Positions 1 to 64,000 of a stretch of DNA of 64,000 bases are shown here, one piece after another. How positions within the stretch are numbered: the first letter of the stretch is position 1; the number at the start of each line of letters is the position of its first letter. The position numbers were made by a program, and so were the translations under genes. The notes below the pieces were generated by a model. That model did no database searches and was not told where the DNA came from. It saw nothing but the letters and a program-made list of their open reading frames with translations. The stretch is from assembly GCF_003633755.1 (NCBI RefSeq), contig NZ_RBIL01000001.1:2093426-2157425 (forward strand). Direction: 5' to 3'. This DNA is from Solirubrobacter pauli. GTDB taxonomy: Bacteria; Actinomycetota; Thermoleophilia; Solirubrobacterales; Solirubrobacteraceae.

Positions 1-329
1 GCGAGCCCGAGGTAGATGCCACGGACGCGGCCCGCGATCGGGCTGAACAGCGCGCCCGCCAGGCCCGCGAGCAGCACCGCGGCGACCAGCGCCGCCACGG
101 GCGGGATCTTGTCGGCGAGGTACGCGTAGCCGTAGGCGCCGATGGCGACGAAGAACGCGTGCGCGAGCGAGAGCTGGCCCGCGATCCCGACGAGGATCGT
201 GAGCCCGATCGCCGCGATGACCGCCGCCATCGCGAACAGACCGGTCTGCAGCCAGAAGCTCTCGAACCAGATCGGCACCGCCGCCAGCAAGACGACGACC
301 GCGACCGCGACGCCCACGCGCTTAGACAC
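1..329 (-). CDS. livM: Branched-chain amino acid ABC transporter permease LivM (partial)
   Basis: Inner-membrane permease of a HAAT-family importer. It is cut by the window edge, so only about 109 N-terminal residues are visible. The GTG start at 329 gives a short basic N-terminus, hydrophobic helices and the LivM-type stretch ILVGIAGQLSLAHAFF near residues 48-63, which fixes the family. It overlaps the end of livH by 8 bases, so the two permeases are translationally coupled and presumably form a heterodimeric pore. The substrate is unknown: members of this family import branched-chain amino acids, short amides or aromatic acids. No periplasmic binding protein gene lies in the visible part. 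Confidence 0.85.
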   Translation of the reverse strand, partial: MSKRVGVAVAVVVLLAAVPIWFESFWLQTGLFAMAAVIAAIGLTILVGIAGQLSLAHAFFVAIGAYGYAYLADKIPPVAALVAAVLLAGLAGALFSPIAGRVRGIYLGL

Positions 330-1212
330 GGGTCAGCTCCCGGGTGCCGAAGAGGCCGGACGGCCGGACCAGCAGCACGAGCAGCATGACCGCGAACGGC
401 GCCACGCCGCCGAGCCCGCGCCCGAGGAACGACAGCTCCTCCTGGTAGCCCGCGGTGAGGACGGAGACGACCCCGATGATCAGCCCGCCGACGACGGCGC
501 CGCCCGGCGAGTCGAACCCGCCGAGCACCACGGCGGGGATGCAAGCCAGCGCGAGCAGCCCGACGCCGCCGGTCACGCCCGCGGCCGGGAAGCTCGTCAG
601 GAACAGCCCGCCGACGGCCGCGAGCCCGCCCGCCAGCGCCCACGCGGCCGCCGCGACGCGGTTGCGGCGGATGCCCATCAACGACGCGGTCTCCCCGTCC
701 TCGGCCGCGGAGCGCATGGCGATCCCCCAGTCCGTGAACTTGAACGCCGCCCAGAACCCCGCGACCAGCACGGCGGCGACGCACCCGGCGACCACGCGCG
801 ACGTGGCCACGCGGATGCCGAAGAGCTCGGTGACGTGGTTGCCCCACGGCGCGCCGACGCTCAGCACGTCGGTCCCGATCCGGCGCGACAGCTCGGTCGC
901 GAGCAGGATGTCCACGCCCAGCGTGAGGATCGCCAGCGTGCCCAGGTCCGCGCGGCGGATCCGCCGGATCAGCACGACGTCGATCAGCACGGACGCGAAG
1001 GCCGCGGCGCAGACACCCGCGAGCACCGCCGGCCAGAACCCGATCGACGCGTGCAGCCGCGCGATGACGTACGCCCCGAGCAGCAGCACGGAGCCCTGCG
1101 CGAAGTTGATCACGTGCGTGGCCTTGAAGACCGTCACGAAGCCGAGCGCCACGAGCGAGTAGATCGCGCCCAGGAACAACCCGCCGACCAGCAGCGTCAC
1201 GAACTGGTTCAC
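322..1212 (-). CDS. livH: Branched-chain amino acid ABC transporter permease LivH
   Basis: A 296-residue membrane permease, the partner of LivM. The protein begins at the GTG at 1212 (MNQFVTLLVGGLFLGAIYSL), which is the usual LivH N-terminus; the open frame runs further upstream but that part is antisense-like to the ATPase gene. The motif NFAQGSVLLLGAY near residues 35-47 and the late GGFDSPGGAVVGGLIIGV are typical of LivH. The start overlaps the stop of the fused ATPase gene by 4 bases (GTGA) and the stop overlaps livM, so the operon order is livFG-livH-livM. The length is normal for the family. Confidence 0.9.
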   Translation of the reverse strand: MNQFVTLLVGGLFLGAIYSLVALGFVTVFKATHVINFAQGSVLLLGAYVIARLHASIGFWPAVLAGVCAAAFASVLIDVVLIRRIRRADLGTLAILTLGVDILLATELSRRIGTDVLSVGAPWGNHVTELFGIRVATSRVVAGCVAAVLVAGFWAAFKFTDWGIAMRSAAEDGETASLMGIRRNRVAAAAWALAGGLAAVGGLFLTSFPAAGVTGGVGLLALACIPAVVLGGFDSPGGAVVGGLIIGVVSVLTAGYQEELSFLGRGLGGVAPFAVMLLVLLVRPSGLFGTRELTRV

Positions 1213-2756
1213 GTCGCGCCTCCCAGGTACGCGCGCAGCACCTCCGGGTCGCGCTGCACCTCGGCCGGCGTGCCGTCCGCGATCCGCTTGCCGAAGTCGA
1301 GCACGGTCACGCGGTCGGCCATCCCCATCACGAACGACATGTCGTGCTCCACCAGCAGCACGGAGATGCCGAGCTCGGCCCGGGCCTGCGCGATCGCGCG
1401 CGCCATCGCCGCCGACTCGTCGCGGACCATCCCGGCCACCGGCTCGTCGAGCAGCAGCAGCTCGGGCTCGGCGCACAGCGCCCGCGCCAGCTCGACCCGC
1501 TTGCGCGTCCCGTACGACAGCGTGCCGACGGGACGCGCGAGGTCGTCGAGGCCGATCAGCGCCGCGATCTCGCGCACCCGCCGCTCGTGCTCGGCACGTT
1601 CCCGCCGCGCGCTCGGCAGCCGCAGCCCGTCGCCCACGAACCCCGCGCGCATCCGCCGGTGGCGGGCGACCAGCAGGTTGTCCAGCACGGACACGCGCGC
1701 CGAGAGCGCGATGTTCTGGAAGGTGCGCGCGATGCCGAGCGCCGCGATCCGGTGCGGGCGGAGCCTGGTCAGCTCACGCCCGCCGTACCGGACGGACCCC
1801 TGGCTCGCGGCGTAGACCCCGGAGAGGACGTTGAGGCAGGTGGACTTGCCCGCGCCGTTGGGCCCGATCAACGCGTGCAGCGAGCCCGGCTCGACCGTGA
1901 AGGACACGTCGCTGAGCGCTGCGAGCCCGCCGAAGCGCACCCCCAGGCCCTCGACCACGAGCGGCTGCGCGTCGCTCTCCACCGGCTGCGCCGTGCCGGC
2001 CTCCGCCGACACGCCCAGGTAGCGCTCCTTGACCGCCTCACTCTCGGCGAGCTCGGCGGCCGTGCCCTCGAGCGCGACCTCGCCGACCTCCAGCACGACC
2101 GCGTGGTCGGCCACCGACAGCGCCATCGCCGCGTTCTGCTCGACCAGCACGACGGTCACGCCGCGCGCGTTGATCTCGCGGATGACCGCGCCGACGCGCT
2201 CGACGACCTTCGGCGCCAGGCCGAGCGACGGCTCGTCGAGCAGCAGCACCTTCGGCGCCGCCATCAGCGCCCGCCCGATCGCGAGCATCTGCTGCTCGCC
2301 GCCGCTCAACAACCCGGCGCGCTGCGTCGCCCGCTCGCGCAGGATCGGGAACAGCTCGTCGACCCACCGGCGCGCGTCCTCGCGCGCCGCCCTGTCGGGT
2401 GCGGCCATCCCGCCCGCGCGCAGGTTCTCCTCGACGGTCAGGTTCGCGAACACGCGCCGGCCCTCCGGCACCTGGACGAGGCCGCCACGGGCGATCATCG
2501 CGGCGTCGTGCGACGGCGCGCGCCCGGCGAACCGGATGCTGCCGGACGTGATCACCCCGCCCTGGTCCGGGAGCGTGCCGGACAGCGCGCGCAGGAGCGT
2601 GGACTTGCCGGCGCCGTTGTTGCCGAGCACCGCGACCACCGACCCCTCGGGCACGGACAGCGAGACGCCCCGCAGCGCCTGCACCGCGCCCGCGTAGCTC
2701 ACGCGCAGGTCGTGCACGTCCAGGACGGCCGGGGCCGTCACGGCCACTTCCACCAC
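1209..2756 (-). CDS. Fused LivF-LivG ABC transporter ATPase
   Basis: A single 515-residue protein with two complete ABC ATPase domains. Residues about 12-245 are LivF-like (Walker A GNNGAGKST, signature LSGGEQQ, Walker B VLLLDEPSLGL). Residues about 265-515 are LivG-like (Walker A GPNGAGKST, degenerate signature LSYGTRKR, Walker B LLLLDEPVAGM, LLVEHDM switch). A short linker rich in Glu, Ala and Ser joins them. In most bacteria LivF and LivG are separate proteins of about 240-255 residues. The fusion would energise the LivH/LivM pore as one chain. The GTG start at 2756 could equally be the GTG at 2753; a purine-rich Shine-Dalgarno (GAGGAGAG) lies just upstream inside an inverted repeat. Confidence 0.88.
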   Translation of the reverse strand: MVEVAVTAPAVLDVHDLRVSYAGAVQALRGVSLSVPEGSVVAVLGNNGAGKSTLLRALSGTLPDQGGVITSGSIRFAGRAPSHDAAMIARGGLVQVPEGRRVFANLTVEENLRAGGMAAPDRAAREDARRWVDELFPILRERATQRAGLLSGGEQQMLAIGRALMAAPKVLLLDEPSLGLAPKVVERVGAVIREINARGVTVVLVEQNAAMALSVADHAVVLEVGEVALEGTAAELAESEAVKERYLGVSAEAGTAQPVESDAQPLVVEGLGVRFGGLAALSDVSFTVEPGSLHALIGPNGAGKSTCLNVLSGVYAASQGSVRYGGRELTRLRPHRIAALGIARTFQNIALSARVSVLDNLLVARHRRMRAGFVGDGLRLPSARRERAEHERRVREIAALIGLDDLARPVGTLSYGTRKRVELARALCAEPELLLLDEPVAGMVRDESAAMARAIAQARAELGISVLLVEHDMSFVMGMADRVTVLDFGKRIADGTPAEVQRDPEVLRAYLGGAT

Positions 2757-2760
2757 ATCT

Positions 2761-2790
2761 CTCTCCTCGCCGGTGGACCTGCGAGGAGAG
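2761..2790. promoter_or_regulatory. Perfect 10-bp inverted repeat covering the livFG ribosome binding site
   Basis: The arms CTCTCCTCGC and GCGAGGAGAG are exactly complementary and separated by 10 bases. In livFG mRNA the distal arm contains the GAGGAG Shine-Dalgarno and ends five bases before the start codon. The hairpin could terminate readthrough from the upstream marR gene, hide the ribosome site, or act as a protein-binding site. No U-tract follows. Confidence 0.55.
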
Positions 2791-2811
2791 TATTCGGCTA
2801 CCTGATGACTG

Positions 2812-3264
2812 TCAACGCGGACCGAACCCGGCGCCGAGCCGGTAGACGGCGTTGACGAGCGCCTCCAGGAGCTGCTCGCGGCCGGCCTCGTCGAGGTCGG
2901 CGAGCATCGCGTTCTCCATGTGGTTCACGGCGCGGTCGCACGCCGCCAGCACCTCGCGCCCGCGCTCGGACAGGGACACCTCCAGGACCCGCCCGTGGTT
3001 GGCCGCGGGCGAGCGGACGATGTACCCGTCGGCCTCCAGCGCGTTCAGCACTTCGGCCATGGACTGCGGTGTGACGTACACGCGGCGGGCGAGCTGGGCG
3101 TTGGACAGGCCGGGCCGGTCACGCAGGATCGAGAGCGCCGTGTACTTGGGGACGGTGAGCCCGAAGGGCGCGACGAGCGCGCCGATCTCCTTGCGGATCG
3201 CGCGGTCCAGGCGCCCGATGACGTAGCCGACGTGCGGGCTGATGACGCGCGGTTCCGAAGCCAC
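2812..3264 (-). CDS. MarR-family transcriptional regulator
   Basis: A 150-residue winged-helix regulator. The start is the GTG at 3264 (VASEPRVISPHVGYVIGRLD); the long open frame upstream is an antisense shadow of the neighbouring gene. The recognition region around residues 53-83 (LSNAQLARRVYVTPQSMAEVLNAL followed by a wing with RSPAANHGR) is typical of MarR. It sits 55 bases upstream of the livFG gene on the same strand and is divergent from the secreted DUF6351 gene, with a near-perfect inverted repeat between them. It probably represses itself and one or both neighbours in response to a small, perhaps aromatic, ligand; the ligand is not evident. Confidence 0.85.
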   Translation of the reverse strand: MASEPRVISPHVGYVIGRLDRAIRKEIGALVAPFGLTVPKYTALSILRDRPGLSNAQLARRVYVTPQSMAEVLNALEADGYIVRSPAANHGRVLEVSLSERGREVLAACDRAVNHMENAMLADLDEAGREQLLEALVNAVYRLGAGFGPR

Positions 3265-3268
3265 GCGG

Positions 3269-3298
3269 CGACAGTACTGGACACGGGGAGTATTGTCG
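3269..3298. promoter_or_regulatory. Probable MarR operator
   Basis: CGACAGTACT, 10 bases, AGTATTGTCG: the arms are complementary at 9 of 10 positions. The site begins 5 bases upstream of the marR start and lies 45-74 bases before the divergent gene, the classic position for autoregulation. Confidence 0.55.
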
Positions 3299-3342
3299 AA
3301 ATGAGTCTCAGGCCACCTGTCATCTGGGGAGAGGAGAGGGCC

Positions 3343-5787
3343 ATGGTCGGTCGCGTGTCCGCGGTCACCGCAACGCTGGTCGCCGGCCTTGCCGGGAGCG
3401 CCGACGCGTCCGGAGTGCGGTCGCTCGAAGTGCTCTCCAACCGCGCCGATCTCGTCTCCGGCGGTGACGCCCTCGTCGCCGCGCAGACCAGCGGGCCGGT
3501 GACCGTCGACGTCGACGGCCGCGACGTCACGAGCGCGTTCGCGGTCCGGCCGAGCGGCCGGCTGGAGGGCCTGGTGACGGGGCTGAAGGTCGGCGCGAAC
3601 GTGCTGACCGTGCGCGACGCCGGCGGTGCGGGGCGACGGATCACGATCACCAACCACCCGATCGGCGGCCCGGTCTTCTCCGGCCCGCAGATCACGCCGT
3701 ACGCGTGCAACCCGAACGCCTCGAACCCGCCGCTCGGCGCGGCGACCGACGCGCAGTGCAACGCGCCGACCAAGGTGGAGCTGCTGTACCGCAACGCCGC
3801 CGGCCAGTTCGTCGCCTACGACCCGGCCAACCCGCCGGCGGACGTGCAGCAGACCACCACCGACGCCGGCCGGACCGTGCCGTTCATCGTCCAGCGCGTC
3901 ACGGGCACCGCGAACCGCGGGATCTACCAGGTGGCCGTGCTCGTCGACCCGCTCGAGCCGATCGAGCCCTGGTCGGCCGACCAGCCGTGGAGCCGCAAGC
4001 TCTTCTACACGTTCGGCGGCGCCTGCGGCACCGAGCACCGGCAGCTCGCGCCGGGCAGCGTGCTCCAGGCGCAGCCGCTGGGCGCCGGGTTCGTGGTCGC
4101 CACCTCGAGCCTGAACATCTACGCCAACAACTGCAACGACGTGGTGAGCGCCGAGGCGGCGATGATGACCAAGGAGATCGTCGCCGAGCGCTACGGCCCG
4201 GTGCGATACACGATCGGCAACGGCGGGTCGGCGGCCACGATGCAGCAGCACCTGCTGGCCGAGAACTACCCCGGGCTGCTGGACGGCCTGACGACGAGCC
4301 AGGCCTTCGAGGACCACTTCACGCAGGTGCAGGGCTCGCTCGACTGCCGGGTGCTGATGCACTACTTCTGGCCGACCAGCCCGCTCTCGCAGCCGGGCCA
4401 CGCGAGCGCCGCGCCGAACGCGCTGTTCCCGACGGCCGCGGCGCGCCAGCCCGTGTGGGGATCGAACCCGGCCAACCCGGACAACCTGTGCGGGCAGAAG
4501 GTGCTGGCCTTCGGCGCCGACCGCACGGAGCTCGTCCCGACCGCGAACGTCGCCTGTGGCCTCCAGCCCGCGCAGGTGTGGAACGCGACGACGAACCCGA
4601 CCGGCGAGCGCTGCGGCATCGCCGACTTCATGCGGGCGATCTTCGGCGTGACGATCACGCCCGACGCACCCAACGGCAAGGGCAAGCTCGCGGTCGACAA
4701 CGCCGGCGTCCAGTACGGGCTCGTCGCGCTGCAGGATGGCCGGCTCACGGCCGAGCAGTTCGTCGACCTCAACGCGAAGGTCGGCGGGATCGACGTGGAC
4801 GGCACCTTCACCGCCGCGCGGACCGCCGCCGACCCCGACGCGCTGCGGATCGCCTACGAGACCGGCCGCGTCAACAGCGCGACCGGCGCGGCGGACGTGC
4901 CTGAGATCGACAACCGCACCAGCGCGCAGATGGACGACACGGGCTTCCATCCCGCCTTCCACTCGTTCACGTACCGCGCGCGGCTGGACCGCTCGAACGG
5001 CGACCACGCGAACCAGGTGATCTGGCTCTCGCGCAGCGGCGGCGTGGTCCCGAACCAGTTCGACGCGATGCGGCGCTGGCTGGACACGGGCGAGAAGCCG
5101 AAGGACGCGTGCTTCATGGCGGGCGGCGTCGAGGGCGACCTCAGCTGCAACGGCACCTGGACTTCGTACGGCAACCCGCGGCTCGCGGCGGGCTCGCCGT
5201 ACACGCTGGACGTCGTCAAGTGCCGGCTCAAGCCCTTGTCCCGCGCCGACTACGCCGTGACGTTCACGGACGCGCAGTGGGCGACGCTGCAGGCGACGTT
5301 CCCGGACGGCGTGTGCGACTACGCGCGGCCGGGCGTGAGCCAGCAGCCGCCGAAGGCACGCTGGCTGACGTTCGCGGACGGCCCGGGCGGGCGGGCGCTC
5401 GGGCCGGCCCCGGCGGCCGACGCGTTCGCCGAGGGGACCGTCGGCGGCACCGTGCCGGCCACGCTCGCGCTCACGGTCGCGCCGGCGAGCTTCGGCACGT
5501 TCGTTCCCGGCGTCGCGGACGAGTACACGGCCACGACGAAGGCGACGGTGACGAGCAGCGCCGGCGACGCCACGCTCTCCGTCGCCGGCCCCGGCCACCT
5601 GGCCAACGGCGCGTTCACGCTGCCGGAGCCGCTGCGGGTGCAGCTCGCCAAGACGACGTGGTCGGCGCCGACCGCGGGCGAGGACGTCGCGGTGACGTTC
5701 ACGCAGCGGATCGGGGCGACCGACCCGCTGCGGACGGGGACCTACTCGGGGACGGTGACCTTCACCTTGTCGACCACCGCCCCCTGA
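3343..5787 (+). CDS. Secreted DUF6351-family protein, probable alpha/beta hydrolase
   Basis: An 814-residue exported protein. The ATG at 3343 follows a strong purine-rich site (GGAGAGGAGAGGG); an in-frame ATG at 3301 is possible but less well placed. A short signal peptide ends near Ala-Asp-Ala-Ser (residues 20-23). The motif LEVLSNRADLVSGGDALV just after it is the hallmark start of DUF6351 proteins. GNGGSAATMQQ around residue 290 looks like a nucleophile elbow of esterase-type hydrolases, but the catalytic residues are not proven. Residues about 697-814 form the C-terminal domain shared with the xylanase and S15 peptidase of this window. The substrate is unknown; an ester or polyester is one possibility for this family. 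Confidence 0.75.
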   Translation: MVGRVSAVTATLVAGLAGSADASGVRSLEVLSNRADLVSGGDALVAAQTSGPVTVDVDGRDVTSAFAVRPSGRLEGLVTGLKVGANVLTVRDAGGAGRRITITNHPIGGPVFSGPQITPYACNPNASNPPLGAATDAQCNAPTKVELLYRNAAGQFVAYDPANPPADVQQTTTDAGRTVPFIVQRVTGTANRGIYQVAVLVDPLEPIEPWSADQPWSRKLFYTFGGACGTEHRQLAPGSVLQAQPLGAGFVVATSSLNIYANNCNDVVSAEAAMMTKEIVAERYGPVRYTIGNGGSAATMQQHLLAENYPGLLDGLTTSQAFEDHFTQVQGSLDCRVLMHYFWPTSPLSQPGHASAAPNALFPTAAARQPVWGSNPANPDNLCGQKVLAFGADRTELVPTANVACGLQPAQVWNATTNPTGERCGIADFMRAIFGVTITPDAPNGKGKLAVDNAGVQYGLVALQDGRLTAEQFVDLNAKVGGIDVDGTFTAARTAADPDALRIAYETGRVNSATGAADVPEIDNRTSAQMDDTGFHPAFHSFTYRARLDRSNGDHANQVIWLSRSGGVVPNQFDAMRRWLDTGEKPKDACFMAGGVEGDLSCNGTWTSYGNPRLAAGSPYTLDVVKCRLKPLSRADYAVTFTDAQWATLQATFPDGVCDYARPGVSQQPPKARWLTFADGPGGRALGPAPAADAFAEGTVGGTVPATLALTVAPASFGTFVPGVADEYTATTKATVTSSAGDATLSVAGPGHLANGAFTLPEPLRVQLAKTTWSAPTAGEDVAVTFTQRIGATDPLRTGTYSGTVTFTLSTTAP
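5431..5784 (+). other. Shared C-terminal WxL-like domain, copy 1 (DUF6351 protein)
   Basis: Encodes the conserved order VPATLALT ... FVPGV..EYTATT ... GDATLS ... NGAF ... W.AP ... LRTGTY..T.TFTLSTTAP that ends the protein. The same module ends the GH10 xylanase and the S15 peptidase. Its last strand resembles the ending of WxL domains. Confidence 0.7.
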
Positions 5788-5802
5788 GGGTGCTTGTTGC
5801 CT

Positions 5803-5829
5803 GCGACCGGCCGCTCAGCGGCCGGTCGC
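5803..5829. terminator. Bidirectional hairpin terminator
   Basis: GCGACCGGCCGC, loop TCA, GCGGCCGGTCGC: a perfect 12-bp stem between convergent genes. The loop is the stop codon of the xylH gene, so the stem includes its last codons. Confidence 0.7.
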
Positions 5830-7086
5830 CGCCGCCCGTCGGCGCGAGATGGCGTCGACGCTGGCCGCGAGCAGGAGCACGAGGCCGTTGATGATGAACT
5901 GCACGCCGGACTTCTGGGTGACCAGCGGCAGGCCGTTGGCGATGATCGCCACCACCAGGCCGCCAGTGACGGCGTCCACGATCCGACCGCGCCCACCGAA
6001 CAGCGAGGTGCCGCCGATGACCGCCGCACCGACCGCGTACAGCAGCGTCTGCGCGCCACCGGTGGTCGGCGAGACGCTGTTGTCACGCGAGGCGAGCAGG
6101 ATGCCCGCCACGATCGCCAGCGTCGAGCCCAGGATGAAGCACAGCGTCTTGATGTTCGGGACGTTGATGCCCGCCCGGCGCGCCGCCTCGGCGTTGCCAC
6201 CGACCGCATAGACGTGCCGGCCGAAGCTGGTGCGCCCGAGCAGGAACGTGAGCGCGACCACCAGCACGGCGACCAGCGGGACGACCCACGGCACGCCCTG
6301 GATGACGATCGGCGCGTTGGCCCGCTGGCGCTCCTGGTTGAGCAGGAACACGACCACCAGCACGACCACCGCGAGGGCGCCGACCTTGGCCGCCCACACC
6401 GACATCGCCGGCACGGGGAGCCCCGCGCGCCGGCGGGTCTGGATCGCCCGCAGCGACGTGGCGGCGAACCCGGCGATGACGATCGCCGCGAACAGCCAGC
6501 CGAGGCCGACGGACATGTTCTGGTTCATCACCTTCAGCACGGCGCCGTCGCGGATCGGGATCGTCCCGCCCTCGCCGATGATCAACAGCATCGCGCCCTG
6601 CAGGCCGAGGAAGAAGGCCAGCGAGACCACGAACGACGGGATGCCCAGCCGGGCCACCAGCACCGCGAGCGCGAAGCCGATGGCCACGCCGGTGGCCAGC
6701 GCGGCCAGCACCGCGAGCGGCCAGGACCAGCCGTGCTGGGTGAGCGTGACGCCGAGGATCGCCGCGCCGGTACCGGCCGTGAAGCCGGCCGACAGGTCGA
6801 TCTCGCCCAGCAGCAGGACGAACACCAACCCCATCGCCAGGACCATGATCGCCGCGCCCTGGTTGAGCAGGTTGGCGAAGTTCTGCTCGGTCAGGAACGA
6901 GTCGGGCTCCATGATCCCGAACACGATCACCAGCACCAGCGCGCCGATGACCGCCGGCAGGGCGCCGAGGTCGCCGCCCTTGATCCGGTCCCAGTACGCG
7001 CCCGAGGCCTCGCCGAGCCCGCCCTGGCCGGGCAGGGTCTCGCGCTCGAACTCCGACACGGGCTGGGTCGCCGCGGGCGCGCTCAT
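5815..7086 (-). CDS. xylH: CUT2-family sugar ABC transporter permease (XylH-like)
   Basis: A 423-residue polytopic membrane protein with the permease signature LLLGEIDLSAGFTAGTGAAI (about residues 90-110) and the late GAAVIGGTSLFGGRG motif of ribose/xylose-type permeases. Its length and large central insert with extra helices match XylH rather than RbsC. The start overlaps the stop of the ATPase gene by 4 bases. Together with the ATPase, the binding protein and xylose isomerase it makes a four-gene operon transcribed from the xylA promoter; xylH is the last gene and ends in a strong hairpin. The predicted substrate is xylose, inferred from the neighbouring isomerase and xylanases. Confidence 0.88.
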   Translation of the reverse strand: MSAPAATQPVSEFERETLPGQGGLGEASGAYWDRIKGGDLGALPAVIGALVLVIVFGIMEPDSFLTEQNFANLLNQGAAIMVLAMGLVFVLLLGEIDLSAGFTAGTGAAILGVTLTQHGWSWPLAVLAALATGVAIGFALAVLVARLGIPSFVVSLAFFLGLQGAMLLIIGEGGTIPIRDGAVLKVMNQNMSVGLGWLFAAIVIAGFAATSLRAIQTRRRAGLPVPAMSVWAAKVGALAVVVLVVVFLLNQERQRANAPIVIQGVPWVVPLVAVLVVALTFLLGRTSFGRHVYAVGGNAEAARRAGINVPNIKTLCFILGSTLAIVAGILLASRDNSVSPTTGGAQTLLYAVGAAVIGGTSLFGGRGRIVDAVTGGLVVAIIANGLPLVTQKSGVQFIINGLVLLLAASVDAISRRRAAATGR

Positions 7087-7838
7087 GCGACGCCCGCCAG
7101 CACGTCGGTCTGGCCCGTCGTGATCAGCTCGACGACCTGCCGGTTGGTGACGTCCTTCGCGCGCACCTGCGCGGCCATCTGGCCGAGGTAGAGCGTCGCG
7201 ATGCTGTCGGCGACGCGCATGACGTCCGCCATGTTGTGCGTGATCAGCACCACGCCGAGCCCGTTGTCCGCCAGGCGGCGCACCAGGTTGAGCACCTGCT
7301 CGGTCTGCGCGACGCCCAGCGCCGCGGTCGGCTCGTCGAGGATCACGACCTTGCTGTTCCAGAGCACGGCGCGGGCGATCGCCACCGTCTGGCGCTGACC
7401 GCCCGACAGGGACGACACGTTCTGCCGCAACGAGCGCAGCGTGCGGACCGACAGCGACTTGAGCGTCTCGCCCGCCCGCTTCTCCATCTCGGTCTCGTTG
7501 AGCGTGATCCCCGAGTGGATCTCACGCCCGAGGAACAGGTTGTGGACGACGTCGAGGTTGTCGCACAGCGCGAGGTCCTGGTAGACGATCTCGATCCCCA
7601 GGGCGTTCGCGTCCTTGGGCCCGTGGATGCTGACGGGCCGCCCCTCGAAGCGGATCTCGCCGTCGTCGACCGGGTGGATCCCGGCGACGCACTTGATCAG
7701 CGTGCTCTTGCCGGCGCCGTTGTCCCCCACCAGCGCGGTGACTTCCCCCGCGGCGACGTCGAGGTCCACGTCACGCAGGACGTGGACCGCCCCGAAGGAC
7801 TTGTTGACGCCGCGCAGCGAGAGCAACGGCTCGGTCAC
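7083..7838 (-). CDS. xylG: Sugar ABC transporter ATPase, single-domain (XylG-like)
   Basis: A 251-residue ATPase energising the XylH pore. The start is the GTG at 7838 (VTEPLLSLRGVNKSFGAVHVL), overlapping the xylF stop by 4 bases. It has Walker A GDNGAGKST (near residue 37), signature LSGGQRQ, Walker B KVVILDEPTAALG and the H-loop LITHN. CUT2 transporters usually use a duplicated ATPase of about 500 residues (RbsA, XylG); here only one domain is present, so the functional unit is presumably a homodimer. No second ATPase is nearby. Confidence 0.88.
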   Translation of the reverse strand: MTEPLLSLRGVNKSFGAVHVLRDVDLDVAAGEVTALVGDNGAGKSTLIKCVAGIHPVDDGEIRFEGRPVSIHGPKDANALGIEIVYQDLALCDNLDVVHNLFLGREIHSGITLNETEMEKRAGETLKSLSVRTLRSLRQNVSSLSGGQRQTVAIARAVLWNSKVVILDEPTAALGVAQTEQVLNLVRRLADNGLGVVLITHNMADVMRVADSIATLYLGQMAAQVRAKDVTNRQVVELITTGQTDVLAGVA

Positions 7839-8953
7839 GCGCCGACTCCGTTCTCCTGGCAGGCCTTCTTGAGGTCCGCGGTCGTGCAGAGCTTGGCTGC
7901 GGTGGTGAAGCCGTCGGCGACGACGTCCTTGACGTTGTCCTTGAAGATCGCCTGCGGCTGCAGCAGCACCGACTTGACCTGCTGCTTGGTCTCGGTGTCC
8001 TCGACCTGGCCCGTGGCGAGCTTGTCCGCGCCGGCGGTGTCGCCCTTGGCGAGCGCGATGGCGAGCTGGGCGGCCGCGTCGGCCTCCTTCTTGATCGCCT
8101 TGTAGACCGTCATGCACTGGGTGCCGGCGAGCACGCGCTGCAGGCCCTCGTCGGTCGCGTCCTGGCCCGTCGTCGGGATCTTGCCGTCCTCGCCGTTACG
8201 CCCGAGCACCGACACCACCGCGCCGGCGAGGCCGTCGTTGGCGGAGTCCACGCCGACGAAGTTGCCCTTGGCCTTCGTGAACATCTGCTCGAAGATCGTG
8301 CCGGCCTTCGTGTTGTCCCAGTCCGGGACGGACTGGTCGGCCGCGATCGTGTAGCCCGCGTCCTTGATCGCCTTCTCGTAGCCCTGCTTGAACAGCGTCG
8401 CGTTGTTGTCGGTCGGCGAGCCGTTGAGCAGCGCCACGGGGCCGCTCTTGTCGCCGTTGGCCTGCATGCACTTGACGAGGCCCTCGCCCTGCGCCGTGCC
8501 GACGGCCACGTTGTCGAAGGACACGTAGTACGACGCGCCACCGCCGAGCGTCAGGCGGTCATAGTCGATGACCGGCACGCCCTGCTGCTTGGCCTTGTTG
8601 ATCACGGCCGCCGCGGACGGCGAGTCGAGGTTGACGATCAGCAGCGCGTTGACGCCCTCGTTGAGCATCTGATCGGCGATCGTGCCGAACTTGGCCTTGT
8701 CGCCGTTGGCGTTCTGGATGTCGGACTCGACGCCGGCGGCCTTGAACGCCTCGCCGAGCAGCGGGCGATCCGCCTGCTCCCAGCGCGCCGACGATGCGGT
8801 GTCCGGCAGGATCACGCCGACCTTGGCGGTGGCGGCGGGCGTCGCGGTGCCGTTTGAACCGGTGCTGGATGGAGCGGGGTCGTCGCTGCCGCACGCGGCG
8901 ACGGAGATGGCGAGGGCCGCGGTGATCGCGCCGGCCAGGATCTTGATACGCAT
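7835..8953 (-). CDS. xylF: Xylose ABC transporter substrate-binding lipoprotein (XylF-like)
   Basis: A 372-residue periplasmic-binding-protein-fold protein. The N-terminus [21 protein letters not shown] carries a lipobox with the lipidated Cys at residue 21, so it is tethered to the outer face of the membrane. The VGVILPDTASSARWEQADRPLL start of the mature domain and DGLAGAVVSVLGRNG...TTGQDAT late in the protein are characteristic of XylF. The start ATG overlaps the xylA stop (TGATG). It delivers sugar, most likely D-xylose, to XylH/XylG. Confidence 0.9.
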   Translation of the reverse strand: MRIKILAGAITAALAISVAACGSDDPAPSSTGSNGTATPAATAKVGVILPDTASSARWEQADRPLLGEAFKAAGVESDIQNANGDKAKFGTIADQMLNEGVNALLIVNLDSPSAAAVINKAKQQGVPVIDYDRLTLGGGASYYVSFDNVAVGTAQGEGLVKCMQANGDKSGPVALLNGSPTDNNATLFKQGYEKAIKDAGYTIAADQSVPDWDNTKAGTIFEQMFTKAKGNFVGVDSANDGLAGAVVSVLGRNGEDGKIPTTGQDATDEGLQRVLAGTQCMTVYKAIKKEADAAAQLAIALAKGDTAGADKLATGQVEDTETKQQVKSVLLQPQAIFKDNVKDVVADGFTTAAKLCTTADLKKACQENGVGA

Positions 8954-10143
8954 CAGCGCACTCCCAGGAGGACCTCGACCAGCAGCTGGTCAAGGCGTTC
9001 GTTGAAATAGCCGCGCTCGGCGAGCGCGTCGAGGTTGGACCACTCGGCCTCGGCCTTGAGCGCCGCGGGGTCGTCCCCGTCGACGCTGGCGAGGGCGAGC
9101 TCGGGGGTCGAGGCGGCCGCGAGGGCTTCCTGGACCTCGGGCAGCGAGTCGAAGTGGCGGGCGCGCTCCGCCAGCAGCGAGTAGGTCGCCATGCAGCCGC
9201 GCGCGAAGTCCCACACGCCTTCCGCGTTCTCGTTGCGGTAGGCGTGGGCGTCGAACGCGAGCGGGCCGGCGTAGCCACCGTTCTGGAGCGCGCGGACGAG
9301 CAGGAAGGTCTCCTTCAGGTCCTCCGCGCCGAAGCGGAAGTCCTGGTCGTAGCGGCCGATCCGCTGCGAGTTCAGGTCGATGTGGAAGAGCTTGTCGGCC
9401 CACAGCGCGTGGCCGATCGCGTGGTGGAAGCTCAGCCCCGCCATCGTCTCGTGCGCGAACTCGGGGTTCACGCCCACCATCTCCGGGCGGTCGAGCGTCT
9501 CGATGAAGTGCAGCGCGTGGCCGACCGTCGGCAGGAAGATGTCCCCGCGCGGCTCGTTGGGCTTGGGCTCCATCGCGAACCGCAGGTCGTAGCCCTGGTC
9601 GACGACGTACTGCGACAGGACGTTGATCGCCTCGCGGTACCGCTCCAGCGCGTCACGCGGGTCCTTGGCGACCCCGACCTCCGTGCCCTCACGGCCGCCC
9701 CAGAAGACGTAGACCTCGGCGCCGAGCTGCGCGGCGACGTCGATGAAGCGCATCGCCTTGCCGATCGCCGCCCGTCGTACACCACGATCGTTCGAGGTGA
9801 ACGCGCCGTCCTTGAACGCCGGGTGGCCGAACAGGTTGGTGGTCGCCATGCCGACACCCAGCCCCGTCTCGTCGAGCGCGCCTTTGAAGCGAGCGACGAT
9901 CCGCTCCTTCTCGGCGTCGTCGGTGCCGATCGGGATCAGGTCGTCGTCATGGAGCGATACGCCCCACGCGCCCAGCTCGGCCAGCTTGTGGACCGAGGCG
10001 ACCGGGTCGACCTCCGCGCGCGTCGGCCCGCCGAACGGGTCACGACCAGGGTTGCCGACCGTCCAGAGGCCGAAGGTGAACCGGTGTCCGGGCGATCCGT
10101 CGCCCGTCGTTGCGCTGCTGGTGGCCGGCTGCGTGGCTGCCAT
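8953..10143 (-). CDS. xylA: Xylose isomerase
   Basis: Converts D-xylose to D-xylulose in the cytoplasm. The protein has 396 residues, the usual class I (actinobacterial) length, with a Ser/Thr-rich N-terminal extension before [17 protein letters not shown]. Landmarks: HDDD near residue 70 (first-domain catalytic His region), [19 protein letters not shown] (metal-ligand Glu), [13 protein letters not shown], and [16 protein letters not shown] with the second metal-site ligands. It is the first gene of the xylA-F-G-H operon, preceded by a strong AGGAGGAG Shine-Dalgarno, and divergent from the ROK repressor. No xylulokinase gene is in the window, so the next step must be encoded elsewhere. Confidence 0.95.
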
Positions 10144-10239
10144 CTCTCCTCCTTGGTGTCTCCGACACCGTGCCCACGGGGTGTGGGGTACTTATGAAGG
10201 AATCTACGTATAGCGGGTGCCGTAGAGTGCTGGACCAGA
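10144..10239. promoter_or_regulatory. xylA / ROK regulator divergent promoter region
   Basis: This 96-base gap must hold both promoters. Two inverted repeats are visible: GGTGTC-3-GACACC at 10155-10169 in the xylA leader, and CTACG-12-CGTAG at 10204-10225. On the xylA strand it also contains CTTCATAAG (10190-10198), one base short of the CTTCATGAAG core of the palindrome upstream of the GH3 gene. These are the likely targets of the ROK protein; the exact -10/-35 boxes are not clear. Confidence 0.4.
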
Positions 10240-11433
10240 GTGAGCGTCAACGATCGTCCAGGTTCGGCCTCCCGGCGCTTCAACGGGCGCGAGGAGAACC
10301 GCTTCAAGGTGCTGCGGGCGCTGTACGCGCATCCGGGCAGCACGCGCACGGAGCTGGCCGAGCACACGGGGCTCTCGCGGCCGACCGTGTCGGTGGTCGC
10401 GGACGAGCTCGTCCAGGCCGGGCTGGTCACGCAGCACGAGGACTCCCAGCCGCGCACCGGCCGGCCGCCCGTGCTGCTGTCGCTGGCACCGGGCGCCGCC
10501 TTCGCGGTCGGCGTCGACATGGGCCACGCGCACGTGCAGGTGGCGGTCAGCGACCTCTCGGGCGAGATCCTCGGCGACCGCCGGCGGGCCATCGACGTCG
10601 ACCACGACCCGATCGACAGCCTGGACCTCGCGCGTGACCTGGTGCAGGAGACGCTCGAGGCCACCGAGGTCACCCGTGACCGCGTGATCGGCGTCGGCAT
10701 GGCCCTCGCGGCACCGCTCGACCGCGAGACGGGCGCGATCCTGGCCGACGGCATCCTGCCCAACTGGGGCGGGATCCAGCCCGCGGAGGAGATGCGGCGG
10801 CGGCTCGGCATGCCCGTCGAGATCCGCAACGACGCCAACCTCGGCGCGCTCGGCGAGCACACCTTCGGCGCCGGCCGTGGCGCCCAGGACATGCTGTACG
10901 TGCGGCTGTCGGCCGGCATCGGCCTCGGGTTGGTGCTCGACGGCAAGCCGTACGGCGGCGCCTGCGGCGTGGCGGGCGAGCTCGGGCACTTCCGGGTCAA
11001 GCCCGACGGGCTCATCTGCCGCTGCGGCAACCGCGGCTGCCTGGAGACGGTCGCGAGCTCCTCCGCCGTCGCCCGGCTGCTCGCGCGCAGCCGCGACGAG
11101 ACCGTCAGCGTCGAGCACCTGCTCGAGCTGGTGGCCCGCGGCGACCGCGGCGCCACGCGCGCCGTCTCGGAGGCCGCGCAGGCGATCGGCGAGGTGCTCG
11201 CCTCGGTCGTGAACCTCTTCAACCCGCGGCTGCTGCTCGTCGGCGGCGACCTGGCGGCGGCGGGCGACGTGGTGCTCGAGCCGCTGCGCACGGCGATCGA
11301 CCAGTACGCGATCGCCCCCGCGGCCGGCGCCGTGGCGGTGCAGGCCGGTGCGCTGGGCGACAAGGCCGAGGTCCTGGGCGCCGTGGCGCTGATCCTCGGC
11401 GAGTCGCCGGCGATCCTCGCCACCGCTACCTGA
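10240..11433 (+). CDS. xylR: ROK-family transcriptional repressor (XylR-like)
   Basis: A 397-residue protein starting at the GTG at 10240. Residues about 15-75 are a winged helix (RTELAEHTGLSRPTVSVVADEL). The rest is a ROK sugar-kinase-like sensor with the Zn-binding block GELGHFRV...CRCGNRGCLETVASS (about residues 245-275) that marks ROK regulators. The phosphotransfer loop is not obviously intact. Divergent orientation to the xylose import and isomerase operon and adjacency to xylan-degrading enzymes indicate a xylose-responsive repressor of both sides. Gene name by context; the inducer is inferred. Confidence 0.82.
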   Translation: MSVNDRPGSASRRFNGREENRFKVLRALYAHPGSTRTELAEHTGLSRPTVSVVADELVQAGLVTQHEDSQPRTGRPPVLLSLAPGAAFAVGVDMGHAHVQVAVSDLSGEILGDRRRAIDVDHDPIDSLDLARDLVQETLEATEVTRDRVIGVGMALAAPLDRETGAILADGILPNWGGIQPAEEMRRRLGMPVEIRNDANLGALGEHTFGAGRGAQDMLYVRLSAGIGLGLVLDGKPYGGACGVAGELGHFRVKPDGLICRCGNRGCLETVASSSAVARLLARSRDETVSVEHLLELVARGDRGATRAVSEAAQAIGEVLASVVNLFNPRLLLVGGDLAAAGDVVLEPLRTAIDQYAIAPAAGAVAVQAGALGDKAEVLGAVALILGESPAILATAT

Positions 11434-11452
11434 GAGCTCGACCGGAGCTCTC
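11432..11452 (+). terminator. Hairpin terminator after the ROK gene
   Basis: GAGAGCTC, loop GACCG, GAGCTCTC: perfect 8-bp arms beginning inside the stop codon. A T-rich run (GGTTATCTTTTC) follows about 10 bases later. Confidence 0.45.
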
Positions 11453-11478
11453 ATGAGTTCTGGTTATCTTTTCGTATT

Positions 11479-11496
11479 CCGTCTTCATGAAGACGG
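11479..11496. promoter_or_regulatory. 18-bp perfect palindrome upstream of the GH3 gene
   Basis: CCGTCTTCATGAAGACGG reads identically on both strands. It lies about 90 bases upstream of the GH3 start, in a locally AT-richer stretch suited to a promoter, and shares CTTCAT-AAG with the xylA promoter region. It is a good operator candidate for the adjacent ROK repressor. Confidence 0.5.
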
Positions 11497-11585
11497 TCTC
11501 ACGGCCAGGTTAAGCAGTATGTTGCGTAACTGAGCCGTCGCCTGGGTCTGTCGCGGCGGCTCCATGTCGCAACAGGAGGAGCAGG

Positions 11586-14500
11586 ATGAGGAATCGACGG
11601 GCGGCTGCGGCCGCCCTCGCCGGCAGCGCGTGCCTGGCTGCCGTGGCGTCCGTGGGCGTGCCGCTCGCATCGGGACGTGGACCGGAGGTGAAGGTCGCCG
11701 CGGCGGACGCCGCGCCCGGCGCCCCGATCTACCTCGATCGGCACTACTCGTACGCCGAACGCGCCGCCGACCTGGTGGCGCGCATGACCACGGCCGAGAA
11801 GGCGTCGCAGCTGGTCTCCAGCCAGGCGCCGGCGATCCCGCGCCTCGGGATCCGCCCGTGGGGCCAGTGGAACGAGGCGCTGCACGGCGTCTCGCGCTCG
11901 CAGCTGACCTACAACGCCAACGCCACGACGCTCAGCAACACCACGTCGTACCCGACCGATCAGACGATGGGCTCCAGCTGGGACCCGGACCTGATGTACC
12001 GGGTGGCGACCCAGATCGGTGACGAGGCCCGCGAGGTCTCGCCCGACAACGTGTCCAACCTGGACTTCTACTCGCCGACCATGAACCTCGAGCGCGACCC
12101 GCGCTGGGGCCGGACGGACGAGACCTATGGCGAGGACCCGTTCCACACCGCCGCGATGGTCTCCCAGTTCGTCAACGGCATGGAGGGCAAGGACGAGCAG
12201 GGCGAGCTGCTGCCCGGCGCGGCGGGCTACTACAAGACGCTCACGACGCTCAAGCACTACGCCGCCAACAACAGCGAGGTCAACCGCCGCAGCGGCTCGT
12301 CGGACATGGACGACCGCACGCTGCGCGAGTACTACACGGCCGCGTTCCGCGACGTGGTGCGCCGGTCGGACCCGGGCTCGGTCATGAGCTCGTACAACTC
12401 GGTCAACGCCGTCGGCCAGGTGCCCACGACGGGCGGCACGTCGGCCAAGGCCGGCGAGCAGCACAACCCCTACGGCGCGCCGACGGCGTCCGATCCGTAC
12501 CTGATCGACACGCTGCTGCGCCAGACGTTCGGCTTCGACGGCTACGTGACCTCGGACTGCGACGCGGTCCAGCAGGGCACGGCGACGCACCGCTGGACGA
12601 TCCCGAGCTGGCCGTCGGCGCCGTTCGCGCGCCCGGTCAACACCACCGAGCGCAACGCGCTCGCGCAGTCGGCGGGCGAGGACTCCGAGTGCAACACCGG
12701 CTTCCGCGACAACTACGACTACCTCAACCGGCTGCCGGCCGCCGCGCGCGACCAGATCAAGACGCTCGTCGACACCTACACGGTCAACGACCTCGACGCC
12801 GCCGCCGTGCGCGTGTTCACCTCGCGCATGAAGCTCGGCGAGTTCGACGACCCGAGCCTGAACCCGTGGGTCCGCGACGCGCGCTCACGCGTGCCGCAGG
12901 GCAGCTGGACCAACGACGACGCCAACCAGGCCGTCACCGAGACGCCCGCGCGCCTCGCGCTCGCCCGTGAGGCGGGCGACAAGACGATCGTCCTGCTCAA
13001 GAACAGCCGCAACGCGCTGCCGCTGCGGGTGCCGACGACCGGCGCGCCGCGGATCGCGGTCATGGGCCTGCTGGCCTGCCCCGCGGCGACGACGAGCGGC
13101 CAGGCGACCACCTGCCCCAACGCCGGCAACGTGTACCTCGGCGGCTACTCGAGCACCCAGCTCGGCGCCGGACAGGCGAACATCGTCACCGGCTACGACG
13201 GCATCAAGAAGGCGGTCCAGGCGATCAACCCGAACGCCACCGTCGACCTCTGGCGCGGCTTCACCAACGGCACCAACATCGGGACGGCGACCACCGTCGA
13301 CCCCGCCGCGGTCGCCGCCGCCAGCGGCTACGACCAGGTCGTCGTCTACGCCGGCACCGACCTCAGCACCGCCAACGAGGACCAGGACCGCACGTCGATC
13401 CTGCTCCCCGGCGCCCAGGACGCGCTGATCAACCAGGTGGCCGCGGCCAACCCGAGCACGACGGTCTACATGGAGACGATCGGGCCGGTCGACATCAGCG
13501 CCTGGGAGCCCAACGTCGGCTCGATCCTGTGGAGCTCCTACAACGGCCAGCGCAAGGGCGAGGCGCTCGCCGACGTGCTACTCGGCGCGTACAACCCGAG
13601 CGCCCACCTGCCTTCCACGTGGTACGCGAACCTCTCGCAGCTGCCGGAGGACACGGACTACACGCTGCGTCCGACAGCCACCACGCCCGGCCGCACCTAC
13701 CAGTACTACGACGGCTCCAAGGGTCAGGTCCGCTACCCGTTCGGCCATGGCCTGAGCTACACGACGTTCGCCTACCGCGACCTCGCGGTCGACGACACGA
13801 CGCCCGACGCCGACGCGACGCTGCACGTCAGCGTGGACGTCGCCAACACGGGCGCCGTCGCCGGGACGGACATCCCGCAGCTGTACGTCACCACGCCCGA
13901 CGCGCCGGCCTCGGCGCAGCGGCCGCTCAAGCGCCTGAAGGGCTTCGAGAAGGTCACGCTCGCCCCGGGCGAGACCAAGCGCGTCACGTTCACGCTGAAG
14001 GTCGCCGACCTGGCGTTCTTCGACCAGGACGCGGGCCGCTGGGTCGTCGACCCGGGCCGCTACGGCCTGCAGGTCGCCCGCTCGAGCGCGCAGGCCGAGG
14101 CCCAGACCACCGTCACGGTCAGAGGCACGCTCACCCCGACGGTCGCGACCGTCGAGGTCAAGCCGGCGCTGGCCGGTGACGCCGCGCGCGAGATCGTCGA
14201 CCGCGTCCAGTTCCCGGAGGGCGCCGAGATCGTCCCGAACGTGACCGTCGCGCTGAGCGACGACTCGCTCTACGGGTTCGTCCGCAACCAGCGCGACACC
14301 GCCACGGGCAAGCTCGAGCCGCTCGGCCGTGACCTGCCCGCGGGCATGACGATCACCTACGCGAGCAACCGCCCGGACGTCGTGCGCGTCGACGGCGGGC
14401 ACCTGCGGACCGTCGCCGACGGCGTCGCGACGATCACCGCCACCGCCCACTACCGCGGCGGCGAGCGGTCACGCGACTTCGTCGTCAAGGTCGCCTCCGA

Positions 14501-15890
14501 GCCGACCCGCCTGACGCTCAACGGCGCCTCGCTCGACGCGGTGGTGCCCGACGCGACGTTCACCGCGGACGTCCACGACTACGACGTGATCCTCCCCGAG
14601 GACGTCACGAGCGCGCCGACGCTCGGGGCGGACGCTCCGAGCGACGCGACGGTGCAGGCCACGCAGGCGGCCGGCGTCCCCGGCACGGCGACGGTCCACG
14701 TCACCGGCCCCGAGGGCAACACGCTCAGCTACAGCGTCCACTTCGCCCACGCGGCGCAGACGGACGAGTTCACCAGCGGCGTGCCCGGCTCGCAGTGGCA
14801 CTGGATCCGCCGCAGCCAGCAGGGGGCGCCGAACGCGACCCCCGGCTCCGTGCAGATCACGACGGAGGCCGGCGACGTGCTCAGCACGCCGACCGCGACC
14901 ACCAACAACGCGCGCAACCTGCTGCTGCAGCGCGCGCTCGGCGACTGGACGGTCGAGACCAAGGTCGACGTCAACGCCAACCTGACCGCGACGAGCCAGC
15001 AGGTCGGGCTGATCGCCTACCAGGACGACGACAACTACCTGAAGTTCGTGCTCGCCGGCAACTCGGCGACCGCCGCGCCGCGCCTGACGGTGATCTCGGA
15101 GGACCGCCGCTCGTGCTGCGATCCGGGCTACGCCCAGGGCTCGGGTCCGGTCTCCGAGACGCTCGCGCCGGCGACGCTGGTGCCCGTCACCGCGCCCGCC
15201 GACCTCACCACCGCCACCCGGACGATCTGGCTGCGGATGAGCAAGACCGGCGCCCGCTATCGCCTCTGGTACTCGACCGACGGGTCCGCGTTCAAGCCGG
15301 TCTACGAGACCGGGGCGCCGCTCGAGGACGTCGACGTCGGCCTGTTCGCCGTCGGCCCCACCACCGTGCGGGCGAGCTTCGACTACCTGCGCGTGAGCGG
15401 GCAGACGCGGCCGGCGACGATCCCGGCGCTCGAGGACGAGCCGCCGACGGCCACGCCGACGCCGCAGGGGTCCGCGTCACCGACGCCGACGCCGCAAGGC
15501 GCCGCCTCGCCGGCACCGACCGCCGCGCCGCGACCCGACAAGACGCCGCCGCTTTTGCGCCTGCGCTCCAACGGGCGCCAGCACGTGCGCACCCTGCGCA
15601 CGAACGGGCTCGCGTTCCGGCTCAGCGCCGACGAGCCCGTCACCCAGCTCGAGGCGACCCTGCTGGGCCGCTTCTCCAGCCACGGCAAGCGCCTCGCGCT
15701 GCGCCGACTCGCGCGGCAGACGCTGCGCTCCGTGAAGGCCGGGCAGACCGTGACGCTCGAGCTGCGGCCCAGCGCCGCGCTGCGCAAGCGCCTCGCCCGT
15801 GAGCACCGCCTGCCCGCGCTGCTGCGCATCCGCGCGACGGACGCCGCGGGCAACGTCACCACCCGCACCAAGCCGATCAGCTTCCGCTGA
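11586..15890 (+). CDS. Secreted multidomain GH3 beta-xylosidase/beta-glucosidase
   Basis: A 1434-residue exported glycosidase. The ATG at 11586 follows AACAGGAGGAG. A signal peptide covers about residues 1-30. The GH3 N-domain carries GYVTSDCDAV with D324 as predicted nucleophile; the GH3 C-domain and a fibronectin-III-like domain (GHGLSYTTFAY, then VDVANTGAVAGTDIPQLYV) follow to about residue 850. Then come Ig-like/cadherin-like modules, a LamG/CBM-like beta-sandwich (about 1060-1275: DEFTSGVPGSQWHW, DDNYLKFVL), a Pro/Thr linker (about 1280-1320) and a basic C-terminal beta domain ending in RATDAAGNVTTRTKPISF. The SDCDAV type is common in fungal-like beta-xylosidases. Adjacency to a GH10 xylanase and the xyl operon supports xylo-oligosaccharide cleavage outside the cell. 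Confidence 0.87.
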   Translation: MRNRRAAAAALAGSACLAAVASVGVPLASGRGPEVKVAAADAAPGAPIYLDRHYSYAERAADLVARMTTAEKASQLVSSQAPAIPRLGIRPWGQWNEALHGVSRSQLTYNANATTLSNTTSYPTDQTMGSSWDPDLMYRVATQIGDEAREVSPDNVSNLDFYSPTMNLERDPRWGRTDETYGEDPFHTAAMVSQFVNGMEGKDEQGELLPGAAGYYKTLTTLKHYAANNSEVNRRSGSSDMDDRTLREYYTAAFRDVVRRSDPGSVMSSYNSVNAVGQVPTTGGTSAKAGEQHNPYGAPTASDPYLIDTLLRQTFGFDGYVTSDCDAVQQGTATHRWTIPSWPSAPFARPVNTTERNALAQSAGEDSECNTGFRDNYDYLNRLPAAARDQIKTLVDTYTVNDLDAAAVRVFTSRMKLGEFDDPSLNPWVRDARSRVPQGSWTNDDANQAVTETPARLALAREAGDKTIVLLKNSRNALPLRVPTTGAPRIAVMGLLACPAATTSGQATTCPNAGNVYLGGYSSTQLGAGQANIVTGYDGIKKAVQAINPNATVDLWRGFTNGTNIGTATTVDPAAVAAASGYDQVVVYAGTDLSTANEDQDRTSILLPGAQDALINQVAAANPSTTVYMETIGPVDISAWEPNVGSILWSSYNGQRKGEALADVLLGAYNPSAHLPSTWYANLSQLPEDTDYTLRPTATTPGRTYQYYDGSKGQVRYPFGHGLSYTTFAYRDLAVDDTTPDADATLHVSVDVANTGAVAGTDIPQLYVTTPDAPASAQRPLKRLKGFEKVTLAPGETKRVTFTLKVADLAFFDQDAGRWVVDPGRYGLQVARSSAQAEAQTTVTVRGTLTPTVATVEVKPALAGDAAREIVDRVQFPEGAEIVPNVTVALSDDSLYGFVRNQRDTATGKLEPLGRDLPAGMTITYASNRPDVVRVDGGHLRTVADGVATITATAHYRGGERSRDFVVKVASEPTRLTLNGASLDAVVPDATFTADVHDYDVILPEDVTSAPTLGADAPSDATVQATQAAGVPGTATVHVTGPEGNTLSYSVHFAHAAQTDEFTSGVPGSQWHWIRRSQQGAPNATPGSVQITTEAGDVLSTPTATTNNARNLLLQRALGDWTVETKVDVNANLTATSQQVGLIAYQDDDNYLKFVLAGNSATAAPRLTVISEDRRSCCDPGYAQGSGPVSETLAPATLVPVTAPADLTTATRTIWLRMSKTGARYRLWYSTDGSAFKPVYETGAPLEDVDVGLFAVGPTTVRASFDYLRVSGQTRPATIPALEDEPPTATPTPQGSASPTPTPQGAASPAPTAAPRPDKTPPLLRLRSNGRQHVRTLRTNGLAFRLSADEPVTQLEATLLGRFSSHGKRLALRRLARQTLRSVKAGQTVTLELRPSAALRKRLAREHRLPALLRIRATDAAGNVTTRTKPISFR

Positions 15891-15909
15891 CGGATCGTCA
15901 AGGAGAGAC

Positions 15910-17973
15910 ATGAGGATCAACCACCTCAGGCGCGTCGTCGCCGCCGGTGCCGTGGGCGCGCTCGCGCTCACGGGCGCCGTCGGCGTCGGCACGGCCGCCG
16001 CCGTCGACTACACGCTCCCGTCGTTGTGGCAGTCCTACAAGGACGACTTCACGATGGGCACGTTCGGCAACTGGAACAGCCAGCAGGCGCTGTATCACTA
16101 CCGCGCGAACAGCATCCCCAACAACCTCAAGCTCGACAGCCAGATCGGCACGAGCGCGACGAACAGCCTCTCGCGGCAGGCGTACGTCGCCAAGGTCGCG
16201 CAGATCAACGCCGACACCACGCTGACCGCCGACCAGAAGGCGGCGGCGATCGAGACCGCCAACCAGCAGATCGTGCTGCAGCCGACGACCGGCAACGGCC
16301 AGGCCGAGCAGATCCTGCAGGCCATCCAGGCCTACAACGCGACGCTGCCGGCGGACCAGAAGAAGGTCGTCCGCGGACACGTCTTCGCGTGGCACGGCGG
16401 CCAGCAGCCGAACTGGTTCTTCACCAACGGCTTCTACTACGACGCCGCCAACCCCGACTGGGCGAGCCCGCAGACGATGCTCAAGCGGCTCGACAACTAC
16501 ATCCACGCGATGACCGACAAGTACGCCAAGTACTCCGACGTCATCGTCGCCTGGGACGTCGTCAACGAGTCGATCGACGACTACACCGGCCAGATCCGCA
16601 ACGCCGACGACGCCCAGGTGGGCCAGTGGGGCCGGATCTTCCGGCGCCCGGACCTCGACGGTGACCCCGACGCCCGCCTGACCGCGGAGTCGGCGTGGGT
16701 GCGCCAGGCGTTCGAGTCGGCCCGCAAGTGGGAGAACGCCGCGGGCGTCCACTGGAAGCTCTACTACAACGACTACCAGGACTCCGACAAGCTCTACGAG
16801 CCGAAGGAGAGCCAGACGATCAAGCTGCTCAAGCCGATCCACGACGCCGGCAACATCGACGGCTACGGCATGCAGGGCCGCCTCGCGTGGGCGTACCCGA
16901 CGATCGACATGCTGCGCAAGCAGATCAACGCCGGCCTGACCGTCGCGAACGAGATCTCGATCACCGAGTCCGACATCCGCAGCGACTTCGAGCCCAACCC
17001 GGACTACGACCCGTCGCAGCCGACCCGGCGCGTGACCGAGGCCGACGGCGCCGACCCGGCGCACCAGTGGCCGACCTACGGCTCGTGCTCGTGGGCGAAC
17101 CGCTCGGCGGCGAACGGCAACACGTTCGACGTCTGCAACTCGCCCGTCCGCCGGATCCCGGCGTGGGGCACCGGCGCCAACGACGCGCTGGCCAACAGCC
17201 CCGACATCATGCGCAAGCAGGCCGACTTCGCGGCTGACTGGATGGACCTGCTGCTGTCCTACAAGGGCAAGATCGCCCTCTACGACTGGGACGGCACCAA
17301 CGACACGTCCACGTTCAACCGCAACACGGGCGGCCATCTGTGGTCCGGCCTGAGCGGCAACCCGGAGAAGTACTCGTTCTTCGCGGTCATCGGCGCCCCG
17401 GCGCGCGAGAAGCTGCGGGACGCGATCGCGCGGGTGAGCACGCTCGTGCCGGCCACCTACCCGAGCGACGCGTGGGCGAAGGTCGTGGCGGCGCGTGACG
17501 CCGCCCAGGCGCTCGTCTCGCCCCGCATCTACTCGATCGACGGCGTCAACGCGGTCAAGAACGCGACCGCGGCGCTCACCGACGCGATCGGCGCCTACCA
17601 GGCCACGACGGCCGGCGGCACGGTCGGCGGCGACGTGCCGGCGACGCTGGCGCTCACGCTCGGCGGGGCGGCGACGTTCCCGGCGTTCGTCCCGGGCGTC
17701 GCCAACGACTACACGGCGACCACGACGGCCAACGTGCTGTCCACGGCCGGCGACGCCACGCTCAGCGTGAGCGATCCCGGCTTCCTCACCAACGGCGCGT
17801 TCGCGCTTTCGGACCCGCTGAAGGTCGCGTTCTCGAAGTCCACGTGGACGGCGCCGGTCGCGAACGACCCGGTGACGGTCACGTTCAGCCAGCACATCGG
17901 CGACACCCAGCCGCTGCGCACTGGCACCTACAGCAAGACGCTCACCTTCACGCTGTCGACCACGACGCCGTAA
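15910..17973 (+). CDS. Secreted GH10 endo-beta-1,4-xylanase
   Basis: A 687-residue exported xylanase. The ATG at 15910 follows AAGGAGAG, 19 bases after the GH3 stop, so the two are co-transcribed. Signal peptide residues 1-32 (VGTAAA). The GH10 barrel shows GHVFAWHGG, AWDVVNESID (acid/base E220) and EISITESDIR (nucleophile E353). An insertion near residues 370-430 contains two Cys (GSCSWANR, DVCNSP). Residues about 490-565 are a small helical module (FIVAR-like) and about 568-687 are the C-terminal domain shared with the DUF6351 and S15 proteins. It cuts xylan into oligomers for the GH3 enzyme and the xylose importer. A perfect terminator follows. Confidence 0.92.
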   Translation: MRINHLRRVVAAGAVGALALTGAVGVGTAAAVDYTLPSLWQSYKDDFTMGTFGNWNSQQALYHYRANSIPNNLKLDSQIGTSATNSLSRQAYVAKVAQINADTTLTADQKAAAIETANQQIVLQPTTGNGQAEQILQAIQAYNATLPADQKKVVRGHVFAWHGGQQPNWFFTNGFYYDAANPDWASPQTMLKRLDNYIHAMTDKYAKYSDVIVAWDVVNESIDDYTGQIRNADDAQVGQWGRIFRRPDLDGDPDARLTAESAWVRQAFESARKWENAAGVHWKLYYNDYQDSDKLYEPKESQTIKLLKPIHDAGNIDGYGMQGRLAWAYPTIDMLRKQINAGLTVANEISITESDIRSDFEPNPDYDPSQPTRRVTEADGADPAHQWPTYGSCSWANRSAANGNTFDVCNSPVRRIPAWGTGANDALANSPDIMRKQADFAADWMDLLLSYKGKIALYDWDGTNDTSTFNRNTGGHLWSGLSGNPEKYSFFAVIGAPAREKLRDAIARVSTLVPATYPSDAWAKVVAARDAAQALVSPRIYSIDGVNAVKNATAALTDAIGAYQATTAGGTVGGDVPATLALTLGGAATFPAFVPGVANDYTATTTANVLSTAGDATLSVSDPGFLTNGAFALSDPLKVAFSKSTWTAPVANDPVTVTFSQHIGDTQPLRTGTYSKTLTFTLSTTTP
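17611..17970 (+). other. Shared C-terminal WxL-like domain, copy 2 (GH10 xylanase)
   Basis: Same module as in the DUF6351 and S15 proteins: VPATLALTL, FVPGVANDYTATT, GDATLSVSDPGFLTNGAF, STWTAP, LRTGTYSKTLTFTLSTTTP at the extreme C-terminus. Confidence 0.7.
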
Positions 17974-17985
17974 GGCCATGCCCCA

Positions 17986-18015
17986 CGGTGCGGCGGCTCA
18001 CGGGCCGCCGCACCG
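17986..18015 (+). terminator. Hairpin terminator after the xylanase gene
   Basis: CGGTGCGGCGGC, loop TCACGG, GCCGCCGCACCG: perfect 12-bp stem 12 bases after the stop codon and just ahead of the pca promoter. Confidence 0.7.
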
Positions 18016-18022
18016 CGCTATC

Positions 18023-18056
18023 GTTCGCAGGCCGAACCCAGGTTCACTATGCGAAC
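18023..18056 (+). promoter_or_regulatory. Two tandem 15-bp inverted repeats, probable IclR/PcaR operator
   Basis: GTTCGCAGGCCGAAC (18023-18037) and GTTCACTATGCGAAC (18042-18056) both fit GTTC-N7-GAAC, and the 4-base gap leaves them 19 bp centre to centre. The second copy contains the pcaI start codon. GTTCG-type half-sites are known for the PcaR/PcaU group of IclR regulators, and an IclR gene ends this operon. Confidence 0.6.
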
Positions 18057-18843
18057 ACACGCCGAGATCACCTCACTGCCCGACGCCGTCGCGGACCTGG
18101 TGCGCGACGGCGATGTGGTCGCCCTCGAGGGCTTCACCCACCTGATCCCCGTCGCCGCGGGGCAGGAGATCATCCGCCAGCGCAAGCGCGACCTGACGCT
18201 CGTGCGGATGACGCCGGACATCGTCTACGACCAGCTGATCGGCGCCGGCTGCGCCCGCAAGCTGATCTTCTCCTGGGGCGGCAACCCGGGCGTCGGCTCG
18301 CTGCACCGCTTCCGCGCAGCCGTCCAGGCCGGCGAGCTCGAGATCGAGGAGCACAGCCACGCGGGCATGGCCAACCGCTACGCGGCCGCCGCGTCCGGGC
18401 TCCCGTTCGCCGTCCTGCGCGGCTACAACGGCACGTCGCTCCCGGACCACACGGACACGATCAAGCCGATCACGTGCCCGTTCACCGGCGAGCGGCTGAC
18501 CGCCGTGCCGGCGCTCGACCTCGACGTGGGGATCATCCACGCCCAGCGCGCCGACCGGCAGGGCAACGTCCAGCTGTGGGGCCAGACCGGCGTGCAGAAG
18601 GAGACCGTGCTCGGCGCCAGGCGCAGCATCGTCACCGTCGAGGAGATCGTCGACGAGCTCGACGAGAAGCCGTACAGCGTCGTCCTCCCGCGCTGGGTCG
18701 TCACCCGCGTGTGCGAGGTGCCGGGCGGCGCCAGGCCGTCCTACGCGCAGGACTACTACGACCGCGACAACGACGCATACAAGGCGTGGGACGCGACGTC
18801 GCGCGACGAGGCGGAGTTCGCGAAGTGGCTGGAGGCGCTGTGA
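18049..18843 (+). CDS. pcaI: 3-oxoadipate CoA-transferase, subunit A
   Basis: Alpha subunit (264 residues) of the enzyme moving CoA from succinyl-CoA to 3-oxoadipate in the beta-ketoadipate pathway. It is of the glutaconate-CoA-transferase-like type (LVRDGDVVALEGFTHLIPVAAGQEIIRQ; FSWGGNPGVGSLHRFRAA; HSHAGMANRYAAAASGLPF), as in actinobacterial CatI/PcaI. The ATG at 18049 lies inside the second operator copy with no clear Shine-Dalgarno, which suggests a leaderless or very short-leader mRNA. It overlaps the B subunit gene by 4 bases. Assignment to 3-oxoadipate rather than another acid rests on the seven following pca genes. Confidence 0.88.
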   Translation: MRTHAEITSLPDAVADLVRDGDVVALEGFTHLIPVAAGQEIIRQRKRDLTLVRMTPDIVYDQLIGAGCARKLIFSWGGNPGVGSLHRFRAAVQAGELEIEEHSHAGMANRYAAAASGLPFAVLRGYNGTSLPDHTDTIKPITCPFTGERLTAVPALDLDVGIIHAQRADRQGNVQLWGQTGVQKETVLGARRSIVTVEEIVDELDEKPYSVVLPRWVVTRVCEVPGGARPSYAQDYYDRDNDAYKAWDATSRDEAEFAKWLEAL

Positions 18844-19583
18844 GCTACGAAGCCGACGAGATGATGAGCGTCGAGGCCGCGCGCCAGCTGCGCGACGTCA
18901 CCGCGTGCTTCGTGGGCATCGGCCTGCCCAGCACGGGCGCGAACCTCGCGCGCCGGACGGTCAACCCGGACCTCGTGCTGGTCTACGAGGCGGGCGCGAT
19001 CGGGGCCAAGCCGCCGCGGCTGCCGCTCTCGATCGGCGACGGCATGCTCGGCGAGACCGCCGACTACATCGCCTCCGTCCCGGAGATCTTCAACTACTGG
19101 GTCCAGCCGGGCCGGATCGAGGTCGGCTTCCTGGGCGCCGCCCAGCTCGACCGGTACGCGAACATCAACACCACCGTGGTCGGCGACTACGCGCATCCCA
19201 AGGTGCGCCTGCCCGGCGCGGGCGGCGCGCCGGAGATCGCCGCGTCGTGCGGCGAGGTGGTCGTGATCGTCCGCCAGTCGCCGCGCGCGTTCGTCGAGCG
19301 GGTCGACTTCATCACGTCGGTCGGCCACGGCGACGGGCCGGGCGCGCGTGAGCGGCTCGGCCTGCGCGGGAAGGGTCCCACCAAGGTGATCACCGACCTC
19401 GGCATCCTCGAGCCGCACCCCGAGAGCCGCGAGCTGGTCCTCACGCACCTGCATCCCGGCGTGGACGTCGAGCAGGCGCGGGCGGCGACGGGGTGGGACC
19501 TGAAGATCGCCGATGATCTGCAGACGACCGAGCCGCCGACGGAAGAGGAGCTGAAGGCGTTGAGAGAGTTGCTGGCCGCATGA
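18840..19583 (+). CDS. pcaJ: 3-oxoadipate CoA-transferase, subunit B
   Basis: Beta subunit (247 residues), start GTG at 18840 (VSYEADEMMSVEAARQL); the much longer open frame upstream is a shadow of pcaI and the xylanase. LVYEAGAIGAKP near residue 44 supplies the Glu that forms the CoA thioester in this family; later landmarks are QLDRYANINTTVVGDY and FITSVGHGDG. Overlaps on both sides (GTGA with pcaI, ATGA with pcaF) indicate tight coupling. The final GWDLKIADDLQTTEPPT is typical of the family. Confidence 0.88.
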   Translation: MSYEADEMMSVEAARQLRDVTACFVGIGLPSTGANLARRTVNPDLVLVYEAGAIGAKPPRLPLSIGDGMLGETADYIASVPEIFNYWVQPGRIEVGFLGAAQLDRYANINTTVVGDYAHPKVRLPGAGGAPEIAASCGEVVVIVRQSPRAFVERVDFITSVGHGDGPGARERLGLRGKGPTKVITDLGILEPHPESRELVLTHLHPGVDVEQARAATGWDLKIADDLQTTEPPTEEELKALRELLAA

Positions 19584-20743
19584 ACGGCGCGTACATCTAC
19601 GACGCGGTCCGCACCCCGTTCGGCCGCTACGGCGGCGCGCTCGCGGGCGTGCGTCCGGACGACCTCGGCGCGTTCGTCGTCAAGCAGGCCGTCGAGCGCA
19701 CGGGCGTGGACCCCGAGCGGATCGACGACGTCATCTTCGGCAACGCCAACGGCGCGGGCGAGGACAACCGCAACGTCGGGCGGATGGCGGCGCTGCTCGC
19801 CGGCCTGCCCACGTCCGTGCCCGGCGTGACGGTGAACCGCCTGTGCGGGTCGAGCCTCGAGGCCACGATCCAGGCCAGCCGCTCGATCGAGACGGGCGAC
19901 GCGGACGTCGTGCTCGTCGGCGGCGTCGAGTCGATGAGCCGTGCCCCGTGGGTCGTGCTCAAGCCCGAGAAGGGCTTCCCGGCCGGCCCGCAGACGATGC
20001 ACTCGACCACGCTCGGGTGGCGGATGGTCAACCCGGAGATGCCCGAGCAGTGGACGATCTCGCTCGGCGAGTCGACCGAGAAGCTGGCCGGGATCTACGG
20101 CATCACCCGCGATGAGCAGGACGCGTTCGCCCTCAGGAGCCACCAGCAGGCGGCACGCGCGTGGGACGAGGGCCTGTACGACGGCTGGGTCGTGCCGGTG
20201 CCGGCCACGGACCTCACGCGCGACGAGAACATCCGCGCGGACACGAGCCTCGAGAAGCTCGCCAAGCTCAAGCCCGCGTTCGCCAAGGATGGGACGGTGA
20301 CGGCCGGCAACGCCTCCCCGCTCAACGACGGCGCCGCCGCGGTGCTGCTCGCCGGCGAGGCCTTCGAGGGCGAGCCGCTCGGCCGGATCGCCGGCCGCGG
20401 CGCGCACGGCGTCGACCCCGACGTGTTCGGCATCGGCCCGGTCGAGGCCGCCAACCGGGCGCTCGCGCGCGCGGGCATCGGCTGGCAGGACCTGGACCTC
20501 GTGGAGCTCAACGAGGCGTTCGCCGCGCAGTCGCTCGCGTGCCTGCGCGAGTGGACGGAGCTCGACCCCGACAAGCTGAACGTGAGCGGCGGCGCGATCG
20601 CGCTCGGGCACCCGCTCGGCGCCTCCGGCGCGCGGATCGTGGGGACGGTCGCGCACGGGCTCAAGCGCACGGGCGGCAAGTGGGGGCTCGCGGCGATCTG
20701 CATCGGCGTCGGCCAGGGCCTCGCCGTGGTGGTGGAGGCATGA
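19580..20743 (+). CDS. pcaF: 3-oxoadipyl-CoA thiolase
   Basis: Cleaves 3-oxoadipyl-CoA into succinyl-CoA and acetyl-CoA, the last step of the pathway. 387 residues, normal thiolase length. Active-site motifs: VNRLCGSSLEA (nucleophilic Cys near residue 92), NEAFAAQS, GGAIALGHPLGASGAR (catalytic His) and the C-terminal CIGVGQG with the second Cys. It overlaps pcaJ by 4 bases. The following 76 bases to pcaH are the only real gap in the operon and hold a hairpin. Confidence 0.9.
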   Translation: MNGAYIYDAVRTPFGRYGGALAGVRPDDLGAFVVKQAVERTGVDPERIDDVIFGNANGAGEDNRNVGRMAALLAGLPTSVPGVTVNRLCGSSLEATIQASRSIETGDADVVLVGGVESMSRAPWVVLKPEKGFPAGPQTMHSTTLGWRMVNPEMPEQWTISLGESTEKLAGIYGITRDEQDAFALRSHQQAARAWDEGLYDGWVVPVPATDLTRDENIRADTSLEKLAKLKPAFAKDGTVTAGNASPLNDGAAAVLLAGEAFEGEPLGRIAGRGAHGVDPDVFGIGPVEAANRALARAGIGWQDLDLVELNEAFAAQSLACLREWTELDPDKLNVSGGAIALGHPLGASGARIVGTVAHGLKRTGGKWGLAAICIGVGQGLAVVVEA

Positions 20744-20771
20744 CTCGCGCTGCGCGCTCGCATGCCTTGTC

Positions 20772-20797
20772 GGGAACTCGCCTTGCGGCTCGTTCCC
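20772..20797 (+). promoter_or_regulatory. Intra-operon hairpin between pcaF and pcaH
   Basis: GGGAAC ... GTTCCC with a 3-bp inner stem (GCC/GGC) around loop TTGC. There is no U-tract, so it is more likely an mRNA stability or processing element, or an uneven-expression device, than a full terminator. Confidence 0.35.
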
Positions 20798-20819
20798 GCG
20801 GGACAGGGAGGGACGAAGC

Positions 20820-21521
20820 ATGACGCGCTTCCGCGACGACTCCGAGTCGCACCCGCCGATGGACTACGCGGGCTACAAGTCGACCGCGCTGCGGCATCCG
20901 AAGCAGCCGCTGATCGCGCTGCCGCACCGGCTCACCGAGGTCACCGGGCCGGTGTTCGGCGACGACCGCGTCGGCGAGCACGACCACGACCTCACGCAGG
21001 GTCCGGGCGGCGAGGCGGTCGGCCAGCGGATCATCGTCCACGGCCACGTCAAGGAGGACGACGGGCGCCCCGTGCCCGACACGCTGGTGGAGATCTGGCA
21101 GGCCAACGCGGGCGGGCGGTATCGCCATCAGGTGGATCGGTGGCCGTCCCCGCTGGACCCGAACTTCACCGGCGCCGGCCGCACGCTCACCGACAAGGAC
21201 GGCTACTTCCGCTTCCTGACGATCAAGCCGGGCGCGTACCCGTGGCGCAACCACCCGAACGCGTGGCGCCCCGCGCACATCCACTTCAGCCTGTTCGGCC
21301 GCGCGTTCACCCAGCGGCTCGTGACCCAGATGTACTTCCCGGACGACCCGCTGTTCTTCCAGGACCCGATGTACAACTCGATCCGCGACGAGCGGGCGGC
21401 GAAGCGCATGGTGAGCGCGTTCGACTACGAGTCGACCGAGGATCACTGGGCGCTGGCCTACCGCTGGGACATCGTCCTGCGCGGCGAGGAGGCCACGCCG
21501 ACGGAGGAGCCGCACGCATGA
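20820..21521 (+). CDS. pcaH: Protocatechuate 3,4-dioxygenase beta subunit
   Basis: The iron-bearing subunit (233 residues) of the intradiol dioxygenase that opens protocatechuate to 3-carboxy-cis,cis-muconate. The predicted Fe(III) ligands are all present: Y101 (GGRYRH), Y140 (GAYPWRN), H153 and H155 (WRPAHIHFS), with the same 39- and 13-residue spacing as in the Pseudomonas enzyme. Shine-Dalgarno AGGGAGGGA precedes the ATG. It overlaps pcaG by 4 bases. Confidence 0.95.
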   Translation: MTRFRDDSESHPPMDYAGYKSTALRHPKQPLIALPHRLTEVTGPVFGDDRVGEHDHDLTQGPGGEAVGQRIIVHGHVKEDDGRPVPDTLVEIWQANAGGRYRHQVDRWPSPLDPNFTGAGRTLTDKDGYFRFLTIKPGAYPWRNHPNAWRPAHIHFSLFGRAFTQRLVTQMYFPDDPLFFQDPMYNSIRDERAAKRMVSAFDYESTEDHWALAYRWDIVLRGEEATPTEEPHA

Positions 21522-22027
21522 CGCTGGGGACCACGCCGTCGCAGACGGTCGGGCCGTACCTGGGGATCGGGCTGCCCTGGCCGGACGGGCCGGATGTCGT
21601 CCCGGCGGACACGCCCGGGCGCATCCGCCTCCACGGCCGGGTGCTCGACGGCGCCGGCGACCCGGTCGGCGACGCGCTGATCGAGACCTGGCAGGCCGAC
21701 CCGGACGGGAAGTTCGGGACGGACTTCCGCGGCTTCGGCCGCTGCCCCACCGACGAGGAGGGAGCGTGGGAGATCTTCACGCTCAAGCCCGGTCGGCTCG
21801 GAGACGGCCAGGCCCCACATGTCGACGTGAACGTGTTCGCCCGTGGCATGCTCAACCGCTGCGTGACCCGGATCTACTTCGCCGACGAGGACAACACCGG
21901 GGATCCGGTGCTCGAGTCGGTGCCGGAGGAGCGCCGGGCGACGATCGTCGCCCGCCCGGATGCCGACGGCTACCGGTTCGACGTGTACCTCCAGGGCGAG
22001 CGTGAAACCGTCTTCTTCAAGGTCTGA
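21518..22027 (+). CDS. pcaG: Protocatechuate 3,4-dioxygenase alpha subunit
   Basis: Structural partner (169 residues) of PcaH. The ATG at 21518 (MTLGTTPSQTVGPYLGIGLP) is the natural start; the open frame extends upstream only as a shadow of pcaH. It keeps the intradiol fold motifs (GDALIETWQADPDGKF, PHVDVNVFARGMLNR, RIYFADEDN) but lacks the Tyr/His iron set, as expected for alpha. Its 3' end overlaps the probable pcaB start by 26 bases. Confidence 0.93.
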   Translation: MTLGTTPSQTVGPYLGIGLPWPDGPDVVPADTPGRIRLHGRVLDGAGDPVGDALIETWQADPDGKFGTDFRGFGRCPTDEEGAWEIFTLKPGRLGDGQAPHVDVNVFARGMLNRCVTRIYFADEDNTGDPVLESVPEERRATIVARPDADGYRFDVYLQGERETVFFKV

Positions 22028-23183
22028 CGACGTCTTCTCCGGCGTGCTCGCGCGCGGGCGCGTGCCCGAGCAGGTCTCGGGGCGCGCCTGGCTGCAGGCG
22101 CTGCTGGACTTCGAGGCCGGCCTCGCGCGCGCGCAGGCGCGTGCGGGCTTGATCTCGGAGGACCAGGCGGCGGCGATCGGGGCCGCGTGCCAGGCGGATC
22201 TCTACGACGTCGCCGAGATCGCCGCGGGCGCGGCGGCGATCGGCAACCCCGCGGGCCCGGTCGTGCAGGCCCTGAAAGCGGCGGTGCCGGGCGCGCCGGT
22301 GCACCAGGGGGCGACGAGCCAGGACGCGGTCGACACGGCGGCGATGCTGGTCACCAAGCGTGCGCTGGGTCCACTGCTCGGCGACCTGCGCGGCGCCGCC
22401 GACGCGGCCGAGCGACTCACGCGCGCGCACCGGGACACCCCGATGATCGGCCGCACGCTGCTCCAGCAGGCGCGGCCGACCACGTTCGGCCTGAAGGCCG
22501 CCGGCTGGATGGTGGGCCTCGACGAGGCCGCGGACGCGCTGCACAACGTGCGCCTGTCGGTGCAGCTCGGCGGGCCGGTCGGGACGCTCGAGGGCGCGTG
22601 CGGTGACGCACCGCCCAGCGACGTCGGCGTCGCGGGGATCGCCGGTGCGCGCAACGAGGCGCCGCCGGTGGCGCTCGTGCGTGCGGTGGCACGCGAGCTG
22701 GACCTCGACGTGCCGCTGCTGCCCTGGCACACGCTGCGCGGCCGGATCGGCGAGCTGGCGGGCGCGCTGGGCGTCGCCGCCGGCGCGATCGGCAAGGTGG
22801 CGGGGGACGTCGTCCTGCTCGCCCAGACCGAGGTCGGCGAGGTGCGCGAGGGCACGGGCGGCGGCTCGACCTCGATGCCGCACAAGCACAACCCGGTCGC
22901 GGCGGTCGCGGCGCTCGGCAACGCGAAGCAGGCGCCCGGCCTGGTCGCGACGCTGCTCTCCGCGATGGTGCAGGAGCACGAGCGCGCCGCCGGCGCCTGG
23001 CACGCGGAGTGGCGTCCGCTGAACGAGCTGCTCGTCACGACCGGCTCCGCCGCGAGCTGGCTGCGCACGTCGCTCGAGGAGCTCGTGGTCGACACGGACC
23101 GGATGCGCGCGAACCTCGACCAACCCGACCCCGATCTCGGCGCGGCCACGACGCTCGTGGATCGCGCGTTGGAGCACCGATGA
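22002..23183 (+). CDS. pcaB: 3-carboxy-cis,cis-muconate cycloisomerase
   Basis: Fumarase/aspartase-superfamily enzyme closing carboxymuconate to 4-carboxymuconolactone. With the GTG at 22002 it has 393 residues; a GTG at 22044 (VLARGRVPEQVSG) is an alternative, and the first residues (VKPSSSRSDDVF) look poorly conserved. Signature GGGSTSMPHKHNPVAA (about residues 284-300) is the superfamily loop; HQGATSQDAVDTA and GRTLLQQARPTTFG match cycloisomerases. It is shorter than Pseudomonas PcaB because the C-terminal extension is absent. Overlaps pcaD by 4 bases. Confidence 0.9.
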   Translation: MKPSSSRSDDVFSGVLARGRVPEQVSGRAWLQALLDFEAGLARAQARAGLISEDQAAAIGAACQADLYDVAEIAAGAAAIGNPAGPVVQALKAAVPGAPVHQGATSQDAVDTAAMLVTKRALGPLLGDLRGAADAAERLTRAHRDTPMIGRTLLQQARPTTFGLKAAGWMVGLDEAADALHNVRLSVQLGGPVGTLEGACGDAPPSDVGVAGIAGARNEAPPVALVRAVARELDLDVPLLPWHTLRGRIGELAGALGVAAGAIGKVAGDVVLLAQTEVGEVREGTGGGSTSMPHKHNPVAAVAALGNAKQAPGLVATLLSAMVQEHERAAGAWHAEWRPLNELLVTTGSAASWLRTSLEELVVDTDRMRANLDQPDPDLGAATTLVDRALEHR

Positions 23184-23932
23184 TCCCCCACCACCGCGTC
23201 ACCGGGCCCGCGGACGCGCCCGTCCTCGTGCTCTCGAACTCGCTCGGCACCACGCTCGACATGTGGAAGCCGCAGGCGCGGGCGCTCGCCCGGCGGTTCC
23301 GGCTCGTCCGCTACGACACGCGCGGGCACGGTGGCAGCGACACGCCGCCCGGGCCGTACACGATCGGCGACGTCGGCCGGGACGTGCTCGACCTGCTCGA
23401 CCACCTCGGGGTCGAGCGGACGCACTTCGCCGGCCTGTCGCTCGGCGGCATGACCGGGCAGTGGCTCGCCATCAACGCGCCCGAGCGGATCGAGAAGCTC
23501 GTGCTGCTGTGCACGTCGCCGAAGATGGGGCCCGCGCAGGTGTGGATCGACCGGGCCAAGACGGTGCGCGAGCAGGGCACCGAGGCGATCGTGGACGGCA
23601 CGTTCGAGCGCTGGTTCACCGCCGATTACCGGGCCGAGCACGACCTGAGCGCCCTGCGCGACATGTTCGTCGGCGTCGATGACGAGGGCTACGCGCGCTG
23701 CTGCGGGATCATCGAGACGATGGACCTGACGGACGGGCTGCCGAACATCAGCGCGCCGACGCTCGTGATCGCGGGCGCCCAGGACCCGGCGACGCCGCCC
23801 GCCGAGCACGCGGAGGTGATCGCCGGCGCGATCCCCCGCGCGCGGCTGGAGGTGCTGGACCCCGCGGCGCACCTGGCGAGCGTCGAGCGCGCCGACGACG
23901 TCACGCGGCTGATCAAGGAGCACCTGGGATGA
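23180..23932 (+). CDS. pcaD: 3-oxoadipate enol-lactonase
   Basis: Alpha/beta hydrolase (250 residues) hydrolysing 3-oxoadipate enol-lactone. Start ATG at 23180, overlapping the pcaB stop by 4 bases. Oxyanion region LSNSLGTTLDMW, nucleophile elbow GLSLGGM (Ser near residue 92), acid in AGAQDPATPP and His in PAAHLAS. PcaD is separate from PcaC here; in many actinobacteria the two are fused as PcaL. It lies directly before pcaC, with which it overlaps by 4 bases. Confidence 0.92.
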   Translation: MIPHHRVTGPADAPVLVLSNSLGTTLDMWKPQARALARRFRLVRYDTRGHGGSDTPPGPYTIGDVGRDVLDLLDHLGVERTHFAGLSLGGMTGQWLAINAPERIEKLVLLCTSPKMGPAQVWIDRAKTVREQGTEAIVDGTFERWFTADYRAEHDLSALRDMFVGVDDEGYARCCGIIETMDLTDGLPNISAPTLVIAGAQDPATPPAEHAEVIAGAIPRARLEVLDPAAHLASVERADDVTRLIKEHLG

Positions 23933-24306
23933 GCGACGACCCCCGCTACGAGGCCGGCATGCAGGTCCGCCGGGAGGTGCTCGGCGACGAGCACGTCGAC
24001 CGCGCGACCGGCAACGCGACCGACTTCACCCGCCCGTTCCAGGAGTACATCACCCGCTCCGCGTGGGGCGAGGCGTGGACGCGGCCCGGCCTGGACCGCA
24101 AGACCCGCTCGTGCATCACGCTCGCCATCCTCACCGCGCTGCGCGCCGAGAACGAGCTCCCGATGCACGTCCGCGCCGCCAAGCGCAACGGGCTCACCGA
24201 CGAGGAGATCCTCGAGGTGCTCATCCACACCGCCGTCTACGCGGGCGTGCCGGCCGCCAACTCGGCCGTGGCGATCGCGAACCAGGTGCTGTCCGAAGGT
24301 GGGTGA
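23929..24306 (+). CDS. pcaC: 4-carboxymuconolactone decarboxylase
   Basis: A 125-residue AhpD-like helical enzyme that converts 4-carboxymuconolactone to the enol-lactone. Conserved blocks are GRPFQEYITRSAWG-like (TRPFQEYITRSAWGEAW), RSCITLAILTAL, and ELPMHVRAAKRNGLTDEEILEVLIHTAVYAGVPAAN. The length is normal for free-standing PcaC. The stop overlaps the regulator start by 8 bases. Confidence 0.93.
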   Translation: MSDDPRYEAGMQVRREVLGDEHVDRATGNATDFTRPFQEYITRSAWGEAWTRPGLDRKTRSCITLAILTALRAENELPMHVRAAKRNGLTDEEILEVLIHTAVYAGVPAANSAVAIANQVLSEGG

Positions 24307-25093
24307 GCGGGGCGAGCACTTCGTCCAGTCGCTCGAACGCGGGCTCGCGGTCATCCGCGCCTTCAGCCCCGAGGAGCCCGAGCTCACGCTGTCGGACGTC
24401 GCGCGCCGCACCGGCCTCACGCGCGCGGCCGCGCGTCGCTTCCTGCTGACGCTCGGCGACCTCGGCTACGTGCGCTCGGACGGCAAGCGGTTCGCGCTCA
24501 CGCCGCGCGTGCTCGAGCTCGGCTACGCGTACCTGTCCAGCCTCTCGCTGCCGGAGATCGCCGAGCCCCACCTCGAGCGGCTCGCGGCCGAGGTGCGCGA
24601 GTCGAGCAGCGTCTCGGTGCTCGACGGCGACGAGATCGTCTACGTCGGCCGTGTGCCGACCAGCCGGATCATGCGCGTGTCGATCAACGTCGGCACGCGC
24701 TTCCCCGCCTACGCCACGTCGATGGGACGCGTGCTGCTCGCCGCGTTGACGGAGGCCGAGCTCGACGCGTACCTGGCGCGCGCGGAGCTGGAGCCGCTGA
24801 CCGCGCGCACGCTCACCGACGCGGGTGCGCTGCGCGCCGAGCTCGACCGCATCCGCGCGCAGGGGTGGGCGCTCGTCGACCAGGAGCTCGAGGAAGGGCT
24901 GCGGTCGGTGGCGGCGCCGGTGCGCGGCCGCGAGGGGACGGTCGTGGCCGCCGTGAACGTCTCCGCCCACGCCAGCCGGGCCTCCCGCGAGGCCGTCCGC
25001 AAGACCCTGCTGCCGCCGCTGCTGGCCACCGCCGCGCGCATCGAGAGCGACCTCAAGGACGTCGGGACACCCCAGGCCCGCGCCTATCATTGA
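24299..25093 (+). CDS. pcaR: IclR-family regulator of the pca operon (PcaR/PobR-like)
   Basis: A 264-residue regulator starting at the GTG at 24299. N-terminal winged helix (residues 8-70: FVQSLERGLAVIRAFS, LSDVARRTGLTRAAARRFLLTL) and C-terminal IclR effector domain (GTRFPAYATSMGRVLLA; DQELEEGLRSVAAPVRGREG). This pattern is the PcaR/PcaU/PobR group, which respond to beta-ketoadipate or protocatechuate and often activate. It is translated from the operon it presumably controls, so regulation is a feedback loop; the tandem GTTC-N7-GAAC repeats at the pcaI start are its likely target. The symbol is by context. Confidence 0.85.
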   Translation: MGERGEHFVQSLERGLAVIRAFSPEEPELTLSDVARRTGLTRAAARRFLLTLGDLGYVRSDGKRFALTPRVLELGYAYLSSLSLPEIAEPHLERLAAEVRESSSVSVLDGDEIVYVGRVPTSRIMRVSINVGTRFPAYATSMGRVLLAALTEAELDAYLARAELEPLTARTLTDAGALRAELDRIRAQGWALVDQELEEGLRSVAAPVRGREGTVVAAVNVSAHASRASREAVRKTLLPPLLATAARIESDLKDVGTPQARAYH

Positions 25094-25098
25094 GGGCG

Positions 25099-25542
25099 AT
25101 GGCACAGTGGTCGGAGATGGCCTTGCAGCGGCTTTCCGGCGCCGGCTACCGGCGCGGTGGCGCCCGTGAAGCCGTCATCGAGCTGCTCGACTCGCAGCCC
25201 TGCGCCCTCTCCGCGCTGGACATCGAGGACCGCTTGCGCACCGGGGAGGGACGGCGGGTCGGCCGCGCCTCGATCTACCGCGTCGTCGACGAGCTCGTCA
25301 GCCTGGACCTGCTGACGCGCGTGGAGGTCGGCGACGGCGTCGCCCGCTACGAGCCGCACCGCGGCTGCACCGGCCACGAGCACCATCACCACCTCGTCTG
25401 CGACGGCTGCGGACGGCTGGAGCCGTTCCAGGATGCCGCGCTCGAGCAGGCCATCCGGCACCTCGCGAGCCGCGTCTCGTTCGACGTCTCCGACCACGAC
25501 GTCACGCTGCACGGCTGCTGTCAGGCCTGTCGCGCGGCCTAG
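25099..25542 (+). CDS. Fur-family metal-dependent regulator
   Basis: A 147-residue Fur/Zur/PerR-type repressor starting at the ATG at 25099, 5 bases after the IclR stop; the longer frame upstream is a shadow. Winged helix to about residue 80 (ALSALDIEDRLRTGEGRRVGRASIYRVVDEL), then the metal-sensing domain with HEHHHHLVCDGCGRLEPF and the second Cys pair CCQACRAA at the C-terminus (structural zinc). Which metal it senses cannot be read from the sequence. It may be expressed with the pca genes, perhaps because PcaGH needs iron. Confidence 0.85.
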   Translation: MAQWSEMALQRLSGAGYRRGGAREAVIELLDSQPCALSALDIEDRLRTGEGRRVGRASIYRVVDELVSLDLLTRVEVGDGVARYEPHRGCTGHEHHHHLVCDGCGRLEPFQDAALEQAIRHLASRVSFDVSDHDVTLHGCCQACRAA

Positions 25543-25555
25543 ACCTTCTGGGATA

Positions 25556-25573
25556 CGTGGAGTGATCTCCACG
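25556..25573 (+). terminator. Hairpin after the Fur gene
   Basis: CGTGGAG, loop TGAT, CTCCACG: perfect 7-bp stem 14 bases after the stop codon. It is the best candidate for the end of the pca-iclR-fur transcript, though no U-tract follows; an operator is possible. Confidence 0.4.
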
Positions 25574-25620
25574 CGCGGGAGATTGCCAGCAGCGTTCGGT
25601 TGAGGTGCAATCGACACAAG

Positions 25621-25640
25621 CGCCCCTTGAGGGAGGGGCG
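25621..25640 (+). promoter_or_regulatory. Leader hairpin of the M14 peptidase gene
   Basis: CGCCCCT, loop TGAGGG, AGGGGCG (7-bp perfect stem) followed by the T-rich GTTGTTCGTTTCC, 35 bases before the start codon. It has the form of an intrinsic terminator and may attenuate transcription into the gene. The core CCCTTGAGGGAGGG recurs upstream of the LVIVD-protein gene near 57106-57119. Confidence 0.4.
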
Positions 25641-25674
25641 GTTGTTCGTTTCCCTAGAGGGGGGTACCACCCAC

Positions 25675-28600
25675 ATGCGCTCACGCGCACCCGTGGCGCT
25701 GCTGGCCTGCTTGGCCGGTCTTTGCGTCACTCCCGCGGCCGCTTCGGCCGCCGAGCCTCAGACCCTGGCGCCGTATTCGGTCGACGCGACGCCGAGCCAG
25801 GCCGCAGAGCTCAAGAAGCAGGGCTTCGACCTCGAAGAGGGCGGCGCCGACGGCTCGCCCGGCTCGCAGGAGCTCGAGTTCGTCGCCACGCCCAAGCAGG
25901 TCGACGCGCTCGAGGCCGACGGCTTCGACGTCGAGAAGCTGGCGATCGACGCGCCGAAGGCCAAGTCGGCCGCGCTCGGCGACAGCCCGAACCCGTACTT
26001 CAACGTCTACCGCTCCTACATGGAGCCGGGCGGCATCGCGGACGAGATGCGGGCCATCGCGGCCGCCAACCCCGACGTGATGAAGCTCGAGCAGATCGGC
26101 ACGTCGACGCTCGGCAAGCCGATCCTCGCCATCAAGATGACGGAGAACGCGCGCACGACGCCGGACGGCTCGCGCCCCGCGATGCTCTTCTCCGCCGTCA
26201 ACCACGCGCGCGAGTGGATCGCCGCCGAGATGGGCCGTCGTCTGCCGGGCTGGTTCGCCGCCAACAAGAACGACACCAAGATCCGCGAGCTGATCAAGAC
26301 GCGCGAGCTGTGGTTCCTGCCGATCCAGAACCCGGACGGCTACGACTTCACCTTCACCTGCGGCACCGGCGTCAACCAGGTCAACTGCGACTACCGCACG
26401 ACCTCGCCGAACAACCGCTTCTGGCGCAAGACGTTGCGTGACAACGACAACAACGGCGTCTACGGCAACAGCGGCGACGGCGTCGACCCGAACCGCAACT
26501 ACCCGTCCAAGCGCGGCATCGACGAAGAGGGCGCCACCAACAGCCCCGGCGGCGAGACCTACCGCGGCCCGTACGCGCTGTCGGAGCCCGAGAACCTCGC
26601 GGTCGACCGTCTCCAGCGTCGCGTCAAGTTCAACGCGAACATCAACTACCACTCCGCGGGCCAGCTGCTGCTGACGCCGGTTTCTTACACGACCGACTAC
26701 TACCCGCCCGACTCGACGCTGTTCGACGCCATCACCGGCACCGACGGCGACGAGGCCGTGTTCCCGTACCGCTCGCAGCACTCGTCGGACCTCTACGAGT
26801 CCAACGGCGACACGATCGACAACGCGTACATGAACTACGGCATCATCGGCTGGACGCCGGAGATGGACACGTGCGCGACGCTCGGCGAGCCCAGCGGCTG
26901 CAACCAGTTCGCCTCGCCGGACGACGAGGAGATCGTCCAGGCCGTCTTCAACAAGAACCTGGCCTTCGCGCTCAACATCGCGAACTCGCTGCCGAACCTC
27001 GGTCGCCCGAAGGAGTTCGACAACGATCCGAGCCACTACAAGATCAAGGCGACCCAGGACATCCAGCTCAACCGCTTCGATGTCTCCTACGGCACGCCGC
27101 AGGTGGTCGAGGCCACGGTCCGCAAGGAGCTCGGCCCGTCGTTCGTCACGGCCACGGTCGTCGGCCAGAGCGGCAACTTCACCGGCCGCATGGAGGCCGC
27201 CGGCCCCGGCGAGCGCTACAACGAGGTCAAGGGCTACTACTTCGAGCGCCGCCGCGCGACCATCCCGGCGACGATCGGCACCCGCGCGATCCAGGCCGGT
27301 GACATCGTCAACGTCATCGTCAAGGCCGGCGGTCTGCAGCAGGAGTTCCGCTACCGCGTCGAGGCCAAGCACATCGACACGACCAAGAAGCGCGTGCTCG
27401 TCGTCGCGGCCGAGGACTACACCGGCGTCTCGCCGAACGTGACCCCCGGCTACGACACGCAGGCCCGGTACCTCACCCAGCACGTCTCCGCCCTGGAGGC
27501 CGCCGGCTACGAGGTCTCGGTCTACAACATCGACGCGCCCCCGGTGAAGGGTGGCTCGCCGAGCACGTACATCCAGCCGGCGATCAAGTACCCGACCTAC
27601 ATCGGCGTGCTCTCGCACTTCGACGCCGTCAACTGGTACTCGGGCGACGACTTCGCCCCGCAGGACCTCGATCAGACCAGCCCGCGCCGTCCGACGTCGG
27701 CCACGGCCCAGACCGGCTCGCTCGAGATGAGCTCCTGGTCGCACAAGCTGATGCTCGAGATGCGCGACTACGCCAACGAGGGCGGCAAGCTCATCGTCGA
27801 CGGTCGCAACATCCACCAGGCGTACACGTCCACGAGCGCGTCGCTGTCGGCGACGGGTCCGTACACGTGGACCCCGGACAAGCTGTTCGGCTTCTTCTAC
27901 CCGCCGAACAACTCGGGCGACGACGACCTGGCGGGCACGGCCTACCAGCGCTCGCGCACGATCTCCAACGACACGTGGCAGAACTACCTCGGCGTCGTCG
28001 GCCGCCAGGCCGGCATCGGCGCCACGGGCACGAAGTTCGACACCGCCCCGGTGACCCCGAAGGCGGGCTCGTTCCTCGAGGGCATGTCGCCCTTCACGGT
28101 CGACGCGTCGGCCGGCAACGACCCGACGCAGAACGCCGACGGCACCCCGCTGCCGCTGGCCAAGTCGCCGCTGCGCCTGCGCAACTGGACCAGCGTCTCC
28201 ATCCAGGAGCCGCTGCGCCAGGAGACGGTCCAGGCCGACTACACCACGACCCCGGCCCAGTCCGCCAACGGTGGCGCGATCATCTCGACGCGTGACGCCG
28301 TGACGTTCGGCTTCGGCCTCGAGCAGGTCGACGAGACGACGCGCAACGAGCTCGTCAAGCGCGCCATGACGCACCTGCTGCCGGCGACGCCGGACACCAC
28401 CGCGCCGACCATCGTCGGCTGGAAGTACCCGACGCAGAACTGGCAGGGCACCCCGGCCGACCCGGTCGACCTGGAGCTGACGACCTACGACGAGCGCGGC
28501 GACATGAAGGAAGTCCGCCTGTTCGCCAACGGCGTCTACTACGCGACGACCACGGTCTACCCGTTCCAGTTCCGCTACACCCCGCCGGCCTCGGCCGTCG

Positions 28601-29454
28601 GCACCACGGTCCAGCTGACCGCCGAGTCCGTCGACGCCGCCGGCAACGTGGCCACCACCGGCACGCCGCTGAGCATCGTCGTCAACGCCGCTCCGGCGGG
28701 TGGCACGTTCACCCAGGCCCCGGAGCCGGTCGCCAACCCGTCCATCACGGGCACCCCGACCGTCGGCTCGACGCTCACCTGCGTCAACGGCGGCTTCCGC
28801 AACACGCCCACCAGCACCTCGGTGGCGTGGCTGCGTGACGGCGTCGTCATCTCCGGCGCCGCGATCAACACGTACGTCGTGACCAACAGCGACATCGGCC
28901 GCGACATCACGTGCCGCTACACGGCGTCCAACTCGGCCGGCTCGGTCGAGGCGACGTCGAGCCGTGTCACGGCTTCGGCCGCCGGCACGCAGGGCCCCGC
29001 CGGCCCGGCCGGCCCCACGGGTCCGACCGGCCCCGCCGGCCCGAAGGGCGACACCGGCTCCACCGGCTCCACCGGCCCGGCCGGCCCGACCGGCCCCGTC
29101 GGTCCGATCGGCGCCACCGGCCCGGTGGGTCCCGCGGGCCCGAAGGGTGACAAGGGCGACAAGGGCGACACGCCCAACGTCCGCGTGACCTGCGACCTGT
29201 CGGCCGACGGCAAGACGATCGTCTGCACGATCACCGCCGTCCCGCCGACCGGCTCGGGCGCCAAGGCGGCCAAGGCCAAGCTGACGGGCTCGATCCGCCT
29301 GCAGGGCTCCAAGAAGACCACCACCAAGTCCGGCAACGGCAAGGTGACCATGAAGCTGAAGTCGACCAAGAAGCTGAAGAAGGCTCCGAAGGTCGTCATC
29401 AAGGTCAAGGGCACCACCGGCAAGTCCGTCACCACGACGGTCACCGCCAAGTAG
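25675..29454 (+). CDS. Secreted M14 zinc carboxypeptidase with Ig-like and collagen-like regions
   Basis: A 1259-residue exported protease; start ATG at 25675 ([25 protein letters not shown]), signal peptide about 1-25, propeptide about 26-105. The M14 domain (about 105-450) has the zinc ligands H177 and E180 ([11 protein letters not shown]), H326 (NINYHSAGQ) and catalytic E396 (GWTPEMD). About 450-900 is a beta-rich and glutamine-amidotransferase-like region ([11 protein letters not shown]). Ig-like modules at about 905-1100 follow, then some 20 Gly-X-Y triplets (1104-1165) and a Lys-rich beta domain to the end. It trims C-terminal residues from peptides outside the cell; the collagen-like stalk and basic tail may hold it at the surface or in a matrix. 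No recognised sorting signal is present. Confidence 0.85.
28984..29169 (+). repeat. Collagen-like Gly-X-Y coding repeat
   Basis: About 20 consecutive Gly-X-Y triplets, mostly GPA, GPT, GPV and GPK, ending in GDKGDKGD. Glycine is unbroken at every third residue. Such stretches can trimerise into a collagen-like triple helix. Confidence 0.8.
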
Positions 29455-29477
29455 CCCGCCTCAGCATCCGCTGAAGC

Positions 29478-29518
29478 GAACGCGAGGGCCCCGCCGCGAG
29501 GCGGGGCCCTCCGCGTTT
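29478..29518. terminator. Strong bidirectional terminator
   Basis: GAGGGCCCCGCC, loop GCGA, GGCGGGGCCCTC (perfect 12-bp stem, 29484-29511), extended with one bulge by AACGCG/CGCGTT and followed by TTT. It separates the convergent M14 and ArsR-type genes. Confidence 0.8.
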
Positions 29519-30125
29519 AGACGGCGCGCTTGAAGTGCAGGACCGCGAACTCGGTCGGGAACACCTCGGTGCCTGACTCGTTGTGCCGAGCAGCGCTCTC
29601 CTCGGCGATCGCCAGGGCCTGCTCCTGCGTCTTGGCCAGAAGCTTGTTGAGCTTCTTGAAGGCTTTCTCGTCGAGCTCGAGCGGCGTGCGGTTGAGCACG
29701 ACGTCAGGGTCCTGCAGGTGGCCGGCGTCGGCGGCTCCGCCGAGGTCGGTGACGAGGTCGGTCAGCGTCTCGCCGGCGAGCTCACCGCGGAGCCCGGACG
29801 GCAGGGTGCGCCACTGGTCGTCGTCGAGGTTCGGGCGTGCGGTCGCCCGGTAGAAGTGCTGCAGGGCGCCGCGACGCGGCTCCGTGCGCACGAGCTCGAC
29901 GCAGTCGTAGTCGCGGAGCATCCGCACGTGGTAGCTGACGACGCCGAGCGGCGCGCCGAGCTCCACCGCGAGATCGCCAGGGCTGGCGACACGCTCGCCC
30001 AGTCGCTGCAGGATGCGCGCGCGCAACGGGTGCGCGAGCGCCTTCGCGATCCGGGCTTCCGAGGTCTCCCCCGGTGGTCTCGTCCGTCCGGACGTACCGG
30101 ACGGGGTTGATGAACTGGTGGGCAT
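29517..30125 (-). CDS. ArsR-type winged-helix transcriptional regulator
   Basis: A 202-residue regulator from the ATG at 30125 (MPTSSSTPSGT); a TTG at 30137 is also possible. Residues about 25-85 are the winged helix (ALAHPLRARILQRLGERVASPGDLAVELGAPLGVVSYHVRMLRDYDCVELV). The remaining 115 residues are a predicted alpha-helical domain of unknown role (LDEKAFKKLNKLLAKTQEQALAIAEESAAR). It lacks the Cys pair of metal-sensing ArsR, so a non-metal signal or a purely structural role is likely. It is divergent from the structured gene-free region to its right. Target unknown. Confidence 0.8.
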   Translation of the reverse strand: MPTSSSTPSGTSGRTRPPGETSEARIAKALAHPLRARILQRLGERVASPGDLAVELGAPLGVVSYHVRMLRDYDCVELVRTEPRRGALQHFYRATARPNLDDDQWRTLPSGLRGELAGETLTDLVTDLGGAADAGHLQDPDVVLNRTPLELDEKAFKKLNKLLAKTQEQALAIAEESAARHNESGTEVFPTEFAVLHFKRAV

Positions 30126-30223
30126 GGTCGACCGCAAGCCTACCCGTCAGAGGACTTACCACCCTTCGACGATTGACGGACATGCGCCAAGTCGCTGGTT
30201 GACCACTCCTTCTGACTGCTGCA

Positions 30224-30237
30224 TGAAACCGGTTTCA
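30224..30237. promoter_or_regulatory. LacI-type operator-like palindrome
   Basis: TGAAACCGGTTTCA is a perfect 14-bp palindrome with the central CG and flanking AAAC/GTTT pattern typical of LacI/GalR operators. It lies about 100 bases upstream of the ArsR-type gene start. No LacI-family gene is in the window. Confidence 0.4.
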
Positions 30238-30240
30238 GCC

Positions 30241-30449
30241 GGGCAACGCATTCAGTGTGGTGGGGACACCTTGCGCTTGAGCCACGGGTCTGTTTACGAT
30301 CTTCATGCCTAGCCGGTCGGCATCCCTCACGGACCCCCCGAAAGAGCGACCCCTGCCGACCTCCCGCTCGGACCTGACCAGTCCAGCCCCCCGGCTGTAA
30401 GAGCGGCACCTCAGGCTGAGGGAGGGTCGGCGGTGCGCCGGCCCTCCCT
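30241..30449 (+). ncRNA. Candidate structured RNA in a gene-free region
   Basis: No convincing protein is encoded in 30138-30657. The stretch has stacked secondary structure on the plus strand: GGTG-GGGA-CACC with a GNRA tetraloop (30259-30270), ATGCC-9-GGCAT (30305-30323) enclosed by GGGTC/GACCC (30286-30336), then a 14-bp terminator hairpin at 30419-30449. A terminator here cannot serve either flanking gene: the ArsR-type gene points away and the alcohol dehydrogenase starts downstream. So a short transcript starting near the palindrome at 30224 is implied. No match to a named RNA family could be made from the sequence. Confidence 0.3.
30419..30449 (+). terminator. Orphan terminator hairpin
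   Basis: A continuous 14-bp stem (AGGGAGGG-TC-GGCG paired with CGCC-GG-CCCTCCCT, one G-U pair), loop GTG, followed by TTCATCTC. It is among the strongest hairpins in the window and has no upstream protein gene on its strand since 29454. Confidence 0.6.
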
Positions 30450-30657
30450 TCATCTCGAGACCGGACGCGCGCCACGGGCGCGCTGAGACGGGCGCGGCGC
30501 ACGCCGATTCAGCGGCGGATCGCCGGCCGGATTGCGTTGACTCCGCAGATTGTCGACGAGAACATGAGCTTCAGCGCGCGCGTCGGAAATGTGAGGGACG
30601 GACCGCGTCGACGTCCTTGAACGTGGTCGCACGTCGCAGACAGTTGACAATGGGTGG

Positions 30658-31686
30658 ATGCGCGCCGCCGTCATGCACTCGTTCGGATCACCCCTGTCGC
30701 TCGAGACCGTCCCGGATCCCGTCGCCGCTCCCGACGGCGCGGTCGTCAAGGTCCTCGCGACCGGCGTCTGCCGCTCCGACTGGCACGGCTGGGTCGGGCA
30801 CGACCCGTCGATCGTCCTCCCACACGTCCCCGGCCATGAGCTGTGCGGCGAAGTCGTCTCGGTCGGCTCCGAGGTGCACGGCATCACCGTCGGCGACCGC
30901 GTGACCGTCCCGTTCTGCTGCGGCTGCGGCGTCTGCGAGCCGTGCCGCACCGGCGAGACGCAGGTGTGCGAGCGCGACATCCAGCCGGGCTTCACGATCT
31001 GGGGCTCGTTCGCGGAGCTCGTCGCCCTGCCGCGCGCGGACCTGAACCTCGTGCGGGTCCCTCCCGAGCTGTCGTCGGTCGACGCCGCTTCGCTCGGCTG
31101 CCGCTTCATGACCGCCTGGGCCGCGCTGCACGTCCACGCCCGCGTCCAAGCCGGCGAGTGGGTCGCGGTCCATGGCTGCGGTGGCGTCGGCCTGGCCGCG
31201 GTGATGATCGCGGTCGCCGCCGGCGCGCAGGTGATCGCGGTCGACATCGACGAGCGCAAGCTGGCCCGGGCGCGCGAGCTCGGCGCGGTCGCGGCCGTCT
31301 CCTCCGACGTCGTCGAGACGATCGTCGACCTCACCGGCGGGGGCGCCCACGTGTCCCTCGACGCGCTGGGCTCGACGGTCACGTGCGTGAACTCGGTGAC
31401 CTGCCTGCGCCGGCGCGGCCGGCACGCGCAGGTCGGGCTGCTGCTGGGCGACCAAGCTGCACCGCAAGTCCCGATGGGGCGCGTGATCGCGCGCGAGCTG
31501 CAGGTGCTCGGCGTGCACGGGATGGCCGTCCGGCACTATGACGGGATGCTTCGCGCGGTCGCCGCCGGCTCCGTGCGCCCGGGCGAGCTGGTCGCCAAGA
31601 CGATCGGGCTGGACGAGGTGAGCGCCGAGGTCGAGTCGATGGGCTCGTTCGCGCAGGAAGGTGTCACCGTGGTGGTGCCGACATGA
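30658..31686 (+). CDS. Zinc-dependent alcohol dehydrogenase
   Basis: A 342-residue medium-chain dehydrogenase. GHE near residue 60 and the catalytic-zinc Cys in TGVCRSDWHG are present, along with the structural-zinc set CCGCGVCEPCRTGETQVCER (about residues 85-105). The nucleotide fold is GCGGVGLAAVMIA near 175-190 with VDIDERK after strand two, which indicates NAD(H). The substrate is not evident. It overlaps the acyl-CoA dehydrogenase gene by 4 bases (ATGA), so the two probably act in one catabolic route, for example oxidising an alcohol on the way to a dicarboxylyl- or acyl-CoA. The start codon has only a weak Shine-Dalgarno (GGGTGG). Confidence 0.85.
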   Translation: MRAAVMHSFGSPLSLETVPDPVAAPDGAVVKVLATGVCRSDWHGWVGHDPSIVLPHVPGHELCGEVVSVGSEVHGITVGDRVTVPFCCGCGVCEPCRTGETQVCERDIQPGFTIWGSFAELVALPRADLNLVRVPPELSSVDAASLGCRFMTAWAALHVHARVQAGEWVAVHGCGGVGLAAVMIAVAAGAQVIAVDIDERKLARARELGAVAAVSSDVVETIVDLTGGGAHVSLDALGSTVTCVNSVTCLRRRGRHAQVGLLLGDQAAPQVPMGRVIARELQVLGVHGMAVRHYDGMLRAVAAGSVRPGELVAKTIGLDEVSAEVESMGSFAQEGVTVVVPT

Positions 31687-32840
31687 CCGACTTCTACCTG
31701 CTCGACGAGAAGCTCACCGACGACGAGCGTGGCATCCGGGACCGGCTGCGCGCGTTCTGCGAGGCGGAGATCACGCCCGTGATCAACGGCTACTGGGAGC
31801 GGGCCGAGTTCCCGCTGCAGCTGGTGCCGAAGATCGCGACGCTCCAGATGGCGGGCGGGACCATCGAGGGGTACGGCTGTCCCGGGATGAGCGCGACCGC
31901 GGCCGGGCTGGTCTCCATGGAGTGGGCGCGCGCCGACGGGAGCATGGGCACGTTCTACGGCGTGCACTCGAACCTCGCCATGCAGTCGATCGCGCTGCTC
32001 GGCTCCGACGAGCAGAAGGAGCGCTGGCTGCCGCCGATGGCCGATCTGGACGCGATCGGCGCCTTCGCGCTCACCGAGCCCGACCACGGCAGCGACGCCG
32101 TGCACCTGGAGACGAGCGTGCGCCGGGACGGTGACGAGCACGTCATCAACGGCCGCAAGCGCTGGATCGGCAACGCGAGCATCGCCGACGTCGTGATCGT
32201 GTGGGCGCGCGACGAGGACGGCCACGTCGGTGGCTACCTGGTCGAGAAGGGCACGCCCGGGTTCGAGGCGACCGTCATGACCGGCAAGACCGCGCTGCGG
32301 GCCGTCTGGCAGGCCGACATCACGCTCACCGACGTCCGCGTCCCGGTCGAGAACCGGCTGCCGGGCGGCCGGAACTTCCGCGACGTCGCGGGCGTGCTCT
32401 CCCGCACCCGCTACACGGTCGCCTGGCGCGCGCTCGGGATGGCGCTCGCGGCCTACGAGGCCGCGCTCGCCTACGCCCGGCAACGCGAGCAGTTCGGCAA
32501 GCCGATCGCGAGCTACCAGCTCGTGCAGGACAAGCTCAGCCGCATGCTCGCCGAGATCACCGCGATGCAGCTGCTGTGCCTGCGCCTCTCGGAGCTCGCC
32601 GAGGACGGCCGCCTCACCGCCGGCATGGCGTCGCTGGCGAAGATGAACCACGCCGCGAAGGCCCGGGAGATCGTCGGCATGGCCCGCGACATCCTCGGCG
32701 GCAACGGCATCCTGCTCGAGAACCACGTCGCGCGCCAGCACGCCGACATGGAGGCGATCTTCACCTTCGAGGGCACGGACTCGATCCAGGCCCTGATCGT
32801 GGCCCGTGAGATCACGGGCCACAATGCGATAACTACGTGA
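31683..32840 (+). CDS. Acyl-CoA dehydrogenase, glutaryl-CoA dehydrogenase-like
   Basis: A 385-residue FAD flavoprotein oxidising an acyl-CoA and passing electrons to ETF. Motifs: IGAFALTEPDHGSDAV (FAD/substrate binding), YARQREQFGKPIASYQLVQDKL, and FEGTDSIQALIVAREITG, where the Glu of FEGT is the catalytic base of the glutaryl-CoA group. It is convergent with a second family member and overlaps it by 8 bases. Sequence differences from that paralogue (EPDHGSDAV versus EPDAGSNPA) suggest different substrates. Confidence 0.85.
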   Translation: MTDFYLLDEKLTDDERGIRDRLRAFCEAEITPVINGYWERAEFPLQLVPKIATLQMAGGTIEGYGCPGMSATAAGLVSMEWARADGSMGTFYGVHSNLAMQSIALLGSDEQKERWLPPMADLDAIGAFALTEPDHGSDAVHLETSVRRDGDEHVINGRKRWIGNASIADVVIVWARDEDGHVGGYLVEKGTPGFEATVMTGKTALRAVWQADITLTDVRVPVENRLPGGRNFRDVAGVLSRTRYTVAWRALGMALAAYEAALAYARQREQFGKPIASYQLVQDKLSRMLAEITAMQLLCLRLSELAEDGRLTAGMASLAKMNHAAKAREIVGMARDILGGNGILLENHVARQHADMEAIFTFEGTDSIQALIVAREITGHNAITT

Positions 32841-34017
32841 ACGCCGGCAGGCCCGTGATGGCCTGCCCGAGGATCAGCGTGTGCATCTCGTGCGTGCCCT
32901 CGTACGTGAGCACCGACTCGAGGTTGTTGGCGTGGCGCAGCACCGGGTACTCGAGCGTGACGCCGTTCGCGCCGAGGATCGTCCGCGCGGTGCGGGCGAC
33001 GTCGATCGCGGTCGAGACGTTGTGGTACTTGCCGTATGACACCTGCTCGGTGCGCAGCGTCCCGGCGTCCTTCATCCGGCCCAGATGCAGCGCGAGCAGC
33101 GTCGAGTTCGAGACCTTCACGGCCATGTCGACGAGCTTGGCCTGCGTGAGCTGGTAGCCGGCGATCGGCTTCTCGAACTGCACGCGGGTCTTCGCGTAGT
33201 CCAGCGCCGCCTCGTAGCACGCGCGCGCGGCGCCCGCGGCCCCGAACACGATCCCGAAGCGCGCCTCGTTCAGGCAGCTGAGCGGCGCCCGCAGCGACGT
33301 CGCCTCCGGCAGGCGGTTGGTCTCCGGCACCTCGACGTTGTCGAGCACGAGCTCGCTGGTCACCGACGCGCGCAGCGACAGCTTGCCGTGCATCACCGGC
33401 GCGCTGAACCCGGGCGTGCCCCGCTCGACGAGGAAGCCGTTGACCTTGCCCTCCTCGGTGCGCGCCCACACGACGGCCACGTCGGCCAGCGAGCCGTTGG
33501 TGATCCACATCTTGGTGCCGTTGAGCACCCAGCCCGTGTCCGTCCGCTTGGCCCGCGTGCGCATCGCCGCGGGGTTGGACCCGGCGTCCGGCTCGGTCAG
33601 CCCGAAGCAGCCGATCAGCTCGCCCTCGGCCATCCCCGGCAGCCAGCGCTGCTTCTGCTCCTCGCTGCCCCAGCGGTGGATGGCGAACATCGCCAGCGAC
33701 CCCTGGACCGAGCAGAACGACCGCAGGCCGGAGTCGCCGGCCTCGAGCTCCAGGCAGGTCAGGCCGTACGCCGTCGCCGACGCGCCCGCGCACCCGTAGC
33801 CCTCCAGGTGCATGCCCAGCAGGCCGAGCTGCCCGAGATCCCGACCGATCCCGTCCGGCAGGGAGCCCGCCTCGAAGTGCTCAGCCACCACCGGCAGGAA
33901 CTTCTCCCGCACGTACTGGCGGACGGTGCTGCGGATCAGCCGCTCCTCGTCGTCGAGCTGCGCGTCCAGCGCGATCGGATCGAGCGGGTCGAACGTCGGG
34001 AGGGTGGCGGTGGACAT
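32833..34017 (-). CDS. gcdH: Glutaryl-CoA dehydrogenase
   Basis: A 394-residue acyl-CoA dehydrogenase, start ATG at 34017 (MSTATLPTFDPLDPIALDAQL) with a GGGAGG site just upstream; the in-frame extension to 34053 lacks a good ribosome site. CFGLTEPDAGSNPAAMRTRAKR, TRVQFEKPIAGYQLTQAKL and the C-terminal YEGTHEMHTLILGQAITG closely follow glutaryl-CoA dehydrogenases, which oxidise and decarboxylate glutaryl-CoA to crotonyl-CoA in lysine, tryptophan and aromatic breakdown. It is the closer of the two neighbours to canonical GcdH. It lies downstream of, and opposite to, the alcohol dehydrogenase pair. Confidence 0.85.
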   Translation of the reverse strand: MSTATLPTFDPLDPIALDAQLDDEERLIRSTVRQYVREKFLPVVAEHFEAGSLPDGIGRDLGQLGLLGMHLEGYGCAGASATAYGLTCLELEAGDSGLRSFCSVQGSLAMFAIHRWGSEEQKQRWLPGMAEGELIGCFGLTEPDAGSNPAAMRTRAKRTDTGWVLNGTKMWITNGSLADVAVVWARTEEGKVNGFLVERGTPGFSAPVMHGKLSLRASVTSELVLDNVEVPETNRLPEATSLRAPLSCLNEARFGIVFGAAGAARACYEAALDYAKTRVQFEKPIAGYQLTQAKLVDMAVKVSNSTLLALHLGRMKDAGTLRTEQVSYGKYHNVSTAIDVARTARTILGANGVTLEYPVLRHANNLESVLTYEGTHEMHTLILGQAITGLPAFT

Positions 34018-34039
34018 GCCTCCCAGGGTACGCCTCACC

Positions 34040-34068
34040 GGCTCGCCGGGCACATGGCCCGGCGAGCC
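34040..34068 (-). terminator. Terminator after the S15 peptidase gene
   Basis: GGCTCGCCGGG, loop CACATGG, CCCGGCGAGCC: perfect 11-bp stem 10 bases downstream of the S15 stop, in the gap before gcdH on the same strand. Confidence 0.7.
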
Positions 34069-34078
34069 GTTGAGCGAG

Positions 34079-36607
34079 CTACGGCGTCGTCGTCGACAGC
34101 GTGAACGTGAGGGTCTTCGAGTAGGACCCGGTGCGCAGCGCGTCCTTCTCGCCGATCGCCTGCTTGAGCGTGACGGCGACCTTCTCGTTGGAAGTCGGCG
34201 CGTTCCACGTCTTCACGACGCCGAGGCCCTGCAGGGGCTGCGGCAGCGAGAAGGCGCCGTTGACCAGGTACCCCGGCTTGTTGGCGCTCGTGTCCGCGAC
34301 CGTCAGCGTCGCGTCACCGGCGGTGCTGGTGACGATGGCGTCCGTGGTGGCCGTGTACTCCTTGGCGAGGCCCGGCGTGAAGGCGCCGAACGAGCCCGGC
34401 GTGCCGAGCGTGAGCGCGAGCGTGGCCGGGACGGTCCCACCGACCAGGCCGGTCTCCTCGTCGACGTCGCCGCCGATGGTGTTGGCGAACGCCTTCGCGC
34501 CGCCCACGACCGGGAGGGAGAGCGACGTGCCGGCGAGGTCGACCGAGACCTCGGTGCCCGGGGCCGGGCGGACCGTGAACTCGTTGTCGCTCGAGAGGAC
34601 CATCAGCCCGAGGCGACGGCCGGCCGGCACGATGATGTCCTTGGCCATCAGCTGGAAGCGGTAGTCGTAGAACGTGCCCGGCGTGACCGCGTCGGTCACG
34701 TAATCCGAGTTGCGGTTCTCCGCGTCGATCCAGCCACGCGTGAGGATCGTGCCGCTGCCGGTCGCCGGCAGCGAGACGAGGATCGCGGTCAGGTTGGCCT
34801 TCGGCTTGCTGAAGGCCGCCTTGATGTTGACCTTCGGCGTGCCCGAGATGCGGACGTCCTTCGTGAGCGGGTTCGTCACGTAGAGCAGGCGCGAGTCCTC
34901 GGTCGCCGCGTTCATGAGCGTCGAGGCGGTCTGGCGGGCGTCGTCGGAGAGCGTCTCCGTGCCGGTGGCCGGGTTGGCCGCGACCGTGAGCGAGCCGCGG
35001 GCGGCGCCGCCGGTGCCGGGCTTGAGCACCGCGTCGGACGACGCGGGATCGGGCCATTCGGCGTAGGGCGTCGGGTTGGGGTTGCCGCACACGAGGTTCA
35101 CGACCGTGCCGGCGGCGACCCGCTGGCCCTGCGTCGCGGCGATGTTCGACGCCAGCGTCAGCGTGTTGCCGGCGATGTTGGTGATCACGCGGGTGACCGT
35201 CGCCGTCGGGTTGGTCTGCGGGATCGTCAGCGTCTGGCCGACCGAGAACACCGAGGCGTCCGCGACCGTCAGCGTCGCGGTCGGGGTCGTCACGTCGGTC
35301 GCGACCGTGGACTGGCGCGGCGGGCAGACGTCCGTGCGCACGACCCAGGACTTGGGCAGGTTCTGGACGCCGTTGTCCTGGTTCCAGAGGTACTTGGTGA
35401 ACCACAGGTTCACGAGGTAGTCCGGCGGCGCGCCACCGTGGCCGCCCTGGTGGAAGTAGAACTGGTGCGGGATGTTCTGCTTCTTGAGCTCGTCGTAGAG
35501 CTGGGCGGCGTGCTTGGTCATGACGTTGAAGTCATTGCCGCCGTGGGCGATCAGGGTCGCGGCCTTCAGCTTGCCGGCCCTGACGTCCTTCATGTAGTTG
35601 CGCTCGTCCCAGAAGGCGGAGCGGTTGCCCGTCACGCGGTCCTGCTTGACCTTCAGGTCCTCGATCAGCGGGCGGCAGATCGCGCGCGCCTTGCCGTTCT
35701 CGTCCCAGCGCGTGTAGACGTACTCGGTGAGGACGTCGAGGTCCTCGCCCTGGTAGCCGCCCGGCGCCTTCACGGCGCCGTTGGCGCGGTAGTAGTCGTA
35801 CCAGTCGGAGATGGCGGAGATCGGGACGATCGCCTTCAGGCCCTCCACGCCGGTCGACGCGGCCGCGATCGGCAGCGTGCCGTTGTAGGACGTGCCCATC
35901 ATCGCCGTGTTGCCGTTGTGCCACGTGACGGGCGCTGCCTCGACGCTGCCGTCGCGGGTCGTGTAGGCCTTGCGCTTGCCGTTGAGCCACTCGATGACGC
36001 CGGTCGCGCCGAGCGTCTCGATCGGGGCGCCGGAGTTCGGGCAGCCGGTCGAGGAGCCCGAGCCGGGCGACTCCGCGTGCACGACGGCGTACCCGCGCGG
36101 CACCCAGGTGCTCTCGTAGATGGTGTTGATCCGCGACGTGTGCGCGCGCCCGTCGGTGTTCGTCGGCAGCGGGCGGAAGGCCGGCGGGAAGCCGATCTCG
36201 TGGTCGACGGCCCAGTTGGCCTGGTCGGGACCGCCCGCGTAGTACGGGCTGTCCTCGAAGATGACCGGGACCTTCAGCCCGTCCGTGTTGGTCTCCATCG
36301 GGCGGGAGACGTCGGTGTGGACGCGGTCCTTCTTGCCGTCGCCGTCGGTGTCGACGTCGAGCTCGACCCACAGGTCCTCGTTGACCCAGTTGGCCTCGCC
36401 CGACGCGAACACGGCCTGCGACATGCCGTTCACGAACGTCGGGACGGCCGGTGCGGGGGCGGCCAGCGCGGACGGCACCGCGGCGGACGCCGCGGTCGTC
36501 TTCGGCGGCAGCGGCGACGCGCCCGCGGAACTCGTCGCCACGACGCCCGCGAGCGCCGCAGTGACCGTGAACGCGCTCGCTTTCGCGAGACGCTTCCCAA
36601 ACTCCAT
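34079..36607 (-). CDS. Secreted S15-family X-Pro dipeptidyl-peptidase-like hydrolase
   Basis: An 842-residue exported enzyme, start ATG at 36607 after TCGAGGGA. Signal peptide residues 1-30 and an Ala/Pro-rich region follow. The alpha/beta-hydrolase core has GTSYNGT with nucleophile S240, acid D359 (HGGNDFNV) and H390 (QGGHGGAPP). About residues 428-500 are an unusual beta module (TATLTVADASVFSVGQTLTI...GNTLTLASNI) inserted before the jelly-roll domain (GSLTVAANPATGTETL..., RLGLMVLSSDNEFTVRP) typical of CocE/PepX. The final 125 residues are the shared WxL-like domain. Substrate may be proline-containing peptides or esters; S15 members include cocaine esterase-type enzymes. Confidence 0.85.
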   Translation of the reverse strand: MEFGKRLAKASAFTVTAALAGVVATSSAGASPLPPKTTAASAAVPSALAAPAPAVPTFVNGMSQAVFASGEANWVNEDLWVELDVDTDGDGKKDRVHTDVSRPMETNTDGLKVPVIFEDSPYYAGGPDQANWAVDHEIGFPPAFRPLPTNTDGRAHTSRINTIYESTWVPRGYAVVHAESPGSGSSTGCPNSGAPIETLGATGVIEWLNGKRKAYTTRDGSVEAAPVTWHNGNTAMMGTSYNGTLPIAAASTGVEGLKAIVPISAISDWYDYYRANGAVKAPGGYQGEDLDVLTEYVYTRWDENGKARAICRPLIEDLKVKQDRVTGNRSAFWDERNYMKDVRAGKLKAATLIAHGGNDFNVMTKHAAQLYDELKKQNIPHQFYFHQGGHGGAPPDYLVNLWFTKYLWNQDNGVQNLPKSWVVRTDVCPPRQSTVATDVTTPTATLTVADASVFSVGQTLTIPQTNPTATVTRVITNIAGNTLTLASNIAATQGQRVAAGTVVNLVCGNPNPTPYAEWPDPASSDAVLKPGTGGAARGSLTVAANPATGTETLSDDARQTASTLMNAATEDSRLLYVTNPLTKDVRISGTPKVNIKAAFSKPKANLTAILVSLPATGSGTILTRGWIDAENRNSDYVTDAVTPGTFYDYRFQLMAKDIIVPAGRRLGLMVLSSDNEFTVRPAPGTEVSVDLAGTSLSLPVVGGAKAFANTIGGDVDEETGLVGGTVPATLALTLGTPGSFGAFTPGLAKEYTATTDAIVTSTAGDATLTVADTSANKPGYLVNGAFSLPQPLQGLGVVKTWNAPTSNEKVAVTLKQAIGEKDALRTGSYSKTLTFTLSTTTP
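34082..34451 (-). other. Shared C-terminal WxL-like domain, copy 3 (S15 peptidase)
   Basis: Encodes GGTVPATLALTL, FTPGLAKEYTATT, GDATLTVAD, YLVNGAFSLPQPL, TWNAP, LRTGSYSKTLTFTLSTTTP, aligned end to end with the copies in the DUF6351 protein and the xylanase; a 5-residue insertion (ADTSANKPGY) is specific to this copy. Confidence 0.7.
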
Positions 36608-36722
36608 TCCCTCGACCCCTCTCGTCGACCCAGCTTTGGCCGCTAAGTCTGTTGCGGGAAGGCCCGCCTCGCAACTACCACTGGACGGGTGGTCTGCGGA
36701 GATCTCTCCACACCTGTATAGG
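36608..36722. promoter_or_regulatory. Divergent promoter region, S15 gene / channel gene
   Basis: A 115-base gap between divergent starts. It contains GGAGA-2-TCTCC (36697-36708) and a TATAGG box at about 36716 that could serve as a -10 element for a near-leaderless channel transcript. Nothing else is recognisable. Confidence 0.25.
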
Positions 36723-37958
36723 GTGCGCCACTTGAAGCGCGTGCTCCTCATGGGTACCGGCGACCTCGCCAAGGAGGTCCGCGGGGCGCTCGAGGCCGCC
36801 GGCTCCGCCGTCGACTGGATCGACGAGCCCGACGACGACGCCGTCCAGGCGGCGGTGCGGTCCGGTCGCTACGACGTGGCTTGCGCCGCCTCGCGCGAGG
36901 ACGCCTTCCCGTTGCGGATGGCGCTGCTCGTCCGTCACCTCGACGAGACGCTGCCGCTCGTCGTGACCATCTTCGACCCGGCCATCACCCGGCAGGTCGA
37001 GCAGACGATCCCGCACTGCATCGTCACGTCGGTGGCCGACATCGTCGCGCCGGTGCTGGCCGGCCCGTGTCTGGATCCGAACATCGTCGCGGTGCGTCGC
37101 TCCGGTTCCGGGTGGGTCGGGCTCGACGAGGCGGGCGAGGAGACCGCGCTGCCCGATCTTCGGGCACGGCGGGCGCGGGCGCTGGTCGAGGCGGTCTTCG
37201 CCCCGTACGACCGCTCGGCGGGCCTGTTGTTCTACGGCGCGATCGGGCTGGTCGCGACGCTGCTGTTCGAGTGGATCGGTTCGATGGTCGTGCTCGACCA
37301 GGCCGCGATCGACGCGCTGTACGGCTCGACCAAGTCACTGGCCACCGTGGGTCCCAACTCCGCCGTGGACGACGGTCCGAAGTGGTTCAAGGGCGCGATC
37401 GTGGCCTCGATGCTGCTCACGCTGCTGAGCGCCGCCTGCTTCACCGGCGGGCTGATCAACCGGCTCGTCGACTCGTCGCTGACCGGCCTGGTCGGGCGGC
37501 GCGCCGTGCCGCGGCGCGACCACGTGGTGGTCGTCGGGCTCGGGCAGGTCGGGCTGCGGCTGTGTCTGCTCCTGCGCGAGTGCGGTGTGAACGTGGTGGC
37601 CGTGGACACCGCGTCCGAGGGCGAGAACGTCGGCTTCGCGAAGCGGGTCAAGCTGCCCGTGGTGATCGGGCGCGGCGCGAACCCGGCCGTGCTGCGGCGG
37701 CTGTCGCTCGGGCGGGCGCGCTGCCTGGCCGCGGTCACGCCGGACGATCTGAACAACATCGAGGCGGCGATGGCCGCCCGCGCCGCCGACGAGGACCTGC
37801 GCGTGCTCCTGCGCGCCGGTGACGGCCAGGTCGCGGACGAGACGGAGTCGCTCGAGCGGATCGGTCACGTCGTCGACGTCCACCGGCTCGCCGCCGCGCA
37901 CATCGCCGGCCTCGCGCTCGACCGGGAGGTCGACCTCGCGGATATGGCCCGCGCATAG
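36723..37958 (+). CDS. RCK/TrkA-domain ion channel-like protein with atypical pore
   Basis: A 411-residue protein from the GTG at 36723 (a TTG at 36732 gives LKRVLLMGTGDLA and is equally plausible). Order: N-terminal Rossmann/TrkA-N domain (GTGDLAKEV, about 1-140), transmembrane helix one (LLFYGAIGLVATLLFEWIGSMVVL), a pore-loop segment (TKSLATVGPN), transmembrane helix two (AIVASMLLTLLSAACFTGGLI), and a second TrkA-N domain (HVVVVGLGQVGLRLC, about 265-390). This is the layout of a two-helix potassium channel flanked by RCK domains, but the filter reads TVGPN where K+ channels have TVGYG. Ion selectivity is therefore uncertain; nucleotide binding by the RCK domains is likely. Confidence 0.75.
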   Translation: MRHLKRVLLMGTGDLAKEVRGALEAAGSAVDWIDEPDDDAVQAAVRSGRYDVACAASREDAFPLRMALLVRHLDETLPLVVTIFDPAITRQVEQTIPHCIVTSVADIVAPVLAGPCLDPNIVAVRRSGSGWVGLDEAGEETALPDLRARRARALVEAVFAPYDRSAGLLFYGAIGLVATLLFEWIGSMVVLDQAAIDALYGSTKSLATVGPNSAVDDGPKWFKGAIVASMLLTLLSAACFTGGLINRLVDSSLTGLVGRRAVPRRDHVVVVGLGQVGLRLCLLLRECGVNVVAVDTASEGENVGFAKRVKLPVVIGRGANPAVLRRLSLGRARCLAAVTPDDLNNIEAAMAARAADEDLRVLLRAGDGQVADETESLERIGHVVDVHRLAAAHIAGLALDREVDLADMARA

Positions 37959-37979
37959 TTGGGTAAATGCCCAACTATG
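37954..37979. promoter_or_regulatory. Perfect 10-bp inverted repeat, probable ArsR operator
   Basis: CATAGTTGGG, spacer TAAATG, CCCAACTATG. The arms are exactly complementary. The repeat overlaps the channel gene stop codon (TAG at 37956) and the first possible start of the hydrolase gene (ATG at 37977), so a bound protein would block transcription of the hydrolase-arsR pair. It is strikingly AT-rich for this genome. Confidence 0.65.
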
Positions 37980-38816
37980 GATGGGATGAAGCTGGAGTGG
38001 GCGGACGTCCCGGGCGCCCGGCTGCGCTACCGCTGGGGCGGATCGGGACCGGTCGTGCTGCTGCTGCACGGGCACCCGCGGACGCACACGACGTGGTGGC
38101 GCGTGGCGCCGCTGCTGGTCGAGGCCGGGTTCACGGTCGTGTGCCCGGACCTGCCGGGCTACGGCGAGTCGCGCATCGGGTCCTACTCGAAGACGGCGAT
38201 GGCGGGCGCGGTGGCGGAGCTGATGGAGGAGCGGTTCGGCGGCGCGTACTGCGCGGTCGGGCACGACCGCGGCTCGTACGTGGCGCATCGGCTGGCGGTC
38301 TCGCACGGGGCCGAGCGGCTGGTCGTGCTGGACGGCGTGCCGGTCGCCCACGCGCTCGGCACCTGCGACGCGAAGTTCGCGGCCGCCTACTGGCACTGGT
38401 TCTTCTTCGCCCAAGAGGAGAAGCGGGCCGAGGAGTGGATCTCGCGCGACCCGCTCGCCTGGTACCGGAACGCCGATCCGGCCGCGATGGGGTCGGAGAA
38501 CTACGCGGACTGGCGGCGCGCCGTGACGAACCCGGAGGTGGTGGCCGCGATGGTCGGCGACTACCGCTGTGGACCGTCGGTGGACCGCGCCGACGAGGAG
38601 GCGGACTTCGCGGCCGGCCGCCTCGCCGGCTGCCCGACGCTCGTGGGCTGGAGCGCGCACGACGACCTCGAGGAGCTGCACGGCGACCCGGTCGCGGTCT
38701 GGCGCTCGTGGGTGACCGGACCGCTGCGCGGCGTGAAGATCGACTCCGGCCACCACATGGCGGAGGACGCGCCGGAGGAGCTGGCGGACGCGATCGCGGG
38801 GTTCATGCGTGAGTGA
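37977..38816 (+). CDS. Alpha/beta hydrolase of the haloacetate dehalogenase/epoxide hydrolase type
   Basis: About 279 residues from the ATG at 37977; the ATG at 37986 (MKLEWADVPGARLRYRW) is the alternative that frees the operator. HGHPRTHTTWW forms the oxyanion region; GHDRGSYVAHRLA has the nucleophilic Asp (GHDRG) typical of haloalkane/fluoroacetate dehalogenases and epoxide hydrolases; the late SGHHMAEDAPEEL supplies the His. So it hydrolyses a carbon-halogen, epoxide or similar bond rather than a normal ester. It overlaps by 8 bases an ArsR-type gene that probably controls it. Confidence 0.82.
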   Translation: MDGMKLEWADVPGARLRYRWGGSGPVVLLLHGHPRTHTTWWRVAPLLVEAGFTVVCPDLPGYGESRIGSYSKTAMAGAVAELMEERFGGAYCAVGHDRGSYVAHRLAVSHGAERLVVLDGVPVAHALGTCDAKFAAAYWHWFFFAQEEKRAEEWISRDPLAWYRNADPAAMGSENYADWRRAVTNPEVVAAMVGDYRCGPSVDRADEEADFAAGRLAGCPTLVGWSAHDDLEELHGDPVAVWRSWVTGPLRGVKIDSGHHMAEDAPEELADAIAGFMRE

Positions 38817-39444
38817 CGCGCGGGTGTCGGTCCTGAAGGCGCTCGGCCATCCGCTCCGGCTACGGGTGGTCGACCGGCTCGGCCACGTCGGGCCGTCGCC
38901 GGTCAGCGCGCTGTCGGCCGAGCTCGGCGCGTCCCTGCCGGACGTGTCCGCGGCGCTGCGGGTGCTGCGGGACGCGGGGCTGGTGTCGGTGTCGCGGTCG
39001 GGGCGCTCCTCGGTCTACGCGCTGTGCGACGGCGTCGACCGCGTCCTGCCGTGGCTGGACCGCGTGGTCGGCGCGGGGCCGCCGCCGCCGAGCGGCCGGC
39101 CCCGGGTCTCCCGCACCTGTTACGGACACCTGGGCGGGCCGCTCGGCGTCTCGCTCTACCGCTGGCTGCTGGCCTCCGGTGCGCTCGCCGCGGACGACGA
39201 CGGCGTGGTGCGCGTGGTCCGGGAGGAGGAGCTGCGCGCGCTCGGCGTCGAGTCGGTGGAGATCGGCCGCCAGCGGCTGGCCTTCGAATGCCTCGACGCG
39301 ACCGAGCACGCGCCGCACCTGGCGGGCGCGCTCGGCGACGCGCTGGCCGCGGCGCTCTTCGAGCGCGGCTGGATCGCGCGGGTGGGCGACGGGCGCGAGG
39401 TGACCGTCGTGGGCGACCACCTTGAGCGCATCGTCGGCGCATGA
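38809..39444 (+). CDS. ArsR-family regulator with C-terminal sensor domain
   Basis: A 211-residue protein from the GTG at 38809. N-terminal winged helix (LKALGHPLRLRVVDRLGHVGPSPVSALSAELGASLPDVSAALRVLRDAGLV, residues 9-60). The C-terminal half has conserved blocks RTCYGHLGGPLGVSLYRWL and CLDATEHAPHLAGALGDAL, seen in a group of ArsR-type regulators that carry a second domain with a conserved Cys-Tyr-x-His. The ligand is unknown. Translational coupling to the dehalogenase-like hydrolase, plus the upstream perfect inverted repeat, suggests an autoregulated detoxification or catabolic pair. Confidence 0.82.
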   Translation: MSDARVSVLKALGHPLRLRVVDRLGHVGPSPVSALSAELGASLPDVSAALRVLRDAGLVSVSRSGRSSVYALCDGVDRVLPWLDRVVGAGPPPPSGRPRVSRTCYGHLGGPLGVSLYRWLLASGALAADDDGVVRVVREEELRALGVESVEIGRQRLAFECLDATEHAPHLAGALGDALAAALFERGWIARVGDGREVTVVGDHLERIVGA

Positions 39445-39464
39445 TCCCGAGTGGGCGGTCGCGG

Positions 39465-39575
39465 GCTCAGCCGAATGGTTCGGGGCGCGATTTCCGTGAC
39501 GCCGAACCGCAAGTCGTCCAGCTGCTCGGGACCGAGGCGGCCCGCGAGATGCCGGGACACCGAGCGACGCGCCAT
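39465..39575 (-). pseudogene. Fragment of an RsbW-like ATPase (HATPase_c) gene
   Basis: The conceptual translation VSRHLAGRLGPEQLDDLRF followed by GVTEIAPRTIRLS resembles the start of anti-sigma-type ATPases (a leading helix, then ELVTNAVRH). The N-box is damaged (EIAPRTIR instead of ELVTNAVR) and the Bergerat G-boxes are missing, since the frame runs into the ArsR gene end. It probably marks a lost relative of the intact gene at 41750. Confidence 0.25.
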
Positions 39576-39631
39576 GGCGGACGTTTCACGCCAGCCTCGA
39601 GCGCGGCAATGCAGACAGCTTCAGCGCGGCA

Positions 39632-39880
39632 TCAGGCGCTCGGCTTGGGAACGCGCGCCCCGGGCGCTCGTGTCGCGGGCCGCCGGTCGCGACGGAGGCC
39701 GTCCGCACGCCGGCCGGCTCGGACGCTCAAGACGTGCGTGGTGCTTTCCTGCAACGTCCGGCGTGGCGGCTCCGCCACCGGGGACGAGGCGGCCGCGTGG
39801 CAACGCCAGCAACGGTCGGACTGGCGGGCCATCGGCGCACGGCAGTCGCTGCACAGGCGTGCACGGTGTCGGTCAAGCAT
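39632..39880 (-). CDS. Possible small zinc-ribbon protein
   Basis: A frame from the ATG at 39880 gives an 82-residue protein with LCSDCRAP...DRCWRCHAA, i.e. Cys-X2-Cys-X10-Cys-X2-Cys near residues 10-27, as in zinc ribbons of small DNA- or RNA-related proteins. The rest is Arg/Pro/Ala-rich and unconvincing. It may be a real small gene or a degraded one. Confidence 0.2.
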   Translation of the reverse strand: MLDRHRARLCSDCRAPMARQSDRCWRCHAAASSPVAEPPRRTLQESTTHVLSVRAGRRADGLRRDRRPATRAPGARVPKPSA

Positions 39881-40268
39881 TGGTGCTCCAGTCCGAGCTC
39901 CTTCAGAGTGACCAGGGACGCGAGGGCGAAGGGGCGGTGCCTCTGCGTGCACGAAGCGTATCCCCATCACGTGAAGCGCTGGACATGCCGGCGTCCGCGG
40001 AGCGCGCGTGCACGCCCGACGAGGTCCGGGGGCGTGCCGTCGATGCGTCGGCTTCGCCCGTCATCCATCGGTCACGAGTCGCCCAGGAGGACGTGGCCGG
40101 TGGACCTGGTCCGTGCCGATCGGTTCGCGTTGGGGGTCGGGCTGTGAGAGGGTTGGCCCCTACCAGGGAGTGACGCCATGCCGCACCTCCGTCGTGCCCT
40201 TTCCTCCGCTGTCGTCGCGCCGGACGTCAGAGCGATCACCGCCACGTACCGCGTCGAGGGCTAGCACG

Positions 40269-41246
40269 GTGGCTCGGCCCATGCACGACGAGGAATCGTC
40301 GTCCGCGGAGCTCATGCGGCTGATCAACGGCTACCAGGTGTCGCAGACGATCCACGTCGCCGCGGCCCTCGGGATCGCCGACCTGCTCGCGGACGGCCCA
40401 CGCGCGGTCGACGAGCTGGCGCCGCTCACAGCCACGGACGAGAGCGCGCTTCACCGGCTGCTGCGCGCGCTGGCCGCGATCGGGATCCTGCACGAGAAGG
40501 ACCACCGGACGTTCGGATTGACCGAGCTCGGACAGGAGCTGCGGGGCCCGGCGGGCGCCTGGGCGGCGTTCATCGGCCGGCCCTACCACTGGACGGCCTG
40601 GGGGCATCTGATGCACAGCGTGCGAACCGGTGAGAACGCATTCCACGCGATGCACGGCGTCGACGTCTGGGAGTATCGCGCCGCGCACCCTGAAGAGGCG
40701 GCCATCTTCGACGCCGCGATGACCGGATTGTCGCTTCGCGTCAACACCGCGGTGGCCGCAGCGCACGACTTCGGCCGCTACGGAGTGATCGTCGACGTTG
40801 GTGGCGGGCGGGGCGCGCTGCTCGCCAGCATCCTCGAGCACCATCCGGGCGTGCGCGGCGTGCTGTTCGACCAGCCGGCCGTGGTGGCCGGCGCCCACGC
40901 CGACGGTTTCGAGATCGTCGGGGGCAGCTTCTTCGAGTCCGTCCCTCAGGGCGGGGACGCATACCTGCTCAAGTCCGTGCTCCACGACTGGGAGGGCGAG
41001 CCGGCGATCCGCATCCTACGCGTCTGCCGTAGGGCTGCCGACACGGGCACGACGTTGCTCATCATCGAACGCCAGTTCTCGCTTCCCGCCGCCAAGCTCT
41101 CGGATCTCAACATGCTCGTCGGACCGGGCGGGCGCGAGCGGACCACCGACGAGTACGCCGCGCTCCTCGCGGCATCCGGCTACGAGCTTGTCGGCGAGAC
41201 CCCCACTGTGGCCGGCGTAACCGTGTTCGAGGGTCGAGCGATCTGA
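40269..41246 (+). CDS. SAM-dependent O-methyltransferase (plant COMT/hydroxyneurosporene type)
   Basis: A 325-residue methyltransferase. The GTG at 40269 has GAGGG eight bases upstream; the ATG at 40281 is the alternative. The N-terminal winged-helix dimerisation domain (LINGYQVSQTIHVAAALGIADLLADG, residues about 15-100) precedes the SAM fold with VIVDVGGGRGALLASIL (about 175-190), FDQPAVV and LKSVLHDWEGEPAIRIL, where the His of LHDW is the predicted catalytic base. Such enzymes methylate phenolic or polyketide hydroxyls. Base composition here is slightly less GC-extreme than in the neighbours, and the gene sits next to decayed sequence, so acquisition by transfer is possible. Confidence 0.85.
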   Translation: MARPMHDEESSSAELMRLINGYQVSQTIHVAAALGIADLLADGPRAVDELAPLTATDESALHRLLRALAAIGILHEKDHRTFGLTELGQELRGPAGAWAAFIGRPYHWTAWGHLMHSVRTGENAFHAMHGVDVWEYRAAHPEEAAIFDAAMTGLSLRVNTAVAAAHDFGRYGVIVDVGGGRGALLASILEHHPGVRGVLFDQPAVVAGAHADGFEIVGGSFFESVPQGGDAYLLKSVLHDWEGEPAIRILRVCRRAADTGTTLLIIERQFSLPAAKLSDLNMLVGPGGRERTTDEYAALLAASGYELVGETPTVAGVTVFEGRAI

Positions 41247-41438
41247 TGGACCGCGGCTTGGTCGAGCAGCCGCTGGACCGGTCGATCAAGTTTGGAGGGC
41301 GGAGTAGAGTCTGTGGTCAGAGCGCTCTCGCCCGCCGCCACGGCTCGTTACCGCAACTCAGTTGCGGGTCGCCGCCTCGTCCGACCGCGTAGACCCCCGC
41401 ACCGGAACGAGCGATGTCCGTTGAGTGGCGAACACCCT

Positions 41439-41753
41439 GTGTTGACAGTGGTTGAGGTGCGGGAGCCTGGGAGGATCCGCGTACGACTGCTCGGCGAGCT
41501 CGATCTCGCCGGCGCGCCGGTCGTGAGCGAGTGCCTGAGGCGCCATCGCGAGCGTGGCGACGCGGTCCTGGTCGACCTCGATGAGCTCCAATTCATGGAC
41601 ATGAGCGGTCTGCGGGTGCTGTTGGCCGCCGCAGAAGTCGCGTCCTCCGATGGCTGGACGCTCGCGGTCACGCCTGGGTCTCTTCCAGTGCGCCGGCTGA
41701 TCGGACTCGTGCACCTCGACGGACGCCCGCCCTTTGACGGGAGCTCGACATGA
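41439..41753 (+). CDS. STAS-domain anti-anti-sigma factor
   Basis: About 104 residues if the GTG at 41439 is used (the exact start is unclear; the frame is open from 41292). RIRVRLLGELDLAGAPVVSECL and VLVDLDELQFMDMSGLRVLLAAA are the SpoIIAA/RsbV fold; the Ser in DMSGL is the position phosphorylated by the partner kinase. It overlaps the ATPase gene by 4 bases (ATGA). The two form a partner-switch module; no sigma factor gene is adjacent, so the regulated sigma lies elsewhere. Confidence 0.8.
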   Translation: MLTVVEVREPGRIRVRLLGELDLAGAPVVSECLRRHRERGDAVLVDLDELQFMDMSGLRVLLAAAEVASSDGWTLAVTPGSLPVRRLIGLVHLDGRPPFDGSST

Positions 41754-42121
41754 GCGCGTACAGCACGAGCTTGCCGCGCTCACCTGACTCGATCGGCGTC
41801 GCGAGGCGCTTCGTCGAATCCCACGCGACGACGCTCACCGCGCGCGGACGCGGCGACGCCGTGCTCATGGTCTCAGAGCTGGTCACCAACGCGCTGGTGC
41901 ACGGCACCGGAGAGATCTCCCTGTCCATCGACCTCGCGTCAGAGGCGATCACCGTCGAGGTATCCGACGAGGGAAACGTCAGGGTCGCGCCCAGCCCGAC
42001 GCCCGGAGCTCACGGCGGCTGGGGCCTGCGCATCGTGGATCAACTCGCCGACGACTGGGGAATCCGCGAGGGCAGCACGAAGGTCTGGTTCCGACTCGGC
42101 ACGGTGCCACGGCGAACGTGA
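41750..42121 (+). CDS. RsbW-like anti-sigma ATPase/kinase
   Basis: A 123-residue GHKL ATPase. N-box VSELVTNALVHG (about residues 43-54), G1 VSDEGN and G2 GGWGLRIVDQLADDWG are all present, and it ends in VWFRL as usual. Such proteins bind a sigma factor and phosphorylate their STAS partner, here encoded just upstream with a 4-base overlap. The small size is normal for stand-alone actinobacterial members, several of which have lost sigma binding and act on other targets. Confidence 0.82.
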   Translation: MSAYSTSLPRSPDSIGVARRFVESHATTLTARGRGDAVLMVSELVTNALVHGTGEISLSIDLASEAITVEVSDEGNVRVAPSPTPGAHGGWGLRIVDQLADDWGIREGSTKVWFRLGTVPRRT

Positions 42122-42193
42122 CCACCCACGGGCCCGTGCGGCCGCGCGGCCGCGAAGTGACGAATCGACGGCGTGGCGCGGCTCGGGCGACAG

Positions 42194-42267
42194 TGGGCGG
42201 TGCGCGGCTCGAACGCGCGACCTCCTGCTTGTAAGGCAGGCGCTCTGACCAACTGAGCTAACCGCCC
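42194..42267 (-). tRNA. tRNA-Val (anticodon TAC)
   Basis: 74-base cloverleaf: acceptor GGGCGGT/ACCGCCC with discriminator A, D-arm GCTC/GAGC, anticodon stem CCTGC/GCAGG with loop CTTACAA (anticodon TAC), T-arm GCGCG-TTCGAGC-CGCGC. CCA is not encoded. Confidence 0.95.
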
Positions 42268-42396
42268 CGGGGTTTCGCGCGGCAGGCGGAACCGGCAGCC
42301 AGGATAGACCTCGGCTCGCCCCGGCTCGCGCAGGTAGGCCGATCGGCCATTCCCACGGCGACAGCGGCGGGTGCGCTCTGGTACACACCCGTTGTC

Positions 42397-43614
42397 GTGT
42401 TACGACGACTCTGGTCGATCGTCGTGCTCGCGGGCCTGTGCGCGCTTCTCGGCCTGCCACTTGCTCGTTCCGCGACGGCGGCGCCGCTGGCGGCCAACGG
42501 GGCGGTGCGGCTCGTCAGCGCGACCGGTGGGCCGCTGGCGGGGCACTGGCAGACCTGGGCCAGGAGCGCGCTCGTGCCGACGGTCACCGGGCAGGTGACC
42601 CTGCAGCTGACCGCCTGCCCTGAGCTGCCCCGCATGGCCGGCTGCGTCTACACCCGCCAGCCGCGGGTGATCTACGTCAAGCCCGGCATCAAGCAGCCGC
42701 GGGCCGTCCTGCTGCACGAGCTCGGGCACGTCTACGACCTGACCGTGTTCTCCAACACCGACCGCGGGCGGTTCCGCAAGATCATGCGCCGGCCGCACAC
42801 GCGCTGGTGGAGCGGCACCCGGCCGCTCGCCGAGTGGTTCGCCGAGGCCTACGCCTGGTGCGCCCGCCACGCGCGGATCGACTCGATCGCGGACGAGGCG
42901 ATCTACGAGTACGACCCGACGCCCAGCCAGCACCGTCAGACCTGCACGCTGATCAAGACCGCCGCGCGCGACCGCACGCCGCCGGCCCCGCCGCCCGACA
43001 AGCCGCCGGTGGTGACGGGCGACCCCGCTCCGGCGCCGACCGTGACGCAGCCGACCCCGTCGGCGACCCCCGGCGCCGTCCCGATGCCGACGAGCGCGCC
43101 GCGGCCGCTGTCGACGCCGGCCGCGCGCACCGCCGAGGCGACGCCCAGCCCGATCCGGACCCCGACGCCCACCGCCACCAAGACGCCGACGGAGACGCCG
43201 AGCCCGACGCGCACCCCGGCGTCGACGCCGACCGCCACGGTCACGGCGACCACCACGCCGACCGAGACCGCATGGCCGACGCTGACCCCGACGCCCACGC
43301 CCACGCCGACGGCCACGCCGAGCCCGACGCCCACGGCAACACCCACGCCGACGCCGACGGCCACGCCGAGCCCGACGCCCACGGTCACACCCACACCGAC
43401 CCCGACGGCCACCCCGACCGCGACCGAGACGCCCAGCCCTGAGCCGACCGCCACCGTCGAGCCCAGCCCGACCGCTTCGCCCTCGCCCGAGCCGACCGCG
43501 ACGCCGGAGCCGCCCGACCCGTGGGACCCGGCGTGGTGGGACTGGTGCTGGCTGTACGGCGGCTGCGGTGATCCGCTCGCGCCGATCTGGCCGACGGTCC
43601 GCCTCGTGCCATGA
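42397..43614 (+). CDS. Exported HELGH zincin-like protein with Pro/Thr repeat stalk
   Basis: A 405-residue protein, GTG start at 42397, signal peptide residues 1-28. The N-terminal globular part (about 30-190) contains [11 protein letters not shown] (HExxH near residues 107-111) and, 40 residues on, [12 protein letters not shown], whose Glu could be the third zinc ligand of a gluzincin. Cys residues at [15 protein letters not shown] and QTC suggest disulphides. Residues about 200-375 are a Thr/Pro/Ala/Ser repeat ([10 protein letters not shown]-like), probably an extended stalk. The tail [18 protein letters not shown] is Trp/Cys-rich and of unknown purpose. A wall-spanning peptidase is plausible but unproven. 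Confidence 0.65.
43138..43515 (+). repeat. Tandem Thr/Pro coding repeat
   Basis: Degenerate 6-, 12- and 18-base units built on ACGCCGACGCCC, encoding TPTP, TATP and SPTP blocks. They are clean enough (43290-43400) for slippage-type length variation. The stalk of the HELGH protein. Confidence 0.75.
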
Positions 43615-43621
43615 TGGCCGG

Positions 43622-43954
43622 ATGGAAGGGTCGGTCGTGTGGCGGGCGGCGCTGCTTCAGGCGCTGACGCTCGGAATCGTGGCGCTGGCGCTCTCCGCCG
43701 CGCTGGACAAGGAGTTCTTCCGGTCCTGGGGCTGGCTCGCCGGCCCGGGAGCGTGGGCGGCATGCGCGCTCATCACCGGCACCGTGCTCAGGCTGCCGCT
43801 GCTGCCCGTCCTCGCCGGCGCGGCGCTCGCGGGCATCCCGAGCCTGATCGGCGTCCTCCTCGACCAGCACTGGCTCGGCGCGCCGCTCGCGGTGGCGATC
43901 TTCGCGCTCTGGTGCGGCCGACTCGCTCACTCGCGACGACTGGCGGTGGTGTGA
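43622..43954 (+). CDS. Small four-helix membrane protein of unknown function
   Basis: 110 residues from the ATG at 43622 (MEGSVVWRAALLQALTLGIV); the frame is open upstream but the start sits 8 bases after the HELGH gene stop. Hydrophobic segments at about 8-28, 34-52, 54-75 and 80-97 are predicted membrane helices. The C-terminus is short and basic. It shares one base with the stop/start junction of the following dehydrogenase (TGATG), so it is co-translated with it. I do not recognise the family. Confidence 0.6.
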   Translation: MEGSVVWRAALLQALTLGIVALALSAALDKEFFRSWGWLAGPGAWAACALITGTVLRLPLLPVLAGAALAGIPSLIGVLLDQHWLGAPLAVAIFALWCGRLAHSRRLAVV

Positions 43955-44700
43955 TGGACCTCGGGCTCGAAGGCAAGGTCGCGCTCGTCACGGCAGGCTC
44001 GAAGGGGATCGGCCGCGGCATCGCCGACGCCCTCGCCGCCGAGGGCGCGAAGGTCGCCGTGACCTCACGCTCGACCGACCGCGCCGAGCAGGTCGCCGGC
44101 GAGATCGGCGGCTGCGGCTACGCGTTCGACTCGGCCGACCTCGACAGCGTCCCGGGCCTGGTCGACGCGGTCGAGGCCGACCTCGGCCCGATCGACATCT
44201 ACGTCGCCAACACCGGCGGCCCGCCGGCCGGCGACCCGCTCGCCTTCACGCGCGAGCAGTGGGAAGCCGCCCAGCGCACCCTGCTGCTCTCGCCCATGGC
44301 GATCCTCCAGCGCCTCGTCCCGGGCATGCGCGAACGGGGCTTCGGCCGCGTCGTCGCGATCGGCTCGATGGCCGTCCGCGAGCCGATCGACGCCCTCCAG
44401 CTCTCCAACGCCCACCGCCCGGGGCTGGCCGCCGCCTTCAAGGTCCTCGCCCGCCAGCACGCCGCCCACGGCCTGACCTTCAACCACGTCCACCCCGGCA
44501 AGATCGCCACCGACCGGATGATCGACACCGCCGGCTCCCTCGAGGCCGCGCGCGAGGACGCCGAGCGGACGATCCCGGCGGGCCGCCTCGGCACCGTCGA
44601 GGAGCTCGCCGCGGCGGCCGTCTTCCTGTGCTCGGTACCGGCCGCGTACATCAACGGCACGGCCATCCTCGTCGATGGCGCCCTCACCCGAAGCGTCTGA
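43954..44700 (+). CDS. Short-chain dehydrogenase/reductase
   Basis: A 248-residue Rossmann-fold oxidoreductase from the ATG at 43954 (MDLGLEGKVALVTAGSKGIGRGIADAL). The TGxxxGIG cofactor motif reads TAGSKGIG, NTGG replaces NNAG, and the Ser of AIGSMAV is kept. At the usual YxxxK position the sequence is LAAAFK: the Lys is kept but Tyr is Ala. A subgroup of FabG-like SDRs has the same LSNxxRxGL...K pattern, so the protein may be an unusual catalyst rather than broken. It precedes tRNA-Glu by 18 bases. Confidence 0.8.
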   Translation: MDLGLEGKVALVTAGSKGIGRGIADALAAEGAKVAVTSRSTDRAEQVAGEIGGCGYAFDSADLDSVPGLVDAVEADLGPIDIYVANTGGPPAGDPLAFTREQWEAAQRTLLLSPMAILQRLVPGMRERGFGRVVAIGSMAVREPIDALQLSNAHRPGLAAAFKVLARQHAAHGLTFNHVHPGKIATDRMIDTAGSLEAAREDAERTIPAGRLGTVEELAAAAVFLCSVPAAYINGTAILVDGALTRSV

Positions 44701-44718
44701 CCTAGACTGTTCCCACCT

Positions 44719-44790
44719 GCCCCCATGGTGTAGCGGTTAGCACGGCAGCCTTTCACGCTGCTAGCACGGGTTCGATTCCCGTTGGGGGTA
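44719..44790 (+). tRNA. tRNA-Glu (anticodon TTC)
   Basis: 72-base cloverleaf: acceptor GCCCCCA/TGGGGGT, discriminator A, anticodon stem GCAGC/GCTGC with loop CTTTCAC (anticodon TTC), T-arm CGGGTTCGATTCCCG. CCA is not encoded. The hemW start codon follows 14 bases after its 3' end. Confidence 0.95.
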
Positions 44791-44803
44791 CTGCCGAGCG
44801 ACG

Positions 44804-46015
44804 ATGGCCCGCCTACCCACAGGAGATCCCGCGCCCGCTGACGGCGCGCTCCCCATGGCGGCGCTCGAGGGCCTCGGGACGCGACCGTTCGGGTTCTACG
44901 TGCACGTGCCCTTCTGCGCCTCGCGGTGCGGGTACTGCGACTTCAACACGTATGTGCCCGGGGAGCAGGGCGCCGAGCAGGCCGGCGGGTACGTGGAGGC
45001 GGTGCTCGCCGAGATCGACCTTGCGGCGAGGGTGCTGGAAGCGCCGCCGCGCGTGGACACGGTGTTCTTCGGCGGCGGCACGCCTTCGCTGCTCAAGGCC
45101 GAGGAGCTCACGCGGATCCTCGGGCACATCGAAGCGCGCTTCGGGCTGCGGCCCGGCGCCGAGGTGACGACGGAGGCGAACCCGGAGTCGGTCGACCCGC
45201 GCAAGCTCGAGCAGCTGCGCGAGGCCGGGTTCACCCGGCTGTCGCTGGGGATGCAGAGCGCCGTGCCGCGGGTGCTGGAGACCCTCAACCGGGCGCACTC
45301 GCCGGGGCGGCCCCAGCAGGCCGTCGCCGAGGCGCGGGCGGCCGGGTTCGAGCAGGTGAGCCTGGACCTGATCTACGGGACGCCGGGCGAGACGGCGGAG
45401 GACTGGCGGGCGTCGCTGGACGCCGCGCTGAGCGCCGAGCCGGACCATCTCTCGACGTACTCGCTGATCGTCGAGCCGGGGACCAGGCTCGCAGCCCAGG
45501 TGCGCCGGGGCGAGCTCACCGTTCCGGGCGAGGACGTGATCGTGGATCGCTTCGAGACCGCCGAGCGCGTGCTCGCCGACGCGGGCCTGCGCTGGTACGA
45601 GACCTGCTCGTGGGCCACGGACGAGGCAGCGTGGTGCCGGCACAACCTCGGCTACTGGGGCGGCGGCGACTGGTGGGGCGCGGGCCCCGGCGCCCACAGC
45701 CACGTCGGCGGCGTGCGCTGGTGGAACGTGCTGCACCCGCGCGCCTGGGCCGAGAAGCTCGCCGCCGGCACGTCACCGGCCGCGGCGCGGGAGACGCCCG
45801 CCAGCGACGAGGTCCGGCTCGAGCGCGTGATGCTCGGACTCCGGCTGCGCGCGGGCGTCGCGCTCGACCAGCTCACGCCGACGGGCCGCGCGGCGGCCGC
45901 GCGGCACCGCGACGAAGGCCTGCTGGAACCCGACGACCACGCGGCCGGCCGAGCCGTGCTCACGCTCCGGGGACGGCTGCTGGCCGACCCGGTGACGATC
46001 GACCTGGCGGCTTAA
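44804..46015 (+). CDS. hemW: HemW, radical SAM heme chaperone
   Basis: A 403-residue HemN-like radical SAM protein, formerly called coproporphyrinogen oxidase-like; family members deliver heme rather than oxidise coproporphyrinogen. FYVHVPFCASRCGYCDFNTY carries the 4Fe-4S motif CxxxCxxC near residues 32-39; VFFGGGTPSLL and LSLGMQS follow, and SLDLIYGTPGE is the SAM-region signature. C-terminal HemN domain present. The ATG at 44804 sits 14 bases after tRNA-Glu with only a weak site (GAGCGA); an ATG at 44853 (MAALEGLGTRPFGFYVH) would also give a complete enzyme. Confidence 0.88.
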   Translation: MARLPTGDPAPADGALPMAALEGLGTRPFGFYVHVPFCASRCGYCDFNTYVPGEQGAEQAGGYVEAVLAEIDLAARVLEAPPRVDTVFFGGGTPSLLKAEELTRILGHIEARFGLRPGAEVTTEANPESVDPRKLEQLREAGFTRLSLGMQSAVPRVLETLNRAHSPGRPQQAVAEARAAGFEQVSLDLIYGTPGETAEDWRASLDAALSAEPDHLSTYSLIVEPGTRLAAQVRRGELTVPGEDVIVDRFETAERVLADAGLRWYETCSWATDEAAWCRHNLGYWGGGDWWGAGPGAHSHVGGVRWWNVLHPRAWAEKLAAGTSPAAARETPASDEVRLERVMLGLRLRAGVALDQLTPTGRAAAARHRDEGLLEPDDHAAGRAVLTLRGRLLADPVTIDLAA

Positions 46016-46020
46016 CCCGG

Positions 46021-46037
46021 CGTTCCGAGTCGGAACG
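46021..46037. terminator. Short palindrome after hemW
   Basis: CGTTCCGA-G-TCGGAACG, six bases downstream of the hemW stop; it could form a 6-bp hairpin and end the transcript. The rest of 46038-46180 shows nothing recognisable. Confidence 0.35.
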
Positions 46038-46180
46038 TCGCGCGTGCATAGCGGGCCCGATCGTCGTGGCTGGGGGTCGCCGGTGATCCGGCGCATACTG
46101 GTGGTACGTGCGGGATCGCCGGCGGCCTCCAGGCGCGACGAGACGCCCGCTAGGCGCCCGCGAGGTTATGAGTCGGGACG

Positions 46181-46336
46181 CTAGTCGTCAGGCCAATGAC
46201 CGTGCGCGTCGAAGTACTCGCGCGCGGCCTCTTCCTTCTGGCGATCGTCGTCCTTCTTCGCGAGGAAGTAGATGATCACCCCGCACATCGCCATGCCGAG
46301 GATGATCGAGACCCAGGCCCAGATTTCGTAGAACAT
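46181..46336 (-). CDS. Small single-pass membrane protein directly behind tRNA-Lys
   Basis: 51 residues from the ATG at 46336: MFYEIWAWVSIILGMAMCGVI (one membrane helix, about 4-27), then a charged tail KKDDDRQKEEAAREYFDAH ending GHWPDD. The tail motif REYFDxHGHWPDD is one I have seen in small actinobacterial membrane proteins, function unknown. The start codon lies 3 bases after the 3' end of tRNA-Lys on the same strand, leaving no room for a Shine-Dalgarno outside the tRNA. A tidy codon pattern and protein-like composition argue that it is real. Confidence 0.65.
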   Translation of the reverse strand: MFYEIWAWVSIILGMAMCGVIIYFLAKKDDDRQKEEAAREYFDAHGHWPDD

Positions 46337-46339
46337 GAG

Positions 46340-46411
46340 TGCCGCCGGTTGGATTCGAACCAACGCACAACGGATTAAAAGTCCGCTGCTCTACCACTGA
46401 GCTACGGCGGC
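46340..46411 (-). tRNA. tRNA-Lys (anticodon TTT)
   Basis: 72-base cloverleaf: acceptor GCCGCCG/CGGCGGC with discriminator A, D-arm GCTC/GAGC, anticodon stem GCGGA/TCCGT with loop CTTTTAA (anticodon TTT), T-arm GTTGGTTCGAATCCAAC. CCA is not encoded. Confidence 0.95.
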
Positions 46412-46466
46412 CGGCGCGTGCGACTGTATCGCGCAGTACGCTTGCGAGAGGTTGAGCGCAGGTCAA

Positions 46467-47075
46467 GTGGAGGAAACGGGCGGCCGCCGCCGTCGGCGGA
46501 CGCCGGAAGTGGCGGAGGCGGAAATCGTGGCTGCGGCGGAGGCGCTGCTGCGCGAGCGCACGTTCCGCGAGCTGACGGTGGACGAGGTCATGCGGCGCAC
46601 GGACCTGTCCCGGCCGTCGTTCTACGTCTACTTCCGGGACCGCCATCACCTGATGCTCCGGGTCGTCGAGCACATCGGCGCCGAGCTGCGGACGATGTCC
46701 CAGCGCTGGTACACCGGCTCGGGCGACGGGCCCGCGCAGGCGCGTGAGGCGATGGAGGGGTTCGTCGAGGTCTACGCCCAGCACGGCGCCGTCCTGCGGG
46801 CGCTCGCCGACGCCGCGACCGACGACCACGAGGTCGAGCGCGTCTACACCGGCCTCGTGCACGAGTTCGTCGACGTCACCGCGCGCCACATCGAGAAGGA
46901 GATCGAAGCCGGGCGCGTGCTCCCGCTGGACCCGAAGGAGACCGCGCGAGCGCTCGTCTGGATGATGGAGCGCTACCTGAACCGCTCGATGGGCCACGAG
47001 CCGCGCACGCGTCGCGAGACCGTCGCGGAGACGCTCACGACGATCTGGACGCGCGTCCTCTACGGCGCGAGCTGA
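46467..47075 (+). CDS. TetR-family transcriptional regulator (EthR-like)
   Basis: About 202 residues from the GTG at 46467, or 207 from the TTG at 46452. RRRRTPEVAEAEIVAAAEALLRERTFRELTVDEVMRRTDLSRPSFYVYFRDRHHLML (residues about 6-60) is the TetR helix-turn-helix. The ligand domain contains QRWYTGSGDGPAQAREAMEGFVEVYAQHGAVLRAL, typical of the EthR group, which often binds lipophilic molecules. It is divergent from tRNA-Lys and convergent with a membrane protein gene that it overlaps by 16 bases. Target unknown. Confidence 0.82.
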   Translation: MEETGGRRRRRTPEVAEAEIVAAAEALLRERTFRELTVDEVMRRTDLSRPSFYVYFRDRHHLMLRVVEHIGAELRTMSQRWYTGSGDGPAQAREAMEGFVEVYAQHGAVLRALADAATDDHEVERVYTGLVHEFVDVTARHIEKEIEAGRVLPLDPKETARALVWMMERYLNRSMGHEPRTRRETVAETLTTIWTRVLYGAS

Positions 47076-47425
47076 CGCGCCGCCCACAGGCTGAGGCCGG
47101 CGCCGGTCGCGGCGAACGCCGCGACGCCCACCCGCCCGACCAGCGGCAGCGAGTTGCGCGCCGCAAGCGTCGCCAGCCCGTCCGCGACGTCACCCGCCGC
47201 GCCCGCCAGCAGCCACGTGTGCGTGTCGCGGTCGTGCTCCAGCGCGTGCCAGAGCCCGGCACCGATCGCCACGTCCCGCGCGCCGAACCCGGCGCCCAGC
47301 ACGCGCGCACCCGTGCCGCCCTCGCCGACCCACAGGCGCGCCACGAGCCCGGGGGCGGCGACGAAGCCCGCGCCGAGCCCGACCCGGCCGAGAGCGATCA
47401 AGCGAGCGACTGAGGAAGCGTCCAT
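47060..47425 (-). CDS. Small membrane protein (DUF4267-like)
   Basis: A 121-residue protein with four hydrophobic segments (LIALGRVGLGAGFVAAPGLVARLW; VLGAGFGARDVAIGAGLW; TWLLAGAAGDVADGLATLAA; VGRVGVAAFAATGAGLSLWAA). The GARDxxxGxGL...GDxxDG pattern is like that of DUF4267-type small membrane proteins, function unknown. ATG start at 47425. Confidence 0.6.
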   Translation of the reverse strand: MDASSVARLIALGRVGLGAGFVAAPGLVARLWVGEGGTGARVLGAGFGARDVAIGAGLWHALEHDRDTHTWLLAGAAGDVADGLATLAARNSLPLVGRVGVAAFAATGAGLSLWAARQLAP

Positions 47426-47504
47426 GCCGCGACGCTACCCATCCGCGTCGTCCATCCGTCCGGCGAGCCGGACGGAGCGGCGCGTCGGCGCTACCAAGCA
47501 CCGC

Positions 47505-47924
47505 GTGAAGCTCCGGGTCGCTCTCGTCACCCTGGCCGTGCTCGTCGCCGGTCTCGTCCTGCTGTGGCCGCGCGACGCGGACGTCCGCGCCGGCGAGAAG
47601 GCCCTCGCCCGCGCGGAGCAGGCGATCGAGGTCCACAGCGGCGTCGTCACGCCCGCGCAGCTCACCGACGAGCCGATCGACCGGCTGGTCGTCGTCCACG
47701 GCTCCAACACGGCGGAGCAGGTCCGCGACGCCGTCGGCTTCGACTGGGACCGCGCCGACGACGAGGCGTGGCACTGCTGCGAGGCGTTGCCGATCTGGGT
47801 GTTCGTGCGCGGCGAGGAGGTCGTGGCCTACTTCCGCGCGCCCCTGGAGCTCGAGGACGTGCGCCCGGCGACCTACCGGCCGGACGCCAAGCTCGTGCTC
47901 GGCAGAACGTACGTTCGCTCCTGA
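47505..47924 (+). CDS. Membrane-anchored hypothetical protein
   Basis: 139 residues from the GTG at 47505 (VKLRVALVTLAVLVAGLVLLWPRDADVRAGEKALARAEQ): an N-terminal anchor helix followed by a small soluble domain outside the membrane with WHCCEALPIWVFVRGEEVVAYFR and a closing KLVLGRTYVRS. The adjacent Cys pair could be redox-active or metal-binding. I do not recognise the family; it is 18 bases upstream of the DUF3072 gene. Confidence 0.5.
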   Translation: MKLRVALVTLAVLVAGLVLLWPRDADVRAGEKALARAEQAIEVHSGVVTPAQLTDEPIDRLVVVHGSNTAEQVRDAVGFDWDRADDEAWHCCEALPIWVFVRGEEVVAYFRAPLELEDVRPATYRPDAKLVLGRTYVRS

Positions 47925-47941
47925 CTGGGTAGGCCCAGGCC

Positions 47942-48136
47942 ATGAGCGAGATGACGAACACCGAGAAGGACCCGGACGAGTGGGTGACCGGCGACGAGCC
48001 GATGACCGGCGCGCAGCAGTCCTACCTGCAGACCCTCAGCCAGGAGGCGAACGAGGACTTCGACGAGACGCTCAGCAAGGCTGACGCGTCCCGTCGCATC
48101 GACGAGCTGCAGGACCGAACCGGTCGGGGCCAGTAG
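47942..48136 (+). CDS. DUF3072 family protein
   Basis: A 64-residue acidic soluble protein with the DUF3072 pattern DEWVTGDEPMTGAQQSYLQTL followed by SKADASRRIDELQ. The family is widespread in actinobacteria and often stress- or stationary-phase-expressed, but has no proven function. Followed by a good terminator. Confidence 0.8.
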   Translation: MSEMTNTEKDPDEWVTGDEPMTGAQQSYLQTLSQEANEDFDETLSKADASRRIDELQDRTGRGQ

Positions 48137-48140
48137 GCCG

Positions 48141-48167
48141 CGAGAATCGCCCCCTGGGCGGTTCTCG
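48141..48167 (+). terminator. Terminator after the DUF3072 gene
   Basis: CGAGAATCGCCC, loop CCT, GGGCGGTTCTCG: 12-bp stem with one G-T pair, just after the stop codon. Confidence 0.6.
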
Positions 48168-48170
48168 ACA

Positions 48171-48201
48171 GCGAAGGCGAGGCCTCTGGCCGAGGCTTCG
48201 C
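48171..48201 (-). terminator. Terminator after purH
   Basis: GCGAAGGCGAGGCC, loop TCT, GGCCGAGGCTTCGC: imperfect stem (11 of 14 pairs) immediately downstream of the purH stop on the minus strand, back to back with the plus-strand terminator. Confidence 0.5.
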
Positions 48202-49794
48202 CTAGTGCTTGAAGTGGCGGCGGTGCGTGAACACCATCGAGATGCCGGCCGCGTCCGCGGCTTCGACGACCTCGTGGTCACGCACCGACCCGCCCGGCTG
48301 GATGATCGCCGTGACGCCGGCGTCGATGCCGAGCTGCGGGCCGTCCGGGAACGGGAAGAACGCGTCCGAGGCCATCGCCGCGCCGCGCAGCGACGAGCCG
48401 GCGATGCCGGCCTTCTCGATCGCCAGGCGCACCGAGTCCACGCGGGACATCTGGCCGGCGCCGATGCCCACCGACGCGAGGTCGTTCGACAGCACGATCG
48501 CGTTCGAGCGGACGTGCTTGCAGACCTTCCAGGCGAACAGCATCTCGCCCCACTCGGCCTCGGTCGGCTTGCGCTCCGTCACGACCTGCATCTCCGTGCG
48601 GTCCTCCAGGCCCATGTCGCGGTCCTGCACGAGCAGGCCGCCCATGACGCGCTTGTAGTCACGCTCGGCGATGTTCTGGCGGCGACGCTCGCCGTCCTCG
48701 AGGATGCGCATGTTCGGCTTCGTCGCCAGCAGCTCGAGCGCCTCCGGCGTGAACTGCGGCGCCAGGATGACCTCGCAGAACTGCTTGAGCAGCGCCTCGG
48801 CGAACTGCTTGTCGACCGGCTTGTTGACCGCGATCACGCCGCCGAAGGCCGACAGCGGGTCGCACGCGAACGCCGCGTGGTAGGCCTCGACGACCGAGCC
48901 GCCGACCGCCACGCCGCACGGCGTGTTGTGCTTGATGATCACGCACGCCGGCAGCTCGAACTCCTCCATCAGCAGCCGCGCGGAGTTCAGGTCCAGCACG
49001 TTGTTGAAGGACAGCTCCTTGCCGCCGAGCTGCTTGACCATCGAGAGCACGTGCATGCGCGCGCCCGAGTCCGCGTAGTACGCCGCGCGCTGGTGCGGGT
49101 TCTCGCCGTACGAGAGGTCGGTGACCTTCTCGTAGGCGGTCATCATCAGGGGCGCGAAGTCGTCCGCCTGCTTCTCGACGAACCAGCGCGAGATCGCGCT
49201 GTCGTAGCGGGCCGTGTACGAGAACGCCTCGGCCGCCAGCGACTCGCGCGTGCCCAGCGAGAGCTTGCCCTGGCCGTCCTTGAGCTCCTGCAGCACGGCG
49301 TCGTAGGACGCCGGGTTGACGACCACCGCGGAGAACGGGAAGTTCTTCGCCGCGGCGCGGATCATCGTCGGGCCGCCGATGTCGACGTTCTCGATCACCT
49401 CGTGGTCCGTGACGCCGCGGCGGCGCGCCGTGGCCTCGAACGGGTAGAGGTTCACGCACACCAGGTCGACGAACTCGATCTCGTGCTCGGTCGCCGTCGC
49501 CATGTGCTGCTGGTTGTCGCGCAGCGCGAGCACGCCCGCGTACAGCCGCGGGTGGAGCGTCTTGACGCGGCCGTCCATGATCTCGGGGAAGCCGGTGAAG
49601 TCCTCGATCCCGCGGACCTCGAGCCCGGCCTCGCGCAGCGCGGCGGCGGTGCCGCCGGTGGAGATGAGCTCGACGCCGAGCGCCGCGAGCCCCTTCGCGA
49701 ACTCGACCACACCGGTCTTGTCGGAGACCGAGAGCAGCGCGCGCTGCACCCGGACCTCACCGCGCTGGACGATGGCCTCCATGGGACGATTCAT
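48202..49794 (-). CDS. purH: Bifunctional AICAR transformylase/IMP cyclohydrolase
   Basis: A 530-residue enzyme catalysing the last two steps of IMP synthesis. N-terminal cyclohydrolase (RALLSVSDKTGVVEFAKGL, ISTGGTAAAL, EDFTGFPEIMDGRVKTLHP) and C-terminal formyltransferase (IIKHNTPCGVAVG with the catalytic Lys-His region, ASDAFFPFPDG, VTAIIQPGGSVRDHEVV). Full length, ending in the usual GISMVFTHRRHFKH. The ATG overlaps purN by 4 bases. Confidence 0.96.
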   Translation of the reverse strand: MNRPMEAIVQRGEVRVQRALLSVSDKTGVVEFAKGLAALGVELISTGGTAAALREAGLEVRGIEDFTGFPEIMDGRVKTLHPRLYAGVLALRDNQQHMATATEHEIEFVDLVCVNLYPFEATARRRGVTDHEVIENVDIGGPTMIRAAAKNFPFSAVVVNPASYDAVLQELKDGQGKLSLGTRESLAAEAFSYTARYDSAISRWFVEKQADDFAPLMMTAYEKVTDLSYGENPHQRAAYYADSGARMHVLSMVKQLGGKELSFNNVLDLNSARLLMEEFELPACVIIKHNTPCGVAVGGSVVEAYHAAFACDPLSAFGGVIAVNKPVDKQFAEALLKQFCEVILAPQFTPEALELLATKPNMRILEDGERRRQNIAERDYKRVMGGLLVQDRDMGLEDRTEMQVVTERKPTEAEWGEMLFAWKVCKHVRSNAIVLSNDLASVGIGAGQMSRVDSVRLAIEKAGIAGSSLRGAAMASDAFFPFPDGPQLGIDAGVTAIIQPGGSVRDHEVVEAADAAGISMVFTHRRHFKH

Positions 49795-50411
49795 TGAACC
49801 TCGACTGAGATGCGGCGGGGGTGTTCAGGATCGGGGCGGACGGCGCCGCGGGCGATCAGGGCGACCGCGGACGTCAGCAGGTCGTGCTCGACCGGATGGA
49901 GCCGGGCGCGGATCTCGTCCGCGTCCGTCACGTCCGGCAGCTCGAGCGCGCGTTGCAGGATGACAGGCCCGGAATCCACGCCCTCGTCGACGAAGTGGAC
50001 GGTGACGCCGAACACCTTCACGCCGTACGCCAGGGCCTGCTCGACCGCGCGGATGCCCGGGAACGCCGGCAGCAGCGCCGGGTGGACGTTGATGACCCGC
50101 TGCGGGAACGCGGCGAGGAACGTGGGCGTGACGATCTGCATGTAGCCGGCGAGGACGACGAGCTCCACGCCCTCCGAGCGCAGCCACTGCGCCATCGCCG
50201 TGTCCCGCGCCTCGCGGTCCGGGAAGTCGGCTCCCGGGAAGGTGGCCGTCGCGATCCCGAGCGCCTCCGCGCGCGCCAGGGCCCGCGCGCCCGGCTTGTC
50301 CGAGCCGACGGCGACGACGTCGGCCTCGCGGCCGTGCACGCGGTCGAGGATGGCCTGGAGGTTGGAGCCGGTGCCCGACGCGAGGACCCCGACGCGGAAG
50401 CGGTCGGTCAT
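49791..50411 (-). CDS. purN: Phosphoribosylglycinamide formyltransferase
   Basis: A 206-residue folate-dependent GAR transformylase (third step of purine synthesis). VGVLASGTGSNLQAIL (phosphate loop), VVLAGYMQIV, RVINVHPALLPAFPG (catalytic Asn/His) and GVTVHFVDEGVDSGPVI (catalytic Asp) are all present. It lies 22 bases after recQ and is coupled to purH. Confidence 0.96.
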   Translation of the reverse strand: MTDRFRVGVLASGTGSNLQAILDRVHGREADVVAVGSDKPGARALARAEALGIATATFPGADFPDREARDTAMAQWLRSEGVELVVLAGYMQIVTPTFLAAFPQRVINVHPALLPAFPGIRAVEQALAYGVKVFGVTVHFVDEGVDSGPVILQRALELPDVTDADEIRARLHPVEHDLLTSAVALIARGAVRPDPEHPRRISVEVQ

Positions 50412-50433
50412 GAGGCCGATCAGTATGGGGCGC

Positions 50434-52326
50434 TCACGCGACCGCCAGCTTGGGGAAGCGGTCGCCCTCCGCGCGTAGCTGCCCGGTCTCCAGCAGCGTG
50501 TCTATCGCTGCCAGCACATCCTCCGCGCGCCGGTCCCGATACGCCCCGTAGAACGGCAGGCCGTCGTAGGAGTGCTTGGCGATGCCCTTCGTGCGCGCGC
50601 CGCGCAGCACCTCGACGCAGCGCCCGCGCCCGACCCGCGGCTGCGCCGCCGCGACCACCTGCAGGATCGCGCCTTCGAGGTCGGCCGACGGCGCGAGCGT
50701 CGACTGCCGCGCCAGCCGCTCCGGGACGGGCGGGACGAGCGCCGGATCGCACACGTCGCAGCACGCGCCCTCCCGCGCCAGCACCGCCCGGTCGCCGAAG
50801 TGGCGCAGGATGCCCTGCCGCCGGCAGCCCTCGCTCTCGACCCACGCCCACACGGCGCGGTACTGGCGCCAGCGCTGCCGCGTGCCCTCCTGCGTCGCCG
50901 CGCGGCACGCGGCCAGCGTGGCGCGGTCCCAGACGCCGACGATCCGGCCCGCGACCCGGTCCGGCCCCGACGGCGCCGGCTGGACCACGCCGGCCCGCGC
51001 CATGTAGCCGACGATCGCCCGGACCGCCTCCTCGTCGCCCTCGGCCTGTGCCAGGTCGTTCATGTGCAGGTTGAAGCGCGGCGGCGACCCTTCCGCCGAC
51101 CGCACGATCGTCCGTGCGACGTGCTTGAGCTGGTCGTCGTCGATCTCCGCGCGCTCGATGAAGAACACGTGCAGGCCCTTGTCGCGTTCGGTCGAGAACA
51201 GCAGCGCGCGCGCCGGCCGCCCGTCCCGCCCCGCACGGCCCGCCTCCTGGTAGTAGGCCTCGATCGACGACGGCACCGACTCGTGGCAGACCGTACGCAC
51301 GTCGGCCTTGTCCACGCCCATCCCGAACGCGTTGGTGGCGACCACCACGGGCGCCGAGCCGTCCATGAAGCGCCGCTGCACGTCCGCGCGCACGTCCCGC
51401 GGCAGCCCCGCGTGGTAGGCGACCACCTCCACGCCCAGCTCGTAGCCGAGCCGATCCGACAGCCGCTCGCACTCCGCCCGGGTTCCGGCGTAGACGATCG
51501 CCGGCAGCGCGTCCGGCTCACCCAGCACGGCGGCGATCCGCTCGCCCACCGCCTCCTTGCGCGCGCACGGCACGACCGCGAAGGAGAGGTTCGGCCGGTC
51601 GAACCCCGTCGCCACGTGCACCGGCTCGCGCAGCCCGAGCCGCACGACGATGTCCCGCGCCACCTCGGGCGTGGCCGTGGCGGTGGACGCGATGATCGCC
51701 TCGGCGCCGAGCCAGCGCGCGGCGTCCGCCAAGCGGAAGTAGTCGGGCCGGAAGTCGTGCCCCCATTGGGACACGCAGTGCGCCTCGTCGACCACGAACA
51801 GGCCGATCCGCGCCTCCCGCAGGCGCTCGAGGAAGCCGGGTGAGGAGAAGCGCTCCGGCGCGACGTACAGCACCCGCACCCGGCCGGAGATCGCCCCGTC
51901 CAGCGCGCGCCGGTTCGCCGCCGCGTCCTGCTGGCCATTGACCAGCGCCACCCGCCCCGGCGCGACCGCCTCCAGCGCCTCCACTTGGTCCTGCATCAGC
52001 GAGACCAGCGGCGACACGACCAGCGTCAGGTCCGACCGCAGCAGCGCCGGCAGCTGGTAGCAGAGCGACTTGCCCGAGCCGGTGGGCATGACCACCAGGA
52101 CGTCCCGGCCGTCACGGGCCGCGACCACCGCCTCGCGCTGCCCGGGCCGGAAGCCCGGGAAGCCGAACGCGTCCCGCAGCGCGGAGTCCACGTCCGGAGA
52201 CGACAACACCGGCACCGCCGGCACCCGCCCGTCCGCCTCGCCCAGGTCGAACCCGAGCTGTGGAGGCGGAGGCGGATCTTCAAGCCAGGCGAGCGACATC
52301 CGGACCGGCGACATTAGCCCCCGCAC
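50434..52326 (-). CDS. recQ: RecQ-family ATP-dependent DNA helicase
   Basis: A 630-residue superfamily-2 helicase acting in recombination repair. Helicase core: FRPGQREAVVAARDGRDVLVVMPTGSGKSLCYQLPAL (motifs 0 and I), VVDEAHCVSQWGHDFRPDY (motif II and the RecQ aromatic loop), ASTATATPEV (III), YYQEAGRAGRDGRPA (VI). The zinc-binding region has CRRQGILRHFGD...CCDVCDP. A winged-helix-like or short C-terminal region follows; no clear HRDC domain is present, making it shorter than the Mycobacterium/E. coli type with HRDC. The N-terminus has a Pro-rich 45-residue extension. It lies inside the purF-purN-purH cluster, all on one strand. Confidence 0.9.
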   Translation of the reverse strand: MRGLMSPVRMSLAWLEDPPPPPQLGFDLGEADGRVPAVPVLSSPDVDSALRDAFGFPGFRPGQREAVVAARDGRDVLVVMPTGSGKSLCYQLPALLRSDLTLVVSPLVSLMQDQVEALEAVAPGRVALVNGQQDAAANRRALDGAISGRVRVLYVAPERFSSPGFLERLREARIGLFVVDEAHCVSQWGHDFRPDYFRLADAARWLGAEAIIASTATATPEVARDIVVRLGLREPVHVATGFDRPNLSFAVVPCARKEAVGERIAAVLGEPDALPAIVYAGTRAECERLSDRLGYELGVEVVAYHAGLPRDVRADVQRRFMDGSAPVVVATNAFGMGVDKADVRTVCHESVPSSIEAYYQEAGRAGRDGRPARALLFSTERDKGLHVFFIERAEIDDDQLKHVARTIVRSAEGSPPRFNLHMNDLAQAEGDEEAVRAIVGYMARAGVVQPAPSGPDRVAGRIVGVWDRATLAACRAATQEGTRQRWRQYRAVWAWVESEGCRRQGILRHFGDRAVLAREGACCDVCDPALVPPVPERLARQSTLAPSADLEGAILQVVAAAQPRVGRGRCVEVLRGARTKGIAKHSYDGLPFYGAYRDRRAEDVLAAIDTLLETGQLRAEGDRFPKLAVA

Positions 52327-52374
52327 CGGACGCTTCCCCGCTCATTGCGCAGTTTTGTTGCAGACTGCGCGCGT

Positions 52375-53808
52375 CTAGCTACGAACGAGCGGCAGCGCGT
52401 GCTCGAAGGCGTCCTTGGCGGACTCCCCCACGAGCGGGTAGACGCCGGAGAAGCAGGCGTCGCAGTGCGCCTCGCGCTCTCCGTCGATCGCCTCGTACAC
52501 GCCTTCCAGCGACAGGTACGCGAGCGAGTCGGCGCCCAGCTCGGCGGCCACCTCGGCCTCCGTGCGGTTGTGGGCGATCATCTCCTCGCGCGTCGACATG
52601 TCGATGCCGTAGTGGCACGGGTGCTTGATCGGCGGCGCGGAGATGCGCATGTGCACCTCGGTGGCGCCCGCGTCACGCAACATCTGGACGATCTGCCGCG
52701 TCGTGTTGCCGCGCACGATCGAGTCGTCCACGACGACGATGCGCTTGCCCGCGACCACCTCGGGCAGCGGGTTGAACTTCAGCCGCAGGCCGTGCTTGCG
52801 CAGCTCCTGGCCGGGCTGGATGAAGGTGCGGGCGACGTAGCGGTTCTTGATCAGGCCGTCGTCCTGCGGGAGGCCGGAGGCGCGCGCGAAGCCGCGGGCC
52901 GCGGGCCCGCCCGAGTCCGGCACGGGGATCACCAGGTCGGCCTCGACCGGCGCTTCGCGGGCGAGGATCTCGCCCATCCGACCGCGGGAGACCTGGATGA
53001 CCCGGCCGCCCAGACGCGAGTCCGGGCGGGCGAAGTAGATGTGCTCGAAGACGCACAGCGCCGACCGCGGCGACTCGACCGCCTGGCGCGTCTGGAGGCC
53101 CTTCTCGGTGATCGAGACGACCTCGCCCGGCTGGACGTCACGCAGGAACTTCGCGCCGATGATGTCGAACGCGCACGACTCGGAGGCCACGCAGTACGTG
53201 TCGCCGATCATGCCGAGCGACAGCGGGCGCAGGCCGAGCGGGTCACGGAAGGCGACCACGCGGTCCTTGGTCATCACGACGGTCGAGTAGGCGCCCTCGA
53301 CGCGCTGGAGCACGTCGACGACGGCGTCCTCGATCGTGTCGGCCTCGTGCGTGGACAGCAGCGCGGCGATGATCTCGGAGTCCGACGTCGAGCGGAACGT
53401 GACGCCGGCCTGGCGCAGCTCCGTGTGCAGCTCGACGACGTTGACCAGGTTGCCGTTGTGCGCCAGCGCGATCTCGCGCTTGTCCGAGCGCCAGACGGGC
53501 TGCGTGTTCTCCCACGAGTTCGCGCCCGTGGTCGAGTAGCGGACGTGGCCGAGCGCCATGTCGCCCTGCAGGGCGCGCAGCTTGGACTCGTCGAACACCT
53601 GATTGACCAGGCCCTGGTCGCGCATGGCCATGATGTGGCCACCCTGCTGCGTCGCGATGCCGGCAGATTCCTGCCCGCGGTGCTGCAACGCGTACAGCGC
53701 GAAGTACGTCAGGCGCGAGACTTCGCGGCCTGGCGCAACGATTCCGAAGACGCCACACTCATCGCGCGGGCCATCACGGTCATCCAAGAAAGATTCAGAG
53801 GCAGGCAC
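52375..53808 (-). CDS. purF: Amidophosphoribosyltransferase
   Basis: Commits PRPP to purine synthesis by adding the amide of glutamine. 477 residues. After a short propeptide (MPASESFLDDRDGPRDE) the N-terminal nucleophile Cys at residue 18 begins CGVFGI. Glutaminase motifs LQHRGQESAGIA, GHVRYSTTG, LAHNGNLVN; PRPP loop KRIVVVDDSIVRGNTT. The Cys residues near the C-terminus (CDACFSGVYP) resemble the Fe-S-binding type of PurF seen in Bacillus. It is the first gene of the purF-recQ-purN-purH run. Confidence 0.96.
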   Translation of the reverse strand: MPASESFLDDRDGPRDECGVFGIVAPGREVSRLTYFALYALQHRGQESAGIATQQGGHIMAMRDQGLVNQVFDESKLRALQGDMALGHVRYSTTGANSWENTQPVWRSDKREIALAHNGNLVNVVELHTELRQAGVTFRSTSDSEIIAALLSTHEADTIEDAVVDVLQRVEGAYSTVVMTKDRVVAFRDPLGLRPLSLGMIGDTYCVASESCAFDIIGAKFLRDVQPGEVVSITEKGLQTRQAVESPRSALCVFEHIYFARPDSRLGGRVIQVSRGRMGEILAREAPVEADLVIPVPDSGGPAARGFARASGLPQDDGLIKNRYVARTFIQPGQELRKHGLRLKFNPLPEVVAGKRIVVVDDSIVRGNTTRQIVQMLRDAGATEVHMRISAPPIKHPCHYGIDMSTREEMIAHNRTEAEVAAELGADSLAYLSLEGVYEAIDGEREAHCDACFSGVYPLVGESAKDAFEHALPLVRS

Positions 53809-53960
53809 TGGGGTCCGGTCGGCGGGGATGGACCTTGCGCTCTGAGGCTAGCAACCGCGACGGCGTCCGATGGTCAAGAAAAGGCTAGGCTCCATTGACC
53901 TTTCGTCGTTGTTGGCGTGGCCACGCACAACGACCAGTCCGAACCAGGAACGGGATAACC
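53809..53960. promoter_or_regulatory. Divergent promoter region, purF / aminotransferase
   Basis: A 152-base gap between divergent starts, AT-richer around 53870-53910, with TTGACC on both strands (53894-53899, and the complement of 53872-53877). Pairings with -10 boxes are not convincing, and no purine riboswitch structure was recognised. Confidence 0.3.
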
Positions 53961-55346
53961 ATGGCCACCGACGCACCTGTCCAGATCCCTCGTCAGCGCA
54001 TCTCCGAGCTGATCGAGCGTGAGGAGAAGCAGCTCAACGAGCGCACCCAGCGCTCCAACGAGATGTACCAGCGCGCCCAGGTCCACCTGTCCGGCGGCGT
54101 CGCGTCGTCGTACCAGCTGCGCGACCCCTGGCCGATCTACCTCGAGCGCGGGTCCGGCCCGAAGGTCTGGGACGTCGACGGCAACGAGATGTGGGACTTC
54201 CACAACGGGTTCGGCTCGATGGTCCAGGGCCACGCCCACCCGGCGATCGGCGCGGCGATCAACGCCCGCTACTCGTCCGGCACGCACTTCGCCGCGCCGA
54301 CCGAGGACGCGATCGCGGTCGGCGACGAGCTCGCGCGCCGCTGGGGCCTGCCGAAGTGGCGCTTCACGAACTCCGGCTCGGAGTCCACGATGGACGCGAT
54401 CCGGATCGCGCGCGGCACCACGGGTCGAGAGACCGTCGTGAAGATCTTCGGCTCCTATCACGGCCACCACGACGGCGTGATGGTCTCGATCGGCGTCGAG
54501 TACGACAAGATCGGCGACCACGAGAACCTCGCCTCGCTGCCGTACGGTGCGGGCATCCCGCAGGCCGTCGTCGACCTCACGATCCCCGTGCCGTTCAACG
54601 ACGCGGGCGCGATGGAGCGCCGGATCGAGCGCCTCACGGAGGAGGGCCGCAAGCCCGCCTGCGTGATCATGGAGCCGGCGATGATGAACCTCGGCGTCGT
54701 GCTCCCCGAGCCCGGCTACCTCGAGGCGGTCCGCGACATCACCCGCCGCCACGGGATCATCCTGATCTTCGACGAGGTCAAGACCGGCCTGTGCATCGCG
54801 GCGGGCGGCGCGACGGAGCGCTTCGGCGTCACGCCCGACCTCGTCACGCTCGCCAAGGCGCTCGGCGGCGGCACGCCGATCGGCGCGATCGGCGGCACCG
54901 AGGAGGCCATGGCCGCCGTCGAGGACGGCTCGGTCTACCAGGTGGGCACGTACAACGGCAACCCGCTCGGCATGGCCGCCACCAAGGCGAACCTGCTCGA
55001 GGTGCTCACGCCGGAGGCCTACAAGCACCTGGACGCGCTCAACGAGCGCATCCTCGCCGGCTGCGAGGCCGTGATCCGCAAGCACAACCTGCCCGGCTAC
55101 TCGGTCGGCGTCGGCTCCAAGGGCTGCGTCACGTTCTCGGCCAACAAGATCGTCGACTACGAGACGTTCAAGGCCAACCAGGACTCCGATCTGTCCGAGC
55201 TGGCGTGGCTCTACAACATGAACCGCGGCATCTTCATGACGCCGGGTCGCGAGGAGGAGTGGACGCTGAGCGTCACGCACGACGACGTGTCGGTCGACAC
55301 GTACGTCCAGGTCTTCGAGGCGATGGCCGACGACCTGATGGCCTAG
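53961..55346 (+). CDS. Class III aminotransferase (glutamate-1-semialdehyde aminomutase-like)
   Basis: A 461-residue PLP enzyme from the ATG at 53961 (MATDAPVQIPRQRISELI). WDVDGNEMWDFHNGFGSMVQGHAHPAI, FTNSGSESTMDAIRIAR (cofactor phosphate region), YHGHHDG, LIFDEVKTGL (Asp binding the pyridine nitrogen) and VTLAKALGGGTPIGAIGG (Schiff-base Lys) place it near HemL. The long N-terminus and lack of neighbouring tetrapyrrole genes argue for another amino-group acceptor; it may be a beta-amino-acid or omega aminotransferase. A strong terminator follows. Confidence 0.82.
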   Translation: MATDAPVQIPRQRISELIEREEKQLNERTQRSNEMYQRAQVHLSGGVASSYQLRDPWPIYLERGSGPKVWDVDGNEMWDFHNGFGSMVQGHAHPAIGAAINARYSSGTHFAAPTEDAIAVGDELARRWGLPKWRFTNSGSESTMDAIRIARGTTGRETVVKIFGSYHGHHDGVMVSIGVEYDKIGDHENLASLPYGAGIPQAVVDLTIPVPFNDAGAMERRIERLTEEGRKPACVIMEPAMMNLGVVLPEPGYLEAVRDITRRHGIILIFDEVKTGLCIAAGGATERFGVTPDLVTLAKALGGGTPIGAIGGTEEAMAAVEDGSVYQVGTYNGNPLGMAATKANLLEVLTPEAYKHLDALNERILAGCEAVIRKHNLPGYSVGVGSKGCVTFSANKIVDYETFKANQDSDLSELAWLYNMNRGIFMTPGREEEWTLSVTHDDVSVDTYVQVFEAMADDLMA

Positions 55347-55370
55347 CCGGCCAGGTGCGACCGTAACCAG

Positions 55371-55398
55371 CGAGGGCCCGGCGCATGCCGGGCCCTCG
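55371..55398. terminator. Bidirectional terminator
   Basis: CGAGGGCCCGGC, loop GCAT, GCCGGGCCCTCG: perfect 12-bp stem between the convergent aminotransferase and LVIVD-protein genes. Confidence 0.8.
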
Positions 55399-55413
55399 CT
55401 GCGTTGCAGGCCG

Positions 55414-57093
55414 CTAGAAGACCGGCAGCAGGCAGAGCCCGCCGGTGCTCGGGTCCGCCACCCACTGCTTGGCGGCGACGTTCTTCAGGTAGGCGACCTG
55501 CGCCTTGGACATCGCCGGCGCGTTGACCTCCTTCGCCTTGCTGGACGCCGCCTTGGCGCCCGGCTTGAGCTTGAGGATGTCCACACCGCGGGCGGCGTCG
55601 GCGGTGTAGATGTAGCCGCCCTCGTTGTAGGACGCCCACACGTTGCCGCCGTCGGGGCGGAAGTAGGCGATCTGGATCGGCTTCGCCGGGTTCGAGATGT
55701 CGAGGATGCGCGTGCCCTGGCCGTACCAGCCGTACGTCACGATCGAGCCGTCGACGTCGAAGTAGTGCGCCGAGCAGGAGCCGAGGTTGTAGACCGTGCC
55801 CTCGTTGTCGGCCGGGGCCCACGAGCCGACGGCCTCCATCCGGAACGGCTTCTCCGGCGTCGAGCGCCAGCCCTCGCCGTTGTAGGAGCCCTTCAGCGAC
55901 GAGATCGTGAACTTGCCCTCGTCGCGGCACGCGTTCGCGCCCGCGCCGAACCACTCCTCGGTGCCGAGCAGGAGCTCGCCCTTGAGGTAGCGCCAGTCGG
56001 TCCGCGGCGCGTTGAGCCCGACCGGCCGCCAGCTGTTGTGCATCCAGCCGCCCGCGTTGCCGTCGGGCAGCGGTGACAGCTGGGAGACGCCGGGGTTGAA
56101 CTTCTCGCTCGTGGTCGTCGGCGAGAGGCCGCCGCCGGCGTACGGCACCGGGTCGATCGGCGTCGCGCGGCGGATCTTGCCCTGCACCGGATCCCAGTGG
56201 ACGCCGTCGGTCCAGTAGCCGCGCGTGCCGCCGAGGCCCGCGACCCAGGCGATGCCGAGGTCGTCGACGTCGACGTCGTGCGCGTAGGCGGTGACGCCGT
56301 CCTGGCGGAAGAGGTCGACCGGCTTCTGCGGGTAGGAGACCGGGTTCTTCGGGTCACGCAGGTCGGTCGCGATGATCGGGCGGCCACCCAGCCAGCCCGC
56401 CTGCTCCTGCTTGGTGGTCGGGGCCGGGCCGCCGGTCCACAGCCACTCGCAGTCGTTGACGCAGGACGTCGTGTGCCCCGTCGGCAGCTCCTTGAACGAG
56501 AGCAGCTTCAGGTCGGCCGGGTTCTTGGCGTCGACCACGTAGACGCCGGCGATGTTGGTCGCGCCGTTCGGATCGGCATCGCCCGGCGAGCGGGTCGTGG
56601 AGCCACGGAACGCGCGCGGGTCGCGTGACAGCAGCGCGAGCTTGCGCTTGGAGTCGACGTCCATGTCCTCGTTCTGCCAGAACGTCGACGTCGGGTTCGA
56701 CGCCGAGTACGGCGGGTCACCCGGGAGGCGCAGCTCCTCGGAGGTGATCTCGTCGAGGAACTTCGGCTTCGCCGGGTCGGACAGGTCGTACGTCTTGAGG
56801 CCGAAGCGGCCCGTGACGAGCATGACGGTCTGGCCCTTGTCCCGCCCCTTGCCGACACCGGGCTTGTCGAACCAGTCCCAGATCCAGTCGAAGCGACCGT
56901 GACCGCGGTCCTTCTTCCCATAGGTCATGAAGTTGATCGCCGTGGCGTTCTTGGCCTCCGGCACGTTGCCGACCAGCTCCATGTTCTTGATCGCGCCGGC
57001 CGGCTGCTCGACCTGCGCCTGCGCCGGTGCGGCGGCGGCCACCGCCATCGCAGCTCCCACTGCCAGCGGCGCCAAAGCCTTGATACCCCTCAC
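55414..57093 (-). CDS. Secreted LVIVD-repeat beta-propeller protein
   Basis: A 559-residue exported protein, GTG start at 57093 behind GAGGGAGGG. Signal peptide residues 1-26 (AAAAPAQA). The body consists of LVIVD-type repeats (TGRFGLKTYDLSDPAKPKFLDE; IAGVYVVDAKNPADLKLLS; IIATDLRDPKNPVSYP; TRILDISNPAKPIQIAYF), each with D-S/L-x-P-A-K-P at the turn, which predicts a propeller. Cys pairs (SCVNDC, NACRDE, GSCSAH) suggest disulphides. Ligand or enzymatic activity is unknown. It is transcribed towards the aminotransferase and separated from purL by a terminator. Confidence 0.8.
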   Translation of the reverse strand: MRGIKALAPLAVGAAMAVAAAAPAQAQVEQPAGAIKNMELVGNVPEAKNATAINFMTYGKKDRGHGRFDWIWDWFDKPGVGKGRDKGQTVMLVTGRFGLKTYDLSDPAKPKFLDEITSEELRLPGDPPYSASNPTSTFWQNEDMDVDSKRKLALLSRDPRAFRGSTTRSPGDADPNGATNIAGVYVVDAKNPADLKLLSFKELPTGHTTSCVNDCEWLWTGGPAPTTKQEQAGWLGGRPIIATDLRDPKNPVSYPQKPVDLFRQDGVTAYAHDVDVDDLGIAWVAGLGGTRGYWTDGVHWDPVQGKIRRATPIDPVPYAGGGLSPTTTSEKFNPGVSQLSPLPDGNAGGWMHNSWRPVGLNAPRTDWRYLKGELLLGTEEWFGAGANACRDEGKFTISSLKGSYNGEGWRSTPEKPFRMEAVGSWAPADNEGTVYNLGSCSAHYFDVDGSIVTYGWYGQGTRILDISNPAKPIQIAYFRPDGGNVWASYNEGGYIYTADAARGVDILKLKPGAKAASSKAKEVNAPAMSKAQVAYLKNVAAKQWVADPSTGGLCLLPVF

Positions 57094-57168
57094 TCGCCCT
57101 CCCTCAAGGGTCGAAACAACAAGGTGAAGGGCGTGACCCTACAAAGCTGAGCGCTGGATGAGAAATGT

Positions 57169-57197
57169 TCACCGGCCGTTGTGACAACGGCCGGTGA
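57169..57197 (-). terminator. Terminator after purL
   Basis: TCACCGGCCGTT, loop GTGAC, AACGGCCGGTGA: perfect 12-bp stem beginning 7 bases after the purL stop on the minus strand. Confidence 0.75.
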
Positions 57198-57203
57198 CAC
57201 GAA

Positions 57204-59402
57204 TCAATGCAGGAGGTCCGCGAGCCCGCCCGAGAAGGCGCGCTCGAGGTCCGCGACCGGCAGGCTGATGGCGCCCTCGATGATCAGCGCGTCGCCGCCG
57301 ACCTCGCCGATCACCGTCGCGGCGGCGCCGAAGGCGGTGATCGCGTCCGCCGGGCCGGTGACGATGAACGCGCCGGGCCCCTCGCCGAACAGGTCGTCGA
57401 GGCGGCCGACGGTCGCGCCGAGGCCGCTGTGGATCGCCGATTCGGCCAGCGCGACCGCAACGCCACCCTCGGCCACGTCGTGCGCCGAGCTCAGCGAGCC
57501 CGCCCGCACGGCCTGCCGGATGGCGGCGTGCAGCGCCTTCAGCTCGCCGAGGTCGACCGCCGGCAGCGGCCCCTCGACGGCCTCGCCGCGCAGCTTCGAC
57601 AGCTCGGAGGCGGCGTTGGACGGCGCCCACGAGTCGGCCGAGACGATCGCGATCACGTCACCGGCGTTCTGGAACGCCAGGCGGCCGGAGCGGCGGGCGT
57701 CGGGCAGCTCGCCGACCAGGCCGACGACCGGCGTCGGGTAGATCGGCCCCTCGCTGCCCTCGTTGTAGAGCGACACGTTGCCGCCCACGACCGGGATGCC
57801 GAACGCGCGGCACGCGTCGCCGAGCCCGGCGATCGCCCGCGAGAACTGCCACGCGATGTGCGGCTTCTCGGGGTTGCCGAAGTTCAGGCAGTTGGTCAGG
57901 CCGAGCGGCTCCGCGCCGACGCAGGCGAGGTTCGCGCTGCACTCGAGCACGGCCTCGACCGCACCTCGGTACGGATCGGCGGCCACGCGGCGGCCGTTGC
58001 CGTCGATCGAGACCGCGATCGCGGGCTTGGGGCCGTCGTCGTCCTTGCTCGGCGACAGCGCCGTGAGGCGGTCGTCGTGCTTGGGGTCCGGCAGCAGCAA
58101 CACGGCCGCGTCGGCCTGCTCGGGCCGGCGGACCGTGCGCGAGCCGACGAGCGCGTCGTACTGCTCGAACACGGGCGTGCGCGACGCCAGGTTCGCGGAG
58201 CCGAGCAGCGCGAGCAGGATCTCGGCCGGGTCCTCGCTGTCGAGCAGCCGCGGCGGCACCGGGTAGATCGGCGTCGCGGGCTCGGCGGGCTCGAGCTCGT
58301 ACGTCGGGCACTCGTCGACGAGCGCCTCGACCGGCAGGTCGCCGACCAGCTCGTCCCCGTCGAAGACGCGCAGGCGGCGCGTGTCCGTGACCTCGCCGAT
58401 GGCGGTCGCGTTGACCTCCCACTTGGCGCACACGTCCAGCACTTCCTGCACGCGCTCGGGCTCGACGACACACAGCATGCGCTCCTGGGACTCCGAGATC
58501 ATGATCTCGAAGGCCTCCATGTCCTGCTCGCGCAGCGGCACGCGCCGCACGTGCAGGTCCAGCCCGACCTCACCCTTCGCCGCCATCTCGGCGCTCGAGG
58601 ACGTCAGGCCGGCGGCGCCCAGGTCCTGCAGCGCCACGAGCAGCTTGCGGTCCAGCAGCTCGAGCGAGCACTCGAGGAGCTTCTTCTCCTCGAACGGGTC
58701 GCCGATCTGCACGGTCGGGCGCTTCTCCATGTCCACGTCGAGCTCGGCGCTCGCCAGCACGGAGGCGCCGCCGATGCCGTCGCGCCCGGTGCGCGCGCCG
58801 AACAGCACGACGACGTTGCCGACGCCCGCCGCGGCGGACTTGATCAGCTCGTCCGTCTCGATCAGGCCGACCGCCATCGCGTTGACCAGGCAGTTCGTCT
58901 CGTACGGGCCCTCGAAGTAGATCTCGCCGCCGACGGTGGCGATGCCGATCGAGTTGCCGTAGTGGCCGATGCCCGCGACGGCGTGCTCGAGCAGGTAGCG
59001 GGAGCGGGCGCTCTCGCCCACCTCGCCGAAGCGGAGCGAGTCCAGGATCGCGATCGGCCGCGCGCCGATGGCGAAGATGTCGCGCAGGATGCCGCCGACG
59101 CCGGTCGCGGCGCCCTGGAAGGGCTCGACCGCGCTCGGGTGGTTGTGCGACTCGACCTTGAACGCGCACGACAGGCCGTTGCCCACGTCCACGGCGCCCG
59201 CGTTCTCGCCCGGGCCCATCACGAGCCGCGGACCCTCGGTCGGGAGCGTCTTCAACAGCGGCCGCGAGTGCTTGTAGCCGCAGTGCTCGGACCACATCAG
59301 CGAGAAGACGGCCAGCTCGACCTCGTTGGGCTCGCGGCCCATCTTCTCGACGATCAGGTCGTACTCGTAGTCGGTGAGCCCCAGCTCGCGATGCCTGCTC
59401 AT
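57204..59402 (-). CDS. purL: Phosphoribosylformylglycinamidine synthase, large subunit
   Basis: ATP-dependent FGAM synthase of the small (Gram-positive) PurL type, 732 residues from the ATG at 59402 (MSRHRELGLTDYEYDLIVEKMGREPNEVEL); the open frame extends upstream only as a shadow of purQ. WSEHCGYKHSRPLL, KVESHNHPSAVEPFQGAATGVGGILRD, GIGHYGNSIGIATVGGE and VVGGNVSLYNE are conserved. It works in a complex with PurQ (glutaminase) and PurS, whose genes lie just upstream; it overlaps purQ by 4 bases. Confidence 0.96.
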   Translation of the reverse strand: MSRHRELGLTDYEYDLIVEKMGREPNEVELAVFSLMWSEHCGYKHSRPLLKTLPTEGPRLVMGPGENAGAVDVGNGLSCAFKVESHNHPSAVEPFQGAATGVGGILRDIFAIGARPIAILDSLRFGEVGESARSRYLLEHAVAGIGHYGNSIGIATVGGEIYFEGPYETNCLVNAMAVGLIETDELIKSAAAGVGNVVVLFGARTGRDGIGGASVLASAELDVDMEKRPTVQIGDPFEEKKLLECSLELLDRKLLVALQDLGAAGLTSSSAEMAAKGEVGLDLHVRRVPLREQDMEAFEIMISESQERMLCVVEPERVQEVLDVCAKWEVNATAIGEVTDTRRLRVFDGDELVGDLPVEALVDECPTYELEPAEPATPIYPVPPRLLDSEDPAEILLALLGSANLASRTPVFEQYDALVGSRTVRRPEQADAAVLLLPDPKHDDRLTALSPSKDDDGPKPAIAVSIDGNGRRVAADPYRGAVEAVLECSANLACVGAEPLGLTNCLNFGNPEKPHIAWQFSRAIAGLGDACRAFGIPVVGGNVSLYNEGSEGPIYPTPVVGLVGELPDARRSGRLAFQNAGDVIAIVSADSWAPSNAASELSKLRGEAVEGPLPAVDLGELKALHAAIRQAVRAGSLSSAHDVAEGGVAVALAESAIHSGLGATVGRLDDLFGEGPGAFIVTGPADAITAFGAAATVIGEVGGDALIIEGAISLPVADLERAFSGGLADLLH

Positions 59403-60061
59403 GCCGGGACCGCCGCCGCGGACGCGAACAGCTTCAGGCCGTCCGCGGAGCCCGTGAGCGGGTCGACCGCGTGCTCGGGGTGCGGCATCAGGCCGACCAC
59501 GTTGCCCGCCGCGTTCGACACGCCCGCGATGTCCCGCACGGAGCCGTTGAAGTTGTGGCCCGGGGCGTACTTGAGCACCACCTGGCCGTTGGCCTCCAGC
59601 TCGTCGAGCGTCGCGTCGGGCGCGTAGTAGCGGCCCGTCGTGTGCTTGGCGGGAATCGACAGGACGTCGCCGACCGCGGTCACGTTCGTCCAGGAGGTGC
59701 TCGCGTTGACGACCTCGAGGTCCACCTGCCGGCAGGTGAACTTCAGCGACGTGTTCGGGAGCAGCGCGCCGGGCAGCAGGCCCGCCTCGCACAGCACCTG
59801 GAAGCCGTTGCAGATGCCGAGCACGAGTCCGCCGTCGGCGGCGAACGTCTCGACCTCGGCCATCACCGGCGCGAAGCGCGCGACGGCGCCGACCCGCAGG
59901 TGGTCGCCGTAGGAGAACCCACCGGGGACGATGACGGCGTCGACGCCCTTCAGGTCCGCGTCGGCGTGCCAGAGGATCTCCGCGTCACCGACGCGGGAAG
60001 CCGCCAGGTACGCGTCGACCTCGTCGCACGTGCCTGGGAACCGCACCACACCGAACTTCAC
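59399..60061 (-). CDS. purQ: Phosphoribosylformylglycinamidine synthase, glutaminase subunit
   Basis: A class I glutamine amidotransferase of 220 residues from the GTG at 60061 (VKFGVVRFPGTCDEVDAYLAA). VPGGFSYGDHLRVGAVAR, LGICNGFQVL with the nucleophilic Cys (near residue 85) and LMPHPEHAV with the catalytic His/Glu. It supplies ammonia to PurL. Seven bases separate it from the purS stop. Confidence 0.95.
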   Translation of the reverse strand: MKFGVVRFPGTCDEVDAYLAASRVGDAEILWHADADLKGVDAVIVPGGFSYGDHLRVGAVARFAPVMAEVETFAADGGLVLGICNGFQVLCEAGLLPGALLPNTSLKFTCRQVDLEVVNASTSWTNVTAVGDVLSIPAKHTTGRYYAPDATLDELEANGQVVLKYAPGHNFNGSVRDIAGVSNAAGNVVGLMPHPEHAVDPLTGSADGLKLFASAAAVPA

Positions 60062-60068
60062 TCCGCGG

Positions 60069-60341
60069 TTACCTCCGCGGGGCATCCGGCCCCGCGTTCT
60101 GATTTTGGCCAGTGGCTTCCGGCCACTGGATTTGGTAGTCCTCGATGAGCGGATTCGCCAGCAGCTTCTCGCACATGGCGGGCAGCTGCGACTCGTCCTC
60201 CACGTCCAGCTCGACCAGGCGGCCGACGTGCACGTTGGTGACGCCCTCGAAGCCGAGCGCCGGCAGCGCCCGCTCGACGGTCTGGCCCTGGGGATCGAGG
60301 ATCCCCGCCTTGGGCCGGATCAGCACGCGGACGCGGCTCAC
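60069..60341 (-). CDS. purS: Phosphoribosylformylglycinamidine synthase, PurS subunit
   Basis: A 90-residue bridging subunit of the PurLQS complex. GTG start at 60341 (VSRVRVLIRPKAGILDPQGQTVERAL), then LGFEGVTNVHVGRLVELDV and CEKLLANPLIEDYQI, all family hallmarks. The C-terminal tail (ATGQNQNAGPDAPRR) is extra. Overlaps purC by 4 bases (GTGA). Confidence 0.95.
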   Translation of the reverse strand: MSRVRVLIRPKAGILDPQGQTVERALPALGFEGVTNVHVGRLVELDVEDESQLPAMCEKLLANPLIEDYQIQWPEATGQNQNAGPDAPRR

Positions 60342-61204
60342 GCGACCCGGTCCAGCCACGCGTTGAAGGACTCGCCGCTGAGCTTCTCGTAGGCCGTCAC
60401 GTACCGCTCGCGCGTCTGCGCGACCACGTCGTCCGGGATCGGCGGCGCGGGCGGGTTCTTGTCCCAGCCGCTGTTCGTCGCCCAGTCGCGGACGTACTGC
60501 TTGTCGAACGACGGCTGGCCCTTGCCGACCTCGTAGGAGTCGACCGGCCAGAAGCGCGAGGAGTCCGGCGTGCAGACCTCGTCGCCGAGCGTCAGGACGC
60601 CGTTCTCATCCAGGCCGAGCTCGAACTTCGTGTCGGCGAGGATGACGCCGCGCTCACGCGCGTACTCGGCGACGGCCTTGTAGACCGCGATCGAGACGTC
60701 GCGCACCTGGGCCGCGAGCTCCTCCGAGCCGAGCAGCTTGACCGTCTCGGCGAAGTCGATCGCCTCGTCGTGGCCCACTTCGGCCTTCGTCGACGGCGTG
60801 TAGAGCGGCTCCGGGAACTGCTCGGACTCCTGCAGCCCCTCGGGCAGCTCGATGCCCGAGATGGCGCCGGTGTTCTTGTAGTCCTTCCAGCCCGAGCCCG
60901 TGATGTAGCCGCGGACGATGCACTCGACCGGCAGCATCTTGAGCTTGCGCACGCGCAGGCCGCGGCCGCGGAACTCCTCCGGCACGCCGTCGGTGGCGCT
61001 CAGGAAGTGGTTGGGGACGATGTCCTTGGTCAGTCCGAACCAGAGCACCGAGAGGCCCGTGAGGACCTTCCCCTTGTCGGGGATCGGCGTGGGATGGACG
61101 GCGTCATAGGTCGAGATCCGGTCGGAGGCGACCATCAGCAGGTCGCCGCCGAGGTCGTACATGTCCCGGACCTTGCCCGAATGCAGCAGCGGCAGCGTGG
61201 TCAC
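60338..61204 (-). CDS. purC: SAICAR synthase
   Basis: Phosphoribosylaminoimidazole-succinocarboxamide synthase, 288 residues from the GTG at 61204; a TTG at 61210 would add two residues. LHSGKVRDMYDLGGDLLMVASDRISTYDAV, ECIVRGYITGSGWKDY and ILADTKFELGLD are conserved. The size matches the longer (about 290-300 residue) group seen in actinobacteria. Sits between the M24 peptidase gene and purS. Confidence 0.95.
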   Translation of the reverse strand: MTTLPLLHSGKVRDMYDLGGDLLMVASDRISTYDAVHPTPIPDKGKVLTGLSVLWFGLTKDIVPNHFLSATDGVPEEFRGRGLRVRKLKMLPVECIVRGYITGSGWKDYKNTGAISGIELPEGLQESEQFPEPLYTPSTKAEVGHDEAIDFAETVKLLGSEELAAQVRDVSIAVYKAVAEYARERGVILADTKFELGLDENGVLTLGDEVCTPDSSRFWPVDSYEVGKGQPSFDKQYVRDWATNSGWDKNPPAPPIPDDVVAQTRERYVTAYEKLSGESFNAWLDRVA

Positions 61205-61220
61205 GGGCAATCAGCCTACT

Positions 61221-62308
61221 TCACAGGTCGTACGGGAACCGGGTGATGATCTCGTAGCCGTCCTCGGTCACGAGCACGAGGTCCTCGAGCCGGCAGCCGC
61301 CGAACCCGCGCCGGTAGCACCCGGGCTCCACCGTCACGACCTCGCCCGCGAGCAGGTCGTCGCCGAGGCGGCCCATGAACGGGCGCTCGTGCACCTCCAG
61401 GCCGACGCCGTGGCCGAGCCCGTGGAAGTAGCCGTCCTCGAGGACCGTGCCCGGCTCCTTGCTGAGCTGGGTCGGGTGGCCCGCCTCGATGTACGGCTCG
61501 GCGGAGCGCTCGAACAGCGTGCGGCCGTTGGCGCCGGCCTTCAGCTCGGCGTACACGCGCTGCAGTGAGTCCTTCGTCAGGCGCCAGTACTCGGCCAGCT
61601 CCTCCGGCGGCTCGCCACCGCCCGCCACGAACGTCCGGGTCATGTCGGCGTAGCAGCGCGAGGTCTTGTCGCGCGGCCAGATGTCGACCACCACCGGCTC
61701 ACCGGCGCCGATCCGGCCGGAGCCCGAGTCGTGCCCGATCGCCGACTGCGCGCCGTGCGAGACGATCGCGTCGTCTGAGAGCTCGCAGCCGTGCGCTTCG
61801 CAGACCGCGGCCATCGCGCGCCGGACCTCCTCGGAGGTGAGCCCGTCGCGCAGCTCGTGGATGAGGTCGCGGGCGACGCCCATCGCCGCGTCGGCGGCCG
61901 CCTGCGCCCGCCGGATGCCGTCCAGCTCCGACGCCGACTTCACACGCCGGCGCTGGACGAACTCGTCCTCGTCGATCTTGATCTCGATGCCCGCCGCGCG
62001 GAAGTAGTCGGCGAGGAAGACCGGGAAGTCGGGCGGGACGCGCGCGGTCTCGATGTCCAGCTTGCGCGCGGCGCGCAGGCACACCTCGGCCTCGATCGCG
62101 AGCCGGTCCCAGCCCTGGGCGATCAGGTCGTCCTGCCCGAGCGCCTGCGGGTCGATCGTCTCGATGCCGTGCGGCGTGACGCTGTGCGCGTCCAGCACGG
62201 ACACGGTCGCCACGCGGCGGCCGTCGTTCTCCAGGTACAGGAACGGGTCGCCGATGCCCGCGGGGATCTCGTGGAACAGCGTGGCCGAGACCTCGGGGGC
62301 GCCGTAGA

Positions 62309-62324
<16 letters not shown>
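61221..62324 (-). CDS. M24-family metallopeptidase (Xaa-Pro aminopeptidase-like), apparent ATC start
   Basis: The frame encodes protein-like sequence up to an ATC codon at 62324 (IPAVLIYGAPEVSATLFHEIPAGIGDPFLYL), giving 367 residues. No ATG, GTG or TTG occurs in frame between that codon and the GTG at 62213, which would remove 37 conserved-looking residues. A perfect Shine-Dalgarno is placed 7 bases before the ATC. The catalytic pita-bread domain has metal ligands in VVVDIWPRDKTSRCYADMTRTF, the His of FHGLGHGVGLEVHE, and Glu in VVTVEPG and CRLEDLVLV. It removes N-terminal residues next to proline or acts on a related substrate. It overlaps the purB end by 16 bases and lies inside the purine operon. 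Confidence 0.8.
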
Positions 62325-63588
<1,264 letters not shown>

Positions 63589-63592
<4 letters not shown>

Positions 63593-63996
63593 ACGTTCAG
63601 TATGCGAGCCGCCAGTGCCGCAGCGTTCTTGGGGTTGTCGACGCCGACCGTCGCCACCGGGACGCCCGGGGGCATCTGGGCGATCGACAGGAGGGCGTCG
63701 AGGCCGCCGGCGACGGTCATCGACGACGTGAGCGGCACGCCGATCACGGGGAGGTCGGTGTGCGCCGCGACCACGCCCGGGAGCGCGGCGGCGAGGCCGG
63801 CGCCGGCGATGATCACCTTCAGACCCCGCATGCGTGCGTTCTTGGCGTACTCGGCGACCATGTCGGGGTCGCGATGGGCGGACATCACGCGGATCTCGTT
63901 GAGGATCCCGCGGTCGGTCAGCTCCTTCGCGGCCTTCTCCATAACCGGCATGTCGGACTTGGAGCCCATGACGATGCCGACGACCGGCGCATCCAC
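63589..63996 (-). CDS. purE: N5-carboxyaminoimidazole ribonucleotide mutase
   Basis: Class I PurE, 135 residues from the GTG at 63996, four bases from the window edge, so a further upstream start cannot be excluded. VGIVMGSKSDMPVMEKAAKEL, VMSAHRDPDM (catalytic His) and AAALPGVVAAHTDLPVIGVPL are conserved. It is the first visible gene of purE-purB-M24-purC-purS-purQ-purL; purK would be expected just outside. Confidence 0.93.
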
Positions 63997-64000
63997 CGGC

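What the first reader, a model, noticed from the sequence alone, without database searches (positions are those of the whole stretch)
30241..30449. Orphan terminator and stacked hairpins imply an undescribed small RNA
The 520 bases between the ArsR-type gene and the alcohol dehydrogenase contain no gene but hold a GNRA-capped hairpin, a nested stem pair and a 14-bp terminator hairpin at 30419-30449. No plus-strand gene ends before it after the M14 gene's own terminator at 29511, so a transcript must begin in between. It could be a trans-acting sRNA or an attenuator-type riboswitch for the alcohol dehydrogenase operon. The segment GCCACGGGTCT...TAGCCGG faintly recalls the c-di-GMP-I aptamer 3' half, but conserved parts are missing.
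Basis: partly seen in the sequence, partly recalled or inferred. Interest (0 to 1): 0.6.

Follow-up and report, generated by a model that had tools for sequence, protein, structure and literature searches.

The report
Conserved small RNA in Solirubrobacter
Between two ordinary genes of a soil actinobacterium lies a roughly 145-base structured RNA gene with its own promoter and end signal; every sequenced species of the genus keeps it nearly unchanged, it matches no catalogued RNA family, and it is most likely a regulatory small RNA whose targets are still unknown.

Summary
Window 30305-30449 (+) is a single-copy structured RNA gene found in all 7 Solirubrobacter genomes held (6 distinct sequences). 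Excluding the most diverged genome, the core is 85-97% identical, while fourfold-degenerate sites of the neighbouring regulator gene are 54-70% identical and flanking intergenic DNA 48-71%. A promoter pair (TTGCGC, 18 nt, TACGAT; 30271-30300) is conserved while its spacer varies. The six sequences fold independently into the same shape: a long stem with an invariant ACCCC loop, a three-way junction with an invariant CUGACCA loop, and a 14-bp terminal hairpin. A few base changes are compensatory, and a sequence held out of the model scored 69 bits. No Rfam family matches. Where alcohol dehydrogenase is not adjacent, a convergent gene follows the RNA, which rules out a riboswitch or attenuator for the dehydrogenase operon. 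The segment likened to c-di-GMP-I lies in the promoter spacer. Single-base indels break every reading frame. Most likely this is an independent trans-acting sRNA; pairing through its C-rich loops, as in 6C/B11 RNA, is a lead only. Expression, targets and function are untested. It is a new genus-level family of a familiar kind.

The parts
30305..30449 (+). small RNA gene, about 145 nt (5' end inferred from the promoter; 3' end taken as the end of the hairpin)
   Evidence: conserved in 7/7 genus genomes, model and DNA hits; same fold in 6 sequences
30271..30276 (+). -35 element TTGCGC
   Evidence: conserved in six sequences (TTGCGC/TTGCGT/TTGCAC/TTGACC) at constant spacing while the spacer varies
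30295..30300 (+). -10 element TACGAT
   Evidence: identical in 5 of 6 distinct sequences, diverged in G002
30224..30237 (.). perfect palindrome TGAAACCGGTTTCA, candidate operator between the divergent regulator gene and the RNA
   Evidence: one site per genome, at this locus, in 5 of 7 genomes (one base changed in G004); absent in G002 and G005
30315..30361 (+). stem P1: GGTCGGCA (30315-30322) with TGCCGACC (30354-30361)
   Evidence: paired in 97.9% of cells; top pair A-U to G-C in one genome
30326..30346 (+). inner hairpin of P1 (CTC/GAG, CGG/CCG) with exposed loop ACCCC (30333-30337) inside an invariant run of six C
   Evidence: pairs and loop invariant in all sequences; loop unpaired with probability about 1 in all six
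30364..30406 (+). three-way junction closed by CCGCTC/GAGCGG
   Evidence: invariant pairs; predicted independently in all six sequences
30370..30384 (+). junction hairpin GGAC-CTGACCA-GTCC with invariant loop CTGACCA (30374-30380)
   Evidence: A-U to U-A compensatory change in two genomes, loop unchanged
30385..30396 (+). junction hairpin AGCC-CCCC-GGCT; stem kept, loop variable (UUCG tetraloop in G005)
   Evidence: stem 100% paired, loop sequence and length vary
30419..30449 (+). 14-bp terminal hairpin, probable intrinsic terminator with a T-poor tail
   Evidence: hairpin kept in all six, with wobble and compensatory changes
29517..30137 (-). divergent HTH_20 (ArsR-like) regulator gene (likely ATG at 30125), always next to the RNA
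   Evidence: Pfam HTH_20 39.6 bits; syntenic in all genus genomes

Best explanation
This is an independent small RNA gene. Transcription starts near 30305 from a housekeeping-type promoter that diverges from an HTH_20 regulator gene, and ends at a 14-bp hairpin, giving a compact RNA of about 145 nt. Shown by sequence: conservation, shared fold, some compensatory changes, conserved promoter hexamers, independence from the downstream gene, and absence of a conserved reading frame. Inferred: it acts in trans on mRNAs through exposed invariant loops (ACCCC in a six-C run, and CUGACCA), possibly by covering G-rich ribosome-binding regions as 6C/B11 RNA does in mycobacteria; and its transcription may be tied to the neighbouring regulator. 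The confidence given is for an independent trans-acting regulatory sRNA. I put about 0.9 on a transcribed structured RNA, and about 0.3 on loop pairing to ribosome-binding sites in particular.
For: In all 7 genus genomes, single copy. Core 85-97% identical among five sequences (76-78% against G002), versus 54-70% at fourfold sites and 47-71% in flanking intergenic DNA. Held-out G002 found at 68.9 bits, E 8e-10. Six independent minimum-energy folds agree, plus-strand full-length z -2.9 to -4.6. 99.4% of cells pair and 5 pairs have changes on both sides, against shuffled means of 94.4% and 1.4. -35 and -10 hexamers conserved with a variable 18-nt spacer. Downstream genes differ or are convergent. 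Both invariant loops are predicted largely unpaired.
Against: No expression data. Only six distinct sequences, and most helix pairs never vary, so covariation support is thin; three of the five two-sided changes sit in one hairpin of one genome and could reflect a one-base register shift. T-poor tail. No enriched or conserved target: GGGGGGTCC-ATG finds nothing shared except the element's own antisense, and CTGGTCAGG-ATG hits (38) do not exceed the reversed-pattern control (52). The ACCUCC stretch is mostly base-paired.
Confidence: 0.65

Rival explanations
1. A standalone structured RNA that works by binding a protein or the polymerase (6S-like or protein-sequestering), not by base pairing with mRNAs.
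For: Invariance covers stems, internal loops and hairpin loops alike; 5' and 3' ends may pair next to the terminal hairpin; no conserved mRNA target was found.
Against: No match to 6S or any other Rfam family; the branched shape differs from the long bulged hairpin of 6S RNA (own knowledge).
Confidence: 0.2
2. A cis-acting attenuator or riboswitch in the leader of the alcohol dehydrogenase/acyl-CoA dehydrogenase operon.
For: In the window the dehydrogenase starts 208 nt after the hairpin on the same strand.
Against: In G003, G004 and G005 a convergent decarboxylase gene follows the RNA, and in G002 another convergent gene; in G003 and G004 the dehydrogenase lies beyond the decarboxylase. The RNA stays while this neighbour changes.
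Confidence: 0.03
3. A leader or attenuator of the HTH_20 regulator gene on the minus strand, or an antisense RNA to it.
For: The regulator gene is the one neighbour kept in all genomes, 164-188 nt away.
Against: Plus-strand promoter hexamers are conserved; the core folds better against shuffles on the plus strand than on the minus strand in every genome; terminal-hairpin variants are G-U on the plus strand; DNA between element and gene is poorly conserved; close paralogues of the regulator lack the element.
Confidence: 0.06
4. A leaderless small protein gene (ATG at 30305, 31 codons in this genome) or a dual-function RNA.
For: The first transcribed bases are ATG in 4 of 6 sequences, and actinobacteria often use leaderless starts (own knowledge).
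Against: Single-base indels shift every frame between genomes; two genomes have CTG; peptide lengths and sequences diverge while the RNA does not; no Pfam match.
Confidence: 0.04
5. A DNA-level element only, such as a shared bidirectional terminator, with no functional RNA body.
For: The hairpin sits between convergent transcription units in four genomes.
Against: The 105 bases before the hairpin are as strongly conserved as the hairpin, with pairing-preserving changes.
Confidence: 0.02

Closest known systems
6C RNA / B11 (Rfam RF01066, actinobacterial trans-acting sRNA)
   Same: High-GC actinobacterium; short stand-alone RNA; exposed C run in a hairpin loop; 6C/B11 loops pair with G-rich ribosome-binding regions and repress mRNAs (PMC10470900; PMC4046766).
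   Different: No RF01066 hit here or in relatives; only one of the two C runs is conserved; a three-way junction with an invariant CUGACCA loop; closed stem with internal loop.
c-di-GMP-I (GEMM) riboswitch
   Same: Short string resemblance only (GCCACGGGTCT...TAGCCGG).
   Different: No model hit; the string spans the promoter spacer and the RNA start; spacer not conserved.
6S RNA
   Same: Stand-alone RNA whose ends may pair.
   Different: Branched shape, no model hit.

Membership tests
6C RNA (RF01066) | match to the RF01066 covariance model | tested here: not met
   no hit to the element at E up to 10 in the window or up to 1 in five relatives; none over cut-off in 7 whole genomes
6C RNA (RF01066) | two stem-loops, each with about six cytosines | tested here: not met
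   first C6 run invariant; second present only in own and G003, replaced in the other four sequences
6C RNA (RF01066) | C-rich loop pairs with ribosome-binding sites of target mRNAs | not testable with these tools
   needs experiment; simple conserved-target pattern searches gave nothing
c-di-GMP-I riboswitch | match to the Rfam model and aptamer located in a leader | tested here: not met
   no hit; the resembling segment lies in the promoter spacer; the dehydrogenase is not downstream in cis in most species
cis attenuator of the dehydrogenase operon | element precedes the regulated gene in every genome that has it | tested here: not met
   convergent gene follows in G002, G003, G004 and G005
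trans-acting sRNA (general) | own promoter and terminator, no reading frame, conserved independently of the downstream gene | tested here: met
   by sequence only, and the terminator is by hairpin only (T-poor)
trans-acting sRNA (general) | discrete transcript that regulates mRNAs elsewhere | not testable with these tools
   no expression or mutant data available

The most novel reading that the evidence does not exclude
A new class of stand-alone structured RNA, specific to Solirubrobacter, in which the invariant nucleotides of the ACCCC inner hairpin and the CUGACCA junction loop form a binding site for a protein or small molecule, so that it acts as a non-pairing RNA cofactor or sensor controlled together with the divergent HTH_20 regulator.
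Probability: 0.13. Interest if true: 0.65.

Novelty: new member of a known kind. Interest (0 to 1): 0.42.

Why it matters
Searches of open-access papers pairing Solirubrobacter or Solirubrobacterales with small RNA, noncoding RNA or riboswitch terms gave no described regulatory RNA of this group, and no canonical 6C RNA was found over cut-off in the 7 Solirubrobacter genomes. A single-copy, genus-wide RNA with two invariant exposed loops is a ready experimental handle on post-transcriptional control in these desert and soil actinobacteria. Its genus-limited range also makes it a case of a young, strongly constrained sRNA next to a fixed regulator gene.

Tried and rejected
Rfam at gathering and permissive thresholds on the window and five relatives: nothing relevant. 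6C family over the 7 genus genomes: none over cut-off. Model searches of 146 family genomes, 399 class genomes and 396 phylum genomes: no credible member outside the genus; the two best outside hits (34.8 and 31.5 bits) lack parts of the core and align poorly. A DNA-pattern scan of the GTDB species collection gave 12 loci: 6 Solirubrobacter records plus 6 others in which the model finds nothing. Upstream DNA of the regulator's paralogues and of its family homologues: no element. Leaderless small ORF: frame not conserved. Conserved loop targets: none convincing.

Full report
What is there. The window lies in a 7.14-Mb genome. The naming of the window's own species is inference. Bases 30138-30657 separate a minus-strand HTH_20 (ArsR-like) gene from a plus-strand zinc alcohol dehydrogenase followed by an acyl-CoA dehydrogenase.

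The observation. The 14-bp hairpin at 30419-30449 is exact. Its tail is T-poor, and the consensus terminator scan does not list it; the tails of the relatives are also mostly T-poor and variable. The nested stems exist. The GAAA that might cap a hairpin is not kept in relatives.

Conservation. A DNA search finds the region in all seven genomes of the genus, one copy each. Two of these (G001, G006) are identical here, so six distinct sequences remain. Core identity is 85-97% among five of them and 76-78% to the most diverged, G002. In the same genome pairs, fourfold-degenerate sites of the neighbouring regulator are 54-70% identical and the rest of the upstream intergenic DNA 47-71%. Selection is therefore acting on the element itself.

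Promoter and ends. In five of six sequences TACGAT at 30295-30300 is identical, and a TTG-type hexamer at 30271-30276 is kept in all six at the same distance, while the 18-nt spacer varies. This places the start near 30305-30307 (inferred). The terminal hairpin closes all six RNAs.

Structure. RNAalifold and six separate minimum-energy folds give the same architecture: P1 with an inner CTC/GAG-CGG/CCG hairpin and ACCCC loop, then a three-way junction closed by CCGCTC/GAGCGG that holds a CUGACCA-loop hairpin and a variable-loop hairpin, then the terminal hairpin. A pairing of the 5' UGCC with bases just before the terminal hairpin is plausible but inconsistent between genomes. Plus-strand z-scores for the full RNA run from -2.9 to -4.6; the core alone scores better on the plus than on the minus strand in every genome. 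A model built from five sequences recovered the sixth at 68.9 bits. Counted on the model alignment, 99.4% of cells pair; five pairs have two-sided changes against 1.4 in shuffles. Three of those five are in one hairpin of one genome and may be a register shift. The clear compensatory ones are A-U to U-A in the CUGACCA hairpin (two genomes) and A-U to G-C at the top of P1; P1 otherwise, the inner hairpin and the junction stem never vary, so covariation does not test them. Wobble changes in the terminal hairpin favour the plus strand, but over the whole, imperfect alignment A1 the count is 6 to 5 and not decisive.

Not coding. Single-base insertions and deletions shift the frame between genomes, two genomes start with CTG instead of ATG, and the 31-codon frame of this genome is not kept.

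Independence from the neighbours. In G003 and G004 the order is M14 peptidase, regulator (minus), RNA (plus), pyridoxal-dependent decarboxylase (minus; Pyridoxal_deC), alcohol dehydrogenase (plus), acyl-CoA dehydrogenase. G005 has the decarboxylase and no dehydrogenase in the stretch read; G002 has another convergent gene. In the window's genome and in G001/G006 the decarboxylase is missing, which brings the dehydrogenase next to the RNA. A leader element of the dehydrogenase operon is thus ruled out as the general role. The constant neighbour is the divergent regulator. A 14-bp palindrome, TGAAACCGGTTTCA, at 30224-30237 occurs once per genome and only here in five of seven genomes (with one base changed in G004), and is absent in G002 and G005. 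It is a candidate operator; which protein binds it is unknown.

Range. No credible member was found in 139 other genomes of the family, in an even sample of 399 genomes of the class, or in 396 of the phylum. Those large searches use stricter filters and score only a few candidates per genome, so a diverged relative could be missed. A pattern scan of GTDB genomes outside the genus gave only chance loci.

How it most likely works. An independently transcribed sRNA acting in trans is the simplest reading. The exposed invariant ACCCC (within six C) and CUGACCA loops are the natural contact sites. In mycobacteria 6C/B11 RNA uses C-rich loops to pair with G-rich ribosome-binding regions (PMC10470900); the 6C name comes from two stem-loops with about six cytosines each (PMC4046766). 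Here that is a lead by analogy: the 6C model does not match, and the second C run is not conserved. Simple searches for conserved complementary sites before start codons gave no enrichment over control and no shared plausible target. A protein-binding role is the main rival.

Verdict. A real, undescribed, genus-specific structured RNA, very probably a regulatory sRNA: a new family of a known kind. Function, targets and expression are open.

Noticed in passing
window 30224-30237: Perfect palindrome TGAAACCGGTTTCA between the divergent regulator gene and the RNA, one copy per genome and only at this locus in 5 of 7 genomes (G004 with one changed base); resembles a LacI-type or similar operator, binder unknown.
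   Followed up: partly
L131, L138, L145, L151 near position 1501, minus strand (G000:C1 at 96458, 122251, 123894, 201700): Dispersed repeat of at least about 120 bp in this genome with a hairpin CGGCCCCGC-TGGTCAG-GCGGGGCCG, in at least two copies just after a stop codon; its loop is the exact complement of the RNA's CTGACCA loop. Found by searching for that complement, so possibly coincidence.
   Followed up: partly
L103 3125-4471 and L104 4115-5440 versus window 30450-30657: A pyridoxal-dependent decarboxylase gene between the RNA and the alcohol dehydrogenase in two relatives is missing in this genome and in G001/G006.
   Followed up: yes
G000:C2:2021193-2021783 and G000:C1:605562-606143: Two close paralogues (84% and 78%) of the HTH_20 regulator in the same genome; other genus genomes carry such paralogues too. 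None of the upstream regions read holds the RNA.
   Followed up: partly
window 25600-29454: Large M14 zinc carboxypeptidase with a C-terminal collagen-like Gly-X-Y stretch (Pfam Collagen).
   Followed up: no

What the first reader, a model, noticed from the sequence alone, without database searches (positions are those of the whole stretch)
46331..46411. tRNA-Lys ends 3 bases before the start codon of a small membrane protein gene
On the minus strand the discriminator base (46340) is followed by CTC and then ATG (46336). RNase Z cleavage would release a mature tRNA and at the same time an mRNA with a 3-base leader, i.e. an essentially leaderless message. That ties expression of the 51-residue protein to tRNA processing. 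Actinobacteria translate leaderless mRNAs well, so the arrangement is workable.
Basis: partly seen in the sequence, partly recalled or inferred. Interest (0 to 1): 0.6.

Follow-up and report, generated by a model that had tools for sequence, protein, structure and literature searches.

The report
tRNA gene abutting small protein gene
In this soil bacterium a lysine tRNA gene ends three bases before the start codon of a conserved small membrane-protein gene, so cutting out the tRNA would also make the front end of the protein's message; related bacteria show the same layout with other tRNAs and genes.

Summary
The tRNA encodes no CCA; no -10 box at the leaderless distance, no Shine-Dalgarno sequence and no terminator lie between them. 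The junction is kept in 5 of 7 Solirubrobacter genomes (4 species, one clade) and the ORF is under purifying selection. It is not a one-off: in 6 of the 7 genomes a DUF167 gene starts 1-5 nt after tRNA-Leu(UAA) though the spacer has turned over, and glmU starts 1-2 nt after tRNA-Gln in G077 and in four genomes of two other families. In the order, glmU and DUF167 genes that do not abut a tRNA often carry a TAnnnT box 6-7 nt before the start codon (an own leaderless promoter); abutting ones never do. Best reading: tRNA 3' processing (RNase Z is encoded) replaces a promoter in making a near-leaderless mRNA, like mitochondrial tRNA punctuation. Cleavage, 5' end and translation are inferred; no RNA data were available, and bare RTG spacing behind tRNAs is not enriched over chance.

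The parts
46423..46428 (-). likely -10 box (TACAGT) of the tRNA-Lys promoter, 11 nt before the tRNA
   Evidence: Invariant in four Solirubrobacter species (alignment); the box assignment is inference; the sigma-70 consensus scan found no promoter in 45900-46560
46340..46411 (-). tRNA-Lys(UUU), CCA not encoded
   Evidence: identical in four species
46337..46339 (-). 3-nt spacer CTC between discriminator base and start codon; predicted 5' end of the mRNA at 46339
   Evidence: CTC in three species, CTG in S. deserti
46181..46336 (-). 51-aa single-pass membrane protein with tail REYFDAHGHWPDD; stop included
   Evidence: no Pfam or NCBIfam match over cut-off
44719..44790 (+). tRNA-Glu(UUC), second tRNA of the window followed closely by a gene
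44804..46015 (+). hemW, start codon 13 nt after tRNA-Glu, no Shine-Dalgarno-like sequence in the spacer
   Evidence: TIGR00539 over cut-off

Best explanation
The tRNA-Lys gene and the 51-aa ORF form one transcription unit from the tRNA promoter. RNase P and RNase Z cut out the tRNA; because CCA is not encoded, the 3' cut has to expose the discriminator base, and that cut leaves an mRNA of 5'-CUC-AUG..., a near-leaderless message that actinobacterial ribosomes can translate. Before the cut the start codon lies directly against the folded acceptor stem, so translation should depend on the cut. The ORF is one case of a recurrent actinobacterial arrangement in which a gene read from a leaderless message has lost its own promoter and uses the 3' end of a tRNA instead (tRNA punctuation). 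Shown: anatomy, conservation, selection, absence of an own -10 box at the leaderless distance, presence of RNase Z, recurrence. Inferred: co-transcription, cut position, translation.
For: Junction kept in 5 of 7 genus genomes, spacer always 3 nt; purifying selection; start codon aligned with unlinked homologues; 0 of 188 tRNAs in four Solirubrobacter genomes encode CCA; RNase Z in 7 of 7 genomes, 6 over the curated cut-off. Recurrence: DUF167 1-5 nt after tRNA-Leu(UAA) in 6 of 7 genomes with spacers TCG, TTTCC, C, C, CTTC, CTG; DSBA-like gene 1 nt after tRNA-Pro(CGG) in G192, amine oxidase 3 nt after tRNA-Cys in G087, glmU 2 nt after tRNA-Gln in G077; glmU 1 nt after tRNA-Gln in 3 of 3 f60 genomes examined and 2 nt in G262 of f30. 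Promoter swap: TAnnnT 5-8 nt before the start in 11 of 12 non-abutting glmU genes of the order and 8 of 23 non-abutting DUF167 genes, in 0 of 6 abutting DUF167 and 0 of 6 abutting glmU genes.
Against: No RNA or ribosome data. Mere RTG spacing is not enriched. The Lys junction has a single origin or loss in one clade and is missing in S. soli and G191. The unlinked ORF51 homologues of those two genomes show no TAnnnT box before their start, so the promoter swap is shown for glmU and DUF167, not for this ORF. In G301 the tRNA 3' end supplies GGAG 5 nt before the glmU start, so Shine-Dalgarno initiation on uncut RNA is possible there. The minimum-energy fold of tRNA plus ORF start is not a cloverleaf (uninformative, z -1.3).
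Confidence: 0.6

Rival explanations
1. The ORF is translated from the uncut tRNA-mRNA read-through transcript by ordinary leadered initiation without Shine-Dalgarno help; tRNA cutting merely destroys or ends the message.
For: No terminator between tRNA and ORF; many actinobacterial leadered mRNAs lack a Shine-Dalgarno site (PMC6448022, abstract and passages).
Against: The 30S site would have to melt the acceptor stem next to the AUG (inference); spacers are 1-5 nt in all abutting DUF167 genes though their sequence changes.
Confidence: 0.15
2. The ORF has its own promoter inside the tRNA gene and starts from a primary transcript.
For: Leaderless promoters exist in other members of the ORF family (TAnnnT before a possible start in 9 of 36 loci against 0-3 at control offsets).
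Against: No TAnnnT at the required distance for this ORF or its tRNA-linked orthologues; no sigma-70-like match in 45900-46560. The tRNA is identical in all species, so conservation cannot test it.
Confidence: 0.1
3. The spacing is an accident of one lineage: a small conserved gene landed behind a tRNA and is expressed weakly or by chance read-through; the other junctions are unrelated coincidences.
For: Single origin or loss on the tree; RTG within 5 nt is common by chance (31 of 323); S. soli and G191 do without it; my survey was started by a found case.
Against: Purifying selection, maintenance of the 3-nt spacer in four species, and independent recurrence with promoter loss at DUF167 and glmU.
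Confidence: 0.15

Closest known systems
tRNA punctuation of animal mitochondrial transcripts (Ojala/Montoya/Attardi 1981; recalled, and seen as a cited reference in PMC4633059)
   Same: tRNA genes abut coding genes; excision of the tRNA makes the 5' end of an mRNA with no or very few leader bases.
   Different: Here a single tRNA and gene in a large bacterial genome with ordinary intergenic space and bacterial enzymes; cleavage not yet shown.
Actinobacterial leaderless mRNAs made by transcription start at the start codon (PMC4633059, PMC3848588, PMC4681348, PMC6448022; abstracts and passages)
   Same: Same class of message; ATG/GTG starts, no Shine-Dalgarno.
   Different: 5' end would come from processing and carry a monophosphate, not from initiation at a TAnnnT promoter.
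Leaderless mRNAs made by nucleases: MazF in E. coli (described in PMC3848588 passages), RNase III in S. aureus (PMC3386247 abstract and passages)
   Same: An endonuclease removes the leader after transcription.
   Different: Here the nuclease would be the tRNA-maturing one, acting constitutively, and no leader ever exists apart from the tRNA.
Bacterial tRNA-mRNA co-transcripts: 8 tRNAs co-transcribed with genes in C. glutamicum (PMC3890552 passages); E. coli thrU-tufB (recalled)
   Same: A tRNA and a protein gene share a transcript.
   Different: As recalled, tufB has a normal leader with a ribosome-binding site; here the start codon abuts the tRNA. Spacings in C. glutamicum were not seen.

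Membership tests
tRNA punctuation (mitochondrial type) | tRNA directly abuts the coding gene on the same strand | tested here: met
   3-nt spacer, kept in 5 of 7 genomes
tRNA punctuation (mitochondrial type) | tRNA excision generates the mRNA 5' end | not testable with these tools
   needs 5'-end mapping; RNase Z gene present
tRNA punctuation (mitochondrial type) | used at several tRNA-gene boundaries of the genome | tested here: met
   as to layout only: two in the window's genome at 3 nt (Lys/ORF51, Leu/DUF167), others in relatives
Leaderless mRNA (primary, actinobacterial) | -10 box (TAnnnT) ending about 6-7 nt before the start codon | tested here: not met
   absent at this ORF and at all tRNA-abutting DUF167 and glmU genes tested
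Leaderless mRNA (general) | no Shine-Dalgarno site; 5' end within about 5 nt of ATG/GTG | tested here: inconclusive
   no Shine-Dalgarno tetramer; 5' end inferred from the cut, not measured
Known small-protein families (Pfam, NCBIfam) | score over the curated cut-off | tested here: not met
   best Pfam E 0.04, best NCBIfam E 0.0067, all below cut-off
RNase Z substrate (CCA-less pre-tRNA) | CCA not encoded after the discriminator | tested here: met
   0 of 188 tRNAs in four Solirubrobacter genomes encode CCA

The most novel reading that the evidence does not exclude
Actinobacteria use tRNA punctuation: at various tRNA genes in several lineages, genes read from leaderless mRNAs (including glmU, recalled to be essential) lost their own promoter and now take their message's 5' end from tRNA 3' processing, which couples protein output to tRNA transcription and RNase Z activity.
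Probability: 0.42. Interest if true: 0.8.

Novelty: new variant of a known kind. Interest (0 to 1): 0.62.

Why it matters
It would bring the mitochondrial way of making mRNAs into free-living bacteria, give a second source of leaderless mRNAs besides promoter placement, and tie proteins (a 51-aa membrane protein, DUF167, GlmU) to tRNA supply. It is directly testable with dRNA-seq in culturable actinobacteria, and it yields a rule for start-codon annotation: look for a start 0-5 nt after a tRNA.

Tried and rejected
Tried without gain: Pfam and NCBIfam names for the 51-aa protein and three relatives; consensus promoter/terminator scan (nothing on either strand); RNA folding of tRNA plus ORF start (not a cloverleaf, z -1.3); simple counting of RTG near tRNA ends (no enrichment). 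Rejected as spurious among the 17 'coding-like frames starting 0-5 nt after a tRNA': L200, L048 (terminator hairpin in the frame), L201 (tRNA-like tandem before an Rsr gene), L080 (better start at +73); 13 were kept, of which those starting with TTG (L198, L222, L270) and L158 (no Pfam match) are weak. ORF51 as a mobile-element relic at a tRNA attachment site was considered: tRNA-Lys is followed by what look like integrase genes in other genera (by eye), but ORF51 belongs to an order-wide family (120 of 232 genomes), so rejected.

Literature: ten searches found no paper on tRNA processing making leaderless mRNA in bacteria; this is limited to the open-access library held. I read passages or abstracts only, no whole paper.

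Full report
Observation. On the minus strand tRNA-Lys(UUU) runs from 46411 to 46340. After discriminator A46340 come CTC and the ATG at 46336 of a 51-codon ORF that ends at 46181.

Is the ORF real and is the junction kept? In the seven genomes of the genus held (G000, G188-G193), five have tRNA-Lys followed by exactly three bases and the ORF's ATG (G188 and G189 are nearly the same strain, so four species). The tRNA is identical in these, the spacer is CTC or CTG, and pairwise dN/dS of the ORF is 0.17-0.42 over six species pairs. In S. soli (G192) the ORF lies about 440 nt further down behind two other small ORFs and starts with GTG; in G191 it is not next to tRNA-Lys; both start at the residue aligned with M1. 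An RNase Z tree puts the five abutting genomes in one clade (support 100/99), so the arrangement arose or was lost once. Of 28 tRNA-Lys(UUU) loci of the order that were read (30 given to the script), the other 23 have no homologue of the ORF directly behind the tRNA. The ORF belongs to a family with a conserved tail (REYFDxHGHWPDE) found in 120 of 232 genomes of the order, often with other transmembrane parts; it has no named family.

Is it a pattern? All 47 tRNAs of G000 were read, then those of G190, G192, G193 (same genus) and G087, G077, G194 (other genera): 323 tRNAs in seven genomes after leaving out the ten tRNAs of one short G193 contig (locus L197) that looks foreign. In the first five genomes (233 tRNAs), coding-like frames (by codon-position GC) whose first start codon lies 0-5 nt behind the tRNA number 17; I judged 4 spurious. 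The 13 others are Lys/ORF51 (G000, G190, G193), Leu(UAA)/DUF167 (G000, G190, G192, G193), Pro(UGG)/methyltransferase (G190, G193; TTG at 0 or GTG at 12), Pro(CGG)/DSBA-like (G192, GTG at 1), Gln(CTG)/unnamed (G192, TTG at 2), Arg(CCT)/unnamed (G192, GTG at 3) and Cys/amine oxidase (G087, ATG at 3); none starts at 6-12 nt (Pfam support). In G077 and G194 one more starts at 0-5 (glmU, 2 nt behind tRNA-Gln(UUG)) and two at 8 and 9 nt. This listing takes the first start in each frame and so leans towards short distances; and bare RTG triplets at 0-5 nt are no more common than elsewhere (31 of 323 against 24-51 in other 6-nt blocks). The weight therefore rests on conservation and on promoter loss, not on spacing alone.

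Conservation under turnover. The DUF167 gene follows tRNA-Leu(UAA) in 6 of 7 genus genomes after 3, 5, 1, 1, 4 and 3 nt with spacers TCG, TTTCC, C, C, CTTC and CTG, while synonymous sites differ by 42-56% (pS). In the two 1-nt cases (G188, G189) the start codon is TTG, a rare leaderless start. In the seventh genome (G191) the spacer is about 50 nt and a TAGGTT box ends 7 nt before the ATG.

Promoter swap. TAnnnT is the commonest -10 box in P. acnes (PMC3848588 passages). Taking 5-8 nt before the start codon as the mark of a leaderless promoter, it is present in 8 of 23 DUF167 genes that do not abut a tRNA and in 0 of 6 that do (29 of 30 loci scored); at seven other offsets the counts are 0-1 of 29. 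For glmU of the order it is present in 11 of 12 non-abutting genes and absent in the one abutting gene (70 of 71 loci scored). Closely related genomes are not independent.

Beyond the order. glmU was found in 295 of 296 genomes of the phylum. I read 71 loci: the G077 locus, the 30 best matches, and 40 that I picked to spread over families (not random). 44 of 71 have tRNA-Gln(UUG) upstream on the same strand. The start codon lies within 5 nt of the discriminator in six: G077 (2), G262 (2), G301 (5) and all three f60 genomes read (1 each); a further one (G511) has a GTG at 5 but a Shine-Dalgarno-led GTG at 20. In G301 the tRNA end itself offers GGAG 5 nt before the ATG. No abutting glmU gene has TAnnnT.

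Mechanism. CCA is not encoded in any of 188 tRNAs of four Solirubrobacter genomes, so the 3' end must be opened at the discriminator and CCA added (established tRNA biology). RNase Z is encoded in 7 of 7 genus genomes, 6 over the curated cut-off and G191 just under it (292.3 against 292.95). RNase Z leaves a 5'-monophosphate on the downstream RNA (recalled). Ends at tRNA 3' ends have been mapped in S. coelicolor (PMC4681348 passages) and P. acnes (PMC3848588 passages, which adds that P. acnes lacks an obvious RNase Z, so another nuclease can do it). The released mRNA would start CUC-AUG. Mycobacteria initiate on 5'-terminal RTG (PMC4633059 abstract), and messages with leaders of up to 5 nt are counted as leaderless in M. 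smegmatis (PMC6448022 passages). I infer that translation needs the cut, because the uncut acceptor stem lies against the start codon.

Comparison. It works like mitochondrial tRNA punctuation, and one of its defining steps (excision makes the 5' end) could not be tested, so it is filed as a new variant, not as a proven member. Ten literature searches found no bacterial case; the library is open-access only.

Verdict. Observation confirmed; interpretation partly supported and widened: a recurrent tRNA-gene abutment in Actinobacteria that most likely makes near-leaderless mRNAs. Confidence 0.6.

Noticed in passing
window 44719-44804 (+): tRNA-Glu(UUC) is followed after 13 nt by hemW without Shine-Dalgarno-like sequence or terminator; in G190 the spacer is 26 nt with a GTG start.
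   Followed up: partly
L035, L036, L038: In S. taibaiensis, S. deserti and S. soli the tRNA-Glu gene points towards the 51-aa ORF from the other strand and ends about 10 nt after its stop codon, so read-through of each would be antisense to the other.
   Followed up: no
L065 (G000:C3 near 231144-231218): Behind tRNA-Pro(UGG) G000 keeps about 23 nt matching the start of the methyltransferase gene that G190 and G193 have there, then diverges: apparent remnant of a lost tRNA-abutting gene.
   Followed up: partly
L070, L201, L219, L169: tRNA-Arg(GCG)-like hits, in L070 and L201 two in tandem, precede an Rsr (Ro60-like) gene (Rsr match tested for L201); by recall these could be Y RNA (YrlA)-type tRNA mimics rather than tRNAs. 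Rfam calls them tRNA.
   Followed up: partly
G193 contig C2, L278 and L197: A 4-kb contig carries about ten tRNAs in a row, several with encoded CCA and AT-rich spacers, unlike the rest of the genome: a foreign or contaminating piece; left out of the counts.
   Followed up: no
L097, L101 (other genera of the order): tRNA-Lys(UUU) 3' ends are followed by ORFs resembling integrases (judged by eye), suggesting that this tRNA is an integration site outside Solirubrobacter.
   Followed up: no
window 46181-46336 and L002-L033: The tail motif REYFDxHGxWPDE is shared by small membrane proteins with different transmembrane parts across the order, up to four copies per genome; function unknown.
   Followed up: partly
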